From Micromonospora parathelypteridis (lineage in GTDB: Bacteria; Actinomycetota; Actinomycetes; Mycobacteriales; Micromonosporaceae), in NCBI RefSeq assembly GCF_014201145.1, contig NZ_JACHDP010000001.1, forward strand, positions 1,240,001 to 1,304,000: a DNA stretch of 64,000 bases, read 5' to 3'. Below are positions 1 to 64,000 of the stretch, in pieces. Position numbers and translations under genes: made by a program. Numbering within the stretch: the stretch's first letter is position 1; each line of letters starts with the position of its first letter. The notes below the pieces were generated by a model that searched no databases, had not been told where the DNA came from, and saw only the letters and a list, made by a program, of their open reading frames with translations.

Positions 1-317
1 CCGACCTGGTCAACGTCAAGCTGGCCAAGTGCGGCGGGCTGCACCCGGCGCGTACCCTCCTCGAGCTGGCCACCGCCCACGGTCTCGGCACGGTGGTCGG
101 TTCGATGATGGAGAGCCAGGTCGGTATCGGGGCGGCAGCCAGCCTGGTCGCCGCATACGGCACCACCGCGGTGGCCGACCTGGACGCGGCCTGGTGGCTG
201 GCCTGGTCGCCGGTGCAGGGCGGGGTACGTTACGACGGGTCGACCGTGGTGCTGCCGGATGCCCCTGGCCTGGGCATTTCCGGGCTTGCTGAAGCAAAGG
301 TGCAGACCCGCGGTTGA
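1..317 (+). CDS. L-Ala-D/L-Glu (dipeptide) epimerase, C-terminal part
   Basis: C-terminal 104 codons of an enolase-superfamily (mandelate racemase/muconate lactonizing) enzyme; the frame runs from base 3 and the start lies outside the window. It shows the NVKLAKCGG strand motif and the later MMESQVGIGAAASLVA segment, which in this superfamily form the last barrel strands, followed by a capping C-terminal tail. Family members of this type epimerise L-Ala-D-Glu from peptidoglycan to L-Ala-L-Glu for reuse. The next gene is an NlpC/P60 endopeptidase, reproducing the ykfB-ykfC muropeptide-recycling pair of Bacillus, and this supports dipeptide epimerase over o-succinylbenzoate synthase. The substrate remains an inference because most of the active site is missing here. 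Confidence 0.75.
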   Translation, partial: DLVNVKLAKCGGLHPARTLLELATAHGLGTVVGSMMESQVGIGAAASLVAAYGTTAVADLDAAWWLAWSPVQGGVRYDGSTVVLPDAPGLGISGLAEAKVQTRG

Positions 318-377
318 TGATCGTTGGTTTCTTTCATAGGGTTCCCCTGGGACAGCCGACACGATCTGGGGGTTGAC

Positions 378-1304
378 GTGGAGCTGCAACCGGGCCGCGA
401 GGCCGTCGTCCGGGTCGCGGTGGCAACACTGTGGACCTCCCCCGAGGCGGTCCGTCCGGTCGACCGCCCGGCGCTGACCGCCGGAGTCGACATCCCGGCC
501 TGGGTCTCCGGTCTGAACACCGACCAGCAGGTCGGCGACTGCGTGCTGAGCCAACTCCTGCTCGGCGAGCGGGTCCTCGTCAGCGAGTTGCGCCCGGACG
601 GCTGGGCCCGGGTCGTCGCCGTTGAGCAGCCCGCCGCCAAGCTGGACCCACGCGGCTACCCGGGTTGGCTCCCCGCCGACCAGCTGACCGCGGTCGACCC
701 GGCCACCCGCACCGACACCGACCACCCGCTGGTGGTCGACGCCACCGTCACCGGGCTGCACGCCGAGCCGAGTGGCCCGGTGGTGCTGCCCGGCGTGGTC
801 GTCGGCACCCGCCTGACCCCGGCCGGCCCTGCCCGCGACGGTTGGCGGCCGGTACACGTCCCCGGGCGGGCCGCGCCGCTCTGGCTGCTCGACAGCCACC
901 TGGTCCCGGCCCCGGCCGCGTCGCCGGCCGCCGAGCAGGCGCTCGCGGTGGCGCAGCGGCTGCTGGACGTGGTCTACATCTGGGGCGGTCTCTCCGCGCA
1001 CGGCATCGACTGCTCGGGGCTCGTGCACCTGGCCTGGCGGCGATTCGGGGTGCTGCTACCCCGCGACGCCGACGACCAGGCCATGGCCACCACACCGCTG
1101 GCGCTGGGCGCGGAACGCCCCGGTGACCTCTACTTCTTCGCCCGGCCGGGCCGGAAGATCCACCACATCGGCATCGTCACCGCCCTGCCCGGCGACGACG
1201 GCCAGCGGCGGATGCTGCACGCCTGCTACCGGCGGCGGCGGGTCATCGAGGAGCCGCTGCCCGCCGATCGGACCGCCACGCTGGTCGGCGCACACCGGGT
1301 CTGA
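378..1304 (+). CDS. C40 family (NlpC/P60) peptidase with SH3-like N-terminus, YkfC-like
   Basis: Predicted gamma-D-glutamyl-L-diamino acid endopeptidase acting on muropeptides taken into the cytosol; no signal peptide is seen. Residues ~1-190 carry two SH3b-like segments, and the NlpC/P60 domain follows. The catalytic Cys is in GIDCSGLVHLAW, the His in KIHHIGIVT, and a third polar residue is probably the His of MLHAC. The GTG at 378 was chosen because GGGGG lies about 6 bp upstream and homologues start just before the AVVRVAVATLW strand. A TTG at 324 in the same frame would add 18 residues. It follows the epimerase gene closely, so the two likely form one recycling operon. Confidence 0.85.
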   Translation: MELQPGREAVVRVAVATLWTSPEAVRPVDRPALTAGVDIPAWVSGLNTDQQVGDCVLSQLLLGERVLVSELRPDGWARVVAVEQPAAKLDPRGYPGWLPADQLTAVDPATRTDTDHPLVVDATVTGLHAEPSGPVVLPGVVVGTRLTPAGPARDGWRPVHVPGRAAPLWLLDSHLVPAPAASPAAEQALAVAQRLLDVVYIWGGLSAHGIDCSGLVHLAWRRFGVLLPRDADDQAMATTPLALGAERPGDLYFFARPGRKIHHIGIVTALPGDDGQRRMLHACYRRRRVIEEPLPADRTATLVGAHRV

Positions 1305-1341
1305 CCGGCCGGGCGCGCATCCGCGCCCGGCCGGTGCCCGG

Positions 1342-2340
1342 TCAGCGTCGGGCGTCGGCCAGCTCGCGGCGCCGGTCCCGGGAGGACTTGACCAGGCTGG
1401 CGGCGGTGGCGACACCCAGGGTGCCGATGATGACCAGCAGCGACAGCCAGATCGGGATGTGCGGCGCCCAGCCGACGTGCTCGCCACCGTTGATGAACGG
1501 CAGGTTGTTGTCGGCCAACGCCTCCAGCACCAGCTTGACCCCGATGAAGCCGAGCACGACGGCCAGGCCGTAGCTCAGGTAGATCAGCCGGTCGAGCAGG
1601 CCACCGAGCAGGAAGTAGAGCTGACGAAGGCCCATCAGCGCGAAGACGTTCGCGGTGAAGACCAGGTACGGCTCCTGCGTGATGCCGAAGATCGCCGGGA
1701 TCGAGTCCAGTGCGAAGATCAGGTCGGTGGTGCCGATCGCGATCATCACGATCAGCATCGGGGTGAACAGTCGCCTGCCGGCCGCGTGGGTGGTGAGCTT
1801 CGCGCCGTCGTACTCCTTGGAGATCGGCAGCGCCTTGCGGCTCCACCGGATCAGCACGTTCTCGGAGAACTCGTCCTCGTCGGGCTCACCCTGCCGGGCC
1901 AGGTTGATCGCCGTGTAGATCAGGAACGCGCCGAAGATGTAGAAGACCCAGGAGAACTGCGTGATCAGCGCCGCGCCGGCGGCGATGAACCCGCCGCGCA
2001 TCACCAGCGCCAGCACGATGCCGACGAGCAGCACCTTCTGCTGGTACTGCCGGGGCACCCCGAAGCGGGCCATGATGATCACGAAGACGAAGAGGTTGTC
2101 CACCGAGAGGCTGTATTCGGTGAGCCAGCCGGTGTAGAACTGCCCGGCCGCGCTGGCGCCCGAGGTCAGCCAGACACCCGCACCGAAGAGCAGGGCAAGA
2201 CCGACGTAGAAGGCGACCCAGAGGCTCGATTCCCGCACACTCGGCTCGTGCGGACGCCGACCGATAATCAACAGGTCGACAAGCAGGACCGCAGTCAGTG
2301 CGACAAGCGTCCCCGCCCACACCAATCCGGACACGTCCAA
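1342..2340 (-). CDS. TerC family integral membrane protein (probable Mn2+ exporter)
   Basis: A 332-residue polytopic membrane protein of the TerC/Alx family with about eight or nine hydrophobic helices. The family signatures are YSLSVDNLFVFVIIM near residue 77 and TDLIFALDSIPAIFGIT near residue 206; their acidic residues inside helices are thought to bind metal. Relatives are linked to Mn2+ efflux and to metal supply for exported enzymes. The start is TTG, supported by GGAGGA seven bases upstream; the nearby ATG is out of frame. A yybP-ykoY element in the leader fits Mn2+-dependent expression. The C-terminus ends in a basic tail. Confidence 0.9.
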   Translation of the reverse strand: MDVSGLVWAGTLVALTAVLLVDLLIIGRRPHEPSVRESSLWVAFYVGLALLFGAGVWLTSGASAAGQFYTGWLTEYSLSVDNLFVFVIIMARFGVPRQYQQKVLLVGIVLALVMRGGFIAAGAALITQFSWVFYIFGAFLIYTAINLARQGEPDEDEFSENVLIRWSRKALPISKEYDGAKLTTHAAGRRLFTPMLIVMIAIGTTDLIFALDSIPAIFGITQEPYLVFTANVFALMGLRQLYFLLGGLLDRLIYLSYGLAVVLGFIGVKLVLEALADNNLPFINGGEHVGWAPHIPIWLSLLVIIGTLGVATAASLVKSSRDRRRELADARR

Positions 2341-2421
2341 CGTTCATTCCTCCGGCAGACACGCGGCGTCGGGCACACCGTACGCCCCCTGGGGGGCCGG
2401 CGTGCCGCTGTCGCTCACTCT

Positions 2422-2558
2422 GGTGACTGTCGGAGGTCTCTTCCGCCGCCACCCCTCGCGGGGCGGCGACCTACGGGGCCGGGTCGGGCCGCCGTGGTTC
2501 CGGCGATCGACCGTGCTGACGACTCCGTCGCGGGGGAATACTCCCCTCCTCGGTGACC
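2422..2558 (-). promoter_or_regulatory. yybP-ykoY type Mn2+ riboswitch upstream of terC
   Basis: Read on the minus strand, the terC leader has the two conserved blocks of this riboswitch: a 5' GAGGGGAGTA near 2550-2540, and a 3' GGAAGAGACCTCCG near 2442-2429. The flanking GGAGG and CCTCC can close the basal stem, and two GC-rich arms lie between the blocks. These correspond to the internal loops that meet to bind Mn2+ in known members. About 80 nt separate it from the TTG start. That stretch contains a GCCCCC/GGGGGC hairpin (near 2385-2400) that may be the expression platform. Placement directly before a TerC gene is the classic context. Confidence 0.8.
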
Positions 2559-2666
2559 ATTGTTGCCCACCACGCCCCGTGATCACACCCCGGGCAGCCG
2601 GTGGCGCTGGCCACCCGTCAACGGGGAACAACGCACGTGCCACACCCGCTGGGCCGTCCTAGGAGG

Positions 2667-3821
2667 CTAGTGCGAGTCGGGGGCGTCGATCGGGTCGGCG
2701 AGCGACCAACCGGCGGCGAGCAGGTCGTCGCAGGCCCGCACCGCCCGGGCCAGTCGCTCCGCGTGCGACCCGACCAGCTCCACCACCGGCACGCCGCACC
2801 CCGCCAACTCGGCACGGAACCGCTCGGTCATCCAACTCCGCAGATGCTCGCCGTCGCGCAGCCCGTCATCAGCGAAGGGCACATCCCGGTGATCCGTCAG
2901 CAGGTACAGCGCCGGCCGACGGGCCGCCGCCCGCACCTCCGGAGACGCGCTGCCCAGGTAGCGCTCCTCCCACACCGCCGTGGCCCGCGCGTCGGTGTCG
3001 CAGACCAGCAGTGGCCCGCTCGTCCGGGCCGCCGCATCCTCGGCCGCCTGCTGCTCGCGGACCACCGTGCGAAAGTCGTCCCGGTCCCAGGTCACGTCGA
3101 AGACCGTCACCTCCGGTGTGCGCTCGCGCAACCGGGCCAGCTTGCGGGCGGTCAACTCCCGGCCATACTCCGGCACCCACGGCGTGCCGTAGTGCGCCGC
3201 GAGCGCTGCCGCCATCGTGGTGGTGCCGGTCGACTCCGCGCCGACCACCACCACCCGGCGCACGAACCAGGCCCGCACCGGCGGGCTCAACCACCGCCAG
3301 TGACCCGCCGGGTCCGCGCGGACGGCCGTCCCGGACACCGGAACGGTCCGCCGATCCAGATCCACCGACACGGGTACGGCGTCGAAGCGTCGAGCCAACT
3401 CCGCGCCGTACGCCTCCGACGAGAAGACCGCGTCCACCCGCCCCGACCCGACCGCCTCGCGGAACACCGCGCAGTGCGCGTCCCAGACGGCCGGGTCGGC
3501 GTAGTCCACCGGGTGGTCGTCGTACCGGCCGACGAAGCGGACCCACGGGGTGCGCGCATGCGCCTCCCGCAGCCATTCCAGCCGCAGCGTGAGCGGAATG
3601 GACTCCCGCCGCGAGGGGGCCACGACGACGGTGACCGTGGCGCAGCGGGCGGCGGCGGCCTCGATCAGCGCGTGGTGCCCGGCGTGCGGCGGGTAGAACT
3701 TCCCCACCACCATCCCATGGCCGAAGTCCGGGGACCGCGCTGGCTGGCCCGGTGTCGTTGACTGGCCCGGTGTCGTTGGCTGGCGGGGTGTCGGCGGGCG
3801 CCCCGGCGCCCCGGCGGTCAC
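2667..3821 (-). CDS. nadR: NadR-like bifunctional NMN adenylyltransferase / nicotinamide riboside kinase
   Basis: A 384-residue protein for NAD salvage. The nucleotidyltransferase half begins at about residue 33 with GMVVGKFYPPHAGH, which contains the HxGH ATP-binding motif. The C-terminal kinase half has a P-loop-like GAESTGTTT in which the usual Lys is Thr, as in other actinobacterial homologues I recall. GTG at 3821 is chosen because it overlaps the pnuC stop as GTGA. An internal ATG at the GMVVG segment would remove residues (FGH) that align with the family. The first ~32 residues are a Pro/Thr/Gln-rich leader coded by short repeats. It probably adenylates and phosphorylates riboside imported by PnuC. 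Confidence 0.88.
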   Translation of the reverse strand: MTAGAPGRPPTPRQPTTPGQSTTPGQPARSPDFGHGMVVGKFYPPHAGHHALIEAAAARCATVTVVVAPSRRESIPLTLRLEWLREAHARTPWVRFVGRYDDHPVDYADPAVWDAHCAVFREAVGSGRVDAVFSSEAYGAELARRFDAVPVSVDLDRRTVPVSGTAVRADPAGHWRWLSPPVRAWFVRRVVVVGAESTGTTTMAAALAAHYGTPWVPEYGRELTARKLARLRERTPEVTVFDVTWDRDDFRTVVREQQAAEDAAARTSGPLLVCDTDARATAVWEERYLGSASPEVRAAARRPALYLLTDHRDVPFADDGLRDGEHLRSWMTERFRAELAGCGVPVVELVGSHAERLARAVRACDDLLAAGWSLADPIDAPDSH

Positions 3822-4483
3822 GCGGCGACCGGGGCCGGGCCGGGCGGGACGGGGGTCGGCCGGTCGACCCGACGCAGGTCGGCCCGCCAGGCGCGCAGCC
3901 CGAGCACACACAGGGCGAGGAAGACCAGGTACAGGACGGCGGTCAGGTACAGCTCCTTGTACGCGTACAACGGGATGTAGATCAGGTCCGCGGTGATCCA
4001 GAGCCACCAGCTCTCCACCCGCTTGCGGGTCTGCCCGTACGTGGCCAGCAGGGACAGCGCCGTGGTCAACGCGTCCGGCAACGGCACGGTCGAGTCGGTG
4101 GCCCGGTCCAACAGGGCCCACAGCCCACCGGTCAGCAGCAACCCGACGACGAGCAGGACCAGCCACTCCCGGCGCCCGGTCCGGCTCACCAGAAGGCGGC
4201 TCCGCCGCTCGCCACCGAACAGCCAGTGCCACCAGCCGTAGCAGCCCAGCGTGACGTACACGATCTGCAGCCCCGCGTCGGCGTACAGACCGGCGGTCCA
4301 GAACAGCAGCATGAGCAGCAGCGCGTTGGCGATGCCGATGGGCCAGTTCGCGATCTTCTGCCGGGCCACCAACCAGACGGTGAGCACACCGGTCAGGAAC
4401 CCCAGCAGCTCCGCCCACGTGGTGCCCGTACCGGCCACCTGGAACGCGGTGCCGGTGAGCCAGTCAATGATCACGATGTTCAC
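3818..4483 (-). CDS. pnuC: PnuC family nicotinamide riboside transporter
   Basis: A 221-residue membrane protein with about seven helices. The family signatures are NWPIGIANALLLMLLFW near residue 46 and the WWLWITADLIYIPLYAYK segment near residue 158, whose aromatic residues stack on the riboside in PnuC structures. PnuC proteins mediate facilitated diffusion of nicotinamide riboside, trapped inside by phosphorylation; the coupled nadR gene downstream (GTGA overlap) supplies that kinase. The 74-bp gap to the divergent gene at 4558 holds a possible -10 (TAGGGT) a few bases before the ATG, suggesting a leaderless mRNA. The C-terminus is Pro-rich. Confidence 0.9.
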   Translation of the reverse strand: MNIVIIDWLTGTAFQVAGTGTTWAELLGFLTGVLTVWLVARQKIANWPIGIANALLLMLLFWTAGLYADAGLQIVYVTLGCYGWWHWLFGGERRSRLLVSRTGRREWLVLLVVGLLLTGGLWALLDRATDSTVPLPDALTTALSLLATYGQTRKRVESWWLWITADLIYIPLYAYKELYLTAVLYLVFLALCVLGLRAWRADLRRVDRPTPVPPGPAPVAA

Positions 4484-4557
4484 CCTAGGGGCACCGTCGA
4501 CACCGGAACAGACCCCGCGTCAGCCCCGGTCCCGCCCACCGTGGGAGGCTCTCCGAC

Positions 4558-4851
4558 ATGGTGCTTGAGGTCGCGCTCATCGACGTACTGCCCGGACACG
4601 AGGACGCGTTCGCCGCCGCGTACGCCGAGGGTCACCCCGTGCTCGCCGGGGCAACCGGCTGCCGGTCCGTGCGGATGACGCGGGGGATCGAGTCCCCCAC
4701 CCGCTTCGTGCTGCTGGTCGAATGGGACTCGGTCGAGGCGCACGAGGAGAACTTCCGGGCCACCGAGCGGTTCGAGAAGTGGCGGGCGTTGATCGGACCG
4801 CACTTCGCCGGGCCGCCCGTGGTCGAGCACTTCCTCGACGTGCCGGCCTGA
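4558..4851 (+). CDS. Antibiotic biosynthesis monooxygenase (ABM) domain protein
   Basis: A 97-residue single-domain ferredoxin-like ABM fold protein. The opening strand MVLEVALIDVLPGHEDAF, the central YAEGHPVLAGATGC segment with a conserved His, and the FVLLVEWDSVEAHEE strand-helix are typical. Such small dimers act as cofactor-free monooxygenases, haem-degrading enzymes or quinone-modifying proteins, and the sequence does not decide among these. It is divergent from pnuC-nadR. The last codons lie inside the first unit of an 18-bp tandem repeat, so the C-terminus may be evolving by repeat slippage. Confidence 0.8.
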   Translation: MVLEVALIDVLPGHEDAFAAAYAEGHPVLAGATGCRSVRMTRGIESPTRFVLLVEWDSVEAHEENFRATERFEKWRALIGPHFAGPPVVEHFLDVPA

Positions 4852-4896
4852 TCCGACGCACCGGCCTGTCTCGACACACCGGGCTGATTCGACACA
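4843..4896 (+). repeat. Three 18-bp tandem repeats spanning the ABM stop codon
   Basis: Units 4843-4860, 4861-4878 and 4879-4896 share the pattern CCGGCCTG..TCGACACA with a few substitutions. The first unit contains the last codons and TGA of the ABM gene, so the array repeats a gene end. No further gene was found from here to 5031. Confidence 0.75.
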
Positions 4897-5031
4897 CAGG
4901 CGTCACGACGTGCCGGCCTGCGTGACGCTGTCGTACCCCACGGTTATCGTGCCCTGCGCACGCGCCGGCCGCCGGTCCCGACGGGCTCGGGGGCGCCGGG
5001 CCCGGTGGCCGCGCGGCGCGCCGCCCTGGCC

Positions 5032-5889
5032 CTACTCGCCGGCGCGCCGAGCCAGCGCGGTGACCGTCTCCTCCGCGGACAGGGCGGCCGCCAGCAACGC
5101 CTCGGTCATCCGCTCGTAGCGGTCGACGTCGAGCACCGTGGCCAACCGGACGTCGGTGGTCAACGCCTCGATCATCACCGTCCGCGGGTCCGCCGGGTCG
5201 GGAAAGGCATAGCAGGAGTACGGCGTGAGCGGGTGCAGCCCGCCGCCGGCCGCCCCAGGTGGCAACAGCCGCACCGTGACATGGGACAGCCCGGTCACGG
5301 CGACCAGGTGCCGCAACTGCTCCCGCCAGACCGCTACCGGCAGGTCACCCGGCTCGCAGACGGCCGCGGCGAGCACCGCCGTGTAGCGCGGCGGGTAGGC
5401 CCGCCTCAGCACCTCCTGCCGCAGCGCCCGGGCGCGCACCTCCGCCTCCACGTCGACCTCCGGCGTGAGCTGGGCGCCTGCCGCGACCAGAACCCGGGCG
5501 TACTCGGGCGTCTGGAGCAGCCCCGGCACCACCGTCGGCTGGTACTCGACGATGTCGGCGGCGCCCGCCTCCAACTCGGCGTAGGTGCGCTGCCGTTCGC
5601 TCATCTCGCCCAGCGTCTTCCACCAGCCTCGGCTGGTCGCCGCGTCCCGAGCGATCACGATCAGCGCGTCCCGGGCCGGCGTCGGCACCTTGTAGATGTC
5701 CAGCAGATCGAGCACATCGGCGAGGTCCGGGCGGCTCTGGCCCAGCTCGATGCGGGACAGTTTCGACGTCGAGGCCCAGCCCAGCCGGTCGCAGACCTGC
5801 TCCAGGGTCAGCGCCTCGCGCCGACGTAGTTGGCGCAGTTCTGCGCCGAGGCGTACACGTCGAATGACAGGACTCGTTGGCAGCGGCAT
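5032..5889 (-). CDS. Helix-turn-helix / DUF5753 (Scr1-type) regulator
   Basis: A 285-residue regulator. Residues ~13-66 form an XRE-type HTH (LGAELRQLRRREALTLEQVC then WASTSKLSRIELGQ). The rest is the DUF5753 domain, recognised by YQPTVVPGLLQTPEYARVL and the later CEPGDLPVAVWREQLRHL segment. Very many paralogues occur in Streptomyces and Micromonospora, often paired with a short DUF397 protein, as in the bld/whi-linked pairs. No DUF397 gene is seen in the adjoining intergenic stretches. Start ATG at 5889. Targets are unknown. Confidence 0.88.
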   Translation of the reverse strand: MPLPTSPVIRRVRLGAELRQLRRREALTLEQVCDRLGWASTSKLSRIELGQSRPDLADVLDLLDIYKVPTPARDALIVIARDAATSRGWWKTLGEMSERQRTYAELEAGAADIVEYQPTVVPGLLQTPEYARVLVAAGAQLTPEVDVEAEVRARALRQEVLRRAYPPRYTAVLAAAVCEPGDLPVAVWREQLRHLVAVTGLSHVTVRLLPPGAAGGGLHPLTPYSCYAFPDPADPRTVMIEALTTDVRLATVLDVDRYERMTEALLAAALSAEETVTALARRAGE

Positions 5890-6002
5890 CCCGGCCTCCC
5901 CATCGAGGGAGACTACGCAGGACGATCACCCAGTGCAATAGGTCGCTCGCTCACCGCAATCAGGTCATTCGGCGCGGTCTACGGATCGGGCCCGAGACAA
6001 CA

Positions 6003-6065
6003 GGGCCGGCCAGGCTGGGCTCAGGGCCGGCCAGGCTGGGCTCAGGGCCGGCCAGGCTGGGCTCA
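6003..6065 (+). repeat. Three exact 21-bp tandem repeats at the end of the VOC gene
   Basis: Three identical 21-bp units (6003-6023, 6024-6044, 6045-6065), then a 7-bp partial copy within the VOC coding end. On the minus strand each unit is seven codons with an in-frame TGA, so the gene's last Arg-Pro-stop is followed by further Arg-Pro-stop copies. Confidence 0.9.
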
Positions 6066-6431
6066 GGGCCGGTAGGTGCCGAAGGCCCAGACGTTCCCGG
6101 CCAGGTCGCGGGCGGCGTAGTCACGGGAGCCGTAGTCGGTGTCGAACGGCTCCTGGGTGATTTCGGCACCGGCCGCGCGGGCCTGGGCGCAGTGGGCGTC
6201 GACGTCCGGCACCGCCACGTAGATCGGGCAGTCGTCATCGGCCGACCTGGGCGTCGCGTCCGCTCGACCGCCCAGCATGATCATGCCGGTGTCGAGGACG
6301 AGTTCGGCGTGCGCGACCGTGCCGTCCGGTGCCTCGTGCACGGCGTGCACCTGGAAGCCGAAGGCGGCGCAGAGCCAGTCGATCGCGGAGCGGGGATCGG
6401 GGTAACGGAAGACAGGATAGACAGTTCGCAT
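6063..6431 (-). CDS. VOC family (glyoxalase/bleomycin-resistance fold) protein, PhnB-like
   Basis: A 122-residue protein with two beta-alpha-beta-beta-beta modules. It opens with the VYPVFRYPDPRSAIDWL segment and closes with FDTDYGSRDYAARDLAGN, typical of YycE/PhnB-like VOC proteins. The enzymatic activity is not determined. It lies 75 bp behind the AraC-type gene on the same strand, and AraC-VOC pairs are frequent in actinomycetes, so the two are probably co-transcribed. The stop codon sits at the edge of a 21-bp tandem repeat. Confidence 0.85.
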   Translation of the reverse strand: MRTVYPVFRYPDPRSAIDWLCAAFGFQVHAVHEAPDGTVAHAELVLDTGMIMLGGRADATPRSADDDCPIYVAVPDVDAHCAQARAAGAEITQEPFDTDYGSRDYAARDLAGNVWAFGTYRP

Positions 6432-6506
6432 GACCCGATTCTGCGGCTGGCGACCCTGCTCCGGATTGGACGAATGTGACCTCGGCGGGTCGTCGACCGC
6501 GTGGTG

Positions 6507-7418
6507 TCAGCCGGCCATCGACCGGGCGGCGAGCAGCGCGGCCGGAGTCGCCCCCGCGAACTCGTGAAAGTCCCGGATCAGGTGGGACTGGTCGTAGTAA
6601 CCGCAGCGCGCCGCCACCTCGGCCCAGTCGACGGCCCGTGTCGCGCCGGCCGACCCCGCACCGGCCGCGGACCGCCCGGCGTCGGTCGGCGGCCCGGCAC
6701 CCGCCCCGGCACCCGCCCCGATGGTCGCGCCCACGTCGGCCAGCGCCGCGTACGCCTGCTGGAAGCGCAGCAGTCGGGCGACCATCTTGGGCGGCAGCCC
6801 CACGTCCTTCCGGAACCGGGAGGCGAGGTGCCGCCGGCTCCAGCCCAGTTCGTCGGCGAGCGCACCCACACCCTCCTGCCCACCGCCGGCGACGAGCCAT
6901 CGCCACGCCCAGTCCAGCCGGGTGTCCACCGGCGGGGACGCCGCCAGCCGGTCGGCGAGCACCCTGTCGAGCAGGGCGAACCGTTCCGGCCAGCCCGCCG
7001 CCTCGGCGAGCCGGCCGCGCAGCTGATCCAGCCAACGGCCCGGGAGCTGCCCGACGCCCACGGCCCGGTTGGTCAGCTCGCTGAGCGGCAGACCGAGGAG
7101 CCTGCGGGCGGTCAGTGGGGCGAGCAGCAACTCGACGCCCTCCCCCACACCCATCGTGCGGGTGGCGCACCAACCGTCGAAGGTGCCGGCCACGAACGAG
7201 TCGACATTCGTGGCCCCGCGCTCCGCGCTGCGCGGGTCGGTCACGTCCAGCGGCGCGCCCCAGCCCAGGATCAGCACCACGAACACGCCCGCCGACTCCC
7301 GGCGGACCAGGGGCACGTCCGCCCGTTCCCGGTAGCCGATGTACCGGTCGACGAACGGGCGCAGCCGGACGTCGGGCAGCCCAAGAACCATCTCCCCGAC
7401 CGGTGCCACCGCCGTCAA
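6507..7418 (-). CDS. AraC family transcriptional regulator with an Ala/Gly-rich insert in the DNA-binding domain
   Basis: A 303-residue regulator. Residues ~1-150 form a DUF6597/AraC-type sensing region. The C-terminal AraC domain has its first HTH near GALADELGWSRRHLASRFRK and the second near WAEVAARCGYYDQSHLIRDF. Between the two HTH units there are ~35 extra residues rich in Ala, Gly and Pro, where the usual linker helix is short. They are coded by repetitive GGC/GCC codons around 6640-6740, so the insert looks like slippage-expanded sequence. The following VOC gene is its probable partner. DNA binding may still be possible because both HTH cores are intact. Confidence 0.85.
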   Translation of the reverse strand: MTAVAPVGEMVLGLPDVRLRPFVDRYIGYRERADVPLVRRESAGVFVVLILGWGAPLDVTDPRSAERGATNVDSFVAGTFDGWCATRTMGVGEGVELLLAPLTARRLLGLPLSELTNRAVGVGQLPGRWLDQLRGRLAEAAGWPERFALLDRVLADRLAASPPVDTRLDWAWRWLVAGGGQEGVGALADELGWSRRHLASRFRKDVGLPPKMVARLLRFQQAYAALADVGATIGAGAGAGAGPPTDAGRSAAGAGSAGATRAVDWAEVAARCGYYDQSHLIRDFHEFAGATPAALLAARSMAG

Positions 7419-7494
7419 CCTCGCCCGCCCTTCGCGCGCCCCGGCCGGCCGCGCCCGAGCGGAGCGCTCGTCGTGGCCAGCCGGGTGGTGGCCG

Positions 7495-9603
7495 TCACTT
7501 CACGCCGGCGGCGTCCATGCCGCGCAGCTCCTTCTTCAGGTCGGAGACCTCGTCACGGATCCGGGCCGCCAGCTCGAACTGCAGTTCGCGGGCGGCGGCC
7601 AGCATCTGGTCGTTGAGCTCCTGGATGAGCTGGGCGAGGTCGGCGCGGGCCATCCCCTCCCGGGAGGTGGTGGTGGCGGCCGACCGGCTCCGGCTGCGGG
7701 TCTCCTTGACCGGCGCCTTGCCACGGGACAGCTGACGCACCGCGCCCCCGACCCGGGAGTTCTCGGTGTCCTCGGCCTCGCGGTAGATGTCGTCCAGGAT
7801 GTCGTGGATCTTCTTACGCAACGGCTCCGGGCTGATCCCGTGTGCCTCGTTGTGCGCGATCTGCTTGGCCCGGCGCCGATCTGTCTCGTCGATCGCCGCC
7901 GCCATCGACGGGGTGATCTTGTCGGCGTACATATGGACCTGACCCGAGACGTTACGAGCGGCCCGCCCGATGGTCTGGATCAGCGACCGGCCGCTGCGCA
8001 GGAAGCCCTCCTTGTCGGCGTCGAGAATCGCCACCAGCGACACCTCGGGCAGGTCCAGACCCTCACGCAGCAGGTTGATGCCGACCAGCACGTCGTAGTC
8101 GCCCTTGCGAAGCTCGCGCAGCAGCTCCACCCGGCGCAACGTGTCGACCTCCGAGTGCAGGTAGCGCACGCGGATCCCGTTCTCCAGGAGGTAGTCGGAC
8201 AGGTCCTCGGCCATCTTCTTGGTCAGCGTGGTGACCAGGACCCGCTCATCGCGATCGGTGCGCAGTTTGATCTCGTGCATCAGATCGTCGATCTGACCCT
8301 TGGTCGGCTTGATCACGACCTGCGGGTCGACCAGACCGGTGGGCCGGATGACCTGCTCGACGAACTCGCCCTGGGCCTGCTCCAACTCCCAGGTGCCGGG
8401 GGTCGCGGAGAGGTAGACCATCTGGCCGACCCGCTCCAGGAACTCGTCGAAGCGCAGCGGCCGGTTGTCGGCCGCGCTGGGCAGCCGGAAGCCGTGGTCG
8501 ATGAGCATCCGCTTGCGGGACGCGTCGCCCTCGTACATGCCGCCGATCTGCGGGATGGTCACGTGCGACTCGTCGACCACGGTGAGGAAGTCGTCGGGGA
8601 AGTAGTCGAGCAGGGCGTGCGGCGGGCTGCCGGGCAGCCGCCCGTCCATGTGCATCGAGTAGTTCTCGATGCCGGAGCAGAAGCCCACCTGCCGCATCAT
8701 CTCGATGTCGTAGGTGGTGCGCATCCGCAGCCGCTGCGCCTCCAGCAGCTTGCCCTGCCGCTCCAGCTCGGCGAGCCGCTCGGCCAACTCGACCTCGATG
8801 TCACGGATCGCCCGCTCCATCCGCTCCGGACCGGCCGCGTAGTGCGTGGCCGGGAAGATCACCAGCTGGTCGACCTCGCGGACCACGTCACCGGTCAACG
8901 GGTTGAGGTAGTAGAGCTTCTCCACCTCGTCACCGAACAGCTCGATGCGGACCGCCAGCTCCTCGTACGCCGGGATGATCTCCAACGTGTCGCCACGAAC
9001 CCGGAAGGTGCCCCGCTGGAAGGCCATGTCGTTGCGGGTGTACTGGATGTCGACCAGCCGACGCAGCAACTGGTCACGGTCGAGCTCCTGGCCGGTCTGC
9101 ACCCGGACCGCCCGGTTGAGGTATTCCTCCGGGGTGCCCAGGCCGTAGATCGCCGAGACGGTGGCCACCACGATCACGTCGCGACGGGTGAGCAGCGACA
9201 TCGTCGCCGAGTGCCGCAACCGCTCAACCTCCTCGTTGATCGAGGAGTCCTTCTCGATGTAGGTGTCGGTCTGCGGGATATACGCCTCAGGCTGGTAGTA
9301 GTCGTAGTAAGAGACGAAGTATTCGACCGCGTTGTGCGGCAGCAGCTCACTGAACTCCTTGGCCAGCTGCGCGCAGAGGGTCTTGTTCGGGGCGAGCACC
9401 AGGGTCGGGCGCTGCAGCCGCTCGATCAACCACGCCGTGGTGGCGCTCTTGCCGGTGCCGGTCGCGCCGAGCAGCACCGTGTTGCGGTCGCCGCGCCGAA
9501 CCCGACGCTCAAGGTCATCGATGGCTGCGGGTTGGTCACCGGCCGGCTGGAAATCACTGACGACCTGGAAGCGGCTGTCGAGCCGGGGAATGTCGAGCGC
9601 CAT
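7495..9603 (-). CDS. uvrB: UvrABC system protein B (excinuclease ABC subunit B)
   Basis: A 702-residue helicase-like damage-recognition subunit of nucleotide excision repair. Walker A GATGTGKS is at ~46-53. The damage-probing beta-hairpin follows near residues 92-115 ([18 protein letters not shown]), and helicase motifs such as QTIGRAARN come near residue 540. The C-terminal UVR motif, which contacts UvrC, is in the last ~55 residues. Length and order are those of a complete UvrB. Start ATG at 9603. No clear LexA box was seen in the upstream ~100 bp, only a half match. It is divergent from the membrane-protein gene at 9903. Confidence 0.97.
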
Positions 9604-9902
9604 GCCAACAACGGTACGCCGGAGGTCCGACAGGAACGGCCGTCACGCCAGGTACGTGATCGGCTTCAATATTCCCATTGTGTGGCACATGTCACCGGGA
9701 CTACCCTCTCCATGTAGGCCGCTCGCGGCGGCCGACCGGGCCGGTGGCCAGGCCGTCATCACGGCCGGCCGCCCCCGGCACTGCGGTCGCAGCACCCGGC
9801 TCGTCCGGCGTGCGCACCCGTGTGGTCGCGCTCGAGGCGCAGACCGGCCGCCGCGAGCGCCCCTGCTCGTCACCCCGGTGCCTCCCCGCCCGTTTCATCT
9901 CC

Positions 9903-11984
9903 GTGGACACCTCTGCGACCCCGTCGCCCGACGCCACCGCCCCCAGGGGCACGCCGCCCGCCGCCGAGCCGCCCGGTGCCACGCCCTCCGGCATCAAACC
10001 CTCCGGTGCCACCCCCTCCGAGGCCAAGCCCTCCGGTGCCAAGCCCTCCGGTGCCAAGCGCTCCGGCAACACACCGCCCGGCACCACGCCATCCGGTACT
10101 AAGCCGCCCGGTGCTGAGCCGTCGAGCGCCAAGCCATCCGGTGTCAAGCCGTCGGGCGGTGGAGGTGCGGGACTTCCCGGCGGCGGGAGTGTCGAGCTGC
10201 GGGGTCCCGGTGCCGGAACTGTCCGGCCGGGGCGTGGCACCGGGCGTCACCGCACCGGCTCGGCCGGCGCGTCCGCAGCTATCCGGACCATCGGGATCGG
10301 GTCCACCACCGGCCGACCCGCCGCCGAGCGACCGGCCGACAACGACCGACCACCCGACAACGATCGGCCCCCCGGCCGCCGAACCGCCGCAGGCCACCGA
10401 TCCGCCGCCGGCCGGGGACCCGCGAACACCCCGACCACCACCAGCCCCGACGGCACCGCCGACGCGGCCGACGCCGCTGGTCCGCGCCAGGCCAGCCGCC
10501 GCAGACGTACCGTGCTGATGTTGCTCGGTCTGACCGCGGTGACGTCCGCGACGGCGTTGGTTCTCGGGCTGTTGAGCTGGGCGCCCGAACCTCCCGAGCC
10601 GGCCCGGCCGCTGACCCTCGCGGAGGGCGAGCGGTTGGCCGCCGTGCGGGTCACCAACCTGCGGGACCTCCGCGCCGGGGTCCGCGTCACCGCCGGCACC
10701 GACGCAGCCCGGATCGAGCTGGTGGGCTGGGTGGACTGGTCGCGGTCACTGCTCTACCTCGACGTGGGCGGGCCGGGTGCGGGTGCCGAGCGCGGGCTGT
10801 TGCAGAGAGCCGGCCCGGTGCTGGTGATCCGGCCCGACCCGGCGGCGGTGCCCACCCCCGCCGCACCCCCACTGATGCCTCCGACGGACCGTTGGCGGCT
10901 GCACCGCCTGGCACCGGGATCGACGCTGGCACCGGTACTCGACCTGCTCCTCGGGCTCGCCGCCGACCGGCCGGACCCGACCCAGACGGTGCCGGGCAGC
11001 GGCGCACGCTGGATCGCCAGGGACACCGTGGCGGGCGGCCCGGTGGACGTTCTCCAGGCGCCGCTGCCCACCGGGACACCAGTCGCCGCCAGCACCACAC
11101 CGGGCAGCACCACGGGTAGCACCGCACCGGGTAGCACCGCACCGGGCAGCGGGTCGGCGGGCACCGACCAGGACGGACGGAGCCGGTACTGGCTCGACCA
11201 GGACGCCCGCCTGCACAAGCTGGTGACCCAGCTGCCCGGCGTCGGCCCGGTCACGGTGATTCTCAACCGGGTGGACCGGCCGACACTCCGGCCGGTGGAT
11301 GCCCTCGGTGGCCGGCCCGGTCTGCCCCGCGCACTGACCGACGCCGAGCAGCGTCGGCTGGACCGGCTGCCCGCTCGGCTACGCGCCCAGGGCGGTGCCA
11401 CGGTCACGCTGACCGCGCCGACGGGCACGGACACGAACCTGCGGGGGGCCGGCTGGTTGAGCTGGACCGCGCGTACCGCGTACCTCTCGGTTGCCGATCT
11501 GGGCGTGCCGGATCGGCGGACCCTGCTGCGCCGCGACACCGCCGGGCTGGCCCGGGCGGACCTGCCGGCCGCTGCCGCCGGCGGCGGCACGGCGGAGGTG
11601 CCGGGCCGGCCACCGCTGCCACCCCCGGCCGGGGCGTGGCGGGTCTCCCGATCCGGCGGGGACGACCTGAACCTGCTGGTCGACGCCGCGCTGGCCGCCG
11701 GGTCGGTCGGGCAACCCGGTGCGGCCGTGCGGGTACGCGAGGACGTCACCACCGGACGGACCGTGGACGTCGTCGAGGTGGGCCCGGTCGGCGCGCGACT
11801 GCGCTACTGGATCGACCGCGACGGGTCGCTACGGCGGCTGGAGCTGCGCACCGACGCCAACACCTGGGCTCAACTGGATCTCCACGCCGCGGTGGTGCCC
11901 CGACTGGCCCCGGTGCCCCGTCCGGCCCCGAACCCCCGGCCCACCTCGGCTCGGCCCACCACCGCGCGGCCCGGCACCCGCTGA
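9903..11984 (+). CDS. Membrane-anchored protein with repetitive Pro-rich cytoplasmic tail and a duplicated extracellular domain
   Basis: Not recognised as a named family. With GTG 9903 as start (an in-frame start at 9678 would add 75 low-complexity residues) it is 693 aa. Residues ~20-90 are 5-residue repeats of the PSGAK type, and a Pro/Arg/Asp-rich stretch follows. One membrane helix lies at ~204-225, preceded by RRRR, so the N-terminus is probably cytoplasmic. Outside are two copies of one ~210-residue domain. Copy one starts PLTLAEGERL and has IELVGWVDWSRSLLYLDV, then a later RYWLDQDARLHKL. Copy two starts ALTDAEQRRL and has LRGAGWLSWTARTAYLSV, then RYWIDRDGSLRRLEL. The fold may resemble LppX/LprG-type lipoproteins, which is a weak inference. 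It is divergent from uvrB. Confidence 0.7.
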   Translation: MDTSATPSPDATAPRGTPPAAEPPGATPSGIKPSGATPSEAKPSGAKPSGAKRSGNTPPGTTPSGTKPPGAEPSSAKPSGVKPSGGGGAGLPGGGSVELRGPGAGTVRPGRGTGRHRTGSAGASAAIRTIGIGSTTGRPAAERPADNDRPPDNDRPPGRRTAAGHRSAAGRGPANTPTTTSPDGTADAADAAGPRQASRRRRTVLMLLGLTAVTSATALVLGLLSWAPEPPEPARPLTLAEGERLAAVRVTNLRDLRAGVRVTAGTDAARIELVGWVDWSRSLLYLDVGGPGAGAERGLLQRAGPVLVIRPDPAAVPTPAAPPLMPPTDRWRLHRLAPGSTLAPVLDLLLGLAADRPDPTQTVPGSGARWIARDTVAGGPVDVLQAPLPTGTPVAASTTPGSTTGSTAPGSTAPGSGSAGTDQDGRSRYWLDQDARLHKLVTQLPGVGPVTVILNRVDRPTLRPVDALGGRPGLPRALTDAEQRRLDRLPARLRAQGGATVTLTAPTGTDTNLRGAGWLSWTARTAYLSVADLGVPDRRTLLRRDTAGLARADLPAAAAGGGTAEVPGRPPLPPPAGAWRVSRSGGDDLNLLVDAALAAGSVGQPGAAVRVREDVTTGRTVDVVEVGPVGARLRYWIDRDGSLRRLELRTDANTWAQLDLHAAVVPRLAPVPRPAPNPRPTSARPTTARPGTR
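9969..10158 (+). repeat. 15-bp coding repeats (about 13 units)
   Basis: An array of in-frame 15-bp units resembling CCCTCCGGTGCCAAG, coding five-residue repeats of the K/T-P-S-G-A type in the cytoplasmic tail of the membrane protein. Units differ by several substitutions, so the array is old rather than freshly expanded. Confidence 0.75.
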
Positions 11985-11993
11985 CCGTGGCTC

Positions 11994-13172
11994 TCAGGGC
12001 CGCCAGTCGGTCTGCGCGGCCCACTGCTCGGCCCGCAGGTACTCCTCGTCGAACCACGGGTCGCCGGCCGTGCCGGAGTCGCTGGCCGGTGCCGAGTCGA
12101 CCAGGTCCCGCTTGAGCTGCAGGTACGCGGCCCGCTGATCCGGGTCGGCACGAAGGTGGTCGCGCATCAGCAGCGCGTACCGCCAGCCTGGCGAGCCCGC
12201 GACGCGCACGTGCAGCCGGACCGGGCGGGCCGGGTCCGCGCTGCCGTGCAGCCGCTTCTCCCACCGAGCAGTGCCGGCCGGGCGCGGATCGTCCCACCAC
12301 TGCCCCGGTACCCGTGGGAACCCGGCGTTCGCCAGCCGGTCGGCCAGCGCCCCGTCGGCGTCGACGAGGCTGGGCACGGCCACCTGCACGTCGATGACGT
12401 CCTGGGCGGCGAGCCCGGGCACCGCGGTCGAGCCGATGTGGTCGATCCGCAGGGCGTCCGAGCCGAGCGTGTGCCGGATCCGGGCGGCGAGCCGCGCGTA
12501 CTGCTCGGGCCAACTCGCGTCGGTCTCGGCCAGGTCGACCCGGCCCGGCGGGACCACCCGCCGCTCGCGCACATTGTCCTCGTAGGGCACCAGCCGCTGC
12601 CGCCACAGCGCGTCGACGGCGTCGTCCAACGCCGCCAGACTCCCGTCGTTGCTGAGCACCACATCCGCAGCCGCACGGCGACGCGCGTCGTCGGTCTGGG
12701 CGGCGATCCGCCGCTCGGCCTCCGCGCGACCCATCCCCCGGTCGCGCGCCAGCCGTTCCAGTCGGGTCGTCACGGCCGTCTCCACCACGATCACCAGGTG
12801 GTACGTGGGCGCGAGCCCAACCTCGACAAGCAGCGGTACGTCGTTGACGACGATCGCGTCGGGTGCCGCCGCGGCGGCCAACTCCGCCGTGCGAGCCCGC
12901 ACCCGGGGGTGGGTGATCGTCTCCAGTCGACGGCGGGCGGCTTCGTCGGCGAACACCACCGCGCCCAGTGCGGCACGGTCCAGTGCGCCATCGGCATCCA
13001 GCACCGCGTCGGAGAAGGCGGCAACGATCTCGGCCAGCCCCTCCGTACCCGGGGCGACGACCTCCCGGGCCACCCGGTCGGCGTCGATGAGCACCGCACC
13101 CCGTTCCACGAGCCGCGCGGCCACCGCGCTCTTGCCCGACCCGATCCCGCCGGTCAACCCCACCCTCAGCAC
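11994..13172 (-). CDS. coaE: Dephospho-CoA kinase fused to a GrpB/UPF0157 domain
   Basis: A 392-residue two-domain protein. Residues 1-~200 are dephospho-CoA kinase (last step of coenzyme A synthesis): P-loop GLTGGIGSGKS at ~4-14, then LIDADRVAREVV and THPRVRAR. Residues ~215-380 are a GrpB/UPF0157 nucleotidyltransferase-like domain with RIDHIGSTAVPGLAAQDVID. The same fusion occurs in mycobacterial CoaE, where the second domain is reported to affect folding or activity. GTG 13172 is the start that matches family N-termini (VLRVGLTGG); an upstream start at 13229 would add 19 residues, and neither has a strong ribosome site. It follows rpsA on the same strand but is separated by a terminator. 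Confidence 0.92.
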   Translation of the reverse strand: MLRVGLTGGIGSGKSAVAARLVERGAVLIDADRVAREVVAPGTEGLAEIVAAFSDAVLDADGALDRAALGAVVFADEAARRRLETITHPRVRARTAELAAAAAPDAIVVNDVPLLVEVGLAPTYHLVIVVETAVTTRLERLARDRGMGRAEAERRIAAQTDDARRRAAADVVLSNDGSLAALDDAVDALWRQRLVPYEDNVRERRVVPPGRVDLAETDASWPEQYARLAARIRHTLGSDALRIDHIGSTAVPGLAAQDVIDVQVAVPSLVDADGALADRLANAGFPRVPGQWWDDPRPAGTARWEKRLHGSADPARPVRLHVRVAGSPGWRYALLMRDHLRADPDQRAAYLQLKRDLVDSAPASDSGTAGDPWFDEEYLRAEQWAAQTDWRP

Positions 13173-13250
13173 CCGACCAGTCAACCGGATCACCGGCCAA
13201 GCCGCCAAACCCACCGCGCTGGTGCTCACCAGGCCGGCAACCGGCCCACC

Positions 13251-13308
13251 AAGCCCGACCCGAGCCCGACCCGGCCCGAGCCCGGCCCGAGCCCGGCCCG
13301 AGCCCGGG
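13251..13308 (+). repeat. GC-rich 11-bp tandem repeat
   Basis: About four to five copies of an 11-bp unit GAGCCCGGCCC, the first ones degenerate. It lies in the 417-bp space between coaE and rpsA, just left of the inverted-repeat element at 13332. A comparable 7-bp array precedes the related element at 35881. Confidence 0.7.
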
Positions 13309-13331
13309 ATGGCCGAATACCGCTCAGCCCA

Positions 13332-13412
13332 GCAAGATCGTGCTCGATCCTGGTTCTAGTGGTGTCCTGGTCGCCTGGTGGCCCCTACATCCAGGATCGA
13401 GCACGATCTTGC
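13332..13412. repeat. 81-bp inverted-repeat element, copy 1
   Basis: Arms 13332-13353 and 13391-13412 are perfect 22-bp inverse complements (core AAGATCGTGCTCGATCCTGG), separated by 37 bases. A second copy lies at 35881-35962. In this copy the inner stem (CTAGTGG/CCCCTAC) is degraded, whereas it is perfect in the other. The remaining space up to the rpsA terminator holds only loosely repeated GGGCACGGCGA motifs and no gene. Confidence 0.9.
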
Positions 13413-13522
13413 GCGCCGGCGGGGTGGCCGGACAGTGCCGAAGCCGCGCGGGGCACGGCGAGGTCTGCCTCATACATCGCAAAGCGCTCCCGGACACCGC
13501 GAGGTGCGCCCGGGCACGGCGA

Positions 13523-13565
13523 AGGCCCCGCCCCCAGCGATCCGGAGATCGCGGGGACGGGGCCT
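13523..13565 (-). terminator. rpsA terminator hairpin
   Basis: On the minus strand a GC-rich stem AGGCCCCG.CCCC..GCGATC pairs with GATCGC..GGGG.CGGGGCCT around a CCGG-containing loop, beginning about 25 bases after the rpsA stop. There is no U-tract, as usual in actinomycetes. Confidence 0.75.
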
Positions 13566-13589
13566 GTCGTCGTTCAGTCGTTCAGCGGG

Positions 13590-15101
13590 TCACTTACCGC
13601 CGGCGAGCTTCTCCCGCAGTGCGGCGAGCGCCTCGTCGGTGGCCAGCGTGCCGGCCGGCTCCTCGGCCTGCCGGCTCGGGGCCGGGCTGGACGAAGAGGT
13701 GGTGCCACCGCCGCCTGCGCCGCCAGCGGCCGGAACGGCCGGAGTCGGGTTGGCGGCAGCCTCGGCGTCGGCGGCCCGAGAGGTCTGCACCTGCTTGGTG
13801 TGGGCCTCCCAGCGCAGACGAGCCTCGGCGTACTGGTTCTCCCAGGTCTCGCGCTGCTTGTCGTACCCCTCGAGCCACTCGCCCGTCTCCGGGTCGAAGC
13901 CCTCCGGGTAGATGTAGTTGCCCTCGGTGTCGTACGTCGCGGCCATGCCGTAGAGGGTCGGGTCGAAGTGCTCCTCGCCCTCGACGAAGCCCTCGTTGGC
14001 CTGCTTGAGCGACAGCGAGATCCGGCGACGCTCCAGGTCGATGTCGATGACCTTGACCATGACCTCGGAGCCAACCTGGACGACCTGCTCCGGGATCTCC
14101 ACGTGGCGCTCGGCCAGCTCGGAGATGTGGACCAGGCCCTCGATGCCGTCGTCCACGCGGACGAACGCACCGAACGGCACCAGCTTGGTGACCTTACCCG
14201 GCACGATCTGCTGGATCGCGTGGGTGCGGGCGAACTGCCGCCACGGGTCTTCCTGGGTCGCCTTCAGCGACAGCGAGACGCGCTCGCGGTCCAGGTCGAC
14301 GTCCAGGACCTCGACCTCGACCTCCTGGCCCACCTCGACGACCTCAGACGGGTGGTCGATGTGCTTCCAGGACAGCTCGGAGACGTGCACCAGACCGTCG
14401 ACGCCGCCGAGGTCCACGAATGCGCCGAAGTTGACGATCGAGGACACGACGCCCTTGCGGACCTGGCCCTTCTGCAGCTTGTTGAGGAACTCGGTGCGCA
14501 CCTCGGACTGCGTCTGCTCCAGCCAGGCCCGGCGGGACAGGACCACGTTGTTGCGGTTCTTGTCCAGCTCGATGATCTTGGCCTCGAGCTCACGCCCGAC
14601 GTACGGCTGCAGGTCGCGCACACGACGCATCTCGACCAGGGAGGCGGGCAGGAAGCCGCGCAGCCCGATGTCGAGGATGAGGCCGCCCTTGACCACCTCG
14701 ATGACCGAACCGCGGACGACGCCGTCCTCGTCCTTGATCTTCTCGATCGTGCCCCAGGCCCGCTCGTACTGTGCCCGCTTCTTGGAGAGGATCAGACGAC
14801 CCTCCTTGTCCTCCTTCTGGAGGACCAGGGCCTCGATGTGGTCACCAACCGTCACAACCTCGGCGGGGTCCACGTCGTGCTTGATCGACAACTCCCGAGA
14901 GGGGATGACACCCTCGGTCTTGTAGCCGATGTCGAGCAGGACCTCGTCCCGATCGACCTTGACGACGGTGCCTTCGACAATGTCGCCGTCGTTGAAGTAC
15001 TTGATGGTCTCGTCGATCGCGGCGAGGAATGCCTCCTCGGAACCGAGATCGTCGTGGGTGACCCGGGTGGCGCTCGAGGGGGCCTCGATGCTGCTCGTCA
15101 T
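13590..15101 (-). CDS. rpsA: 30S ribosomal protein S1
   Basis: A 503-residue protein with four S1 RNA-binding repeats, at about 36-105, 123-190, 208-278 and 293-365. Repeat 3 has VNFGAFVDLGGVDGLVHVSE and repeat 4 VPFGAFVRVDDGIEGLVHIS. The tail of ~130 residues is acidic, then Gly/Ser/Ala/Pro-rich, and is likely unstructured. This four-repeat form is the actinobacterial S1, shorter than the six-repeat E. coli protein. S1 helps load mRNA on the ribosome; its mycobacterial counterpart was proposed and later disputed as a pyrazinoic-acid target. Start ATG at 15101. Confidence 0.97.
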   Translation of the reverse strand: MTSSIEAPSSATRVTHDDLGSEEAFLAAIDETIKYFNDGDIVEGTVVKVDRDEVLLDIGYKTEGVIPSRELSIKHDVDPAEVVTVGDHIEALVLQKEDKEGRLILSKKRAQYERAWGTIEKIKDEDGVVRGSVIEVVKGGLILDIGLRGFLPASLVEMRRVRDLQPYVGRELEAKIIELDKNRNNVVLSRRAWLEQTQSEVRTEFLNKLQKGQVRKGVVSSIVNFGAFVDLGGVDGLVHVSELSWKHIDHPSEVVEVGQEVEVEVLDVDLDRERVSLSLKATQEDPWRQFARTHAIQQIVPGKVTKLVPFGAFVRVDDGIEGLVHISELAERHVEIPEQVVQVGSEVMVKVIDIDLERRRISLSLKQANEGFVEGEEHFDPTLYGMAATYDTEGNYIYPEGFDPETGEWLEGYDKQRETWENQYAEARLRWEAHTKQVQTSRAADAEAAANPTPAVPAAGGAGGGGTTSSSSPAPSRQAEEPAGTLATDEALAALREKLAGGK

Positions 15102-15279
15102 GTGGGCGGTTGCTCCGGTCGGTGGGTTGTCACAGCAGGCTGGTGTCGCAGTGACCTGTTCGCGCCAGCGGATCCGTCGCCGGGCACACCGAACGATCGC
15201 CTAGTGAGATCATGATGTGGCTCCGTCGACCGCGTACCTGCTCCCTGCCGAGGCAACGCGATCCGCGAGCGCATCGTCT

Positions 15280-15310
15280 AGCCTACCGTGCGCATTACCA
15301 CAGCGTGCAA
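15280..15310 (-). promoter_or_regulatory. Candidate rpsA promoter
   Basis: On the minus strand TTGCAC (15310-15305) and TAGGCT (15285-15280) are separated by 19 bases, about 180 bases before the rpsA ATG, implying a long leader. Nothing else recognisable was seen in the 426-bp gap 15102-15527 apart from the GC-rich start region of the divergent methyltransferase gene. Confidence 0.4.
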
Positions 15311-15527
15311 GCCCTCCCGGCTTCTCTCCGTGCGATGACCTGCGAAAGACGAACAATCGCCCGGAAACCACCCCTGCTGTCTCGTGCGTCACAGCGACCC
15401 CAGCGGCCACCGCGGCCCCTCCAAGATTCACGCCCTGCCGAGGCGGGGCCGGGGTGGGGTGTGTGGGCTCGGCGGGTCGGGCCGGCCCAGCGGGCGGATC
15501 GACCACGGTGGGGCCTAGCGTGAGCGC

Positions 15528-16334
15528 GTGGATGACGACAGCCGGGTCACCCGGCGCCGGGTGGGTGACGCCGAGGCCCGGCGGGCCAACCGCGGCTGGT
15601 GGGACACCGACGCCGACGACTACCAGGCCGAGCACGGCGCGTTCCTCGGCGACGTCGACTTCGTCTGGTGCCCGGAGGGGCTGCGCGAGGCCGACGCCCG
15701 ACTGCTCGGCGACCTGCCCGGGCGGCGGGTGCTGGAGGTGGGCTGCGGAGCGGCCGCCGCCGCCCGCTGGCTGGCCACCCAGGGCGCCTGGCCGGTCGCC
15801 TTCGACCTGTCCGCCGGCATGTTGCGGCACGCCGCCGAGGCCGCCGACCGCACCGGGGTACGCGTACCGCTGGTGCAGGCCGACGCGCTCGCCCTGCCGT
15901 TCGCCGACGGGTCGTTCGACGTCGCCTGCACCGCCTTCGGCGCGATCCCCTTCGTGGACGACTCGGCGACCCTGCACGCCGAGGTGCACCGGGTGCTGCG
16001 CCCCGGGGGGCGGTGGGTGTTCTCGGTGACCCACCCGATGCGTTGGATCTTCCTCGACGACCCCGGCGAGGGCGGGCTGACCGCCGTGCACTCGTACTTC
16101 GACCGTTCCCCCTACGTGGAACAGGACGAGTCCGGCGTGGCCACCTACGTCGAGCAGCACCGCACCCTCGGCGACCGGATCCGGGAGCTGGTCGGCGCCG
16201 GGTTCCGGCTGCTGGACCTGCTGGAACCGGAGTGGCCGCAGGGGCACGAGGGGATCTGGGGGCAGTGGAGCCCCTTGCGCGGTCGGCTCTTCCCCGGCAC
16301 CGCCATCTTCGTCACCGAGAAGCCCGCCACGTAA
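15528..16334 (+). CDS. Class I SAM-dependent methyltransferase
   Basis: A 268-residue protein. Motif I is VLEVGCGAAAAARWL near residue 69, with the acidic end of strand two in PVAFDLSAGML. Motif II/III is LPFADGSFDVACTAFGAIPF, and VHRVLRPGGRWVFSV is the post-motif typical of the Methyltransf_11 group. The substrate is unknown. GTG 15528 starts the frame a few bases after GGGGCC. It is divergent from rpsA, and I see no partner gene that would suggest a pathway. Confidence 0.88.
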   Translation: MDDDSRVTRRRVGDAEARRANRGWWDTDADDYQAEHGAFLGDVDFVWCPEGLREADARLLGDLPGRRVLEVGCGAAAAARWLATQGAWPVAFDLSAGMLRHAAEAADRTGVRVPLVQADALALPFADGSFDVACTAFGAIPFVDDSATLHAEVHRVLRPGGRWVFSVTHPMRWIFLDDPGEGGLTAVHSYFDRSPYVEQDESGVATYVEQHRTLGDRIRELVGAGFRLLDLLEPEWPQGHEGIWGQWSPLRGRLFPGTAIFVTEKPAT

Positions 16335-16390
16335 GCGCGTCGCACTCGCGGTCCGACCTGCATTCCATCGATCGCCGGTAGGCTCGGCTC

Positions 16391-16993
16391 ATGAGCGCGG
16401 GGCCCATCCCTACATCACCTGGCCCCTGGTGTCCGGATCCGATGCGGCAGCAGCGTGCCGACTACACGCTGGAAGACCTGCTCGCCCTGCCGGACGACGC
16501 CCCCCGCGTCGAACTCGTCGACGGAATTTTCCAGGTGACACCCTCCCCCACCCTGGGCCATCAGAACATCTCCAGCCTGCTGTGGCTCTGGCTGCACAAC
16601 CACGCGCCTCAGCACCTCGGCGCTGCCCAGGCCATCGGCGTCAAGCTCAGCCACAACACAAGCCGACAGCCCGACGTGCTATTGCACCGTGCCGGCGTGG
16701 CGTCCGCCCATTCCATCCTGCGCTCGGAGGATGTCGTGTTCGCCGTGGAGATCGTGTCGCCGGGCACGCGGCGGATCGACCGATTCGCCAAACCGGGCGA
16801 GTACGCCGCCGCCGGCATCCCGTTCTACTGGCGGATCGAGCAGGATCCGGTGCACGTGTACGCGTACCGGATCGGCGACCGGGTGGGGCCGGGCGGTGAG
16901 CGGCAGTACGAACTGGTCGCCGACGGCGCTGACGTGATCGAGCTGGCCGAGCCGTTCGACATCAAACTGCCGATCGCCGAGATCACCCCGTAG
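16391..16993 (+). CDS. Uma2 family protein (PD-(D/E)XK nuclease fold)
   Basis: A 200-residue Uma2/DUF820 protein. Diagnostic segments are YTLEDLLALPDDAPRVELVDG near residue 25 (with the conserved Glu), RQPDVLL near residue 91 and VFAVEIVSPGTRRIDRFAKP near residue 115. In this family the Glu, Asp and ExVSP residues form a restriction-endonuclease-like site. These genes are multicopy in actinomycetes and cyanobacteria with no firmly established role. Start ATG at 16391. Nothing nearby suggests a restriction system. Confidence 0.88.
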   Translation: MSAGPIPTSPGPWCPDPMRQQRADYTLEDLLALPDDAPRVELVDGIFQVTPSPTLGHQNISSLLWLWLHNHAPQHLGAAQAIGVKLSHNTSRQPDVLLHRAGVASAHSILRSEDVVFAVEIVSPGTRRIDRFAKPGEYAAAGIPFYWRIEQDPVHVYAYRIGDRVGPGGERQYELVADGADVIELAEPFDIKLPIAEITP

Positions 16994-17029
16994 TCGTTTC
17001 ACCCCTACGGCGTCGGGTAGCCGAGGGTC

Positions 17030-17248
17030 ATGGCCGAACAGAGTTTCCACAAGGGCGACCATGTCTCCTGGTCGGCCCACGGCAGCCGCGCGTACGGCGT
17101 GGTGCAGGAGACGATCACCGAGCGGACGCGGATCCGCGGGCGGGCAGTGAACGCGGCGCCCGACGACCCGCAGTACCGGGTCCGCAGTGACGGAACGGGC
17201 CGCGACGTGGCCCACCGCCCCGAGGCGCTGCGTCATGAGCAGAGCTGA
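17030..17248 (+). CDS. DUF2945 / HVA1-type TUDOR domain protein
   Basis: A 72-residue small protein beginning MAEQSFHKGDHVSWSAHGSR, then GVVQETITERTRIRGRAV and DPQYRVRSDGTGRDVAHRPE, the pattern of DUF2945 (hypervirulence-associated TUDOR domain). The fold is a small beta-barrel, and function is unproven. Its end overlaps the start of the DUF3140 gene by 14 bp, so the two are translationally coupled; they are common neighbours in actinomycetes and proteobacteria. Confidence 0.85.
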   Translation: MAEQSFHKGDHVSWSAHGSRAYGVVQETITERTRIRGRAVNAAPDDPQYRVRSDGTGRDVAHRPEALRHEQS

Positions 17249-17585
17249 CGATCAGGGCCGGGACACCTACCGGGAGTTCACCGAGGCGGTGAACATGAAA
17301 CCCGGCGAGCTGTCCACGTGGCTGGAGACCGATGAGTCGAAGCGGGTTGGCTGGCACAAGGGCGGCCGCTCCGGTGGCGGCGAGTCCGTCGGGCACGATT
17401 CCGGCCGGAAGATCATCAACCTGCTCCGGCGCAAGCGCGGTGACCTGTCCGAGGGCGACTACAAGCACATGCGCAAGGTGGTCGGCTACGTTCGCCGGCA
17501 CATGGCGCAACGCCCGTCGGGCAACGTCCGCGACACCAAGTGGCGCTGGTCCCTCATGAACTGGGGCCACGACCCCCTGAAGTAA
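17235..17585 (+). CDS. DUF3140 domain protein
   Basis: A 116-residue basic protein with the DUF3140 pattern: YREFTEAVNMKPGELSTWL near residue 9, SVGHDSGRKIINLLRRK near residue 50, and the MRKVVGYVRRHMAQRP segment. The ATG at 17235 lies inside the preceding frame. The SGRKI and KMRKV-like elements recall DNA-binding proteins of the DUF3140/DUF2945 pair, but no function is established. The 3' side carries a strong inverted repeat. Confidence 0.85.
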   Translation: MSRADDQGRDTYREFTEAVNMKPGELSTWLETDESKRVGWHKGGRSGGGESVGHDSGRKIINLLRRKRGDLSEGDYKHMRKVVGYVRRHMAQRPSGNVRDTKWRWSLMNWGHDPLK

Positions 17586-17647
17586 CCACGAACAAGATCA
17601 CACTCCAGGCGACGGCCGAAAGCATCGCCGTCGGGGTGACCCAGTCA

Positions 17648-17723
17648 GGGGTTCCGGGGCAGCCCGACCCGCGCAGGGATCAAGCCTGACCGCCCGGAGC
17701 GGGTCGGGCTGCCCCGGAACCCC
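17648..17723. terminator. 25-bp perfect inverted repeat between convergent genes
   Basis: Arms 17648-17672 and 17699-17723 are perfect inverse complements around a 26-base loop. It lies between the DUF3140 gene (plus) and polA (minus), whose stop is 18 bp away, so it can act as a bidirectional terminator. The arms are unusually long for that job. Confidence 0.75.
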
Positions 17724-17740
17724 CACCGCAAGACAGAAAT

Positions 17741-20440
17741 TCAGTGATCAGCGCTGTTCCAGTCGTGCCCGTCGCCGACCGACACCGACAACGGCACCGA
17801 CAGCGGGTACGCCTCGCCCATCTCCCGCCGGACCAGCGCCTCCAACGCCTCCCGCTCACCGGGAGCGACCTCGAAGACCAACTCGTCGTGCACCTGCAGC
17901 AGCATCCGCGAGCGCATCCCGGCCTCGCCGAGCGCGGTGTCGACGTGCAGCATCGCCACCTTGATGATGTCGGCCGCGGAGCCCTGGATCGGGGCGTTGA
18001 GCGCCATCCGCTCGGCGATGTCGCGGCGCTGCCGGTTGTCGCTGACCAGGTCGGGCAGGTAGCGGCGGCGACCCAGGATGGTGGAGGTGTAGCCGTCCTG
18101 GCGTGCCCGGGCGACCACCTGCTGCAGGTAGTCGCGCACCCCGCCGAAACCGGCGAAGTAGTTCTCCATCAGCCCGCGCGCCTCGTCGGTGCCGATGCTG
18201 AGCTGCTGGGACAGGCCGAACGCGCTCAGCCCGTACGCCAGGCCGTAGTTCATGGCCTTGATCTTGCGGCGCTGGTCGGGGGTGACCTCGTCGAGCGGCA
18301 CCCCGAAGACCGACGACGCGGTGGCGGCGTGGAAGTCGGCCCCGGAGTTGAACGCCTCGATCAGCGCGTCGTCCGAGGACAGGTGAGCCATGATCCGCAT
18401 TTCGATCTGGCTGTAGTCGGCGGTGAGCAGGCACTCGTAACCCTCGCCCACCACGAAGGCACGGCGGATCCGCCGGCCCTCCTCGGTGCGGATGGGGATG
18501 TTCTGCAGGTTGGGCTCGGTGGAGGAGAGCCGCCCGGTGGCCGCCACCGTCTGGTTGAAGGTGGTGTGGATCCGGCCGTCGTCGGAGACCGACTTGAGCA
18601 GCCCGTCGACTGTCGACTTGAGCTTGGCCACGTCCCGGTGGCGCAGCAGGTGGGCCAGCACCGGGTGCGGCTGCTGCGCGTAGAGCCACTGCAGCGCGTC
18701 GGCGTCGGTGGTGTAGCCCGTCTTGATCTTCTTGGTCTTCGGCAGGCCCAGCTCGGTGAAGAGGATCTCCTGCAACTGCTTGGGCGAGCCGAGGTTGAAC
18801 TCCCGACCCACCGCCTCGTACGCGCCCTGCGCGGCGGCCTTCACCTCGGCGGCGAAATGCGCCTCCAACTCGGACAGATAGTGCGTGTCGGCGGCGATGC
18901 CGATGCTCTCCATGCCGGCCAGCACCCGCATCAACGGCAGCTCCACCCCGGCCATCAGCCGGGCGGACTGCTCGCCGTCGCGGGACAACTCGGCGTCGAT
19001 CGCGTCAGCAAGGTCGAGAGTGGCCCGGGCCTGGAGCATCAGGTTCTGCTCGGCGACGCCCTCGTCACCGAGCCCGTCGAGGGTGAGCTGGCCGGACTCC
19101 GGGACGTCCACCCGCAACTCCCGGTGCAGGTAGCGCAGCGCCAGGTCGGTCAGGTCGTAGGACCGCTGATCGGGACGGGCCAGGTACGCGGCGATCTGGG
19201 TGTCGCGGACGATGCCGGCGAGCTGCCAACCGTGCGCGGCGCAGGCCAGCACGGCCGGCTTGCTGTCGTGCAGCACCTTGGGCCGCTGCGCGTCGGCCAA
19301 CCAGGCGGCCAGGGCGCCGTCGTCGGTCGGGTCGAGCCGCGCCGGGTCGACCCAGGCCGCCGCGCCGCCGGCGGTGGCCAGCGCCAGACCGGTGATCGAG
19401 GCGGTGTGCCGGCGGTTGGGGCCGGTGTCGAGCTTGACCGCCAACCCGACCGGGGTGCCGGTCGGGGCGTGGGTGCCCAGCCAGCCGGCCAGCGCGCCGG
19501 GCTCGGTGAGCATCTCGCCGGCGAGGTCGAAGCCGGACTCGGCCTCCGGCTCGACCGCCTCCAGGTATTGGTAGAGGCGGTCCCGCAGGATGCGGAACTC
19601 CAGCGTGTCGAAGACCTGGTGCACCGCCTCGCGGTCCCAACCGGCCCAGCGGGTGTCCTCCGGGCGCAGCGGCAGCTCCAGATCGGAGACGAGGCGGTTG
19701 ATCTCGTAGTTGCGGATCACGTCGGCGAGCCGCTCCCGCAGGCTGTCGCCGGCCTTGCCCTTGATCTCGTCGGCCCGGGCGATCACGCCCTCCACCCCGC
19801 CGTACGTGGTGATCCATTTGGCGGCGGTCTTCGGGCCGACGCCCGGGATGCCGGGCAGGTTGTCGCTGGTCTCGCCGACCAGCGCGGCCAGGTCCCGGTA
19901 CTGCTGTGGGGTGACGCCGTACTTCGCCTCGATCGCGGCAGGGTCCATCCGGGCCAGGTCGGAGACACCCTTGCGCGGGTAGAGGACGGTGATCTGATCG
20001 TCGACCAACTGGAACGCGTCCCGGTCACCGCTGCTGATCAGCACCGACATGCCCTGGTCGCGGGCCTGGCAGGCGAGCGTCGCGATGACGTCGTCGGCCT
20101 CGAAGCCCTCCTTCTCGACCACCGGGATCTGCAGCGCGGCCAGGACCTCCTTGACCAGGCTGACCTGGCCCTTGAAGTCGGTCGGAGTCTCGCTGCGGCC
20201 GGCCTTGTACTCCGAGTATTTCTCCGTGCGGAAGGAACGGCGGGAGACGTCGAAGGCCACCACGATGTGGGTGGGCTGCTCATCCCGCAACACGTTGATC
20301 AGCATCGAGGTGAAGCCGTAGACCGCGTTGGTCGGCTGCCCCGTCGTGGTGGAGAAGTTTTCCACCGGCAGGGCGAAGAAGGCCCGGTATGCCATGGAAT
20401 GTCCGTCGACGAGGAGCAGGCGCGGTGTCGTAGCTGTCAC
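17741..20440 (-). CDS. polA: DNA polymerase I
   Basis: An 899-residue family A polymerase for Okazaki-fragment processing and repair. The N-terminal 5'-nuclease domain runs to ~290 (LLLVDGHSMAYRAFFALP; FEADDVIATLACQ). A central 3'-5' exonuclease-like domain, ~310-490, appears to lack the metal-binding acidic set, as usual in actinobacteria. The polymerase domain follows with motif A LLTADYSQIEMRI, motif B RRKIKAMNYGLAYG and motif C LLQVHDELVFEV. GTG 20440 is preferred over an upstream start at 20539: it matches family N-termini, and a -10-like TAGAGT lies eight bases upstream. Confidence 0.96.
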   Translation of the reverse strand: MTATTPRLLLVDGHSMAYRAFFALPVENFSTTTGQPTNAVYGFTSMLINVLRDEQPTHIVVAFDVSRRSFRTEKYSEYKAGRSETPTDFKGQVSLVKEVLAALQIPVVEKEGFEADDVIATLACQARDQGMSVLISSGDRDAFQLVDDQITVLYPRKGVSDLARMDPAAIEAKYGVTPQQYRDLAALVGETSDNLPGIPGVGPKTAAKWITTYGGVEGVIARADEIKGKAGDSLRERLADVIRNYEINRLVSDLELPLRPEDTRWAGWDREAVHQVFDTLEFRILRDRLYQYLEAVEPEAESGFDLAGEMLTEPGALAGWLGTHAPTGTPVGLAVKLDTGPNRRHTASITGLALATAGGAAAWVDPARLDPTDDGALAAWLADAQRPKVLHDSKPAVLACAAHGWQLAGIVRDTQIAAYLARPDQRSYDLTDLALRYLHRELRVDVPESGQLTLDGLGDEGVAEQNLMLQARATLDLADAIDAELSRDGEQSARLMAGVELPLMRVLAGMESIGIAADTHYLSELEAHFAAEVKAAAQGAYEAVGREFNLGSPKQLQEILFTELGLPKTKKIKTGYTTDADALQWLYAQQPHPVLAHLLRHRDVAKLKSTVDGLLKSVSDDGRIHTTFNQTVAATGRLSSTEPNLQNIPIRTEEGRRIRRAFVVGEGYECLLTADYSQIEMRIMAHLSSDDALIEAFNSGADFHAATASSVFGVPLDEVTPDQRRKIKAMNYGLAYGLSAFGLSQQLSIGTDEARGLMENYFAGFGGVRDYLQQVVARARQDGYTSTILGRRRYLPDLVSDNRQRRDIAERMALNAPIQGSAADIIKVAMLHVDTALGEAGMRSRMLLQVHDELVFEVAPGEREALEALVRREMGEAYPLSVPLSVSVGDGHDWNSADH

Positions 20441-20447
20441 GGCAGCG

Positions 20448-20453
20448 ACTCTA
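20448..20453 (-). promoter_or_regulatory. -10 element for a leaderless polA transcript
   Basis: TAGAGT on the minus strand, 7 bases before the GTG start. This spacing places transcription start at or next to the start codon. No convincing -35 was found. Confidence 0.4.
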
Positions 20454-20525
20454 GTCCGTCGCACCGACATCCCTGGCCCTCGGCACGGGGTGCCGCGGCA
20501 CCGAGACGAGAGCCGGCCCGAACGC

Positions 20526-20565
20526 CGTCGGCCGGCCACCCCCGCGAGGGGATGACCGGCCGACG
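20526..20565 (-). terminator. Terminator of the liv operon
   Basis: A stem CGTCGGCCGG.CA.CCCC pairing with its near-perfect inverse complement around a CGCGAG loop, starting about 11 bases after the livF stop and before polA. Confidence 0.75.
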
Positions 20566-20575
20566 CTCGGGTGGT

Positions 20576-21289
20576 TCAGGCCACGCCGAGGTACGCCTCC
20601 TTGACCGACGGATCGTGCAGCAGGTCCTGACCGGACCCCTCCTTCACGATCTGACCGGTCTCCAGCACGTAGCCGCGGTGCGCCCGCGACAACGCCTGCT
20701 GGGCGTTCTGCTCCACCAGCAGGATCGTGGTGCCCTGCTGGTTGATCTCCGTGATGATGTCGAAGATCTGCCGGATCACCAACGGGGCCAGACCCATCGA
20801 CGGCTCGTCGAGCAGCAGGAGCTTCGGTCGACTCATCAGTGCCCGGCCGACCGCGAGCATCTGCTGCTCGCCGCCGGAGAGCGTGCCACCGGCCTGCTTG
20901 CGCCGCTCGGCCAGCCGCGGGAAGAGGGTCAGCACCCGCTCCAGGTCGGAGGCGATGCCGGCGGAGTCCCGCCGGGTGTACGCCCCCATGTCCAGGTTCT
21001 CCATCACCGTCATGCCCGGGAAGATCTGCCGTCCCTCCGGCGACTGACACAGCCCCCGGACCACCCGCAGGTCGGCCCGGAGCTTGCTGATGTCCTCGCC
21101 GTTGAACGTGATCTTCCCGCCGGCCAGCGACCGGGTGCCGGAGATGGCCCGCATGGTGGTGGTCTTACCGGCGCCGTTCGCGCCGATCAGGGCCACCACC
21201 TCGCCCTCGTTCACGGTGAGGCTGATTCCGTGCAGCGCCTCGATCCGGCCGTAGGCAACGGCGACGTTCTCAAGCTCAAGCAGCGTCAT
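20576..21289 (-). CDS. livF: Branched-chain amino-acid ABC transporter ATP-binding protein LivF
   Basis: A 237-residue ABC ATPase, the second nucleotide-binding subunit of a HAAT-type importer. Walker A GANGAGKTT is near residue 36, the Q-loop follows at CQSPEGRQIFPGMTV, the signature is LSGGEQQM, and Walker B is LLLLDEPSMGLAP. The GMTVMENLDMGAY segment is typical of LivF. It overlaps livG by 14 bp and is the last gene of livJHMGF, followed by a terminator hairpin. Confidence 0.95.
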   Translation of the reverse strand: MTLLELENVAVAYGRIEALHGISLTVNEGEVVALIGANGAGKTTTMRAISGTRSLAGGKITFNGEDISKLRADLRVVRGLCQSPEGRQIFPGMTVMENLDMGAYTRRDSAGIASDLERVLTLFPRLAERRKQAGGTLSGGEQQMLAVGRALMSRPKLLLLDEPSMGLAPLVIRQIFDIITEINQQGTTILLVEQNAQQALSRAHRGYVLETGQIVKEGSGQDLLHDPSVKEAYLGVA

Positions 21290-22217
21290 CGGCGGGCTCC
21301 CCCAGGTACGCGGCGATCACCTTCGGATCGCGGCTGACCTCCGCGGGCGCACCCTCGGCGATCTTGCGGCCGAACTCCAGCACCACGATCCGGTCGGTGA
21401 CTCCCATGACCAGCCGCATGTCGTGCTCGATGAGCAGGACGGTCAGGCCCATGTCACGGATCTTGCGGATCAGGGTGAGGAGCTCCTCCTTCTCCGCCGG
21501 GTTGAAGCCGGCGGCCGGCTCGTCCAGGCAGATCAGCTTCGGCTCGGTGGCCAGCGCGCGGGCGATCTCCAACCGGCGCTGGTAGCCGTACGGCAGGTTG
21601 CGTGCCTCGTCGTTGGCCCGATCGGCGATTCCGACGAAACGCAGCAACTCGAGCGCCTTGGACTCGGCCGCCCGCTCCTCCAGGATGTGCCGGGACAGGC
21701 CGAAGATCTTCGCGGCCGACAGGCGCACCTGCTGCCAGGTCCGGACGATTCCGGACGCGGCGGTGACCTGCGGCAGTTCCTCCGGCTTCGGCCGCACCCG
21801 GTAGAGCCGGAACAGCGCCCCGGGCACGCTCGTCTTGTGCCGCGAGTCGGTGCCGACCATCACGTTCTCCAGCGCCGTCATCTCCGGGAAGAGACGGATG
21901 TTCTGGAACGTGCGGGAGATGCCCAACTGGCTGATCTGGTGCGGCTTGCGGCCGGTCACCTTCTGGCCGCGGAACCGGACCGCCCCGGAGGTCGGCTTGT
22001 AGACCCCGGTCATCACGTTGAAGCTGGTGGTCTTGCCGGCACCGTTCGGCCCGATGAGGCCGAGGATCTCGCCCTCGTAGATCTGGAAATTGATCTTGTC
22101 GAGGGCGACCACGCCGCCGAAGCGGAGCGTGACGTCGTCGACTTCGAGCAGCACCGACCGGGGTCCCGGCTGAGTCGGGATCTTCGGCGTCGCGGTGCGG
22201 GTGGTCTGGTCAGACAT
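21276..22217 (-). CDS. livG: Branched-chain amino-acid ABC transporter ATP-binding protein LivG
   Basis: A 313-residue ABC ATPase. Walker A is GPNGAGKTT, the LivG-type GISRTFQNIRLFPEMTALENV contains the Q-loop, and Walker B is LICLDEPAAGFNP. The canonical LSGGQ is replaced by NLPYGYQRRLEIARAL, normal for LivG. It is ~58 residues longer than E. coli LivG, from an Arg/Pro-rich N-terminal extension and a helical insertion around residues 135-180. It overlaps livM by 8 bp and livF by 14 bp. Confidence 0.95.
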   Translation of the reverse strand: MSDQTTRTATPKIPTQPGPRSVLLEVDDVTLRFGGVVALDKINFQIYEGEILGLIGPNGAGKTTSFNVMTGVYKPTSGAVRFRGQKVTGRKPHQISQLGISRTFQNIRLFPEMTALENVMVGTDSRHKTSVPGALFRLYRVRPKPEELPQVTAASGIVRTWQQVRLSAAKIFGLSRHILEERAAESKALELLRFVGIADRANDEARNLPYGYQRRLEIARALATEPKLICLDEPAAGFNPAEKEELLTLIRKIRDMGLTVLLIEHDMRLVMGVTDRIVVLEFGRKIAEGAPAEVSRDPKVIAAYLGEPADDAA

Positions 22218-23367
22218 GAGCGGGCGCCTCCTCTGCCTCGGCCGCGCGGTCCTTCAACTCGCGGGCACGCCGCCGGCTCGGGACGAGGCCCTGCGGACGC
22301 AGGATCATCACCAGGACCATGGCCAGGCCGAAGACCAACCACCGGTAGTCGGCGAAGTCGCGGAACCGCTCCGGCAGGTACGCCAGCAGCACCGCGCCGA
22401 GCGAGACGCCGATCATGTTGCCGGAGCCACCCACCACGACCATGGCGACGAACAGGATGGACAGGTTCGCGTTGAACTGGGTCGGGTCGATGAACGCGTT
22501 CCGGCTGCCGAACAGGAAGCCGGACAGGCCGCCGAGCGCCGCACCGATGGCGAACGCCCAGAGCTTGAACTTGAACGGGTACACGCCCATCACCGCGGCG
22601 GCGTCCTCGTCCTCGCGCACGGCCAACCATGCCCGGCCGACCCGGCTGTGCTCCAGCCGACGCACCAGGAACACCATGATCAGCACGAAGGTGATCGCCA
22701 ACCAGTACCAGGGCTTCGCGTCGATCAGACCGAAGACCTTGTTGTCCGCCGACGGCGCGCCCTCCGGACCGGGGATGGCCGAGATGCCCACCGGGCCGTT
22801 GGTCAGCCCGGTGGCGTTACGGGCCACGATCCGGATGATCTCGCCGAAGCCCAGCGTCACGATGGCCAGGTAGTCACCGCGCAACCGCAGCGTCGGCCAG
22901 CCCAGCAGCACCCCGGAGATCATCGTCAGCACGATCGCGATGAACAGGCAGATCGCCCAGGTCACCGCCCAGGTCGGCGGCAGGTTGAACTCCTGCTGGA
23001 TCCACTTGACCACCGGCGAGTTCACCGAGCCGAACAGCGCCACGCTGTACGCGCCGATGGCGAAGAAGCCGATGTAGCCCAGGTCGAGCAGGCCGGCGAG
23101 GCCGACCACCACGTTCAGGCCGATCGCGACCAGCACGTAGATGGCGCAGACGAAGAGCACACCCGCCCAGTTGTTGCCGCCCTCGATCGAGTCGGTACGC
23201 AACCAGGTCAGGCCCGGAATGCCGAGCAGCGGCAGGTAGTAGAGGAACGCCACGAACGCGGCCAGGCCGAGCGCCTGCTGCCACTTCGTCAGCGCACGCC
23301 AGCGGTCGCCGACCGAGGTCAGCATGCCGACCCGGCGACGGTCTGCGGAGCGAATCTTGTCGATCAT
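22210..23367 (-). CDS. livM: Branched-chain amino-acid ABC transporter permease LivM
   Basis: A 385-residue inner-membrane permease with about ten helices. The LivM segment GLNVVVGLAGLLDLGYIGFFAIGAY is near residue 85 (recognised by its GLAGLLDLGY core). The coupling loop RRLEHSRVGRAWLAVREDE, which contacts the ATPases, is near residue 240. The C-terminus is charged (RRRARELKDR). It overlaps livH by 4 bp and livG by 8 bp, so translation is coupled. Confidence 0.95.
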   Translation of the reverse strand: MIDKIRSADRRRVGMLTSVGDRWRALTKWQQALGLAAFVAFLYYLPLLGIPGLTWLRTDSIEGGNNWAGVLFVCAIYVLVAIGLNVVVGLAGLLDLGYIGFFAIGAYSVALFGSVNSPVVKWIQQEFNLPPTWAVTWAICLFIAIVLTMISGVLLGWPTLRLRGDYLAIVTLGFGEIIRIVARNATGLTNGPVGISAIPGPEGAPSADNKVFGLIDAKPWYWLAITFVLIMVFLVRRLEHSRVGRAWLAVREDEDAAAVMGVYPFKFKLWAFAIGAALGGLSGFLFGSRNAFIDPTQFNANLSILFVAMVVVGGSGNMIGVSLGAVLLAYLPERFRDFADYRWLVFGLAMVLVMILRPQGLVPSRRRARELKDRAAEAEEAPAHV

Positions 23368-24347
23368 GCGCGGGCCCTCCCGAGCGACTCACCCAACAGG
23401 CCGGTGGGTCGGAACATCAGCACCACGATCAGCACCACGAAGGCGATGACGTCCTCCCAGTTGGACGCGAAGAGCGTGGCGCCGTAGACCTCGACGATGC
23501 CGAGGAAGAGACCACCCAGCAGTGCGCCGCGCAGGTTGCCGATGCCGCCGAGCACCGCGGCGGTGAACGCCTTCAGACCGAGCACGAAGCCGATGCTGTT
23601 CTGGGTGAAGCCGAACCGCATGCTCCACAACAGCGCGGCGGCGCCGGCCATGATGCCACCCAGCACGAAGATCAGCATGATCACGCGCTCCTGGTTGACG
23701 CCCATCAGCGCGGCGGTCTCCGGGTTCTGGGCCACCGCCCGCACGCCCCGGCCGTACCGGGTGCGGTTGATGAACCAGTCCAGCACCGCCATCATCGCGA
23801 CGGCCGCGACGAAGACGATCAGCTGAATGTTGGTGATCGCCGTGTTGCCGATGGTGAAGAGCGTCTCCTGCTGAATGATCGTCGGCATACCGACGATCTG
23901 CCGGGGCCGGCCGAACGCCTCCGGCAACACGCCACCGAGCAGCTTGGGCAGCACCTGCCCGAAGAGCTCCACGAAGACCAGCGACAGACCGATCGCGGTG
24001 ATCAGGAAGATCAGCGGCGGCGCGTTCTTACGGCGCAACGGTCGGTACGCGATCCGCTCGAGCGCCAGGGCCGTACCGCCCGAGGCTGCCGCCGCGACGA
24101 CCAGACCAAGCACGAGGAACAGGATCGCCTGGCCGACAGGCGGGTTATTTTGCACGCCGAGCTGGGTCCACAGGATCAGCACCGCGAAGGTACCGACCAT
24201 GAAAACCTCGGAGTGCGCAAAGTTGATCAGGCGCAGGACGCCGTAGACGAGGGTGTAGCCAAGGGCGATCAGGGCGTAGATGGCGCCCTTGGACAGGCCA
24301 TCGACCGTGTGCTGGCCGAGATGGCCGATCAGTTCATCAAAATGCAC
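23364..24347 (-). CDS. livH: Branched-chain amino-acid ABC transporter permease LivH
   Basis: A 327-residue permease with about eight or nine helices. It starts VHFDELIGHLGQHTVDGLS, with the LivH signature GAIYALIALGYTLVYGVLRL next. The EAA-like coupling loop is TRYGRGVRAVAQNPETAALM. GTG 24347 is chosen because AAGGAGA lies seven bases upstream; the longer in-frame start (24398) would run back through the livJ-livH hairpin. It lies 66 bp after livJ and overlaps livM by 4 bp. Confidence 0.95.
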   Translation of the reverse strand: MHFDELIGHLGQHTVDGLSKGAIYALIALGYTLVYGVLRLINFAHSEVFMVGTFAVLILWTQLGVQNNPPVGQAILFLVLGLVVAAAASGGTALALERIAYRPLRRKNAPPLIFLITAIGLSLVFVELFGQVLPKLLGGVLPEAFGRPRQIVGMPTIIQQETLFTIGNTAITNIQLIVFVAAVAMMAVLDWFINRTRYGRGVRAVAQNPETAALMGVNQERVIMLIFVLGGIMAGAAALLWSMRFGFTQNSIGFVLGLKAFTAAVLGGIGNLRGALLGGLFLGIVEVYGATLFASNWEDVIAFVVLIVVLMFRPTGLLGESLGRARA

Positions 24348-24365
24348 CGGGGGTCTCCTTGAATC

Positions 24366-24400
24366 GAGTGCGGCCGGGGTGAAACACCCCGGCCGCACTC
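24366..24400 (-). terminator. Hairpin between livJ and livH (partial terminator / mRNA-stabilising stem)
   Basis: A perfect 16-bp stem with a three-base loop (arms 24366-24381 and 24385-24400), starting 14 bases after the livJ stop. This position is typical of stems that keep binding-protein mRNA more abundant than permease mRNA. Confidence 0.75.
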
Positions 24401-24413
24401 CATTGCGTGGGCG

Positions 24414-25565
24414 TCAGCTGAGCTTGAGCTCCTGCAGCGCCTCGATAGCAGTGCCCTTGATCTGGTAGGCCCAGATGACGACCTTCGTCGGGTCAACGTC
24501 ACCCTTGGCGTCGAACTTGATGTACTTCGACACGCCCTGCTTGTCGTACGACTTCACGAACGCCAGGATGTCCGCCCGGCTCTTCTTGCCAGCCTTGAAG
24601 GCGTCCAGGTAGATCGTCGCGCCGTCGAAGCCTTCCGCACCGTAGGAGCCCGGCGCGATGCCGTACTCCTTCTGGTAGTCGGCCGAGAAGGTGCCGCCGG
24701 CCTTGTCAGCCGGGAGGCACGGGCAGGTGATGATCGCGCCCTCGGCACCGCCGGAGGCACCCGCCGGGAACGCCGGGTCGTAGAGACCGTCCGGGCCGAC
24801 GAACTTGGCCTGGACACCAGCGGCACGCATCTGCTTGACCAGCGGAGCGGCCTCACGGGTGTAGCCGCCGTAGAAGACGAAGTCCGCCTGCGCCGACTTG
24901 ATCTTGGAGATGGTGGCGTCGAACTGCGCCTGCCGCTCCTGGATCTTGTCCTTGTTCACGACCAGCGGGCCGAGCTGCTTGCCCAGCTCGTCGGTGATGC
25001 CGGCGCCGTAGGCGCTGGCGTCGTCGACCAGGAAGACCTTCTGCGCGTTCTGCGTCTTCAGGTAGCTCGCCACCGCGCCGGCCTGCGTGCCGTCGTTGCC
25101 GACGACCCGGTAGAAGGACGTGTTGCCCTTCTGGGTCAGGTCGGTCCGGGTCGCCGACGGGCTGACCATCGCCAGGCCCGCGGCCTGGTAGATCGGCATC
25201 GTCGCGTCCGACTCACCGGAGAAGTGACCACCGATGACACCGAGGAACGAGTTGTCCCCCGCGATCTGGTTCGCGAACGGGGTCGCCACAGCAGGGTCAC
25301 CCTGAGTGTCGAACTCCTGCATGGTGACCTTGCAGTTCGGGTTCGCCGCGTTGAACTGCTTCACGGCGAGCTTGGCGCCATTCAGCGACGGGATCACCAG
25401 ACCCGCGTTGTCGCCAGTGAACGCGCCGAAGATCGCGATCTTGCCACCGCAGTCACCGGACGCGGTGTTGCTGTCGCCGCCACCGGAATCCTGGCAACCT
25501 GCCGCGACCACCAGGGTCGCGGCGAGCGCAACGGTACCCAGCGCCCGTACATAGCTTCGCCTCAC
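24414..25565 (-). CDS. livJ: Branched-chain amino-acid ABC transporter substrate-binding lipoprotein LivJ
   Basis: A 383-residue type I periplasmic-binding protein. It has a lipoprotein signal with lipobox VVAAGC near residue 20 (mature Cys followed by a Gly/Ser-rich linker). The ligand domain starts at KIAIFGAFTGDNAGL. The FLGVIGGHFSGESDATMPIY and MVSPSATRTDLT segments line the amino-acid site of Leu/Ile/Val-binding proteins. GTG 25565 is chosen because GGAGGAGG and AGGA lie just upstream and the signal peptide follows directly. First gene of the liv operon. Confidence 0.94.
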   Translation of the reverse strand: MRRSYVRALGTVALAATLVVAAGCQDSGGGDSNTASGDCGGKIAIFGAFTGDNAGLVIPSLNGAKLAVKQFNAANPNCKVTMQEFDTQGDPAVATPFANQIAGDNSFLGVIGGHFSGESDATMPIYQAAGLAMVSPSATRTDLTQKGNTSFYRVVGNDGTQAGAVASYLKTQNAQKVFLVDDASAYGAGITDELGKQLGPLVVNKDKIQERQAQFDATISKIKSAQADFVFYGGYTREAAPLVKQMRAAGVQAKFVGPDGLYDPAFPAGASGGAEGAIITCPCLPADKAGGTFSADYQKEYGIAPGSYGAEGFDGATIYLDAFKAGKKSRADILAFVKSYDKQGVSKYIKFDAKGDVDPTKVVIWAYQIKGTAIEALQELKLS

Positions 25566-25930
25566 GGCTTCCTGACCTCCTCCAGATGCGGACGCCACTG
25601 ACCCGTTTGCGACGGCGACAGCAGCAGACCGCAATTCCACCCACCCCGCAGGGACTGCCCCTGCGTTACGGCTCGTGATGGCGGAGCGTACCGACACCGC
25701 ATACCGTCCCGGAAGGCCTGAACGCGGGGTCTGCGAAACCGTTACGAAGACGTGGGTAATCATGTCGATGCGCGTAACAGGTGAACCCGTCTTTTGGTCC
25801 TTAAGCGCACGTCCGGTCGGAGGTCACCCGCACCGACCCGGACCAATCCCAGCCGATGAGACGACCATTGACCTGCGAAAATAGCTCGGCACATTGCACC
25901 CGGCCCGGCACGGCACGCGACCGTTGGCGC
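25566..25930. other. Intergenic stretch upstream of livJ, no gene seen
   Basis: 365 bp holding the livJ ribosome site and presumably its promoter. A small GCAGGGAC/CTGCCCC-type stem near 25650 is the only structure noted. No reading frame with convincing content and no clear operator were seen. Confidence 0.5.
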
Positions 25931-27118
25931 TCAGACGCCCACGCCGGCCGCCCACCACAGCCCGGCCCGCGTCCCGTCGTCCGCCGCCAGCCACCACCGG
26001 TCACCCACCGCCACCAGTGACACGTCCCGATCAACGCCGGCCGGCACATCGAGCGGCATCGTGACCTCCCGCCACGACCCACCACGATCCGTCGACACCC
26101 ACACCGACTGCCGCGCCCCATCGGTCACCGCGGCGAACAGCCGATCCCCGGACGACACCAGCGACGTCACGCCCGGCACCCCGGCCCCGGCCCGCCGCCC
26201 GAACGTCGCGGCGGCCACCCAGCCCGCGGCCTCCTGCCGCCACGCGCCGAACGTCGACCCCCGCAGCCCGACCGCCACCGGCACCCCGCCGACCAGCGCC
26301 ACCCGCTGCAACTCCTCGTACTCCGAACCGCCCGGCAACACCGTGCGCCGCCACGACCGCCCGTCCGGCGACGACCACACCGCCGGGTCACGGTCGATCC
26401 GGCCGGCCGGCAGCAGACCACCGACCGCCAGCCAGCCCGACGACGTCGCCACCGCGTCGAACGCCCAGGTCACCCCGACCGCGTCACTGGCCAGCTCCGG
26501 CGCACCCTCGACCAGCGCGAACTCGGCCGCGTCCGGCGTCGCCACCCAGGAGGCCGCACCCGCGGAACGGTTGCCGACGATCAACCAGCCCTGCGCGCCG
26601 GCCGTCAGGCGGGACACGTTCACCGCCGTCGGCCCGCCGAACGTCTCGAACGGCGCCTGCACCTCGACCAGCGCGCCGTCGGCCACCTGCCGCCACGTGC
26701 TCACCCGCGGATAGCCGTGCGCGCCACCGACCTTCGCGCCGATCAGCGCCGCCGCACCGTCCCGGCAGGCCACCGAGAGAAACACGTTCTGCCGACCGTA
26801 GAAGGAATCCGGACGGACCGTCACCACCGTCCAGGTCGTACCGTCCACGCTGGTCCACGCCGCCGGACGAGTCCCTCCGTCGGCGTCGGCGACGCCACCC
26901 ACCAGGAACCATCGACCCGCGCATGATGTCGCGTCGCGTAGGAGAAGACGGCCCGCGCCACCCGGCGGCGCCGGCAGCGCCAAGGGTTGCCAAACCGGCC
27001 GCAGCGCCGGCGCGGCGGCCGACGTCGACCCGGCGCCGCTCGGTGCGGTCGGCCCGTCGCACCCGGCAAGCACCAGCGCGAAGAGGCCGAACACCGCGAT
27101 CACCCGTCGGACGGACAC
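25931..27118 (-). CDS. Secreted lipoprotein, BNR/sialidase-like beta-propeller
   Basis: A 395-residue putative lipoprotein with a signal peptide and lipobox LVLAGC at ~16-20, then a Ser/Ala/Pro-rich linker. The body shows repeated Asp-box-like turns (SVDGTTWTV, SPDGRSWRR, STDRGGSWREV) spaced as in bacterial neuraminidase repeat propellers. No catalytic residues for sialidase could be assigned, so a binding or structural role is as likely as an enzyme. Start ATG at 27118. It stands alone between the liv operon and the ANTAR regulator gene, both on the same strand. Confidence 0.75.
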   Translation of the reverse strand: MSVRRVIAVFGLFALVLAGCDGPTAPSGAGSTSAAAPALRPVWQPLALPAPPGGAGRLLLRDATSCAGRWFLVGGVADADGGTRPAAWTSVDGTTWTVVTVRPDSFYGRQNVFLSVACRDGAAALIGAKVGGAHGYPRVSTWRQVADGALVEVQAPFETFGGPTAVNVSRLTAGAQGWLIVGNRSAGAASWVATPDAAEFALVEGAPELASDAVGVTWAFDAVATSSGWLAVGGLLPAGRIDRDPAVWSSPDGRSWRRTVLPGGSEYEELQRVALVGGVPVAVGLRGSTFGAWRQEAAGWVAAATFGRRAGAGVPGVTSLVSSGDRLFAAVTDGARQSVWVSTDRGGSWREVTMPLDVPAGVDRDVSLVAVGDRWWLAADDGTRAGLWWAAGVGV

Positions 27119-27186
27119 CCGTCGATGCTAACCACCGGACACCGCGCCCGGGGCCCCGCGCAGGCCGTATCGCGCGGGTCGGGTCT

Positions 27187-27828
27187 TCAGACGGTCGGCT
27201 GCTGCGACACCTCGCCGCCAGCGGTCTCCGCGAGGATCCGCTCGGCGACCTCTTTCATGGTCATCCGGTGATCCATCGCCGTGCGCTGGATCCACTTGAA
27301 CGCCTGCGGCTCGGTCATCCCGTACGTGGTCATCAGCGCGCCCTTCGCGCGCTCGACGGCCTTGCGGATCTCCAGGCGGTCGGTCAGGCTCGCGACCTCG
27401 GCCTCCAGGGCGGCGACCTCCGAGTAACGCGACAGCGCGATCTCCACCGCCGGGACCAGGTCGCTCTTCTGGAAAGGCTTCACGAGGTACGCCATCGCGC
27501 CCGCCGCCCGCGCCCGCTCCACCAGGTCACGCTGGCTGAACGCGGTCAGGATGATCACCGGGGCGATCCGGGCGCCGGCGATGCGCTCGGCGGCAGCCAG
27601 CCCATCCATGATCGGCATCTTGATGTCGAGGATGACCAGGTCGGGCTTCAACTCCTCGGCCAGGCGGACGGCGGTCTCACCGTCACCGGCCTCCCCCACA
27701 ACCTCGTAACCCTCTTCGACCAGCATCTCGGCGAGGTCCAGCCGGATCAGCGCCTCGTCCTCGGCGATCAGTACGCGCCTGCGCTCGGCATCCGTCGGCA
27801 TCTCAGCCACCAGCCCTACCCCCACCAT
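27187..27828 (-). CDS. pdtaR: PdtaR-like response regulator with ANTAR RNA-binding output domain
   Basis: A 213-residue antiterminator. The receiver domain spans ~18-135: acidic pair in VLIAEDEALIRLDLAEML, phospho-acceptor Asp in LVILDIKMP, Lys in AYLVKPF. A coiled linker follows (EVAALEAEVASLTDRLE), then an ANTAR domain with KAVERAKGALMTTYGMTEPQAF. It closely matches M. tuberculosis Rv1626, which is activated by the PdtaS histidine kinase and acts on nascent-RNA hairpins. No kinase gene is in this window. An internal ATG at 27801 is an equally possible start. Confidence 0.92.
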   Translation of the reverse strand: MVGVGLVAEMPTDAERRRVLIAEDEALIRLDLAEMLVEEGYEVVGEAGDGETAVRLAEELKPDLVILDIKMPIMDGLAAAERIAGARIAPVIILTAFSQRDLVERARAAGAMAYLVKPFQKSDLVPAVEIALSRYSEVAALEAEVASLTDRLEIRKAVERAKGALMTTYGMTEPQAFKWIQRTAMDHRMTMKEVAERILAETAGGEVSQQPTV

Positions 27829-27893
27829 CGATCACTGCACGGCTACCACCCATGCTCCCGCATGAGAGTAGTCGGGTACAGTAAGCGCCACCC

Positions 27894-27976
27894 GCCGGGA
27901 TGGTGGAACGGCATACACGGAAGTCTCAAACACTTCTGCCCGAAAGGGCTTGCGGGTTCGAATCCCGCTCCCGGCA
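27894..27976 (+). tRNA. tRNA-Leu (anticodon CAA)
   Basis: An 83-nt class II tRNA. Acceptor GCCGGGA pairs with TCCCGGC, the anticodon loop CTCAAAC gives anticodon CAA (reads UUG), there is a long variable arm GCCCGAAAGGGC, and the T arm is GCGGGTTCGAATCCCGC. CCA is not encoded. A -10-like TACAGT lies about 12 bases upstream. No integrase or duplicated tRNA end is near. Confidence 0.95.
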
Positions 27977-28169
27977 CCCCGTCATACACCTGTTCGACGA
28001 TGCGAGCGTGCGTCCCGCCGCAGATGCGGGCGCAGCTCGCGCGCTCGCGGTCGTCTCCCCTGCCGGTTCGGCGATGTCGATCGGCGGGGCATTTTCCGAC
28101 CCCCGTGGTGCTGCCGGGCGTGGGAGCCTGGCCGCTACGAAGCTGCGAGATCGACAGGGGTGAGGACCG

Positions 28170-28820
28170 ATGCGGGTGGTCATTTTCGGTGCGACCGGCA
28201 TGGTCGGCCAGGGCGTGCTGCGGGAGTGCCTGCTCGCCGAGGACGTGCGGGAAGTGGTGACGGTCGGCCGGAGGCCGACCGGTGGGCAGGATCCGAAGCT
28301 GCGTGAGCTGACGGTCGCGGACGTGGGCGAGTTGGACGCGGTGCGGGCCGAGTTGACCGGCGTGGACGCGTGTTTCTACTGCCTGGGCGTCTCTTCGTTG
28401 GGTTTGAGCGAGGCCGCGTACACCCGGGTCAGCTACGACTACCCGCTCGCGGCGGCGCGGCTGTTGGCGGAGGTGAGCCCGCAGGTCACGTTCGTCTACG
28501 TTTCCGGTCAGGGGACCGATTCCTCAGGCGAGGGTCGGGTGATGTGGGCCCGGGTCAAGGGTCGTGCCGAGAACGCGATCATCGACCTGCTGCCCAACGG
28601 CTACGCGGCGCGGCCCGGCGTCATCCAGCCGAGGCACGGGGTGGTGTCGAGGACCCGTTGGTATCGGATCGGGTACGCGATCACCCGTCCGCTTTTCCCG
28701 GTGTTGCGCCGGTTGCTGCCGAATCAGATCACCACGACCGACGGGATCGGCCTGGCGATGCTGCGGGTGGCCCGGCAGGGTTCGCCCAGCCGGGTGCTGG
28801 GCAATCGCGAGCTGCGCTGA
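28170..28820 (+). CDS. NAD(P)-binding Rossmann-fold protein (atypical SDR)
   Basis: A 216-residue protein starting MRVVIFGATGMVGQGVLREC, a GxxGxxG-type dinucleotide-binding motif, with VGRRP as the second-strand basic pocket that suggests NADP(H). Mid-sequence CFYCLGVSS and FVYVSGQGTDSS match the atypical SDR group, where the YxxxK pair is often not conserved. The product is unknown; relatives are called epimerases or NAD(P)H-binding proteins. Start ATG at 28170. Confidence 0.85.
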   Translation: MRVVIFGATGMVGQGVLRECLLAEDVREVVTVGRRPTGGQDPKLRELTVADVGELDAVRAELTGVDACFYCLGVSSLGLSEAAYTRVSYDYPLAAARLLAEVSPQVTFVYVSGQGTDSSGEGRVMWARVKGRAENAIIDLLPNGYAARPGVIQPRHGVVSRTRWYRIGYAITRPLFPVLRRLLPNQITTTDGIGLAMLRVARQGSPSRVLGNRELR

Positions 28821-28832
28821 CCGCGCGTCCGG

Positions 28833-29993
28833 TCAGGTGAGCGTGTCGAGCGCGTGGGCGAGGTCGACGCGCAGGTCCTCGGGGTCCTCCAGGCCGACCG
28901 AGAGGCGCAGCAGCCCGGCGGCGGGTTTCGCGTCGCCGTCGACGGGTCGGTGGGTCAGCGAGGCGGGGTGCTGGATCAGGGTGTCGACGCCGCCGAGGGA
29001 CACCGCGTGCGTGATGAGTCGGCAAGCACCGGCGACGGCGGCCGCGGCGGGCGCGCCGCCGCGTACCTCGAAGGCGAGCAGGCTGCCGGGTCCGGCCATC
29101 TGGCGGCCGACCAGCGCCGCCGGGTCGTGCACCGAGGGGTGGTGCACCCGGTGTACGGCGGGGTGGCTGGCGAGCCAGCCGGCGAGCTTCTCGGCGGTGG
29201 CCTGCTGGGCGCGGACCCGCAGTGGCAGGGTCTGCAGGCCGCGGTGCAGCAGGTAGCCGCCGAGTGGGTGCAGGATCGCGCCGGTGACCGCGCGGACCTG
29301 GCGTAGTCGCACCGCCCAGTCGGCGTCGCAGGCGACGACGCCGGCGAGCACGTCGCCGTGCCCGCCGATGCTCTTGGTGGCGCTGTGCAGGACGAGGGTG
29401 GCGCCGTGTCGGGCGGGTTGTTGCAGTACGGGGGTGGCGACGGTGTTGTCGACCAGCAGCGGGATGTCGCCGGCCGCGGCGGCGACAGCGGCGATGTCGA
29501 CCAGGTCGAGGGTGGGGTTGGCCGGCGTCTCGACGATGACCAGCGCGGTGTCGGGGCGGATGGCGGCGGCGATCTCGTCGGGGTGCGCCCAGGTCACGGT
29601 GGTGCCGAGCAGGCCGGTGGCGAGGACGTGGTCGGTCCCGCCGTAGAGGGGTCGGACGGCGACGACGTGCCGGCGGTCGTCGCGGGCGGCGGCGAGGAGG
29701 GTGGCGGTGAGAGCGGCCATTCCGCTGGCGAAGGCGACGGCCTGGGCGGTGCCCTCGAGTTCGGCGAGGGCGGTCTCGAAGCGGGCGACGGTGGGGTTCC
29801 AGAGCCGCTGGTAGACGGCCCCGCCCTCGTTGGGGAACGTGCCGCCGGTGGCGAGCTGCTCGTACGCGGCGCCGCCCTCGTCGACGGAGGGCAGCGGGTT
29901 GGTGGTGGACAGGTCGATGGGTGGGACGTGCACGCCGAGGGTGCGCAGGTCGTCGCGTCCGGCGTGTACGGCCCGGGTGTCCACCGATGTCAT
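28833..29993 (-). CDS. Trans-sulfuration PLP enzyme (cystathionine gamma-lyase / methionine gamma-lyase family)
   Basis: A 386-residue Cys/Met metabolism PLP enzyme. It opens with TRAVHAGRDD, and FASGMAALTATLLA and LLVDNTVATPVLQQP come before the PLP-binding Lys of LVLHSATKSIGGHGD. HAVSLGGVDTLIQHPAS follows near residue 345. These features fit gamma-lyases or gamma-synthases of sulfur amino acids; the exact reaction cannot be read from sequence. ATG 29993 matches family N-termini. The divergent Lrp/AsnC regulator 102 bp away is its likely controller, a common pairing for methionine gamma-lyase genes. Confidence 0.88.
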   Translation of the reverse strand: MTSVDTRAVHAGRDDLRTLGVHVPPIDLSTTNPLPSVDEGGAAYEQLATGGTFPNEGGAVYQRLWNPTVARFETALAELEGTAQAVAFASGMAALTATLLAAARDDRRHVVAVRPLYGGTDHVLATGLLGTTVTWAHPDEIAAAIRPDTALVIVETPANPTLDLVDIAAVAAAAGDIPLLVDNTVATPVLQQPARHGATLVLHSATKSIGGHGDVLAGVVACDADWAVRLRQVRAVTGAILHPLGGYLLHRGLQTLPLRVRAQQATAEKLAGWLASHPAVHRVHHPSVHDPAALVGRQMAGPGSLLAFEVRGGAPAAAAVAGACRLITHAVSLGGVDTLIQHPASLTHRPVDGDAKPAAGLLRLSVGLEDPEDLRVDLAHALDTLT

Positions 29994-30095
29994 GCCGCGT
30001 AGCGTCGAACATCCACCGGCTGGCAAGCAATGGCTCGGCAGATGATTCTGTGAATGGGCTTGGTTTCGTTGTGGGATTCGGGCGAGGATGGTCGG

Positions 30096-30575
30096 ATGCC
30101 TCCTGAGCCGAACGATGTGCGGCCGTATCCGGCCCTGGACGAGGTGGACCGCGCGATCCTGACCGAACTGGCCGCGGATGGTCGTCTGCCGAACAACGCT
30201 CTCGCCGAGCGGGTGGGGGTGGCGCCGTCGACGTGCCTGACCCGCACCCGGGCGCTGCGGGAGCGTGGCGCGATCCGCGGTTTCCACGCGGAGGTGGATC
30301 CGGCCGCGCTGGGACTGCCGTTGCAGGCGCTGGTGTCGGTGCGGTTGACCGCGCACGAGCGGGCGGCGGTGGACGCCTTCCGGGCCCGGTCGGTGCGGCT
30401 GCCCGGGGTGGTGTCGGTGTTCCACGTGGCCGGCGCGGAGGATTACGTGCTGCACGTACGGGCGGCGTCGGGTGACGCGTTGCGGGACTTCGTGCTGGAC
30501 CATCTGGCCGTCGACCCGGTGGTGCAGCACACCCAGACCAGCCTGATCTTCGAGCAGGCGCGTGGGATGGGCTGA
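30096..30575 (+). CDS. Lrp/AsnC family transcriptional regulator
   Basis: A 159-residue regulator. The N-terminal HTH spans ~12-60 (DEVDRAILTELAADGRLPNN, ALAERVGVAPSTCLTRTRAL), and the C-terminal RAM/AsnC ligand domain follows (GLPLQALVSVRL; VVSVFHVAGAEDYVLHV). Such proteins assemble as octamers and respond to amino acids. ATG 30096 is preferred over an upstream frame start (30054) because the HTH begins normally after it. It is divergent from the trans-sulfuration gene, which suggests control by a sulfur amino acid. Confidence 0.9.
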   Translation: MPPEPNDVRPYPALDEVDRAILTELAADGRLPNNALAERVGVAPSTCLTRTRALRERGAIRGFHAEVDPAALGLPLQALVSVRLTAHERAAVDAFRARSVRLPGVVSVFHVAGAEDYVLHVRAASGDALRDFVLDHLAVDPVVQHTQTSLIFEQARGMG

Positions 30576-30652
30576 GCGGCGGCAGGGGTGAATCAACCGA
30601 CAGATGCCGGCCAAGCGGAACAAATCCGGTTGGCGGAGGGTTGGCTGACCGT

Positions 30653-31663
30653 GTGATCACCGTACCGTTGTCTGTTCTTGATCTTGCTCCGGTCGCCAAG
30701 AGCACCACCGTCGGCGCGGCCCTGGAAGCCACCACCGAGCTGGCCCGCCGCACCGAGGAGCTGGGCTACCACCGATTCTGGGTGGCCGAGCACCACAACA
30801 TGCCGGCGATCGCCAGCTCCGCCCCCGCGGTGCTGCTGGCGCACCTGGCGGCGAACACGTCGACCATCCGGCTCGGGTCGGGCGGGGTGATGCTGCCCAA
30901 CCACGCGCCGCTGGTGGTGGCTGAGCAGTTCGGCACCCTGGAGGCGCTGCACCCCGGTCGGATCGACCTGGGCATCGGGCGGGCGCCGGGCACCGACCAG
31001 GTGACCGCGCTGGCGTTGCGGCGCACCATGGAGGGCCTGTCGGCGGAGGGTTTCCCGCGCGAGCTGGCCGACCTGATGAACTACTTCAGCGGGGAACGGC
31101 CGGGGCAGATCATCGCCACGCCGGGCCGCGGTGAGCAGCCGGCCGTGTGGCTGCTGGGTTCCAGCGGTTTCAGCGCCCAACTGGCCGGCCTGCTCGGTCT
31201 GCCGTTCTCCTTCGCGCACCACTTCAGCTCGGCGAACACCCTGCCGGCGCTGGCCCTGTACCGGCAGAATTTCCGGCCCTCGCAGTGGTTGGACAAGCCG
31301 TACGCGATGGTGGCGGTCAACGCGGTGTGCGCCGACACCGACGAGCGCGCCGAGTGGTTGGCGGGGCCGAGCGCCCTGTCGTTCCTGAAGCTGCGTTCCG
31401 GCCGGCCGGAGCCGCTGTCGACGCCCGACGAGGCGGCGGCGTACCCGTACTCCGAGATCGAGCGGGAGTTCGTGCTGCAGCGCCGCGACGGTCAGGCGAT
31501 GGGTTCACCGGAGACGGTGCGCCGACAGCTGACCGAGTTGGTGGAGCGCACCGGCGCGGACGAGCTGATGCTGACCACCCTCGTGTACGACGTGCAGGAC
31601 CGGGTGCGGTCGTACGAACTGATCGCCGAGCAGGTGGCGGGCGGTCTACGCCAGCGGGCGTGA
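30653..31663 (+). CDS. LLM class flavin-dependent oxidoreductase (luciferase-like)
   Basis: A 336-residue TIM-barrel protein of the bacterial luciferase family. LSVLDLAPVAKSTTVGAALE is followed by RFWVAEHHNMPAIASSAPA, IRLGSGGVMLPNHAPLVVAEQ and RIDLGIGRAPGTD, all typical of the YhbW/MsnO8 subgroup, which uses FMNH2. The substrate is unknown. GTG 30653 is chosen because GGAGGG lies ten bases upstream; the TTG at 30641 would leave almost no spacing. An inverted repeat ~70 bp after the stop may terminate transcription. Confidence 0.9.
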   Translation: MITVPLSVLDLAPVAKSTTVGAALEATTELARRTEELGYHRFWVAEHHNMPAIASSAPAVLLAHLAANTSTIRLGSGGVMLPNHAPLVVAEQFGTLEALHPGRIDLGIGRAPGTDQVTALALRRTMEGLSAEGFPRELADLMNYFSGERPGQIIATPGRGEQPAVWLLGSSGFSAQLAGLLGLPFSFAHHFSSANTLPALALYRQNFRPSQWLDKPYAMVAVNAVCADTDERAEWLAGPSALSFLKLRSGRPEPLSTPDEAAAYPYSEIEREFVLQRRDGQAMGSPETVRRQLTELVERTGADELMLTTLVYDVQDRVRSYELIAEQVAGGLRQRA

Positions 31664-31732
31664 AACACGATCTTCACGTCAGCGTCACCCCGCCGACCCC
31701 GACGGTGCCTAATGTTGGTGCCGGTGGTGGTA

Positions 31733-31766
31733 CGGCATTCCCGGTCGGGACGGGTTGGGAATGCCG
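31733..31766 (+). terminator. Hairpin between LLM oxidoreductase and lyase genes
   Basis: Perfect 10-bp arms (31733-31742 and 31757-31766, CGGCATTCCC and its complement) with a 14-base loop, between convergent genes. Rho-independent-like but without a U-tract. Confidence 0.65.
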
Positions 31767-31863
31767 CGGTGTGGCGCACCGGGCCGGAGCTGAGCGGATT
31801 CCGCGGCTGCGGCCCGGTGCCTGCCACCCTAGGCGACCCCGCTCGGGACCGCCAGGGGTCAGA

Positions 31864-34143
31864 TCAACGTAGGTAGATGTTCGGAGTGGGCGGGCTGGCC
31901 ATTCCGTCGCCGATGAAGAACCCCGGGTGTGGCGGCTGGTTGTAGGCGGTGTTCTGCCACGCGATCGCCACCCGATACTGCGGGTCGTGCATCAGGGTGT
32001 GGATCCGGGTGCTGGTCGGTGTGGGTGTGCTGTAGATGCGCAGGGCCCGGCTGTCGGTGGTTCGCCAGATCACCTCCTCACGCCAGTCACCGAGGATGTC
32101 GCCCGAGAGCGCCGGCGTGGACTTGGTGCCGTTGTTCGATCCCACCGAGTTGCCGGTGAGCAGCCGGGTCTCGCCGCCGGTGCCGTACTTGTCGACTGCC
32201 GTGCCGTCGAGCAGTTCCCGCACCGGGTCGCCGTCCCACCAGGCGAGGAAGTTGGCCGACGACGGCTTGCGGCCGATGTTCTGGCCTCTGGTGTTGGCCA
32301 GCCCGGCGACCGCCGACGACCAGGACTCCGCACCGGGGCTGCCCGCCCAGATGTCCGCGGAGACACCCCGGCCGTTGTCGCCGGAAGCCGGCGTGGACCA
32401 GAGGATCTGACCGGTACGGGCGTCGGCGAACCAGGAGCTGGGCTTGCTGGCGTCCTCGTCGACCTTGAACACCTCCAGGCCGGCGCGGCCCGGGTCGAGG
32501 TCCCCCACGTGCAGGGCGTCGCCGTGCCCGTTCCCGGTCGAGTAGAGCAGACGACCGTTGTCGTCGATGGTGGCGGCGCCGTAGACGATCTCCTGCCGGC
32601 CGTCACCGTCGACGTCGGCGACGGAGAGCTGGTGGTTGCCCTGACCGGCGGCGGCGCCGTTGCCGGAGGTGTTCGAGTCGAACGTCCAGCGCCTGGTCAG
32701 CGTGCCGTTGCGGAAGTCCCAGGCCGCGACCACCGCGCGGGTGTAGTAGCCCCGGGCCATGATCAGCGAGGGGCGCTGCCCGTCGAGGTACGCGGTGCCG
32801 GCGAGGAACCGGTCCACCCGGTTGCCGTACGAGTCGCCCCAGGACGACACGGTGCCGCGCGGCGGGTCGTAGTTGACGGTGGAGAGCACCGCGCCGGTCT
32901 GACCGTTGAACATGGTCAGATACTCGGGCCCGGCCAGCACGTAACCGCTGGAGTTGCGGTGGTCCGCCGACGAGGACCCGATGACCTGGCCGGTGCCGGA
33001 GCGGCTGCCGTCGGCGGTCTTCATGGCCACCTCGGCGCGGCCGTCGCCGTCGTAGTCGTACACCTGGAACTGGGTGTAGTGGGCCCCGGCGCGGATGTTG
33101 CGGCCCAGGTCGATCCGCCACAGCCGACTGCCGGTCAGGGTGTACGCGTCGACGTAGACGTTTCCGGTGTAGCCGGACTGGGAGTTGTCCTTGGCGTTCG
33201 ACGGATCCCACTTGAGCACGATCTCGTAGGTGCCGTCACCGTTGAGGTCACCGACCGAGGCGTCGTTGGCGCTGTAGGTGTAGTTCTCGCCGCTGGGGGT
33301 GCTGCCGCCGGCCGGGACCTGCAACGGCACGTCCAGGTAGCCCGCGCCGAACTGCCACGCCGGCGCCGACGCCGCCTGCTCGGCGCCGTCGACCACGGCC
33401 CGCACGGTGTACGCCGAGCCGGCCGCCGCCCCGCTGTCGAGGTAGGTGGTGGCGCCGGTGATCGGGCTGGCGTTGACCCTGGTCGAGGCGCGGTAGAGGT
33501 TGAACGCCACGCCGGAGGTCTCGGTGCCGAGCAGCCGCCAGGAGACCAGGTTGCCGTTGCCGGAGCGGACGCTGATCAGCCCTCGGTCCAGGTCCTCCAT
33601 CTGCTTCGCCCCCGACGGCGGCGGCGTGGGAGGTGGTGTGGTCGTCGAGGGCGGCGTGGTCGGGGGCGGGGTGGTCGTCGGCGGAGTGGTCGTCGGCGGC
33701 GGGGTGGTCGGGCCGTCGGTGGGCGGGGCGCCGGTGCAGGTGGTCCCGTTCAACGCGAAGCTGGACGGCACCGGGTTGGTGCTGCCGGTCCACGAACCGT
33801 TGAAGCCGAAGGCGGCGGTGCCGTTGGTGGCGATGGTGGCGTTGTAGTCGACGTTGCGTGCCGTCACCTGCGCACCGGACTGGGTGACAGCGGCGTTCCA
33901 CGCCTGGGTGACCTGCTGGCCCGCGGCGTACGACCAGGTGAGGGCCCACCCGTTGACCGGGTCGCCAAGATTGGTGACGGTGACGTTGGCGCCGAAGCCG
34001 CCCTGCCACTGGTTGGTGATCTGATAGTCGACCCGGCAGCCGATGGCGGCGGCCGAGGCGACGACCGTGCCGAGGGTGCCGGCCACGACGGCGGCCGCCG
34101 TCGTGGCCGCGAGCAGGATGAGCCGATGTCTGGACGGGTGCAT
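31864..34143 (-). CDS. Secreted rhamnogalacturonan lyase (PL11) with N-terminal CBM2
   Basis: A 759-residue secreted pectin-degrading enzyme. The signal peptide is ~1-33. A family 2 carbohydrate-binding module spans ~35-135 ([35 protein letters not shown]), with surface Trp residues for cellulose. A Thr/Pro linker covers ~137-178. A PL11 catalytic region follows from [11 protein letters not shown], a beta-propeller with Asp-rich turns ([27 protein letters not shown]) that bind Ca2+. ATG 34143 has GGAGG seven bases upstream. It should cleave the rhamnogalacturonan-I backbone of plant pectin. A LacI-type operator lies 157 bp upstream. Confidence 0.93.
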
Positions 34144-34299
34144 GGGACTGCCTCCGGGGATCCGCTGGTGATCGCCGCGGCCCATCCGCCCTGCCCGGGA
34201 AGCACAGTGGACCCTGCCCCGCCGCTACGGCGGAGGCCGGCGATCTGATCGGGGGTGAACGCCCTGGAACTCACGGATCCGACTCACCGCGCATCGTAA

Positions 34300-34313
34300 G
34301 GCAAGCGCTTTCC
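34300..34313. promoter_or_regulatory. LacI-family operator-like palindrome
   Basis: GGCAAGCGCTTTCC, a near-perfect palindrome around the AGCGCT core typical of LacI-type sugar regulators in actinomycetes. It lies between the divergent rhamnogalacturonan lyase and decarboxylase genes. No LacI regulator gene is in the window. Confidence 0.6.
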
Positions 34314-34361
34314 AGGGCGCAACATCGATGGCTGCCACGCCCGGTCTTGCCTCAACGATCA

Positions 34362-35822
<1,461 letters not shown>

Positions 35823-35829
35823 CATCCCC

Positions 35830-35882
35830 GCGCCCCGCGCCCCGCGCCCCGCGCCCGGCGCCCGGCGCCCGGCGCCCGGCGC
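35830..35882 (+). repeat. 7-bp tandem repeat after the decarboxylase gene
   Basis: Seven head-to-tail 7-bp units (three GCGCCCC then four GCGCCCG) and a partial eighth that runs into the inverted-repeat element at 35881. It mirrors the arrangement at 13251. Confidence 0.9.
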
Positions 35883-35962
35883 CAAGATCGTGCTCGATCC
35901 TGGTTGTAGTGGCCTCGGACTCGCCGGAAGCCACTACCTCCATGTTCGAGCACGATCTTGGC
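35881..35962. repeat. 82-bp inverted-repeat element, copy 2
   Basis: Outer arms 35881-35903 and 35940-35962 match at 21 of 23 positions; inner arms GTAGTGGC/GCCACTAC (35906-35913, 35930-35937) are perfect. The outer 20-bp core is the same as in the element at 13332. It lies between convergent decarboxylase and TauE genes, so it may end both transcripts. The rest of 35963-36085 shows no gene. Confidence 0.9.
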
Positions 35963-36085
35963 TGGTCGACCTCGGTGATTATGAAGCTAGCGGGCGTTTC
36001 GCCCCCCGGGCCCGCACGTCTGCGACCGCGCCCGTCGTCGAACCCGCAGGCTCGCTGGTCGGTCGGGCAGACGGTGGAGCAGGGT

Positions 36086-37123
36086 TCAGCGTGGGTTGGC
36101 GGTACCTGTTACGGCCAGCTCGCCCGGGACCGCATCGTCGAAGGCCGAGGCGGACGCAGCAGCGACGACGGCGGGGCCGGCATGGCCGGCAGCGACGGCA
36201 TTGCCGGCAGCGACGTCGGCAGGGGCGGCGAGGGCCGGGGCGGCGTTCGCGGCCTCGGCGCGGACCCGGTGGGTGCGACGCAGAGCCCGCACGGCTAGCA
36301 CCAGCGCGGCCAACCAGCCGGCGGCCAGCAGTGCGTACACGGCGGGGCCGGCCGGGCCGTCCAGCTCGGCAGAGCGGACCAACGTGCGGGCGTTGGTCAG
36401 CACGATCACGCCGCCGACCGCCGCGCCGAGCAGTTGGGCGGGCACGATACGCACGAGCCAGGCGGCCAGCGGCGCGGCGATGAGACCGCCGACCAGCAGC
36501 GCGGCGACGGTGGGGAGCAGGAAGCCTTCGGTGCCGAGCCCGATCAGGAAGCCGACGCTGGCCGCGCCAGCCACCACGAACTCGGCGGTGTCCACCGAGC
36601 CGATCACCTTGCGTGGCTCCATCCGGCCGGAGACCAGTAGCGCCGGAGTCGCCACCGGCCCCCACCCGCCGCCGCCGGTCGCGTCGACGAAGCCGGCGAC
36701 CAGGCCCAGGGGGCCGAGGAAACGACCACGTAGCCGCCCGCCGACCCGATCGGTACGCAGCGGTCGGGCGAAGCGGACCAGCAGGTACGCGCCGAGCGTG
36801 AAGAGGATGCCGGCCATCCACGGCGCGGCCGACTCGGTGGAGATCGAGCTGAGCAGGGTGGCGCCGGCGAAGGCGCCGATCGCGCCGGGCAGGGCGATGC
36901 GGGTCACCACTCGCCAGTCGACGTTGCCGAACCGCCAGTGCGCGACCCCGGCGGCGAGCGTGGTGCCGATCTCGGCCAGGTGCACCGAGGCCGAGGCGGC
37001 GGCCGGTGCGACCCCGGCGACCAGCAGCAGAGTGGACGAGGTCAGCCCGTACGCCATGCCGAGCGAGCCGTCGATCAACTGCGCGGCGAGCCCGACCAGA
37101 GCGAGGATCAACAGCTTGCGCAC
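36086..37123 (-). CDS. TauE/SafE family sulfite exporter-like permease
   Basis: A 345-residue membrane protein with two inverted TauE/SafE halves. The first repeat has IDGSLGMAYGLTSSTLLL, SVHLAEIGTTLAAG and GALPGAIG-like turns; the second has GFVDATGGGGWGPVATPALL and RKVIGSVDTAEF. Family members move sulfite, sulfonates or other organosulfur anions. The C-terminal ~60 residues are an Ala-rich tail. GTG 37123 has GGGGG five bases upstream and matches family N-termini (VRKLLILAL); ATG 37147 is the alternative. The Rrf2 regulator gene upstream, beyond a repeat array, is its probable controller. Confidence 0.88.
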   Translation of the reverse strand: MRKLLILALVGLAAQLIDGSLGMAYGLTSSTLLLVAGVAPAAASASVHLAEIGTTLAAGVAHWRFGNVDWRVVTRIALPGAIGAFAGATLLSSISTESAAPWMAGILFTLGAYLLVRFARPLRTDRVGGRLRGRFLGPLGLVAGFVDATGGGGWGPVATPALLVSGRMEPRKVIGSVDTAEFVVAGAASVGFLIGLGTEGFLLPTVAALLVGGLIAAPLAAWLVRIVPAQLLGAAVGGVIVLTNARTLVRSAELDGPAGPAVYALLAAGWLAALVLAVRALRRTHRVRAEAANAAPALAAPADVAAGNAVAAGHAGPAVVAAASASAFDDAVPGELAVTGTANPR

Positions 37124-37151
37124 GAGCGCCCCCTGACTTTTCGGCATCTCC

Positions 37152-37168
37152 TATCGACTTGGTCGACA
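37152..37168 (-). promoter_or_regulatory. Palindrome before the TauE/SafE gene
   Basis: TATCGACTTGGTCGACA has perfect TCGAC/GTCGA arms around TTG, directly upstream of the permease start. It could be the operator of the upstream Rrf2 regulator; no second copy was found before the Rrf2 gene itself. Confidence 0.4.
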
Positions 37169-37263
37169 ATGCGGCACCGGCCTGCCGGGGTCAAGCCTCA
37201 GATCGGTGGATGGGACGCCATGATGCGGCTCTCCGCAGCAGCCGCCATCGTGCGGCACGGGTC

Positions 37264-37473
37264 GACGCGGGACCGGAGGACCACCCCGCCACACGAGCGA
37301 CGCGGGACCGGAGGACCACCGCGCCACTCGAGCGACGCAGGACCGGAGGACCACCCCGCCACACGAACGACGCGGGACCGGAGGACCACCCCGCCACACG
37401 AGCGACGCAGGACCGCAGGACCACCGCGCCACACGAGCGACGCGGGACCGGAGGACCACCCCGCCACACGAGC
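37264..37473. repeat. Six 35-bp tandem repeats between rrf2 and the TauE gene
   Basis: Six head-to-tail 35-bp units starting at 37264, 37299, 37334, 37369, 37404 and 37439, plus a short partial copy. Units 1, 4 and 6 are identical; the others differ by one to four bases. There are no spacers. The unit begins GACGCGGGACCGGAGGACCA. Because 35 is not a multiple of three, the array stays open in several frames without being a gene. Apart from this array and the palindrome at 37152, the 377-bp gap 37124-37500 shows nothing. Confidence 0.95.
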
Positions 37474-37500
37474 GACGCGCAGCCCGCGAGGGGCCGACCC

Positions 37501-37965
37501 TCAGATCCAGGCGCGCGGGTCGGCGACCAGCTCGGTGACGCGCGCGGGCAGGGTCCCGGCGGCCACGTCGGCGATGCTGACCAGGTCCAGGATCTCCCGC
37601 TCGCTGGCGCGCAGCGCGATCCAGACTTCCTGGAGGGCGCGGGCCGGGCCGTGGTAGCCGAGCTGCTCCGGGCGCTGCCCGCGTACGTGGGCGAGCGGCC
37701 CGTCGATCACCCGGATCACCTCGGCGAGGGTGATCTCCTCGGCGGGGCGGGCCAGCCAGTAGCCGCCCTCCGGGCCACGCTGGGCGTGCACGATGCCGCC
37801 CCGGCGCAGCTGGAGCAGGATGCTCTCCAGGAACTTCGGCGGGATTTCCTGGGCACGGGCGATCTGGTCGGCCGTGACCGGCCGGCCGCGCCCAGGACCA
37901 CTGGCCGTCGCGGCGAGCTCGGCGGCCGCGCGGAGGGCGTAGTCGACCCGGGCGGAGAGGCGCAT
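37501..37965 (-). CDS. Rrf2 family transcriptional regulator (no Fe-S cysteines)
   Basis: A 154-residue Rrf2 protein: MRLSARVDYALRAAAELA and the winged HTH around ADQIARAQEIPPKFLESILL, with the wing RGGIVHAQRGPEGGYWLARP. It contains no cysteine at all, so it cannot hold the Fe-S cluster of IscR, NsrR or RsrR. In this it is like the sulfur regulator CymR, which works through a partner protein. The next gene on the strand is a TauE/SafE sulfur permease, which supports a sulfur-related role by inference. Start ATG at 37965. Confidence 0.9.
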   Translation of the reverse strand: MRLSARVDYALRAAAELAATASGPGRGRPVTADQIARAQEIPPKFLESILLQLRRGGIVHAQRGPEGGYWLARPAEEITLAEVIRVIDGPLAHVRGQRPEQLGYHGPARALQEVWIALRASEREILDLVSIADVAAGTLPARVTELVADPRAWI

Positions 37966-38221
37966 GCCGGCAAGGTTAGCCGCTGCTCAGTCTGCCGGGC
38001 GGCCGACCCTCTGCCGATCGGGCACGCATCGATGGAAACTCGCGCCATTCGCGCCCGTTCCGGCCGCCGCCGAGGACTAGTGAAGTACCTCATGAACCAC
38101 CGTTTGGTGGGCGCGAAAATGCCAGCATGGAGCGTCCTTATGCTGGGCGGGGGTACGACTGTCAGACCGTTTGAGCGACGCCGGGCAGCATATTGATAAA
38201 CATTGGGGGGAAGGCAACACG

Positions 38222-38890
38222 ATGACCGATATCGCCACACGCACCTGGGATGGCATGACCATCCCGGTGGCCGGCACCTATCTTCTCGATCAGGCGCACA
38301 AGCGGATCGGTTTCCTGTCCCGGCACATGATGGTGAGCCCGGTGCGCGGCGAGTTCGCCGAGGCCACGGCGCAGATCTTCGTGGCGGAGGATCCGCTGCT
38401 CTCCTCGGTGACGGCGACCATCGCGTCGGCGAGCATCACCACCGGAAGCCTCGACCGGGACACGCATTTGAAGAGTGCCGATTTCCTCGACGTGGAGCGC
38501 TATCCCACCCTCGAGTATCGAAGCACCGGCATCAAGTGGCAGGGCAACGAGGACCCCATCTTCCAGTGGGCCCGTCTGCGCAGCCATCGGCTCGGTGGGC
38601 GAGGCCGGAGTCCCATTGTCCCGCCGCAGTCCGACGGCACCCCCGGCCGATTCGTGCTCACCGGTGAGTTGATGGTGAAAGGAATCACCCGGGCTGTCGA
38701 CCTTGAGGTGAATTTCGGTGGCGCCCGCACTGATCCGTACGGGCAGAACATCTTTGGCTTCAGCGCGACGGCCGAAATCAACCGCGAGGACTACGGCCTG
38801 CTCTGGAATGTCATGCTCGAGAGCGGCGGGGTGCTGGTCGGCAAGACGGTGCAGATCGAAATCGCCGGCGAGGCCATCCACCAGGCCTGA
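38222..38890 (+). CDS. YceI family protein
   Basis: A 222-residue YceI lipocalin-like beta-barrel that in relatives binds polyisoprenoid or similar lipids. Family segments are VAGTYLLDQAHKRIGFLSRH, RDTHLKSADFLDVERYPTLEY and LTGELMVKGITRAVDLEV. No signal peptide is seen, unlike many proteobacterial members. A polar insertion of ~30 residues (around SHRLGGRGRSPIVPPQ) lies in the middle of the barrel. ATG 38222 has GGGGGGAAGG seven bases upstream. The leader has two small inverted repeats (38097-38110 and 38122-38146). Confidence 0.9.
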   Translation: MTDIATRTWDGMTIPVAGTYLLDQAHKRIGFLSRHMMVSPVRGEFAEATAQIFVAEDPLLSSVTATIASASITTGSLDRDTHLKSADFLDVERYPTLEYRSTGIKWQGNEDPIFQWARLRSHRLGGRGRSPIVPPQSDGTPGRFVLTGELMVKGITRAVDLEVNFGGARTDPYGQNIFGFSATAEINREDYGLLWNVMLESGGVLVGKTVQIEIAGEAIHQA

Positions 38891-38898
38891 CGGCGCCT

Positions 38899-38946
38899 CA
38901 TCCCCGCCACGACGCGCCCTGTTCGGGTGCGCGCCTGGCGGGGATG
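38899..38946. terminator. Bidirectional terminator between yceI and tesB
   Basis: 11-bp perfect arms CATCCCCGCCA/TGGCGGGGATG (38899-38909, 38936-38946) closing an inner GC stem, between convergent genes. Confidence 0.75.
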
Positions 38947-38956
38947 GTCGACGGTC

Positions 38957-39841
38957 TCAGGCGCCTACCCGGCGAAGCAGACCCTCCTGGACGGCGCTGG
39001 CGATCTGCCGGCCGTCCGTGGTGAACATCCGGCCGGTGGCCAGCCCACGCGCACCGGACGCCGACGGGCTCAAGCAGTCGTAGAGGAACCACTCGTCGGC
39101 GCGGAACGGCCGGTGGAACCAGAGCGCGTGGTCGAGGCTCGCGCCGACCAACCCGCCCGGCCCCCACACCTCGCCGTGCGCGGAGAGCACCGAGTCCAGC
39201 AGGGTGAGGTCCGACGCGTAGGTGAGTGCGCAGGCGTGCAGCAGTGGATCGTCCGGCAGTTTGCCGTCGATCCGCATCCAGACGCGCTGGTGCGGGTCGG
39301 CGGGTCGGTCGCCGGGGCGGACCCAGCCGGGCTCGCCGACGTAGCGCACGTCGATCGGGCGCGGGATCTGACCCCAGATGCCCAGCCGCTCCGGGTAGCG
39401 GGAGAGCCGGTCGGTCATCGTCGGCACGTCCTGCGGCGGTGGCACGTCCAGCGGGGAGGTGGCCTGGTGGTCCAGACCCTCCTCGGCCCGCTGGAACGAC
39501 GCCGACATGAAGAAGATCGGCTTGTCGTGTTGGAGGGCCACCGAGCGGCGCACCGAGAAGGACCGGCCGTCGCGGATGTTCTCCACCTGGTATTCGATCG
39601 GCTCGACCGGGTCGCCGGGGCGGACGAAGTATCCGTGCAGCGAGTGCACGAACCGCTCCGGGTCGACCGTGCGACCGGCGGCGACCAGGGCCTGACCCGC
39701 GACCTGGCCGCCGTACACCCGTTGTGGGCCGACCGGGGGGCTCATCCCCCGGAAGGTCATCTCCCCGGTCGGGTCGAGGTCCAGCACTTCCAGCAGCTGG
39801 TCCACCGCCGCCTGGCCGACCGCGACCCGACCGTCGCTCAC
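38957..39841 (-). CDS. tesB: Acyl-CoA thioesterase II
   Basis: A 294-residue double-hotdog thioesterase that hydrolyses medium and long acyl-CoAs. N-terminal hotdog: RVYGGQVAGQALVAAGRTV and SLHGYFVRPGDPVEPIEY. C-terminal hotdog: LLHACALTYASDLTLLD, then the catalytic Asp of GASLDHALWFHRPFRADEW. The GTG start overlaps the pyk stop as GTGA, so it is translated with pyk; the pyk-tesB order is also found at Rv1617-Rv1618 in M. tuberculosis. Confidence 0.94.
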   Translation of the reverse strand: MSDGRVAVGQAAVDQLLEVLDLDPTGEMTFRGMSPPVGPQRVYGGQVAGQALVAAGRTVDPERFVHSLHGYFVRPGDPVEPIEYQVENIRDGRSFSVRRSVALQHDKPIFFMSASFQRAEEGLDHQATSPLDVPPPQDVPTMTDRLSRYPERLGIWGQIPRPIDVRYVGEPGWVRPGDRPADPHQRVWMRIDGKLPDDPLLHACALTYASDLTLLDSVLSAHGEVWGPGGLVGASLDHALWFHRPFRADEWFLYDCLSPSASGARGLATGRMFTTDGRQIASAVQEGLLRRVGA

Positions 39842-41286
39842 TGCAGCGCCCGCGCCGACGCCGCGTCGACCAACGAGCCGAGCTGGTGGACGCGCAGCGT
39901 GTTGGTCGAGCCGGGGGTGCCGGGCGGGCTGCCCGCCACGATCACCACGTAGTCACCGGGGTTGGCCCGGTTGAGGCCGAGCAGCGCCTGGTCGACCTGG
40001 CGGAACATGTCGTCGGTGTGCTGCACGAACGGCATCAGGAAGGTCTCCACGCCCCAGGTGAGGGCGAGCTGGTCGCGCACCTCGGGGACCGGAGTGAAGG
40101 CCAGCAGCGGCAGGTCGCAGTGCAGGCGGGACAGCCGTCGGACGGTGTCGCCGGTCTGCGAGAAGGCGACGAGCGCCTTGGCGTTGATGGCCCGGGCGAT
40201 CGACGAGGCGGCGACGGTGAGCGCGCCACCGTGGGTACGCGGGTCGTGCTGCAGGCGGGGCACGCCGATCGAGCCGGACTCGGTGGTCGTCACGATCTTG
40301 GCCATGGTGCTGACGGTCAGCACCGGGTACTTGCCGACGCTGGTCTCGCCGGAGAGCATCACCGCGTCCGCGCCGTCGAGCACCGCGTTGGCGACGTCGG
40401 AGGCCTCCGCCCGGGTGGGGCGGGAATTTTCGATCATGGAGTCGAGCATCTGGGTCGCCACGATGACCGGCTTGGCGTTCTCCCGGCACAGCTGCACGGC
40501 GCGCTTCTGCACCAGGGGGACCTGGTCCAGCGGCATCTCGACCCCGAGGTCACCGCGGGCGACCATCACGCCGTCGAAGGCCAGCACGATGGCTTCGAGG
40601 TGCTCCACCGCCTCCGGCTTCTCGACCTTGGCCAGCACCGGCCGGAACACGTTCTCCTCGGCCATGATGCCGTGGACGAGCTTGATGTCCTCGGCCGAGC
40701 GGACGAAGGAGAGCGCGACCAGGTCCACGCCGAGGCCCAGGGAGAAGCGCAGGTCCTCGGCGTCCTTCTCCGACATGGCGGGGACGCTGACCGCCACGTT
40801 GGGCAGCGAGACGCCCTTGTTGTTGGAGACCGGGCCGCCCTCGGTGACCAGGCAGCGGATGTCGTTGCCGGTGACGTCGGTGACCTCGACGGCGACCCGG
40901 CCGTCGTCGATCAGCAGCCGGTCACCGGGCTTCACCTCCTGCGGCAGCTTGCGGTAGGTGCAGGAGACCCGCTCCTTGCTGCCGAGAATGTCGTCACCGG
41001 TGATCACGACCGAGTCGCCGGTGCGCCACTCGTGGGGGCCGTCGGCGAACTTACCGAGCCGGATCTTGGGGCCCTGCAGGTCGGCGAGGACCGCCACGGG
41101 CTTACCTGCCGCCTCGGACGCCTCCCGGACCAGTCGGTAGACCGCCTCGTGGTCGGCGTGGCTGCCGTGGCTGAAGTTGAGCCTCGCCACGTTCATGCCG
41201 GCCTCGACAAGACCCCGGATGCGCTCCGGGGACGAGGTGGCGGGACCCAGAGTGCAGACGATCTTTACGCGGCGTGTCACGCCCAT
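39838..41286 (-). CDS. pyk: Pyruvate kinase
   Basis: A 482-residue glycolytic enzyme making pyruvate and ATP from phosphoenolpyruvate. It starts MGVTRRVKIVCTLGPATSS. The barrel has MNVARLNFSHGSHADH, the active Lys in LAKVEKPEAVEHL, the metal site in VARGDLGVEMPLDQVP, and MLDSMIENSRPTRAEASDVA, all intact. The C-terminal effector domain is complete. ATG 41286 has GGAGAG about ten bases upstream. It is coupled to tesB. The 199-bp space upstream holds its promoter but no clear operator. Confidence 0.97.
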   Translation of the reverse strand: MGVTRRVKIVCTLGPATSSPERIRGLVEAGMNVARLNFSHGSHADHEAVYRLVREASEAAGKPVAVLADLQGPKIRLGKFADGPHEWRTGDSVVITGDDILGSKERVSCTYRKLPQEVKPGDRLLIDDGRVAVEVTDVTGNDIRCLVTEGGPVSNNKGVSLPNVAVSVPAMSEKDAEDLRFSLGLGVDLVALSFVRSAEDIKLVHGIMAEENVFRPVLAKVEKPEAVEHLEAIVLAFDGVMVARGDLGVEMPLDQVPLVQKRAVQLCRENAKPVIVATQMLDSMIENSRPTRAEASDVANAVLDGADAVMLSGETSVGKYPVLTVSTMAKIVTTTESGSIGVPRLQHDPRTHGGALTVAASSIARAINAKALVAFSQTGDTVRRLSRLHCDLPLLAFTPVPEVRDQLALTWGVETFLMPFVQHTDDMFRQVDQALLGLNRANPGDYVVIVAGSPPGTPGSTNTLRVHQLGSLVDAASARALQ

Positions 41287-41485
41287 CAGGCTAGTCTCTC
41301 CTTCAGGTCGGACTCGGGGCCGACCCATTGCAGGCAGCGGAACATGTGTCCAACAACGCGCGGTGCGCGTCGGGCCGGCGGGCGGAACCGCACCGGGAAC
41401 GTTGTGGCGACGGGCAACGGCGACCGCGCGCCGGGAATCGTACGCCTCCGTCGCCGTGCGCTGTCGGGGTGCTCCCGACAGACGC

Positions 41486-42868
41486 TCACCGTGGATGCCC
41501 CGACGGCGGCAGGGTGGGCACCGCGGTGAGCAGGTCACGCGGGTCGTAGTGGCGCTTGGCCCGGCGCAGCCGCGCCCAGTTCGTGCCGTAGGCGAGCCGG
41601 ACCCGGTCGGTCTCCTCCGGGGCGAGCAGGTTGGGGTAACCACCGGGCAGGGCGTGCGGGGCGAGCGCCGCCGAGGTGCGCTCGGCCCACTCCCGGTGCG
41701 GCCCGGTCTGCTCGCCGGGCGCCCAGACCGCGATGATCTCGGTCAGCAGGTGATCTCTACGCAGGCCGAACGCCGTGTCGGCGAGCCGGACCCGGGTGGC
41801 CGCTCCGTGGAAGTGGTGCAGGGCCAGCGCGGAGAACGGCGAGCTGACCTGCCGGGCCGCGTCGACGAGCGCCTCCCCCGCGCCGTCGGTCAGCGCGGGC
41901 AGCCAGCGGGTACGCAGCAGGTAGTGGTTGCCGTCCACCATCCCGCCGTCGAACATCCGCAGCGCGTCCGCGTACGGCATCGGGGCGATCTGGTCGACCA
42001 GCGGGCTGCCCAGCGCGCGCAGCCGCTCCAGCCACGGCAACCCGGCGTCCAGGTCCGGGCCGCTGTAGAACGGGCAGACGAAGACCACGGGCTCACCGGC
42101 CGGGCCGGGCAGGAAACCGGCCATCACGGTCAGCTCGTCCGGGGCCTCGGCGATCAGCGCCCCGTAGCCGCGCAGCACGGCCGGCGCCTCGGCCAGCGCG
42201 AACATGATCATGCCGGCCAGCACGGCGGGCAGCCGGTGCGCGCGGAAGCGCAGCTCGGTGACCACGCCGAGGTTGCCCCCGCCGCCGCGGAGCGCCCAGT
42301 ACAGCTCGGCGTCGTGGCGGGGGTCGGCGGTGACGCGGCGACCGTCGGCGAGGACCACCTCCGCGCCGAGCAGGTTGTCCAAGGTCAGACCGAACCGGCC
42401 GCAGAGCGGGCCGTACCCGCCGGCGAGGGTGAGCCCAGCCATGCCGACGTCGCGGACGACACCCGTCGGCACCACCAGGTCGTGCGGGCGGGCGGCGGCG
42501 AGCAGCTCGGCTGACGTGGCGCCGCCGCCGATGGTGACCGTGGCGTCGTCCGGGTCGACCCGGACGTCGCGCAGCCCGGTCAGGTCGAGCACCAGGCCGC
42601 CGTCGCGCAGCGCCCGACCGGCCCAGTCGTGCCCGCCGGAGCGGACCGAGAGGGGCAGGTGGCACCGGGCGGCGATGCGCACCGCGCCGGCCACCTCGTC
42701 GTCGGTCAGGCATTGGGCGACCAGTACGGGCGTGCGGTCCACCGCGCCGTTCCAGAGCCGGGTGGTGGTGACGAAACCGGGATCGCCCGGCTCGTGCAGT
42801 CGATCGCCGAGCAGGGCGCGCAGCCGGGCGGTGGCCGTCGCGACATCGGGGGTGGCGGCGGAGATCAT
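41486..42868 (-). CDS. FAD-linked oxidase with BBE domain (berberine bridge enzyme-like)
   Basis: A 460-residue PCMH-type FAD enzyme. The FAD domain has LSVRSGGHDWAGRA, whose His is the usual site of covalent 8-alpha attachment, and VTIGGGATSAELLAAA. The position that holds Cys in bicovalent relatives is Val here (PTGVVRDVGMAGL), so single attachment is expected. The C-terminal BBE motif NLLAPEETDRVRLAYGTNWARL is complete. Oxidases of this type act on sugars, alkaloids or polyketides; the substrate is unknown. Start ATG at 42868. Confidence 0.88.
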   Translation of the reverse strand: MISAATPDVATATARLRALLGDRLHEPGDPGFVTTTRLWNGAVDRTPVLVAQCLTDDEVAGAVRIAARCHLPLSVRSGGHDWAGRALRDGGLVLDLTGLRDVRVDPDDATVTIGGGATSAELLAAARPHDLVVPTGVVRDVGMAGLTLAGGYGPLCGRFGLTLDNLLGAEVVLADGRRVTADPRHDAELYWALRGGGGNLGVVTELRFRAHRLPAVLAGMIMFALAEAPAVLRGYGALIAEAPDELTVMAGFLPGPAGEPVVFVCPFYSGPDLDAGLPWLERLRALGSPLVDQIAPMPYADALRMFDGGMVDGNHYLLRTRWLPALTDGAGEALVDAARQVSSPFSALALHHFHGAATRVRLADTAFGLRRDHLLTEIIAVWAPGEQTGPHREWAERTSAALAPHALPGGYPNLLAPEETDRVRLAYGTNWARLRRAKRHYDPRDLLTAVPTLPPSGHPR

Positions 42869-43001
42869 GGCGACTCCTCGACCGGGGCCGACCCAAGGCT
42901 TCCGGGTGCGCCCCGGCGGCGGCCCTCGCTGGGCGCGACCGTAACACCGGCATAGCGCCGAGCGCCGTCGTCATCACGACAGCCGCCGATTGAGCGGCAG
43001 C

Positions 43002-43367
43002 TCAGCTCTCGGTCTTGACCAGCGGAAACTCCAGGGACCCGGCCGGGCACAGGAAGCTCAGCACGTCCACCCGGTAGAGCCCGGCCTGCACCGCCGGGTC
43101 GGCCTCCAGCACGCTGCGGACGTCGTCGACGCTCCCGGTGCGGGCCAGCCCGAAGCCGATCGGCGGCTCCGGGTTGCGGGCCGGCCCGTCGATCGACCCG
43201 GCGACCAGGACGATGCCGCTGCGCTGCAACGCCTGCATGTGCTCGGCGTGCTCCGACTGCAACCGCTGGACGGTCTCGGGGGGCAGGGCCCGTCCGGCCG
43301 CGCCGGGATAGATCACGATGCACTCGTACGTGTCGAGCGCGAAGTTGACCTGCGGCACTCCCGCCAT
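43002..43367 (-). CDS. YciI-like (YCII) domain protein
   Basis: A 121-residue dimeric alpha-beta barrel protein. It starts MAGVPQVNFALDTYECIVIY; the HAEHMQALQRSGIVLVAGSI segment carries the conserved His of YciI-like proteins, and SVDDVRSVLEADP follows. A catalytic role is suspected for the family but not proven. ATG 43367 is preceded by GGAGGGAGC; the upstream frame start at 43421 lacks this. It neighbours the FAD oxidase on the same strand. Confidence 0.85.
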   Translation of the reverse strand: MAGVPQVNFALDTYECIVIYPGAAGRALPPETVQRLQSEHAEHMQALQRSGIVLVAGSIDGPARNPEPPIGFGLARTGSVDDVRSVLEADPAVQAGLYRVDVLSFLCPAGSLEFPLVKTES

Positions 43368-43541
43368 GGGTGCTCCCTCCGCCGTCGCGCCGGCATGCGC
43401 CGGCCCCGGCCAGCGTCGCACGTACGCCCCGGTCGTAGCGGGCGCTTGCGGGCAACTGGCCTCCCCGGGCAGGTGACGTGTCCACGCACACAGTCGGCCG
43501 ACACGCGGTGCGACGACCGGGTTCCGGGGGATGATCTACCC

Positions 43542-44414
43542 ATGGCGACCAACATCAGTGAGCAGCCCGCGAAGGCGTCCGGCACGTACCGGATCGGCGG
43601 GGACGTCACCGTCAACCGCCTCGGTTACGGGGCGATGCAGATCACCGGCCCGGGTGTCTGGGGCGACCCGAAGGACCCGGCGGAGGCGGTGCGGGTGCTG
43701 CGCCGCGCCGTCGAGATGGGCGTGACGTTCATCGACACCGCCGACTCGTACGGGCCGTTCGTCTCGGAGTTGCTGATCCGCGAGGCGCTGCACCCGTACG
43801 CCGAGGACCTGGTCATCGCGACCAAGGCCGGCCTGAGCCGCTCCGGCCCGGGCGACTGGCGTGCGCTGGGCCGCCCCGAGTACCTGCGTCAGCAGTGTGA
43901 GCTGAGCCTGCGCCACCTCGGCCTGGACAGCATCCCGCTGTACCAGCTGCACCGGATCGACCCGAAGGTGCCGCTCGCCGATCAGCTGGGTGAGCTGGCG
44001 TTGTTGCAGCAGGAGGGCAAGATCCAGCACATCGGGCTGTCCGAGGTGAGCGTCGCGCAGATCGAGGAGTCTCGCGCGATCACCACGATCGCCTCCGTGC
44101 AGAACCTCTACAACCTCGCCAACCGCAGTGCCGAGGACGTGCTGGACTACTGCGAGCGCAACGACCTCGCGTTCATCCCGTGGTTCCCGATCGCGACCGG
44201 TGAGCTGGCCCGGCCGGGCGGCCCGCTGGACGCCATCTCCACCGCGCACGGCGCGTCGCCCGCGCAGCTCGCGCTGGCCTGGCTGCTGCGCCGTTCGCCG
44301 GTGATGCTGCCGATCCCCGGTACGTCCTCGGTGGCGCACCTGGAGGAGAACGTGGGCGCGGCCGACGTGCGGCTCACCGACGACGAGTTCGAGGCGCTGG
44401 CCAAGGCGAGCTGA
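43542..44414 (+). CDS. Aldo/keto reductase
   Basis: A 290-residue TIM-barrel NADPH oxidoreductase. The catalytic tetrad is visible: Asp and Tyr in FIDTADSYG, Lys in VIATKAGL, His in YQLHRIDP. Cofactor-binding GTSSVAHLEENVGA is near the C-terminus. It resembles the YdbC/PdxI-type pyridoxal reductase group, but the substrate is uncertain. ATG 43542 is used; the frame is open upstream but overlaps the divergent YciI-like gene. A strong hairpin follows the stop. Confidence 0.9.
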   Translation: MATNISEQPAKASGTYRIGGDVTVNRLGYGAMQITGPGVWGDPKDPAEAVRVLRRAVEMGVTFIDTADSYGPFVSELLIREALHPYAEDLVIATKAGLSRSGPGDWRALGRPEYLRQQCELSLRHLGLDSIPLYQLHRIDPKVPLADQLGELALLQQEGKIQHIGLSEVSVAQIEESRAITTIASVQNLYNLANRSAEDVLDYCERNDLAFIPWFPIATGELARPGGPLDAISTAHGASPAQLALAWLLRRSPVMLPIPGTSSVAHLEENVGAADVRLTDDEFEALAKAS

Positions 44415-44421
44415 CGCGCCA

Positions 44422-44460
44422 GGTTCGGACGCCGTCGGTTCAGCCGGCGGCGTCCGAACC
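44422..44460. terminator. Hairpin at the end of the aldo/keto reductase gene
   Basis: 13-bp perfect arms (44422-44434 and 44448-44460, GGTTCGGACGCCG and its complement). The right arm lies within the last codons of the convergent EACC1-like gene, so one stem serves both genes. Confidence 0.75.
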
Positions 44461-44835
44461 GGGCTCCCGGGCGGCCCGCAGCGCCTCGGTCGCCTGGGCC
44501 AGCAGGCGGGCGGAGTCGGTACGCCCGCTCACCTGCAGCTCCACCTCGGTGTCCCCGGCCTGGATCCGGATGCTGGCCTCGGTGCGCTGCTGGTCGACCC
44601 AGGACTGCAGCAGGTTGAACAGCCCCGGAAGCAGCCCCTGAGCCAGCACCGCGATGATCACCGCGTCGCTGAAGCCGGGCCGTCCCCCGCCACCGCCGCC
44701 GGCCTGGCGGACCACCGGCCGGTACTGCGGGCTGCGGTGGATCCAGTCGAGCAGGGCGACTGGCGGCGGTTGCCGGTGCCGGGGACTGATGGTCAGCCGC
44801 ACCGGCTGGCGCGCGGCGGTGTCGCTGTCGGTCAC
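44440..44835 (-). CDS. EACC1-like effector-associated small membrane protein
   Basis: A 131-residue protein with an N-terminal ~50-residue soluble part (LLDWIHRSPQYRP), a Gly stretch, one hydrophobic helix (AVIIAVLAQGLLPGLFNLL) and a C-terminal beta unit RIQAGDTEVELQVSG plus helix. This layout matches the effector-associated constant component EACC1 described from predicted conflict systems, where it accompanies peptidase-type effectors; the assignment is by pattern. It lies 12 bp behind a large M48 membrane protease gene on the same strand, so the two are probably co-expressed and may act together. Confidence 0.55.
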   Translation of the reverse strand: MTDSDTAARQPVRLTISPRHRQPPPVALLDWIHRSPQYRPVVRQAGGGGGGRPGFSDAVIIAVLAQGLLPGLFNLLQSWVDQQRTEASIRIQAGDTEVELQVSGRTDSARLLAQATEALRAAREPGSDAAG

Positions 44836-44847
44836 TGTCTCCCCCGG

Positions 44848-47058
44848 TCAGTTGGCGGTGGGTCGGAAGGCGACGGTGTCTCCGTCGACGGTGGCGACAC
44901 CGGCGACGCTGAGCTCCTGGTCGTCGGTGAAGGGTGAGCTGGTGCCGAAGTACGTGGTGGTGCCGCTGACCTGCACTCGGCCCCGGGCCTCGAACTGTGT
45001 GCCGACCTGGGCGGTGTCCGGTCCGGTCAGCTCGACGGCGAGCCGCGGGTAGTCGAGGATCTTCCAGGTGACCTTCTGCCCGGCGCTCGCGTTGTAGTAG
45101 CGGAACGGGCAACCCTCCGGTGCGGCGACGGTCTGCTTGGCGCACTCGTCGAGCCAGGCCCGCACCCGGGCTTCGACGGCCTCGACCGCCGACGGCTTGA
45201 GCACCGGGACCAGTTGGAGGGTGGCCGCGCTCTGCCCCGGGCCGACCGTCACGGTCGTGCTCGGTGTCTCGCTGAGGGCGGTGGACGGGCCGGTCGCGGT
45301 GTAGCCGCCGGGCAGCAGCACCAGCGCGGGCCCCTCGGTGGCGGCCGGCAGGGCCACCCCGTTGAGCTGCACCCCGGGGCCGGCGACCGGGACGTCGAGC
45401 GGGATCAACCCACCGAGCAGTTGCCAGCCGTGGAACAGCCCGACGGTGGCTTCCTCGTCGCGGTGCAGCCCTACGGTGACGGTGTGCCGCTCATCGCCGA
45501 GCCGGTACGCCACGGCGGCGGTGGCGCTGTCGCCGTCGCGCTCCAGCGAGTTGATCTCGACGTCGGTCGGCGGTTGGTAGCCTTCGCCCTTCAACAGTTG
45601 GGCGAGCAGTTTGCGATCAGTGACGCTGCTCTGGTCACCCAGGAAGTCGAGCGCGGCGTCGCTGTCCCGGTCGGCGAGCGCGGAGAAGTAGCCCTCGACC
45701 GTTGCCTGGGGCCGGAAGAACGCCCACTGCACCACGCCGAGCCCGCCGGTGCCGACGCAGGCGGCGAGCACCAGAGCGCCGACCAGGAGCCAGGTCCGCC
45801 GGCTGCCGACCGGACCGGAGTTGCCGAACAGCCGCTCGGCGGTGACCGGAGCGGCCTCGGGCGTCCCCGGCGCGCCGGCCACCGACGCCAGCTCCAGTTG
45901 GTCCAGCCGGAGTTCGTGTGGCGGGTGGGTGGCGCAGACCGCCTCGTCCCAACCACTGCGACCGCTCTCGAAGGACAGTCGGCGCTCCAGGATGCGCCGC
46001 ATGCCGTCGACGTGGCCGGTGAGCACCGCACCGAGGTCGGCCCGGTACTCGGCCGCGCGGACGTCGCGGGCGTGCAGCGGCAGCACCACGTAACGCATGG
46101 TCAGCAGCACCGGCCAGAAGAACAGGAAGACCACGAAGTTGGTGGCCGGGTGCGGGAAGGTCCGCATCAGCCAGGTCGGCAGGGCGTGCGCGAGGGTCAG
46201 CGGCAGGCCGACACCACGGACGAAGGCGCTGGTGATCTCGTCCCCGGTGCGCCAGTGCACCAACTCGTGGCTGAGCAGCGCGGCGACCTCGTCGTCCGGT
46301 TCGGTCAGCACGGCGGTCGTGACCACCACGTGCCGGGCGTACGTTCGGGCGTTGCTCAGGACGGGGTCGTCCTCCATCAGCAGCCGCGGCACGCTCGGCA
46401 GGCCGAGTCGCCGGGCGGATTCGTCCAGGATCGGGCGCAGTCGCGCGGACTCCCGGCGGCTGGGCTGACGGGCGCCGGAGACCACCAGCAGGCGTGGTTC
46501 CAGCAACACCCGGTAGAGCGTGTAGAGCACGCCGATCAGCGCCGCCGCGACGACCATGCCGACCAGCCCGGTGAACAGCGCGAACGGCTCGTCGGTGGTG
46601 CCCAGCCAGGGCAGCACCAGCACGGAGAGGAAACCGGCCAGGAACCCGACGACGAAGCCGACGACGCCGCCGAGGACCCCGCCGGAGCGGCTCAGGAACG
46701 CCTCCAGCAGCGAGCCGATCAGCGGGGCGTCGCGCAGCACCGAGGGCACCTGGTCGTCGGCGCCGAGCCCGCCGGCGAAGAGGCCGACGGCGGCGAGGCT
46801 GAGGCCACCCCAGAACGCCAGCAGCAGTGCGATCGGCAGGTAGAACCAGGTGGCGACGAAAGCCCCGAGCACGCCCCGCCAGTCCCGCACGATCCCGGCG
46901 CGCAGCCAGACCAGCGCGCTGGGGAAGCCGGGTGGCCGGTCGGCGAACCCGCCGGTGGGCGGCGGCGTGTCGTCCGCCGGCGGTTCGGCCGCCCGCACGT
47001 CGAGCTGCGGCACGGTAGGCGGCGTGCCCTCCGGCGGCACGGTGTGCGGCTCGGTCAT
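44848..47058 (-). CDS. M48 family membrane metalloprotease with extracytoplasmic C-terminal region
   Basis: A 736-residue HtpX/Ste24-type protease. After a Pro-rich cytoplasmic leader come two or three helices and a G/V-rich segment (GGVVGFVVGFLAGFL). The zinc site is HELVH in VAALLSHELVHWRTGDE, with the third ligand Glu in VRAAEYRADL. After another helix (TWLLVGALVLAACVGTGGLG, near residue 420) lies a ~300-residue part absent from HtpX: an NTF2/DUF4878-like region (FSALADRDSDAALDFLGDQ) and a C-terminal beta domain. ATG 47058 has AAGGAG upstream. It probably acts on membrane proteins under stress, with the tail sensing or binding outside. Confidence 0.82.
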   Translation of the reverse strand: MTEPHTVPPEGTPPTVPQLDVRAAEPPADDTPPPTGGFADRPPGFPSALVWLRAGIVRDWRGVLGAFVATWFYLPIALLLAFWGGLSLAAVGLFAGGLGADDQVPSVLRDAPLIGSLLEAFLSRSGGVLGGVVGFVVGFLAGFLSVLVLPWLGTTDEPFALFTGLVGMVVAAALIGVLYTLYRVLLEPRLLVVSGARQPSRRESARLRPILDESARRLGLPSVPRLLMEDDPVLSNARTYARHVVVTTAVLTEPDDEVAALLSHELVHWRTGDEITSAFVRGVGLPLTLAHALPTWLMRTFPHPATNFVVFLFFWPVLLTMRYVVLPLHARDVRAAEYRADLGAVLTGHVDGMRRILERRLSFESGRSGWDEAVCATHPPHELRLDQLELASVAGAPGTPEAAPVTAERLFGNSGPVGSRRTWLLVGALVLAACVGTGGLGVVQWAFFRPQATVEGYFSALADRDSDAALDFLGDQSSVTDRKLLAQLLKGEGYQPPTDVEINSLERDGDSATAAVAYRLGDERHTVTVGLHRDEEATVGLFHGWQLLGGLIPLDVPVAGPGVQLNGVALPAATEGPALVLLPGGYTATGPSTALSETPSTTVTVGPGQSAATLQLVPVLKPSAVEAVEARVRAWLDECAKQTVAAPEGCPFRYYNASAGQKVTWKILDYPRLAVELTGPDTAQVGTQFEARGRVQVSGTTTYFGTSSPFTDDQELSVAGVATVDGDTVAFRPTAN

Positions 47059-47215
47059 GCGCGCTGCTCCTTCGGAAATCACGTCTGTCGGGAATGGACA
47101 GCCGGAGCAGGTTATCGAGCGTGTCCGATGTCCGCCACACCGTTACGGGTGGGAAGTCGGCAATCCGACGTGGCCGCGCGGGTGGTCCGGGCTCGAACCA
47201 CCCGCGCGGACCAGG

Positions 47216-48001
47216 TCAGAGCGCCAGGCAGTTGGGTCGCACCGGGCCGTCGACCAGGGCGCCACGCACGATGGTGTACGACGTCCCGTCGAGCACCAGG
47301 CCCAGGTGCCCGACCACCCGCAGCGGGCAGTACGCCTGGATGAGGACGTTCGTCGCGCCATCGTTGACGACGGCGTTCCCGGTCGGGCGGATCAGCTCGT
47401 CCTGCAGCGTGCGGATGGTGGTGTAGCGCACCGACCCGGGAGTGTCGTCGCCGGCGTTGAGGTCGGCGAGGAACGCGGAGCCGATGGTCATCTGTTGGCA
47501 GGCCACGATGCCGGCGCAGCTGCCCAGGCCGAGGAACGCCACGATGTTGGCCACGTAGGTGCCGTACTGCGGTGAGCCCAGGCTGACGTACCGGCCGACG
47601 GTGGCGGTGCCGCCGAGCCGTTTGAGGTAGTAGCGGGCGACCAGTCCGCCCTCGGAGTGCGCGACGAGGTCCACGGCGGCCGCGCCGGTGCTGGCGCGGA
47701 CCTGGTTGACGTAGGTGGCGAACGCGCGGGCGGAGGTGGGGATGTCGCCGAGACCCAACCCGGGCAACTGGTAGATGAAGGCGCGGTAGCCGTCACCGCG
47801 CAGGCGGGCGGCGATCGGCTCGTACGCGACGGCGACGCCGCTGAGCCCGCCGACCACGATCACCGGGTTGGCGGCGGCAGCGGCTTTCGGGGCGGCCACG
47901 GGATCGGCGGGGGCCACGGGATCGGCGGTCGCCGGGGTGGTGAAGGTGAGCAGGGCCGCGGTGACGAGGGCCAGGACGAGGGCGGTCTTTCGGAGCAGCA
48001 T
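47216..48001 (-). CDS. Secreted alpha/beta-hydrolase lipase/esterase
   Basis: A 261-residue secreted lipase-like protein. A signal peptide of ~26 residues (LVLALVTAALLTFTTPATA) is followed by an Ala-rich linker. The oxyanion-side strand is NPVIVVGGLSGVAVAYEPI, and the nucleophile Ser is in DLVAHSEGGLVARYYLK. The later VNDGATNVLIQAYCPLRVVGH (recognised by VNDG...VGH) holds the likely Asp and His. It resembles the EstA/LipA-type lipases of Bacillus and Streptomyces. ATG 48001 has GGAGG upstream. A disulfide is likely among the four Cys. Confidence 0.88.
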   Translation of the reverse strand: MLLRKTALVLALVTAALLTFTTPATADPVAPADPVAAPKAAAAANPVIVVGGLSGVAVAYEPIAARLRGDGYRAFIYQLPGLGLGDIPTSARAFATYVNQVRASTGAAAVDLVAHSEGGLVARYYLKRLGGTATVGRYVSLGSPQYGTYVANIVAFLGLGSCAGIVACQQMTIGSAFLADLNAGDDTPGSVRYTTIRTLQDELIRPTGNAVVNDGATNVLIQAYCPLRVVGHLGLVLDGTSYTIVRGALVDGPVRPNCLAL

Positions 48002-48199
48002 CGCTGCACCTCCGGGGGGAGGCACCCGGCGAACCGGGCAGGTGGGTGGGGGTGTCCGGTCGACCGTGCGACGATGATGCCCGCAACAATTTGGAAACGT
48101 CAATGACTTGTTACGCGCCAGTAACCCGTTGTTCCGGCGGGGGCGCAAACGGGCATACCGTCAAGCTCCATATCGGACCTGGTCGGTGGCTGGCATGCT

Positions 48200-49561
48200 G
48201 TGGCCGTGGCTGTCGACAAACCCACCGCGCACCAGCTGCGAGTGATGCCGTGGTGGCTGGTCCTGGTCGGCCTGCTGGTCGCCGCGGCCCTGGGCTGGCT
48301 CGTGCTGGACCTGCTGCTCACCGAGGCCGACCGGGCCAGCCAGCCGGACACCCGCGCCACTCTGCGCATCGACGCGATCCGCACCGGCCTGACCGTCGTC
48401 GCCGGCACCGGCGGAGGGCTCGCGCTGCTGCTGGCCGCGCGGCGACAGTGGATCACCGAGCGCGCCCAGCGACACCAGGAGGACGTCGCCGCCCAGGACC
48501 AGGCACACCGGGACCGGGTGCAGTCGCACGCCGAGGCGGTGGCCGTAGCCGCGCAGCGCCACCAGGATCGGCAGTCCAGCGCGGCCGAACATGACGCGGC
48601 CGAGCGTCGGCTGACCGAGCTCTACACCCGCGCGGTCGAGTTGCTCGGCAACGACAGCGCGGCGGTACGCCTCGGCGGTCTGCACGCGCTGGAGCGCCTC
48701 GGTCAGGACAATCCGGGGCAGCGCCCGACGATCGCGGCGGTGCTCTGCGCGTACCTGCGGATGCCGGCGGGCAACGGCGAGCCGCGCGAGACGGAGGTTC
48801 GGCGCACCGCGCAGCGCGTGCTCACCCGGCACCTGCGCGCGGACGACGCGGCCTACTGGCCGGAGGTCACGCTGGATCTGGCCGGAGCCCGGCTGGTCGA
48901 CTTCGACGCCGCCGGCTGCACGCTGGTCGACGCGAACTTCACGGCGGCGGCGTTCACCGGCACGACCACCTTCGCGGGCGCGGCGGCGCGGGGGCGTCTC
49001 CTGCTCGGGGCGGCGGTCTTCGGTGACGTGGTCTTCGACGATCTCAACGCCGACGGGGAGGTCGTGCTGGACGGTGCTCGCGTCGGCGGTTCGGCCAGCT
49101 TCGACGGGGCCGCGTTCGACGGCCTGTCCTGCCGGCGGTCCAGCTTCGCCGGCCCGGCCTCATTTCGTCGGGCGACCTTTGGTCAGCCGACCAGCTTCGA
49201 CGCGACCCGCTTCGAGGAGGACGCCACCTTCCGGGAGGCCGAGTTCGTCGGCGCCCTGTCGATGGAGCACACCGAGTTCGGCGGGTCGGCCAGCTTCCAC
49301 GCCGTCCGTTTCACGAACATGGCGCTGTTCCGCTGGACGATCTTCGGCGCGGAGGCGCTGTTCGACCGCGCCCGCTTCACCGACGCGGCGAACTTCGGCC
49401 GGGCCCGGTTCCACAGCATGGCCAGCTTCCGCGACGCTCAGTTCAGCCGGCCACCGCAGGTCGACCAGGCCCGGGCGGTGACCGATCCTGGTCACCGGTG
49501 GCCGACCGGCGCCGTGGTCGAACGACTCGACGACGATTGGCTGCTGCTGGTCGACCGCTGA
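48200..49561 (+). CDS. Pentapeptide-repeat membrane protein
   Basis: A 453-residue protein with two membrane helices at ~18-40 and ~62-80. A long polar helix rich in Gln/His/Arg (~82-140, probably coiled coil) follows, then a conserved RRLTELYTRAVELLGNDSAAVRLGG segment that marks a widespread actinobacterial family. About 16 right-handed beta-helix pentapeptide repeats come last, many with central Phe (ASFDGAAFDG, ATFREAEFVG, ALFDRARFTD). The role is unknown; some relatives mimic DNA, but here the repeats are tethered to the membrane. The GTG at 48206 is an alternative start. Confidence 0.85.
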   Translation: MAVAVDKPTAHQLRVMPWWLVLVGLLVAAALGWLVLDLLLTEADRASQPDTRATLRIDAIRTGLTVVAGTGGGLALLLAARRQWITERAQRHQEDVAAQDQAHRDRVQSHAEAVAVAAQRHQDRQSSAAEHDAAERRLTELYTRAVELLGNDSAAVRLGGLHALERLGQDNPGQRPTIAAVLCAYLRMPAGNGEPRETEVRRTAQRVLTRHLRADDAAYWPEVTLDLAGARLVDFDAAGCTLVDANFTAAAFTGTTTFAGAAARGRLLLGAAVFGDVVFDDLNADGEVVLDGARVGGSASFDGAAFDGLSCRRSSFAGPASFRRATFGQPTSFDATRFEEDATFREAEFVGALSMEHTEFGGSASFHAVRFTNMALFRWTIFGAEALFDRARFTDAANFGRARFHSMASFRDAQFSRPPQVDQARAVTDPGHRWPTGAVVERLDDDWLLLVDR

Positions 49562-49569
49562 ACGGCGGG

Positions 49570-50151
49570 TCAGCGGGTGGCGGCTGAGGGACGCAATCCG
49601 TCCAGGGCCACACCGAGCACCCGGTCGCGCTGCTCGGACGACGGGAACTGGGCCATGGTGAGACCGCTGATCAACCGCACCACGTCGTCGAAGCCGATGT
49701 CGTCGCGGACCACGCCGGCGGCCTGCGCGCGACTCATCAGCGGCTCACCGGCGGCGTAGATCTCCGTGCGGCAACTGGCGAAGATCTCGGAGTCGTGCAG
49801 CAACTGCTCGGCGAGCGCCCGCTTGGTGGCGACGTACGCGACGAACCGGTGCAGCCAGGCGACGAGGGCGTCCCACGGGGGCAGTTCGGCCAGGTCCTCG
49901 GCGGAGCGGCTCAGCGCCCGGACCTCCTCGACGTAGACCGCCTCGAACAGGTGACGGCGCGTGGGGAAGTTGCGGTAGAGCGTGCCGATGCCCACGCTGG
50001 CCCGGCGGGCCACGTCCTCCAGGGAGGCGGCCGCTCCGTTCTCGGCGAACGCCTCGCGCGCCGCAGCGATCAGGGCGTCGTAGTTGCGCCGCGCGTCGGC
50101 CCGCTTGGGCCGCTGCGCGAAGACCTCGGGCACCTGCCCCGCGCTGGTCAT
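49570..50151 (-). CDS. TetR/AcrR family repressor
   Basis: A 193-residue regulator. The N-terminal HTH is in DALIAAAREAFAENGAAASL and EDVARRASVGIGTLYRNFPTRRHLFEAVY; the C-terminal domain is of the SbtR/TetR_C type (LAEQLLHDSEIFASCRTEIY). It is divergent from an MFS efflux gene, with three palindromes in between, so it most likely represses itself and the pump and is released by a drug-like ligand. ATG 50151 follows GAGGTG; a GTG at 50163 is possible. Confidence 0.9.
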   Translation of the reverse strand: MTSAGQVPEVFAQRPKRADARRNYDALIAAAREAFAENGAAASLEDVARRASVGIGTLYRNFPTRRHLFEAVYVEEVRALSRSAEDLAELPPWDALVAWLHRFVAYVATKRALAEQLLHDSEIFASCRTEIYAAGEPLMSRAQAAGVVRDDIGFDDVVRLISGLTMAQFPSSEQRDRVLGVALDGLRPSAATR

Positions 50152-50181
50152 GACGTGCGTCACCTCACCTTGGTTGCATCC

Positions 50182-50243
50182 GGAGGCAACCCTCCGCTAG
50201 CTTAGTGGAGGCACCCCTCCGGAATCCCGGAGGCCTGCCTCCG
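50182..50243. promoter_or_regulatory. Triple palindromic operator for the TetR/MFS pair
   Basis: Three related palindromes: GGAGG-CAAC-CCTCC (50182-50195), GGAGG-CACC-CCTCC (50207-50220) and CGGAGGC-CT-GCCTCCG (50228-50243). Their centres are 25 and 22 bp apart. TAGCTTA-like promoter boxes lie between and after them. Sole space between the divergent repressor and pump genes. Confidence 0.75.
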
Positions 50244-50369
50244 GTTAGCTTACCTCGGGACCCGCCCGATCGCCGCCTGGCCACCCGATCGCCCGGACCC
50301 GACATCAGAGCCCGTCACCGACGGCGGGCGACAAGCCTCCTTCCGTACGTAATCAGGGAGTTTTCTCTC

Positions 50370-51836
50370 GTGGCAGTGACTTCCCGACGCAGCTCGCGTC
50401 GGCTCACCTTCACCGTGCTCGCGGCCGGTGCCGGGTTCTTCGCGATGCTCCAGTCGCTGATCACCCCGGTGCTGCCGACCATCCAGCAGGACCTGCACAC
50501 CTCTCAGAACACCGTGACCTGGGTCCTGACCGCCTACCTGCTCTCCGCGTCGATCTTCACGCCGATCCTCGGACGAGTCGGCGACATGGTGGGCAAGGAG
50601 CGGATGCTGGTCGTCTCGCTCGCCGCGCTCGCCCTCGGCTGCCTCCTGGCCGCCATCGCGCCGAACATCGGCGTCCTCATCATCGCCCGGGTCGTGCAGG
50701 GCATCGGCGGGGCGGTCTTCCCGCTGTCGTTCGGCATCATCCGCGACGAGTTCCCGGCCGCGCGGGTCTCCTCCGCCGTCGCCGCCATCTCGGCGATCGT
50801 CGCCGCCGGCGGTGGGCTCGGCATCGTGCTGGCCGGCCCGATCGTCACGGCGTTGGACTACCGGTGGCTGTTCTGGATCCCGATGGTCGTCGTCGGGCTC
50901 ACCGCCGTCGCCGCCCACCTCTTCGTCCCCGAGTCGCCGGTCCGTACCCCCGGACGCATCGACTGGCGCGCCACCCTGCTGCTCTCCGGCTGGCTGGTCG
51001 CGCTGCTGCTGCCGATCAGCCAGGGCGCGGCCTGGGGCTGGACCTCTCCCCGGGTCATCGGCCTGCTGGCGCTCGCCGTGGTGCTCCTGGTCAGCTGGCT
51101 GATCTCCGAGGTGCGCTCGGCCAACCCGCTGATCGACATGCGGATGATGCGCCTGCCCGGCGTCTGGACCACCAACCTGGTCGCGCTGCTCTACGGCGCG
51201 TCGATGTTCTCCATCTACGCGTTTCTCCCCCAGTTCGTGCAGACCCCGACCGTCGCCGGCTACGGCTTCGGCGCCAGCATCAGCCAGGCCGGTCTGCTCA
51301 TGCTGCCGATGCTCGTCGCGATGTTCGTCGCCGGCCTGGTCGCCGGTCGGCTCCAGGCCGTCTTCAGCGCCAAGGCGCAGCTCGCCACCGGTGCCGCGTT
51401 CAACGTGGCCGCCTCCGCGATGCTCGCCACCGCGCACGACACCCGCTGGGAGGTCGCCGTCGCCGGTGGCCTGGTCGGCCTCGGCATCGGTCTGGCCTTC
51501 GCGTCGATGGCCAACCTGATCGTCGCCAGCGTGCCCGCCAGCCAGACCGGCGTGGCGACCGGCATGAACGCCAACATCCGCACCATCGGAGGCGCAATCG
51601 GCGCCGCCGTGGTCAGCGGCGTGATCACCGCGAACCCGCAGGCCAACGGCCTGCCCCGGGAGGCCGGCTTCACGACAGGGTTTCTGGTCCTCACGGCGAT
51701 CGCCCTGGCCGCCGCGCTCGCGGCGCTGGCCGTCCCGTCCGCCCGGCGGGCGTCGTCCGGTCGCCGGCCGTCCACCGCGACGATCGTCGAGTCGGAGCTA
51801 GCCGGCGAGTTCGCCACCATGCCAGCTACCCGCTGA
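50370..51836 (+). CDS. MFS transporter, DHA2-like multidrug efflux
   Basis: A 488-residue transporter with about 14 hydrophobic helices. Motif A lies between helices 2 and 3 (LGRVGDMVGKERMLV), and the antiporter motif C-like segment GGGLGIVLAGPIV is in helix 5. TVTWVLTAYLLSASIFTPI is typical of EmrB/QacA relatives. Drug/proton antiport is inferred from the family and from the divergent TetR gene. GTG 50370 has AGGGAG about ten bases upstream; the longer frame would run back through the operators. Confidence 0.9.
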   Translation: MAVTSRRSSRRLTFTVLAAGAGFFAMLQSLITPVLPTIQQDLHTSQNTVTWVLTAYLLSASIFTPILGRVGDMVGKERMLVVSLAALALGCLLAAIAPNIGVLIIARVVQGIGGAVFPLSFGIIRDEFPAARVSSAVAAISAIVAAGGGLGIVLAGPIVTALDYRWLFWIPMVVVGLTAVAAHLFVPESPVRTPGRIDWRATLLLSGWLVALLLPISQGAAWGWTSPRVIGLLALAVVLLVSWLISEVRSANPLIDMRMMRLPGVWTTNLVALLYGASMFSIYAFLPQFVQTPTVAGYGFGASISQAGLLMLPMLVAMFVAGLVAGRLQAVFSAKAQLATGAAFNVAASAMLATAHDTRWEVAVAGGLVGLGIGLAFASMANLIVASVPASQTGVATGMNANIRTIGGAIGAAVVSGVITANPQANGLPREAGFTTGFLVLTAIALAAALAALAVPSARRASSGRRPSTATIVESELAGEFATMPATR

Positions 51837-51945
51837 CCCAGAGTGGAGCCCGGGGCGGTACACCGCCCCGGGCTCCGCTGTATCCGGCGGCCTCGGGAGT
51901 ACGCTGGCCGCTTCCCCGTCCGTTCCCCGTCCTCAGGATGCGCCC

Positions 51946-52932
51946 ATGTCCGAGTTGCTGACCGCCGACCGCATCGAGGAGATCGGCTCCCTGGGCTCCG
52001 AGAGCCCGGACCCGGCCGCGTTGGTCGCCGAGCTGGTGGGCGCCGTCGACGAGGGGCGGGTCGCGGACCCCGACGACACCGGGTACGCCCTGCTGGTCGC
52101 CGCGGACATCCTCACGCAGGCGGGCGACCTGGCCGACGCGCTCGCGCTGGCCACCCGCGCCATCGCCGAACAGCCGGACGATGACGGGTACGCCAGATCG
52201 ATGCGCGGTGGGCTGCTGTTGCGCCTCGGCCGGGAGGAAGAGGGCATGGCCGAGCTGTCGGCCCTGCGCCCGCTGCTGGAGACCGACCCCGACGCCACGT
52301 ACCTCATCGACGACCTGGCGGGCGCCGGCCGCACCGAGACGGCGCTGGAGTGGCTGACCGCCGCGCTGGACGCGATCCTGGAACGGACCCGGACCCAGCA
52401 GCACGAGTCCGAAGACGCGCAGGACGAGGCCGCCGCCATGATCTACGGGCTGGCCCAGGGACGGCACGACCTCCGCGAGGAGATCGGTCTGCCGCACGAC
52501 GAGTACGACAACCTCGCCGACCGGCTCCGCGCCGCGAGCAACCACGCGCTCGACGGGCTGGACGACGGCCCGGCGACGCTGCTGTTCTGGCCGCAGGCCG
52601 AGTACGACGCGCTGCTGACGCGCTGGCCCACCCTCAGCGGCAGCTACCCCGCCACCTGGGACGAGCACCGTGCCCAGATCGAGCTCGCCCTCGTCGAGGC
52701 GTCCGGGGTGGGTGGCGCGGACCTGGGTGTGGTCGTCGGCTCCGTCGCCGGGCTGACGGCCTTCGCCGAGCGGGAGGACCGCGACCCCACCGACGAGGAA
52801 ACCCAGGACGAGTACGCCGACTCGCTCACCGGGGCCGACCTCAGGTCCTGGCCGCCCGGCCGCAACGACGCCTGCTGGTGTGGATCGGGCGCCAAGTACA
52901 AGAAGTGCTGCCTGCCGCGCTCGCGCGGCTGA
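51946..52932 (+). CDS. TPR-like protein with C-terminal SEC-C zinc motif
   Basis: A 328-residue acidic protein. Residues ~35-150 are helical repeats of tetratricopeptide type (ALLVAADILTQAGDLADALA; TYLIDDLAGAGRTETALEWL). The last ~20 residues are a SEC-C motif, GRNDACWCGSGAKYKKCC, a CxC-x8-CC zinc ribbon like the SecB-binding tail of SecA. Such proteins are widespread and uncharacterised. Start ATG at 51946. It follows the MFS gene by 109 bp on the same strand. Confidence 0.85.
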   Translation: MSELLTADRIEEIGSLGSESPDPAALVAELVGAVDEGRVADPDDTGYALLVAADILTQAGDLADALALATRAIAEQPDDDGYARSMRGGLLLRLGREEEGMAELSALRPLLETDPDATYLIDDLAGAGRTETALEWLTAALDAILERTRTQQHESEDAQDEAAAMIYGLAQGRHDLREEIGLPHDEYDNLADRLRAASNHALDGLDDGPATLLFWPQAEYDALLTRWPTLSGSYPATWDEHRAQIELALVEASGVGGADLGVVVGSVAGLTAFAEREDRDPTDEETQDEYADSLTGADLRSWPPGRNDACWCGSGAKYKKCCLPRSRG

Positions 52933-52997
52933 CCGTCCCGGCCAGGGCCCATCGAGTTCAGGTCGTTTCGCGTTCAGGTCGTTTCGCGGGTGTTCCC

Positions 52998-53264
52998 TCA
53001 GGACGCTTCGCGCACCCGGACATCGGCCAGCCACACCTCGGCCAGGTCGCTGAGCGCAACGCCGAGAACCTCACTGAGGCAGACCACCGTGCCGAACGCG
53101 GGTGCCGGGAGCCGCCCCACCTCGATCTTGCGGAGCGTCTCCGGCGAGATGCCGGCCGCCAGGGCCACCTCGACGGGGCTGCGGTCACCTCGCGCGACCC
53201 GAAGCGCCGCCCCGAGACGTTGCCCCGCTGCGATCTGTGCGGGTGTGAGCGGTGGGCGAACCAT
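52998..53264 (-). CDS. XRE-type helix-turn-helix protein
   Basis: An 88-residue single-domain Cro/CI-like HTH: GQRLGAALRVARGDRSPVEV, ALAAGISPETLRKIEVGRLP and a last helix CLSEVLGVALSDLAEVWL. It is divergent from the methionine aminopeptidase gene, with 102 bp between them holding the palindrome GGTATAACTATACC. It may regulate that gene and itself. No toxin-like partner was seen. Confidence 0.85.
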   Translation of the reverse strand: MVRPPLTPAQIAAGQRLGAALRVARGDRSPVEVALAAGISPETLRKIEVGRLPAPAFGTVVCLSEVLGVALSDLAEVWLADVRVREAS

Positions 53265-53329
53265 GTGAGCAGGATAGATCCGCCTCCGCGCACCGGCAAC
53301 GCCATCACGATGGACGCGCCGAGCAGCGT

Positions 53330-53343
53330 GGTATAACTATACC
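53330..53343. promoter_or_regulatory. Palindrome GGTATAACTATACC between XRE and map genes
   Basis: Perfect 6-bp arms around a two-base centre, 23 bp before the map start and just upstream of its ribosome site. It could be both a -10 region and the operator of the divergent HTH protein. It stands out because the surroundings are over 70% GC. Confidence 0.6.
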
Positions 53344-53366
53344 GGCAACGGAAGGGAGGGTGGATC

Positions 53367-54185
53367 GTGATCGAGCTCAAGTCCCCCGAGGAGATCCAAC
53401 GGATGGCCGTGACCGGCCAGTTCGTCGGCGAGCTGCTGGCGGAGCTGCGGGCGGTCGCCGCCGTCGGGGTCAACCTGATGGACCTCGAGCACCACGCCCG
53501 CCGCCGGATCAAGGAACGTGGCGCCGAGTCCTGCTACTGGGACTACTCGCCGTCGTTCGGACGCGGCCCGTTCCGCAACGTCCTGTGCCTCTCGGTCAAC
53601 GACGCCGTGCTGCACGGCCTGCCGCACAGCTATGCGCTGCGCGACGGTGACCTGCTGAGCATCGACATGGCGGTCGGGATCGACGGCTGGGTCGCCGACT
53701 CCGCGCTGTCCGTCATCGTCGGCACCGCCGCCGCGGAGGACCTGAAACTGATCGAGGCCACCGAGGTCGCGCTGGAGGCCGGGATCGACGCCGCCGTGGC
53801 GGGCAGTCACCTCGGCGACGTCTCCGCCGCCATCGGCGAGGTCGCCCGCCGCTACGGCTACCGGGTCAACAACGAGTTCGGCGGGCACGGCATCGGCCGC
53901 ACCATGCACGAGGCCCCACACGTGGCCAACGACGGCCGCTCCGGCCGGGGCATGAAGCTCAAGCCCGGCCTGACGATCGCGATCGAGCCGTGGTTCTGCC
54001 GCAGCACCGACAAGATCAAGTTTGACAAGGACGGGTGGACGATCCGGTCCGCGGACGGCTCGCGCACCGCCCACTCCGAGCACACCGTCGCGATCACCGA
54101 GGCCGGCCCCCAGGTGCTGACCACCCGCCCCGGGCACGGCACGACTCCGGGCAACCGCAGCGGGCAGTCCGCCGCGACGTCCTGA
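53367..54185 (+). CDS. map: Type I methionine aminopeptidase
   Basis: A 272-residue pita-bread metallopeptidase removing N-terminal Met. It opens MIELKSPEEIQRMAVTGQFVG. Metal ligands are the Asp residues of DLLSIDMAVGIDGWVADSALS, the His of FGGHGIGRTMHE, and the Glu residues of IAIEPWF and SEHTVAI. The His of NDAVLHGLPH is also present. A C-terminal tail of ~25 residues is extra. GTG 53367 has GGAAGGGAGG upstream. It is probably an accessory copy, as actinomycetes keep another map near the ribosomal operon (outside this window). Confidence 0.94.
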   Translation: MIELKSPEEIQRMAVTGQFVGELLAELRAVAAVGVNLMDLEHHARRRIKERGAESCYWDYSPSFGRGPFRNVLCLSVNDAVLHGLPHSYALRDGDLLSIDMAVGIDGWVADSALSVIVGTAAAEDLKLIEATEVALEAGIDAAVAGSHLGDVSAAIGEVARRYGYRVNNEFGGHGIGRTMHEAPHVANDGRSGRGMKLKPGLTIAIEPWFCRSTDKIKFDKDGWTIRSADGSRTAHSEHTVAITEAGPQVLTTRPGHGTTPGNRSGQSAATS

Positions 54186-54263
54186 CCGACGCCGCCTCGG
54201 GTCCCAGGGTCAGGAACGGTCCACCCCGACACAAACGGCCCGCTTGAGGCACGCGGCCCGCTT

Positions 54264-54337
54264 GATCCACTCAACATCGCCGATGTGGCGGTGTCCTTGC
54301 GGGGAGACACCCCCACATCGCCGATCCGGAGTGGATC
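54264..54337. terminator. Nested hairpin between map and DUF6244 genes
   Basis: Outer arms GATCCACTC/GAGTGGATC (54264-54272, 54329-54337). An inner 12-bp stem is made of ATGTGG/CCACAT and GGTGTC/GACACC around a 10-base loop. ACATCGCCGAT occurs in both halves in the same orientation. It lies between convergent genes and likely stops both. Confidence 0.7.
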
Positions 54338-54344
54338 CAGGTGG

Positions 54345-54608
54345 TCAGTTTCCCAGCGCTCGGACCTTGGCGATCGTCTCCTGAACGTGTTGCTTCGCCG
54401 GGTCCCCACCCTGGGACGCCTGAGCGAGGGCCTGACGATACGCGTCGATCATGCCGATGAGGGGGCCTGCGGCCACGCCCTCCAGAGCCCCGGCGACGAG
54501 CGCCCGTGCCTCGGCTGCGTCCTGGGCCGCCGCTGCGGTCTTGGCCTTCGCTTCGTCGAGCTTCTGCGACGCCGCCGCCAACCGCGCGATGATCTGTGCT
54601 GCGCTCAC
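54345..54608 (-). CDS. DUF6244 family small helical protein
   Basis: An 87-residue, almost entirely helical protein: SAAQIIARLAAASQKLDEAK, then KTAAAAQDAAEARALVAGAL, and a C-terminal helix ending HVQETIAKVRALGN. It matches my recollection of DUF6244 proteins of Micromonosporaceae, which have no known function. Length and helical-hairpin character recall WXG100 proteins, but the central WxG is absent. GTG 54608 has GGGAGG six bases upstream. It is the last gene of the same-strand series with a membrane protein, an FtsK-type ATPase and a receptor-like protein; the gap to the membrane-protein gene is 189 bp. Confidence 0.7.
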   Translation of the reverse strand: MSAAQIIARLAAASQKLDEAKAKTAAAAQDAAEARALVAGALEGVAAGPLIGMIDAYRQALAQASQGGDPAKQHVQETIAKVRALGN

Positions 54609-54797
54609 GCGCGCCCTCCCCTGGTCGACCATCGCCTCCACCGCCGCACCGGCGGAGACCACATGGGAGCGTACGAGATCCGCGCACTGAGCGCGACCGC
54701 CCGCTCGCAGCCGACAAGTCCAAGGTCGACTCGATATCGAGTGGATCATGCCCGGGGCGAGCCCGAGGCAGGTCCGAGGCGGGCTGGGGGCAACCTG

Positions 54798-55613
54798 TCA
54801 GCCGCGCAGGCCGCGGACCATCAGCAGGTAGGCGCAGTAGGCCATCGGCACCAGCAGGAAACAGATCAGGAACCCGAGCGGCAGATAACGCGGCGGGGCC
54901 CCCTCGATCATGGCCGGTCGCCCCCACCGGCCCAGCACCAGGTACCCACCGAAGAACGCCACCGCCGGCAGCCCCGCGCAGATCCACGCGCCGAGGGTGA
55001 AGCCGTCGACCAGGCCGACCCCGGAGGCGAGCACCAGAGCCAGCATCACCACGCCGGCGGCCGCCGCACAGCCGGCGTAGATGGCAACCGACCGAGCCAG
55101 CGGTGACCACGTCGGCAGGAGCACCGGCCGCTGGGCGAGCAGCTCCGCCTGCTGCCCGTGCCGGTCGGCCTCGTCGGCCATCCGCCGGGCGAGCTCCAGC
55201 TCCACCGCCGGGTCGACCGGCACCGCGCGCTGCGCCGGCACCGCGCCCGCCGGGCTCACCGCCGTCGGCAGCGCCAGCCGCGCCTCCCCCGCCGGCACCT
55301 GGGGGTACGCCCCGACCCCCGCCCACCCCGGCGCGCCGGCTGCGCCGGCGGGTCCCCCGTTCCCCGATCCGGGCGCGGTGAAAGAGGGCTCCGCGGCAGC
55401 GGCAGGGGCGGATGCCGGTTGGTGCAGGCCGATCGCTCGACCGAGTTGGTCGAGGCGCTGCCCCTGGATGGTCAACCTCTGCTGCAGGTAGTCGGCGGCG
55501 GCGTGCAGGTCACGGCGGCGCTCGGACTCGGCGGCGGCGTGCTGAACGCCGGCGCGGTGCTGCTCGGCGAGTTGCCGGGCCAGCGCCGCGTACTCCTCGA
55601 AGGACACTGTCAC
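54798..55613 (-). CDS. Coiled-coil membrane protein coupled to the FtsK-like ATPase
   Basis: A 271-residue protein, not assigned to a named family. Residues ~1-60 form an amphipathic helix (EEYAALARQLAEQHRAGVQH; LQQRLTIQGQRLDQLGRAIG). A Pro/Ala/Gly-rich linker spans ~65-125, followed by a second charged helix (LELARRMADEADRHGQQAEL). Three membrane helices lie at ~172-198, 203-228 and ~243-266. The GTG start overlaps the stop of the ATPase gene (GTGA), so the two are made together. The long cytoplasmic helix could dock the ATPase at the membrane; this is inference. Confidence 0.75.
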   Translation of the reverse strand: MTVSFEEYAALARQLAEQHRAGVQHAAAESERRRDLHAAADYLQQRLTIQGQRLDQLGRAIGLHQPASAPAAAAEPSFTAPGSGNGGPAGAAGAPGWAGVGAYPQVPAGEARLALPTAVSPAGAVPAQRAVPVDPAVELELARRMADEADRHGQQAELLAQRPVLLPTWSPLARSVAIYAGCAAAAGVVMLALVLASGVGLVDGFTLGAWICAGLPAVAFFGGYLVLGRWGRPAMIEGAPPRYLPLGFLICFLLVPMAYCAYLLMVRGLRG

Positions 55614-58165
55614 CGCTCCAAGTCCGGCTCGTGCCCGTCGCCGACGAACGGGACGATCAGCCGGGTGCGCTGGTCGTGCCGGTCGACCAGCAGCGCCCGG
55701 TCGGCGCGGGGCGTGTAGGCCAGGTCGTGCATCCCGAGGTGCAGGGCCAGCTCGGACCCGGGCACGTTGAGCGCCACCAGGCAGGCGACGTCGTCACGGT
55801 TCTGGGTGCCGCCGAGGTCGTCGGCGAGCCGCCGCAACCCACGCCACCAACCGAGCAGGTGCACCCCTTGCCCGGGCCCCTGGCGCAGGAGTGCGCGCAG
55901 GTCGTCCAGGCCGGAGCGGAACGTGCTCGGGTCGGCGGCCCCGAGGACCGGCGCGGCGGCGTCCATGCCGAACACCACCAGGTATTCGCGGCCGGTGGGC
56001 TCGGCGGCCAGCGTGGCGATGCGCTCGCGCAGCCCGGCCGCGTCGAGGCGCCGCACCGGGTGACCGGCGGCCCGCAGGACGGTTTCGGTGTCGTCGGCGA
56101 CCGGGCCGGCGGCGGTGACCAGGGAGGCAAGCGCGAACCGGGCATCACCAGGGGTGTGCTGGCGGGCCAGGCTCAGCGTCGCGGCGCGCAGCACGTCCGC
56201 GCCGGTCGGTGCGGTGCCCACCACGGCGAGGTGCCGGCCGGGGGTGGTGTCCATCAGGAACAGCGCGGTGGTGCCGTGCACGTCGACCGTCCGGCCGACC
56301 AGGGCCATCGGGCGTCGGCCACCGGGGCGCAGCCCGGCGAAGGTGGGGTCGTCCTCGACCCGCGCGGCCTCGTACCCCTTGAAGACCGCCGGTGCCCGCG
56401 AGCCCGGCGGGCGGGCCTGCCACAGCTCGTGGCGCAGTGCGGCGAGGTCCGCCGCGGCGGCATGCGCGTCGGGGAAGCGCAGCACGGTGTCGGCGCCGAC
56501 CGCACCGGCGGCGGTGTTGACCACGGCCGAGCCGATCGGCAGGGCCGCGGCGGCGTCGTTGAGCTGGTCGAGCACCCCGCCACCGCCGGGCAGCGCCACC
56601 CGTAGCGCGAACTGCCCGAAGATCGCCTCGGCCCGCCCGTAGAGGGCCTCGATGCCGGTCATGCTCTGGCTGGCCAGTACCAGGTGGATGCCGTACGAGC
56701 GGCCCTTGCGGGCCAACTCCTCCAGCAGGTCGACGGACTCGCGGGCCAGCGCGTCGTTGCCGGCGAGCAGCACCTGGAACTCGTCGATGACCGCCACGAT
56801 GCGCGGCAGCGGGTTGTCGCGGGGCAGGTCGGCGAGTTTGGTGACGCCGTGCCGCTTCAGGGCGGTGGCCCGGCGTTGCGCCTCCCGGCGAAGCTCGCGC
56901 AGCACGGCGAGCCCGTACTCGCGGTCGGACTCGATGCCGACGGCACGGGCGTGCGGCAACCACGACGGGTCCCGCCCGGTGGGCACGAACTCGGTGAAGC
57001 TCACGCCCTCCTTGAAGTCGAGCAGGTAGAGCTGCAGCTCGGCCGGGGAGTAGCGTGCGGCCAACCCGTAGAGGACGTCGAGGAGGAACACCGTCTTGCC
57101 GGCGCCGGTGCGCCCACCGACCAGCCAGTGCGGGGTGGCGTCGTCGAAGGCGAGCGTCAACGCATCGTCGAAGGCGCCGGTCAGCGGGGTGCCGCCGGCC
57201 CGACCGATCACCGTCCGCAGGCCGTTGCCGGCGGACTCGACCCAGCGCCGCTCGGGCAGCAGGTCGGTGAAGGGCAGCGCGTCGGCGCGGCGGGCGGCGG
57301 CGCCCAGGTGCTCGGCGAGCGCGCGTACCGAGGCGGGCGGCGGGTCGCCGTCGAGCAGGACGGGTGCGGCGAGGCCGGTGCCGTCGGCGCTGAACGGGGT
57401 GCCGGGTGGGTCGCCGACGTACGCGTACCCCTGGTTGAGCCGGACCGCGGTGGTGCCGCCCAGCGTCGTCGCGGTCTCTCCGGGCTGCCGCGACGGGTGG
57501 CCGGCGAGCAGCACGCAGACGGCGGCGGCCGGGCCGGCGTGGGTGAGCGCGGCGAGCCGGGCCAGCTCGCGCGGCGGTGGCGCGGCGGTGGCGACCACCA
57601 CCAGCAGGTGCCGGGCGGCGGGCTGGGCGTGCTGCGCGGCGCGGGCGTGCTGCTCGGCGGCGTCCAGCAGCGCGGCCACCTCGGCCTCGCCGGTGGCCGG
57701 CGGGTCGAGCACCCCCGCGTCGAGCAGGGGGCGCAACGGGCCGAAGGTGGCGCCCACGGCGGCGGTGTCGATGCCGGCGACCCGGACCTGCCCGGGCGGT
57801 GCGGTGGCGACCAGCCGCAGCACCAGCGCCCGCAACAGCCCGGCGACCCGCGGGTCGCGGACATCGGCGTCCAGGGCGAGGTGGTGGCCGCCGCCGAGCG
57901 GGACCAGCACCGGGAAGCCGCCGTCCGAGGTGGACGCCTCGCCGATCCGCACCGCGGCCGGCTCGTCGGTCAGTGGCGTGGCGTTCGGGGTGGGAGTGGC
58001 CAGGGCGCCGCCGAGGCGGGCGAGGCGGGCCACCAACTCCTCGGCGCCGGCCGGCGCGACGGCAACCGGTGCCGTGCCGAGCGCGCTCCGGGCGGTGTCC
58101 AGGTGCGCCCGGGCCGCCCGGTGGGAGGCGACCGCCTGCCGGTACGACGACGCGAGCCTGCTCAA
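55610..58165 (-). CDS. FtsK/SpoIIIE-type multi-domain ATPase without membrane helices
   Basis: An 851-residue soluble protein with an N-terminal coiled segment (~1-50). A first degenerate ATPase-like domain spans ~80-300 (FPVLVPLGGGHHLALDADV, FGPLRPLL; no P-loop). A complete motor domain spans ~320-560: Walker A GGRTGAGKT at ~350-358, LYLLDFKEGVSF, Walker B RIVAVIDEF at ~455-463, sensor IHLVLASQS. A third domain (~600-851) has a broken P-loop GTAPTGAD. Three stacked domains with one or more dead sites recall EccC of type VII secretion, but there are no transmembrane helices. The coupled downstream membrane protein may supply the anchor. Substrate (DNA or protein) unknown. Confidence 0.85.
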   Translation of the reverse strand: MSRLASSYRQAVASHRAARAHLDTARSALGTAPVAVAPAGAEELVARLARLGGALATPTPNATPLTDEPAAVRIGEASTSDGGFPVLVPLGGGHHLALDADVRDPRVAGLLRALVLRLVATAPPGQVRVAGIDTAAVGATFGPLRPLLDAGVLDPPATGEAEVAALLDAAEQHARAAQHAQPAARHLLVVVATAAPPPRELARLAALTHAGPAAAVCVLLAGHPSRQPGETATTLGGTTAVRLNQGYAYVGDPPGTPFSADGTGLAAPVLLDGDPPPASVRALAEHLGAAARRADALPFTDLLPERRWVESAGNGLRTVIGRAGGTPLTGAFDDALTLAFDDATPHWLVGGRTGAGKTVFLLDVLYGLAARYSPAELQLYLLDFKEGVSFTEFVPTGRDPSWLPHARAVGIESDREYGLAVLRELRREAQRRATALKRHGVTKLADLPRDNPLPRIVAVIDEFQVLLAGNDALARESVDLLEELARKGRSYGIHLVLASQSMTGIEALYGRAEAIFGQFALRVALPGGGGVLDQLNDAAAALPIGSAVVNTAAGAVGADTVLRFPDAHAAAADLAALRHELWQARPPGSRAPAVFKGYEAARVEDDPTFAGLRPGGRRPMALVGRTVDVHGTTALFLMDTTPGRHLAVVGTAPTGADVLRAATLSLARQHTPGDARFALASLVTAAGPVADDTETVLRAAGHPVRRLDAAGLRERIATLAAEPTGREYLVVFGMDAAAPVLGAADPSTFRSGLDDLRALLRQGPGQGVHLLGWWRGLRRLADDLGGTQNRDDVACLVALNVPGSELALHLGMHDLAYTPRADRALLVDRHDQRTRLIVPFVGDGHEPDLER

Positions 58166-58263
58166 CCTCTGCCCCCAACGCCAACGGCCGCCTGGTCCCA
58201 GGAACCCTAACGGACACCGGTGGCACCCGGACAGTCCTGCGAGGACGTGTCACGCCGGGCCTG

Positions 58264-60960
58264 TCACGCCGGGCCGCAGGCCGCCGGGCCGGACGCGTCG
58301 GCCACCCCGCAGCGGAACACCTCCACCGGCGCCGTCGCCACGTCGGGCACCTGCTCCACCCGCATCAGGGCCAGCCGCTTGTCGACCGGTTCACCCGAGT
58401 CGGGGGTGAACCGGATCAGCCCGGCCACCCCCGGGTAGCCCTGGCCGGCGTTCTGCCGGAGCACCTCCGCGTGCACACCGACCGGGTTGACCGAGGTCGG
58501 CTCCCAGCGTTGACGTGGATCGGCGTGGTGCAGCCGGGCGGCGAGGCTCTCCACCGCCCGGATCAGCATCATCGCCGCGTCGTAGGCGAGGCTGACCCGC
58601 TCGCCGACCTGGTACCCGGTGTCCGGACGGCAGCGCGGCGGGTCGAGCAGGTCGTCGGCCTGGATCCAGGACAGGAAGCTGGCCCGGGCGTCGTCGCGCC
58701 GGTCCTGGGCGGCCCGCAGCGCGGCGCAGGTGGCCAGGGCGGCCTTGGAGACGTACGTGACCGGCAGGTTGCCGGGCGCGGCGGCGCGCAGCCCAGGATT
58801 GGCCATGTAGCGGTTCGCCGAGTCGTCGGCGACCAGGTGCCGGGGCGGGTCGGCGCCGCACTCGCGCAGCGCCCGCAGGAAACCGTCGAACTCCGACCAC
58901 CGACCCGCGTAGAAGAGCAGACCGGGGTACCCGCACTCGCCGGTCAGGCGCTGACCGGTGCGCCACTCGTCGAGGCGCGTGATCCGGGCGCCGAACCGCT
59001 GTCGGAGCCCTTCGACGAGGGTGTTCACGTAGAGGTCCTCGGTGAGTGAGCTGCCCTCCAGTGTCGTGTAGAAGACGTGCGCGTCGTTGACCTTCAACAC
59101 CTGCTGGGCGTACGCGTCGACCATCTCGACCTGATCCGCGTTGGGCGCGGAGATCTGCAGGTAGAGGCGGGAGTTGGCGTCCATCCGGTCGGCGGAGAGC
59201 GTGGGCGCCAGCACCGGCAGACCGACCCGGTTCAACTCGCGCAGCGCTCGGGCGGTGCTGGTCCGGCTCTCCACCAACCCGACGACCCCGAGCACCGTCG
59301 GATCGTCCCGGGCCAGCTCGGCCAGCATCGCCACGGCCCGGTCGGCGTAGATCATCTGTCGGCCACCGTTGGCCACCACGATCCGCAGCAGCGCGGCGCC
59401 GTCGGCCCCGGCCGACTCCTTCAGCAGCGCGTACTGCGCGGTCGCCATGCCCTCGAGCTCCTCCCGCTCGGAGACGTACGACTCCTCGTCGGCACGGGTC
59501 CGGTTACCGGTCAGGGTGCCCAGGTAGACCAGGGTGAGGAAGGGCCGGCGCCGGTCGCTGCGCTGCCAGACCTCCTCGGCAGCCCGGTTCTGCGCGAAGA
59601 TGCGCTGCTGGATGGTCCGCAGCCGCTCCTGGCCGGGGTCGTTGTTGAACACCTGCGCGGCGCTGTCGCTGTAGCCGACACATTCACCGCTGCCGACCAC
59701 CTCGACCGAGACCTGCCCGCCGGTCAGCGAGGGATGGCAGCCCGGCGACCACCGGCTGCCCACCCACGCGCCCGCCGAGACCAGCACCACCAGGCAGAGC
59801 GCCGCCGGCAGGAAACGCCGCGACCACCAGGGCGGGTCGGGCGCGGAGAACGGCCGGATGCCGCCCCGGGAGGGTGGGCCGGTGTCGGTGTCGTCGGGCC
59901 GCAGCGCCACGAGCCAGGCGGCCGGGCGGCGCAGCCGCCGCATCTCCGGCAGCGCCTCGGCCCACTCGTCGTACGCCTCGTCGGCCTCCGTCAACGGGTG
60001 CGGCTCCGGCAGCTCCGGCGGAGGTTGCCCGCCGGACGCGACGATGAGCAGCGGGTCGTTACGGCCGGTCTCGGTGCGGACGTCACCGATCAGGCGGATC
60101 AGTTCCCCGCCGACGTTGCCGGGGGCGACGTGATCGAGCAGCAGCGCCGGGTACGCGGTGCGCCGCCAGTCCGACGGGCGCCACGGCCGACGCCGGTACG
60201 CCTGCCGCAGGTCCTCCAGGAACGCGTGCAGCAGCAGCTTGTTGACCTGGTCGGGTTGCTCGCCGTCGCGCCACCCCGCGGTGAGGCGCTCGGCGAAGCC
60301 GAGGAAGGTGACCGACTGCCGGGGCGCCAGATACTGCTGGCGCATGAACCAGTTGTAGTGCCGCCCGAGGACCGGCACCCGACCGGAGACAGCGGCCCGG
60401 AAGACGACGCCGGGCACGGCGCGACGGACCAGCCAGAGCAGCACCTGCGAGGCGATGCTGACCGCGTCGCCACCGGAGGGCAACGCCTCGGGCGTACGCG
60501 GGCCCCGGCGGTCGCGTAGCCGGCGTACCAGGGCCGAACGGCCGTCGTCGGCGTCGACGCCGAAGCTGAGGCTCTGGTGCATCAGCCAGTCGGCGAGCGG
60601 ATAGTGCCGGAAACGCAGCCGGGCGGCGCCGAACGCCTCCAGCGAGAGCTGCCGGTGCAGCTCGCGCAGCAGCGCCGACACGTCGCCGGCGCCCGGCGGC
60701 GCGTCGGCGTCCAGTACGGCGTGCGGCACCCGCCGCCGGGGGCCCTGGCTGAGGAATCGGCGCAGCGGCACCATCAGGTCCGAGGTGTCGGAGCGGACCA
60801 GCCAGAGCAGCGGCAGTCTCCGGTCACCTCGACGGGGTCGCCGCAGCAGCCGCGCGAGCAGCGCGAAGAACTCCAACCCGCCGGCCGGCAGGCGGTCCCG
60901 TCCTCCGGCGGACTGCCGCTGGCCGATCAACTCGCGCTTGGGCACCTCCGAACGCCGCAC
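58264..60960 (-). CDS. Receptor-like membrane protein: degenerate NTPase-like domain, one helix, periplasmic-binding-protein sensor
   Basis: An 898-residue protein. Residues ~45-310 look like a P-loop NTPase without its P-loop: strand PLLWLVRSDTSDLMVPLRRF where Walker A would be, and ALLLDHVAPGNVGGELIRLI then DPLLIVASGG resembling Walker B and sensor strands. A single membrane helix is at ~382-401. The outer part (~410-898) is a type I periplasmic-binding-protein fold like LivJ (FLTLVYLGTLTG; VLGVVGLVESRTSTARALRE; LPVLAPTLSADRMD). GTG 60960 has GGAGG six bases upstream. It could sense an extracellular small molecule and signal to the ATPase encoded 98 bp downstream; this is inference. Confidence 0.75.
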   Translation of the reverse strand: MRRSEVPKRELIGQRQSAGGRDRLPAGGLEFFALLARLLRRPRRGDRRLPLLWLVRSDTSDLMVPLRRFLSQGPRRRVPHAVLDADAPPGAGDVSALLRELHRQLSLEAFGAARLRFRHYPLADWLMHQSLSFGVDADDGRSALVRRLRDRRGPRTPEALPSGGDAVSIASQVLLWLVRRAVPGVVFRAAVSGRVPVLGRHYNWFMRQQYLAPRQSVTFLGFAERLTAGWRDGEQPDQVNKLLLHAFLEDLRQAYRRRPWRPSDWRRTAYPALLLDHVAPGNVGGELIRLIGDVRTETGRNDPLLIVASGGQPPPELPEPHPLTEADEAYDEWAEALPEMRRLRRPAAWLVALRPDDTDTGPPSRGGIRPFSAPDPPWWSRRFLPAALCLVVLVSAGAWVGSRWSPGCHPSLTGGQVSVEVVGSGECVGYSDSAAQVFNNDPGQERLRTIQQRIFAQNRAAEEVWQRSDRRRPFLTLVYLGTLTGNRTRADEESYVSEREELEGMATAQYALLKESAGADGAALLRIVVANGGRQMIYADRAVAMLAELARDDPTVLGVVGLVESRTSTARALRELNRVGLPVLAPTLSADRMDANSRLYLQISAPNADQVEMVDAYAQQVLKVNDAHVFYTTLEGSSLTEDLYVNTLVEGLRQRFGARITRLDEWRTGQRLTGECGYPGLLFYAGRWSEFDGFLRALRECGADPPRHLVADDSANRYMANPGLRAAAPGNLPVTYVSKAALATCAALRAAQDRRDDARASFLSWIQADDLLDPPRCRPDTGYQVGERVSLAYDAAMMLIRAVESLAARLHHADPRQRWEPTSVNPVGVHAEVLRQNAGQGYPGVAGLIRFTPDSGEPVDKRLALMRVEQVPDVATAPVEVFRCGVADASGPAACGPA

Positions 60961-61139
60961 GCGTCACCTCCGATCCACACAGTGTGACCATGCGGCGCAA
61001 GACCCGCCAGAGCCGGCGACCGACCGCCCACAGAGGACAGCGCCGCCGTACCCGGCGAAGGTCAGCGCGGCGGGCCGGCGACGTTCACCGTTGTCGATTA
61101 GGTTGTCGTGGCGAACACCCGATGGAGGGAGTCCACCCC

Positions 61140-62672
61140 GTGCGACGAGTTCTCACGGCGGCCACCGCCGCCCTGACCCTCACCACCGCCGGCACCATGC
61201 TCGCCGGCACCCCTGGCCAGGCCGCCCCGACCGGCTGGGGCCGTCCTGTCGTCACCGTGGCGCCGCAACCCGGCGCGCCCGGCCTGGGCGACAGCTACTT
61301 CCCCGACTACGGCAACGGCGGCTACGACGTCGAGCACTACGACGTCCGGCTGCGCTACGACCCGGCGACCGACCAGCTCAGCGGCACCACCACCATCCTC
61401 GCCACCGCCACCGAGGACCTCTCCGCCTTCAACCTGGACTTCCTGCTCGACGTCGAGTCGGTACGGGTCAATGGCTGGGCGGCGAGCACCAGCACCGCGG
61501 GTGTGCACGAGTTGGTGGTCACCCCGGCCCGCACGGTGACCCGGGGCCAGGAGCTCACCATCGTGGTGCGCTACGCCGGCATCCCGTCGGAGACCCTGGT
61601 CGGCGGCTACACCGGCTGGACGCGTACCGACGACGGCGCGCTGGCGGTCAACGAGCCCGAGTCGGCGTGGTGGTGGTTCCCGAGCAACGACCACCCACTG
61701 GACAAGGCCACCTTCGACGTCTCGGTGTCGGTGCCCACCGGCGTCGAGGTGATCAGCAACGGCGTGCAGCCGCGGCCACCGCTGGCCGAGGCCGGCAACC
61801 GCACCCGGTGGATCTGGCGGACCACCTCCCCCACCGCCACCTACCTGGCCTTCATGGCCATCGGCCAGTACGAGATCGTCAGCGACACCGCCCCGAGCGG
61901 CCTGCCGGTGATCAACGCGTACAGCACCTCACTGGGCGAGCTCGGGCCGGCCGCGAGGGCCAGCATCGGGCGGACCGCCGAGATCGTCGACTGGGAGAGC
62001 GGGATCTTCGGCCCGTACCCGTTCGAGGCGCAGGGCGGCGTCGCCGGTCCGCTCGACGGCATCGGCTTCGCGCTGGAGACGCAGACCCGACCGGTGTACG
62101 GGCCGGGCTACTGGCGACGCGGCGCCAACACGTACGTGGTGGCACACGAGAACGCGCACCAGTGGTTCGGTGACTCGGTCTCGGTGGCCGGGTGGAGCGA
62201 CATCTGGCTGAACGAGGGCTTCGCCTCGTACGCCGAGTGGCTCTGGTCGGACGAGCAGGGCGAGGGCACCGCGCAGGAATTGTTCGACTTCACCTATGCC
62301 AGCTACCCGGCCGACGACGAGTTCTGGCAGGTGCTGCCCGGTGACCCGGGTGCCAACCGGGTCTTCGACGGTGCCGTCTACGACCGGGGCGCGATGACCC
62401 TGCACCAGCTGCGGCTGGCCGTGGGTGACGACGCGTTCTTCGAGATCCTGCCGGCCTGGACGGCCGAGCGTCGGTACGGCAACGGCACCATCGCGCAGTT
62501 CCAGGAACTGGCCGAACGGATCTCCGGTCTGGACCTGGACGACCTGTTCACCACCTGGTTGTTCACCGCCGGCCGACCCGACGTGGCCACCGCCGCGCGC
62601 AAGGCCACCCCGCCGACCGAGCCGAAGTCCTGGGCCAAGATCCGCGAGTCGCACCGCCTGCTGTCGCACTAG
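61140..62672 (+). CDS. Secreted M1 family metallopeptidase
   Basis: A 510-residue secreted gluzincin. Signal peptide ~1-28 (VLTAATAALTLTTAGTMLAG). The N-terminal beta domain starts GYDVEHYDVRLRYDP. The zinc site is HENAH in VVAHENAHQWFGDSVSV, with the third ligand Glu in IWLNEGFASYAEW; the catalytic Glu is in HEN. The exopeptidase GAMEN motif is replaced by IGFALETQTRP, as in other actinobacterial secreted members. The C-terminal helical domain is short. GTG 61140 has GGAGGGAG eight bases upstream; ATG 61122 is possible. It is divergent from the receptor-like gene. Confidence 0.92.
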   Translation: MRRVLTAATAALTLTTAGTMLAGTPGQAAPTGWGRPVVTVAPQPGAPGLGDSYFPDYGNGGYDVEHYDVRLRYDPATDQLSGTTTILATATEDLSAFNLDFLLDVESVRVNGWAASTSTAGVHELVVTPARTVTRGQELTIVVRYAGIPSETLVGGYTGWTRTDDGALAVNEPESAWWWFPSNDHPLDKATFDVSVSVPTGVEVISNGVQPRPPLAEAGNRTRWIWRTTSPTATYLAFMAIGQYEIVSDTAPSGLPVINAYSTSLGELGPAARASIGRTAEIVDWESGIFGPYPFEAQGGVAGPLDGIGFALETQTRPVYGPGYWRRGANTYVVAHENAHQWFGDSVSVAGWSDIWLNEGFASYAEWLWSDEQGEGTAQELFDFTYASYPADDEFWQVLPGDPGANRVFDGAVYDRGAMTLHQLRLAVGDDAFFEILPAWTAERRYGNGTIAQFQELAERISGLDLDDLFTTWLFTAGRPDVATAARKATPPTEPKSWAKIRESHRLLSH

Positions 62673-62803
62673 GGATCCGGTGTGGACTGGAAGGGCTCGC
62701 CGCCCCTGCGGCGGGCCCTTCCAGCTCGCCGGTGGCCCAGTCTCTCCGGCATCCCGCTGTTCTCCCGGGCTGCGGACCGGCGACCGACCACTGCAGTGCT
62801 CGC

Positions 62804-62870
62804 CTGTAGAGCTGCCCCAGAAATGGGGCGATGGCGATGACGGCGGCCCATATCTGGGGCAGCTCTACAG
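62804..62870. repeat. 24-bp inverted repeat after the M1 peptidase gene
   Basis: Arms 62804-62827 and 62847-62870 match at 23 of 24 positions (CTGTAGAGCTGCCCCAGA.ATGGG) around a 19-base loop. It lies between convergent genes, but 130 bp after the peptidase stop, far for a terminator. No other gene is seen in 62673-62923. Confidence 0.9.
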
Positions 62871-62923
62871 GCATCCGTCGGGGGTGTTGTGACCCACCGG
62901 GCCGAGGGCCTGGAGAGCCCCGA

Positions 62924-63439
62924 TCAGGAAGTCGCTGGGACACCTGTCGCCGCAGCCGTGCTCGCTTCGATGGCCCGGATGTGTCGGTAGGCGAACCAGA
63001 GCGGTGGGAACGCCCCGACCGCGAAGGAGAGGTCGATGAGCGTCCAGAACCAGGGGATGTCCCGGATCGGGCCACAGATCACCGCCAGTGGGATGATGCC
63101 CGCGCAGGCGATCATGCCGACCTGCACCACCCAGACGTTGCGCACCGGGTCGCGCAGCGGCCCCCAGAACGCCACCGCCAGCACCAGATGGGCGAAGGCC
63201 AGCCAGTCGGTGCCGTAGAGCAGGAACGGATAGTCCGCGTCGGCGGTCACGAGCCCGGTGTGCACCCGCTCGATCCAGTCGACCAGGGCGGGCAGTTGGC
63301 CGGCGAGCGGATCCAGCGCGCGCAGCAGCCAGCGCACCTCGATCTCCAGCGGGAACGCGGTGGCACCACTCAGGAAGAGTCCGATCAGCACGATCCACAG
63401 CCACCGGCGGGTCCGCCGTAGCCGCTCCTCGATGTCCAT
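62924..63439 (-). CDS. Four-helix integral membrane protein of unknown function
   Basis: A 171-residue protein, not recognised. Helices are at ~13-30 (WLWIVLIGLFLSGATAF), ~78-97 (LAFAHLVLAVAFWGPL), ~104-122 (VVQVGMIACAGIIPLAVICG) and ~128-148 (FWTLIDLSFAVGAFPPLWFA). Between the first two is a ~45-residue polar loop with ADADYPFLLYGTDW. The N-terminus is basic (RLRRTRR), so it is probably cytoplasmic. Start ATG at 63439. No operon partner is clear. Confidence 0.75.
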   Translation of the reverse strand: MDIEERLRRTRRWLWIVLIGLFLSGATAFPLEIEVRWLLRALDPLAGQLPALVDWIERVHTGLVTADADYPFLLYGTDWLAFAHLVLAVAFWGPLRDPVRNVWVVQVGMIACAGIIPLAVICGPIRDIPWFWTLIDLSFAVGAFPPLWFAYRHIRAIEASTAAATGVPATS

Positions 63440-63508
63440 GATCGCAGCGTAACGATGATCTTCGTGGCGGTTGGTCCCGCAGAGCGGCCGCCGGGCGTGA
63501 CCGCTGTC

Positions 63509-64000
63509 TCAGCGGCGCGCCGCCGGGCCGGCCGTGGCCAACTCCTCGAGCCGGACCGAGCCCAACCGAACCCCGCCGGGCCCGGCGGGCGCGACGACAC
63601 AGACCGCCCCGGTCGGCCGGACGATGCGGGCCGCCCTCCAGGCCACTCGTCGTACCGGATGGCGGGGCCGCGGCACGACCAGCGTGAGGGTCGTCGCGCG
63701 GGCGCGCTGGCGGTCCAGGGCGGCCGCCGCGACGACCGTGGCGATCGCCGCGACAGCGCCGGCGAGCACGAGCGTCTGGCGCGGCCCGGCGTGTTCGGCG
63801 AGCCAGCCGAGCAGCGGAGCGCCGACCGCGGCGGAGACCGAGCCGGTGACCGCCAGCGCGGCGAGCACCCGGCCCCGCATCGCGCCGTCGGTGTCGAGTT
63901 GGACGCGGGTACCGACGGTGGTGTCGATGACGACCGCGGCGGCGGCGATCGGCAGGATCACCGCGGCGAAGCTCCAGGTGCCCGGTGCGAGGCCGGCGAC
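63509..64000 (-). CDS. MFS transporter, C-terminal part
   Basis: Last ~163 codons of a transporter whose frame runs past the window edge (in-frame codons continue to 64000). VIDTTVGTRVQLDTDGAMRG then GAPLLGWLAEHAGPRQTLVL are typical of the second-half loop and helices of enterobactin-exporter-like MFS proteins. The C-terminal ~75 residues after the last helix are basic and then Gly/Pro/Ala-rich, longer than usual. Substrate unknown. Confidence 0.75.
   Translation of the reverse strand, partial: VAGLAPGTWSFAAVILPIAAAAVVIDTTVGTRVQLDTDGAMRGRVLAALAVTGSVSAAVGAPLLGWLAEHAGPRQTLVLAGAVAAIATVVAAAALDRQRARATTLTLVVPRPRHPVRRVAWRAARIVRPTGAVCVVAPAGPGGVRLGSVRLEELATAGPAARR

Follow-up and report, generated by a model that had tools for sequence, protein, structure and literature searches.

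The locus described here lies in a window of 64,000 nt from the one-contig, 7.01-Mb genome of Micromonospora parathelypteridis. Four genes occupy its minus strand, as the first-pass annotation had reported. They code for a receptor-like protein, an FtsK/SpoIIIE-type ATPase, a membrane protein that we term the membrane partner, and a small helical protein of the DUF6244 family, of which a single copy was found in this genome (Table 1). The membrane partner is helical in its N-terminal part and proline-rich in the middle, and it carries three hydrophobic regions at its C-terminal end. The receptor-like protein consists of an NTPase-like N-terminal half that lacks a P-loop, a single membrane helix and a LivJ/LivK-like sensor.

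Table 1. Features of the locus, in window positions unless residues are given.
Feature	Position	Strand	Remarks
DUF6244 gene	54345..54608	(-)	87 aa, small, helical; start at 54608; PF19757 E 9.7e-28; alignment of 14 relatives
Slippery heptamer G GGA AAC	54348..54354	(-)	abuts the TGA stop of DUF6244
Membrane partner	54798..55613	(-)	271 aa
FtsK/SpoIIIE-type ATPase	55610..58165	(-)	851 aa, EccC/EssC-like
RecA-like domains of the ATPase (three)	residues ~70-295, 316-583, 593-840
Walker B, middle domain, VAVIDE	56780..56797	(-)	residues 457-462
Walker A, middle domain, GRTGAGKT	57092..57115	(-)	residues 351-358
Receptor-like gene	58264..60960	(-)	898 aa, judged to lie outside the module

Walker motifs of the ATPase are intact only in the middle domain, in agreement with the earlier description of one intact and two dead ATPase domains, and the protein has no clear membrane segment, a single weak stretch at residues 204-222 scoring 1.71. 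Its top multi-domain structural matches are EccC/EssC structures, where the match spans 451-699 residues (4nh0, 4n1a, 4lya and 5fv0), compared with 266-270 residues for FtsK proper, and the sequence matches three EccC domains of 4nh0. A known defence system was also considered and rejected: in PADLOC, the ATPase matches SspH (7.5e-20), mad8 (2.5e-15) and, more weakly, HerA, in each case over its middle domain only, and the receptor, the membrane protein and DUF6244 have no PADLOC match.

At least 405 stretches encoding an ATPase relative were found in a scan of species genomes, and of these we kept the best 80 loci. The closest of these is from Micromonospora arborensis (96% in the top segment). 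According to the gene calls, 74 of the best 80 loci (of at least 405) have the membrane protein next after the ATPase, and in the other six the fetched stretch ends after the ATPase. Thus, the part of the original one-unit proposal that concerns the ATPase and the membrane protein stands, the two being adjacent in all 74 uncut loci, and their genes overlap by 4 bp in 26 of these. A tblastn search with the window membrane protein matched 68 of the 80 loci, a lower count because this protein is poorly conserved. The membrane family is present in 143 of 150 genomes of Micromonosporaceae, and when the class was scanned its profile matched 4 of 394 genomes, of which three belong to Micromonospora. 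DUF6244 lies downstream of the pair on the same strand in 36 of the best 80 loci (of at least 405); among the 31 DUF6244 genes called there, 20 are directly adjacent and 11 are separated from the pair by intervening genes. Several loci of the Glycomyces type (L081-L088) have a further membrane protein after the pair, and the one that was scanned contains a weak DivIVA-like segment (E 0.018).

Two more relatives of the ATPase are encoded in the same genome, 41% (module B) and 39% (module C) identical over 831-842 residues, and each is followed by a membrane-type protein. Module B (L101 7832-11141, about C1:2861831-2865140) is located near folE and ftsH. A search of its ATPase for Walker A and B motifs gave no match, and therefore the pair seems to be retained with a dead motor. 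In module C (L103 3239-11047, about C1:6608238-6616046), a two-helix 86-aa protein and a 345-aa protein precede the ATPase and its membrane-type protein, after which come a CHAT protease (E 8.9e-20) and a Trypco2 protein (E 6.4e-19). This module looks like a conflict or defence operon. Among 20 fetched loci with relatives of the module C ATPase outside the family, a two-helix protein of 85-87 aa is encoded behind the ATPase in 13, and in 12 of those 13 the gene before it was called as a protein that contains a stretch of strong hydrophobicity. The remaining loci comprise four with longer helical proteins, one with an 88-aa protein whose WXG100 match (E 1.6e-5) narrowly misses the cut-off, one that is cut and one without a full ATPase. 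Of the membrane-type proteins at these loci, a single one matched the profile of the membrane partner family (L142, E 0.0004). In an alignment of 13 two-helix proteins from family and non-family loci (A6), a Y and an L near the C-terminal end are kept at 90% or more. Searches of these proteins gave only matches below the cut-off for DUF6244 (5 of 13, best E 0.035) and WXG100 (2 of 13, best 0.013), and profile comparisons with the two families returned low probabilities (42%, 33% and 45%). By their sequences they are not recognisably members of either family.

DUF6244 itself (PF19757) was found in 170 of 354 genomes of Micromonosporaceae, in 165 of them over the cut-off, and only 2 of 384 genomes of the class, both Micromonospora, gave a match over the cut-off. 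Identity of DUF6244 with WXG100 is not supported, there being no Pfam match and a profile-comparison probability below 3%. Within the genus Micromonospora the association of DUF6244 with the ATPase and membrane genes, part of the unit proposed by the first-pass annotation, was upheld, whereas outside the genus most DUF6244 genes are located elsewhere; most genes that join DUF6244 to a toxin likewise do not adjoin the ATPase-membrane pair.

These toxins came to light in 20 hand-picked DUF6244 neighbourhoods (L151-L170), where a second reading frame, offset by -1, often continues past the end of the DUF6244 gene. Scans of ten such -1 frames revealed CdiA_C domains in six, DddA-like domains in two and a WHH/colicin DNase in one; put differently, toxin families were matched in one scan in eight of nine heptamer genes (see below) plus L161, and not in the frame at L169. 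L154, L164, L166 and L167 are among the examples in the 20 neighbourhoods that show no toxin. CdiA_C follows DUF6244 at several other loci, and a conserved family without a Pfam name adjoins several of the CdiA_C genes. Two loci from a genus other than Micromonospora are informative. At L168, the ATPase (score 1081) and membrane gene (E 3e-43) are divergent from a 172-aa DUF6244 gene (E 1.8e-14), which is followed by the WHH/colicin-DNase domain in the -1 frame and then by SUKH-1 (E 1.7e-19). At L169, the pair is again divergent from DUF6244. About 2.3 kb past DUF6244 (2432-3406), a natural in-frame fusion is encoded in which a second DUF6244 domain is linked through a glycine-rich stretch to a C-terminal domain that has no Pfam name; SUKH-1 genes are located beside it. 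As a separate observation, a 608-aa protein encoded downstream of DUF6244 at L159 (3536-5362) starts like a WXG100 protein and carries RTX repeats as well as an effector domain of the Peptidase_M91 family.

The likeness of the ATPase to type VII motors, together with the DUF6244 toxins of relatives, favours protein export among the roles suggested originally for an FtsK-type motor, and the picture of a membrane-associated motor that has DUF6244 and a membrane protein of its own as partners is likewise supported. Given that the pair occurs in 143 of 150 family genomes and DUF6244 in only 36 of 150, either there has to be a further substrate for the pair, or DUF6244 toxins leave by a different route, such as ESX. 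In the latter case, DUF6244 and its toxins would leave the cell through an ordinary ESX type VII system, the pair would work elsewhere (for example, at the cell envelope or septum), and their adjacency would be historical. The near-universal presence of the pair, which DUF6244 does not share, is consistent with this explanation, as are the two ESX-type EccC loci that this genome also carries and the Glycomyces arrangement, in which the pair precedes the membrane protein with the weak DivIVA-like segment rather than DUF6244. However, the recurrence of the pair-DUF6244 neighbourhood in 36 of the best 80 loci (of at least 405), its divergent form at L168 and L169 in another genus, and the EccC-like architecture of the ATPase all argue against it, and we consider the ESX route unlikely. 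Export of DUF6244 by its own neighbouring pair is the reading we carry forward.

Inspection of the 3' ends of DUF6244 genes suggests how carrier and toxin might be joined. The sequence G GGA AAC occurs directly before the TGA or TAG stop codon, and the toxin is encoded in the open -1 frame. We assembled 50 distinct DUF6244 genes (L180 was dropped as the same gene as L151), which are neither random nor independent because L171-L200 are best-scoring loci and L151-L170 were picked by hand. The heptamer G GGA AAC/T is found in the right phase in 39 of the 50, and in 38 of the 41 genes with at least 90 codons in the -1 frame, the exceptions being L151, L161 and L166. Frames of at least 90 codons in the +1 register occur in 13 of the 50 genes, and therefore length by itself is nothing unusual in DNA this rich in GC. 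GGA accounts for only 63 of 767 other glycine codons in the DUF6244 gene set and for 14 of 440 in eight window genes. Such a heptamer before a stop codon is apparently a -1 frameshift signal of the classical kind, through which one gene would be translated into free DUF6244 as well as a DUF6244-toxin fusion.

The heptamer is mostly followed by a putative stem-loop. An alignment of 33 of the 39 heptamer genes (A8) left out L155, L168 and L169, which have other stems, L177, which is cut, and the near-duplicates L190 and L200. In these 33 sequences, pairing holds in 95% of 363 cells versus 19-59% when the structure is slid, for a structure chosen after the sequences had been seen, whose covariation is not clearly above that of shuffles and whose folding energies in several genes are unexceptional against the same locus. 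When 354 genomes were searched with a covariance model of the element, 93 matches had E values up to 2.5e-7, and 89 of the 93 fall where a listed DUF6244 match ends, a coincidence that is partly by construction because the model was built from 33 of the same genes.

It is also conceivable that the toxins are encoded by overlapping genes that initiate independently, and that no frameshift product is made. The weak covariation of the stem would accord with this, as would the ATG, GTG or TTG codons present within the first 45 codons of the -1 frame in 14 of the 39 heptamer genes; the remaining 25 contain no such start. Furthermore, the codon fixed at the site, GGA, is a rare one, many rows maintain a linker (for example, LTGAGG) in the -1 frame from the slip site onward, and stems of differing sequence lie about 5-6 nt past the heptamer in L153-type genes, L155 and L168. 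L161 has lost its stop and nevertheless has GGGAAA at the site, and one DUF6244 fusion is in frame. For these reasons, we regard independent initiation as quite improbable and continue to favour -1 frameshifting.

The DUF6244 copy in the window differs from those described above. Its -1 frame is open for 25 codons only, a polymorphic-toxin domain and an immunity gene are absent from the window, unlike in relatives, there is no strong stem after the heptamer, and the match to the element model is weak (E 0.098). A complete frameshift signal is thus rejected for this copy, where the heptamer alone remains. Among 32 short DUF6244 genes of Micromonospora, the heptamer is present in 10, the window copy included, and is followed in frequency by the ending GGGCAAC, with 9 of 32. 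Four genes (L011, L018, L029 and L034) retain a stem-like repeat and have 64-120 codons in the -1 frame. The mean column identity of DUF6244 is 91% across 14 genes, and we take the copy in the window to be a cassette that is free of toxin or has decayed, and whose carrier is conserved.

The receptor-like gene was previously placed in one unit with the other three, and this assignment did not survive examination of the neighbourhoods. It was called in 21 of the best 80 loci (of at least 405), with fragments in two further loci; the 59 without a called receptor are an upper figure because some loci are cut. Where called, it is directly upstream of the ATPase in 14 loci, behind a small same-strand ORF in one and behind opposite-strand genes in six, and its relatives extend to proteins of Streptomyces and Pseudonocardiaceae. 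We therefore consider the gene a neighbour rather than a member, and reject its membership in the unit on the basis of the best 80 loci. The motif GxxxxGK[ST] occurs in the first half of none of 62 aligned receptors, the sensor has a LivJ/LivK-like type I periplasmic-binding fold, and a structure search with the whole protein returned a list filled by the sensor domain. The protein looks like the product of a separate membrane sensor gene that is upstream in some species. Action of all four genes together, with a ligand-sensing receptor gating the motor, is very improbable: a shared strand, a 98-bp receptor-ATPase gap in the window and the 14 directly upstream receptors are outweighed by the uncalled receptors, by the opposite-strand genes in 6 of 21 cases, and by receptor relatives in Streptomyces and Pseudonocardiaceae, set against a membrane partner profile that matched so few genomes of the class. 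With the receptor outside the unit, the description of the motor as 'ligand-gated' is unsupported. By eye, two loci (L009 and L014) contain an inserted pair between the membrane protein and DUF6244, one gene for a secreted-binding-protein-like protein and one for a NACHT-like NTPase with an intact P-loop, which recalls the receptor split in two.

With moderate confidence, we propose that the ATPase, the membrane protein and DUF6244 constitute a minimal type VII-like export module with its carrier, that the toxins of relatives are produced by -1 frameshifting, and that the receptor is separate. The dead-active-dead ATPase would resemble a shortened EccC, held at the membrane by a partner that supplies the helices EccC itself carries. 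From its genomic context, the small helical DUF6244 protein would be the substrate or carrier. In relatives, a single gene would give rise to free DUF6244 and, through a -1 slip at G GGA AAC before the stop, to a DUF6244-toxin protein; the strain examined here may have lost its toxin or never acquired one. A broader formulation, that DUF6244 founds an undescribed form of toxin delivery in Micromonosporaceae, with the ratio of carrier to carrier-toxin set by -1 frameshifting and an exporter made of a dedicated three-domain ATPase and a separate membrane protein without classical ESX components, is offered more tentatively, its chances being somewhat short of even.

Should these proposals hold, DUF6244, a family of unknown function, gains a testable role. 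The data suggest that Micromonosporaceae have an exporter of type VII-like character but simpler build, and that ribosomal frameshifting may set the dose of a toxin, one message serving for both carrier and carrier-toxin. No mention of DUF6244 was found in the literature searched. Papers that combine polymorphic toxins with frameshifting or slippery sites, as far as their titles and the opening of their abstracts indicate, concern other subjects, and among the matches listed for frameshifting together with type VII systems none contains 'ribosomal frameshifting' or 'slippery'.

The module shares several characteristics with established systems. Like type VII systems (ESX/T7SSa and T7SSb), it has an ATPase with tandem FtsK/SpoIIIE-type domains of the EccC/EssC type and a small helical partner protein, and toxins of relatives are attached to the same carrier family, DUF6244. 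However, EccC has membrane helices of its own, whereas the window ATPase lacks these and has a separate membrane partner instead; DUF6244 has no WXG100 match; and a Pfam scan of the eight proteins at 48-63 kb of the window found no EccB, EccD, EccE or mycosin. Zhang et al. (2012, PMC3482391) describe 'Solo WXG' systems from other lineages, termed mobile, in which a YueA-like ATPase has three FtsK/HerA domains with only the middle one active. The combination of a dead-active-dead ATPase and a small helical protein is the same as in the window module, whereas here the pair is chromosomal, is present in 143 of 150 family genomes and is partnered by DUF6244 rather than a WXG protein. As in polymorphic toxin systems of the WXG/LXG type, the relatives combine a constant N-terminal domain, here DUF6244, with varying toxins and SUKH-type immunity genes, but their carrier is DUF6244, and most of the toxins lie past a slippery stop, in the -1 frame. 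Finally, bacterial signals for programmed -1 frameshifting, such as those of dnaX and the phage tail G/GT genes, comprise an X XXY YYZ heptamer, a short spacer and a stem-loop. The DUF6244 genes of relatives share the heptamer and have a putative stem-loop a short distance after it, and differ in that the site is located at the junction between carrier and toxin.
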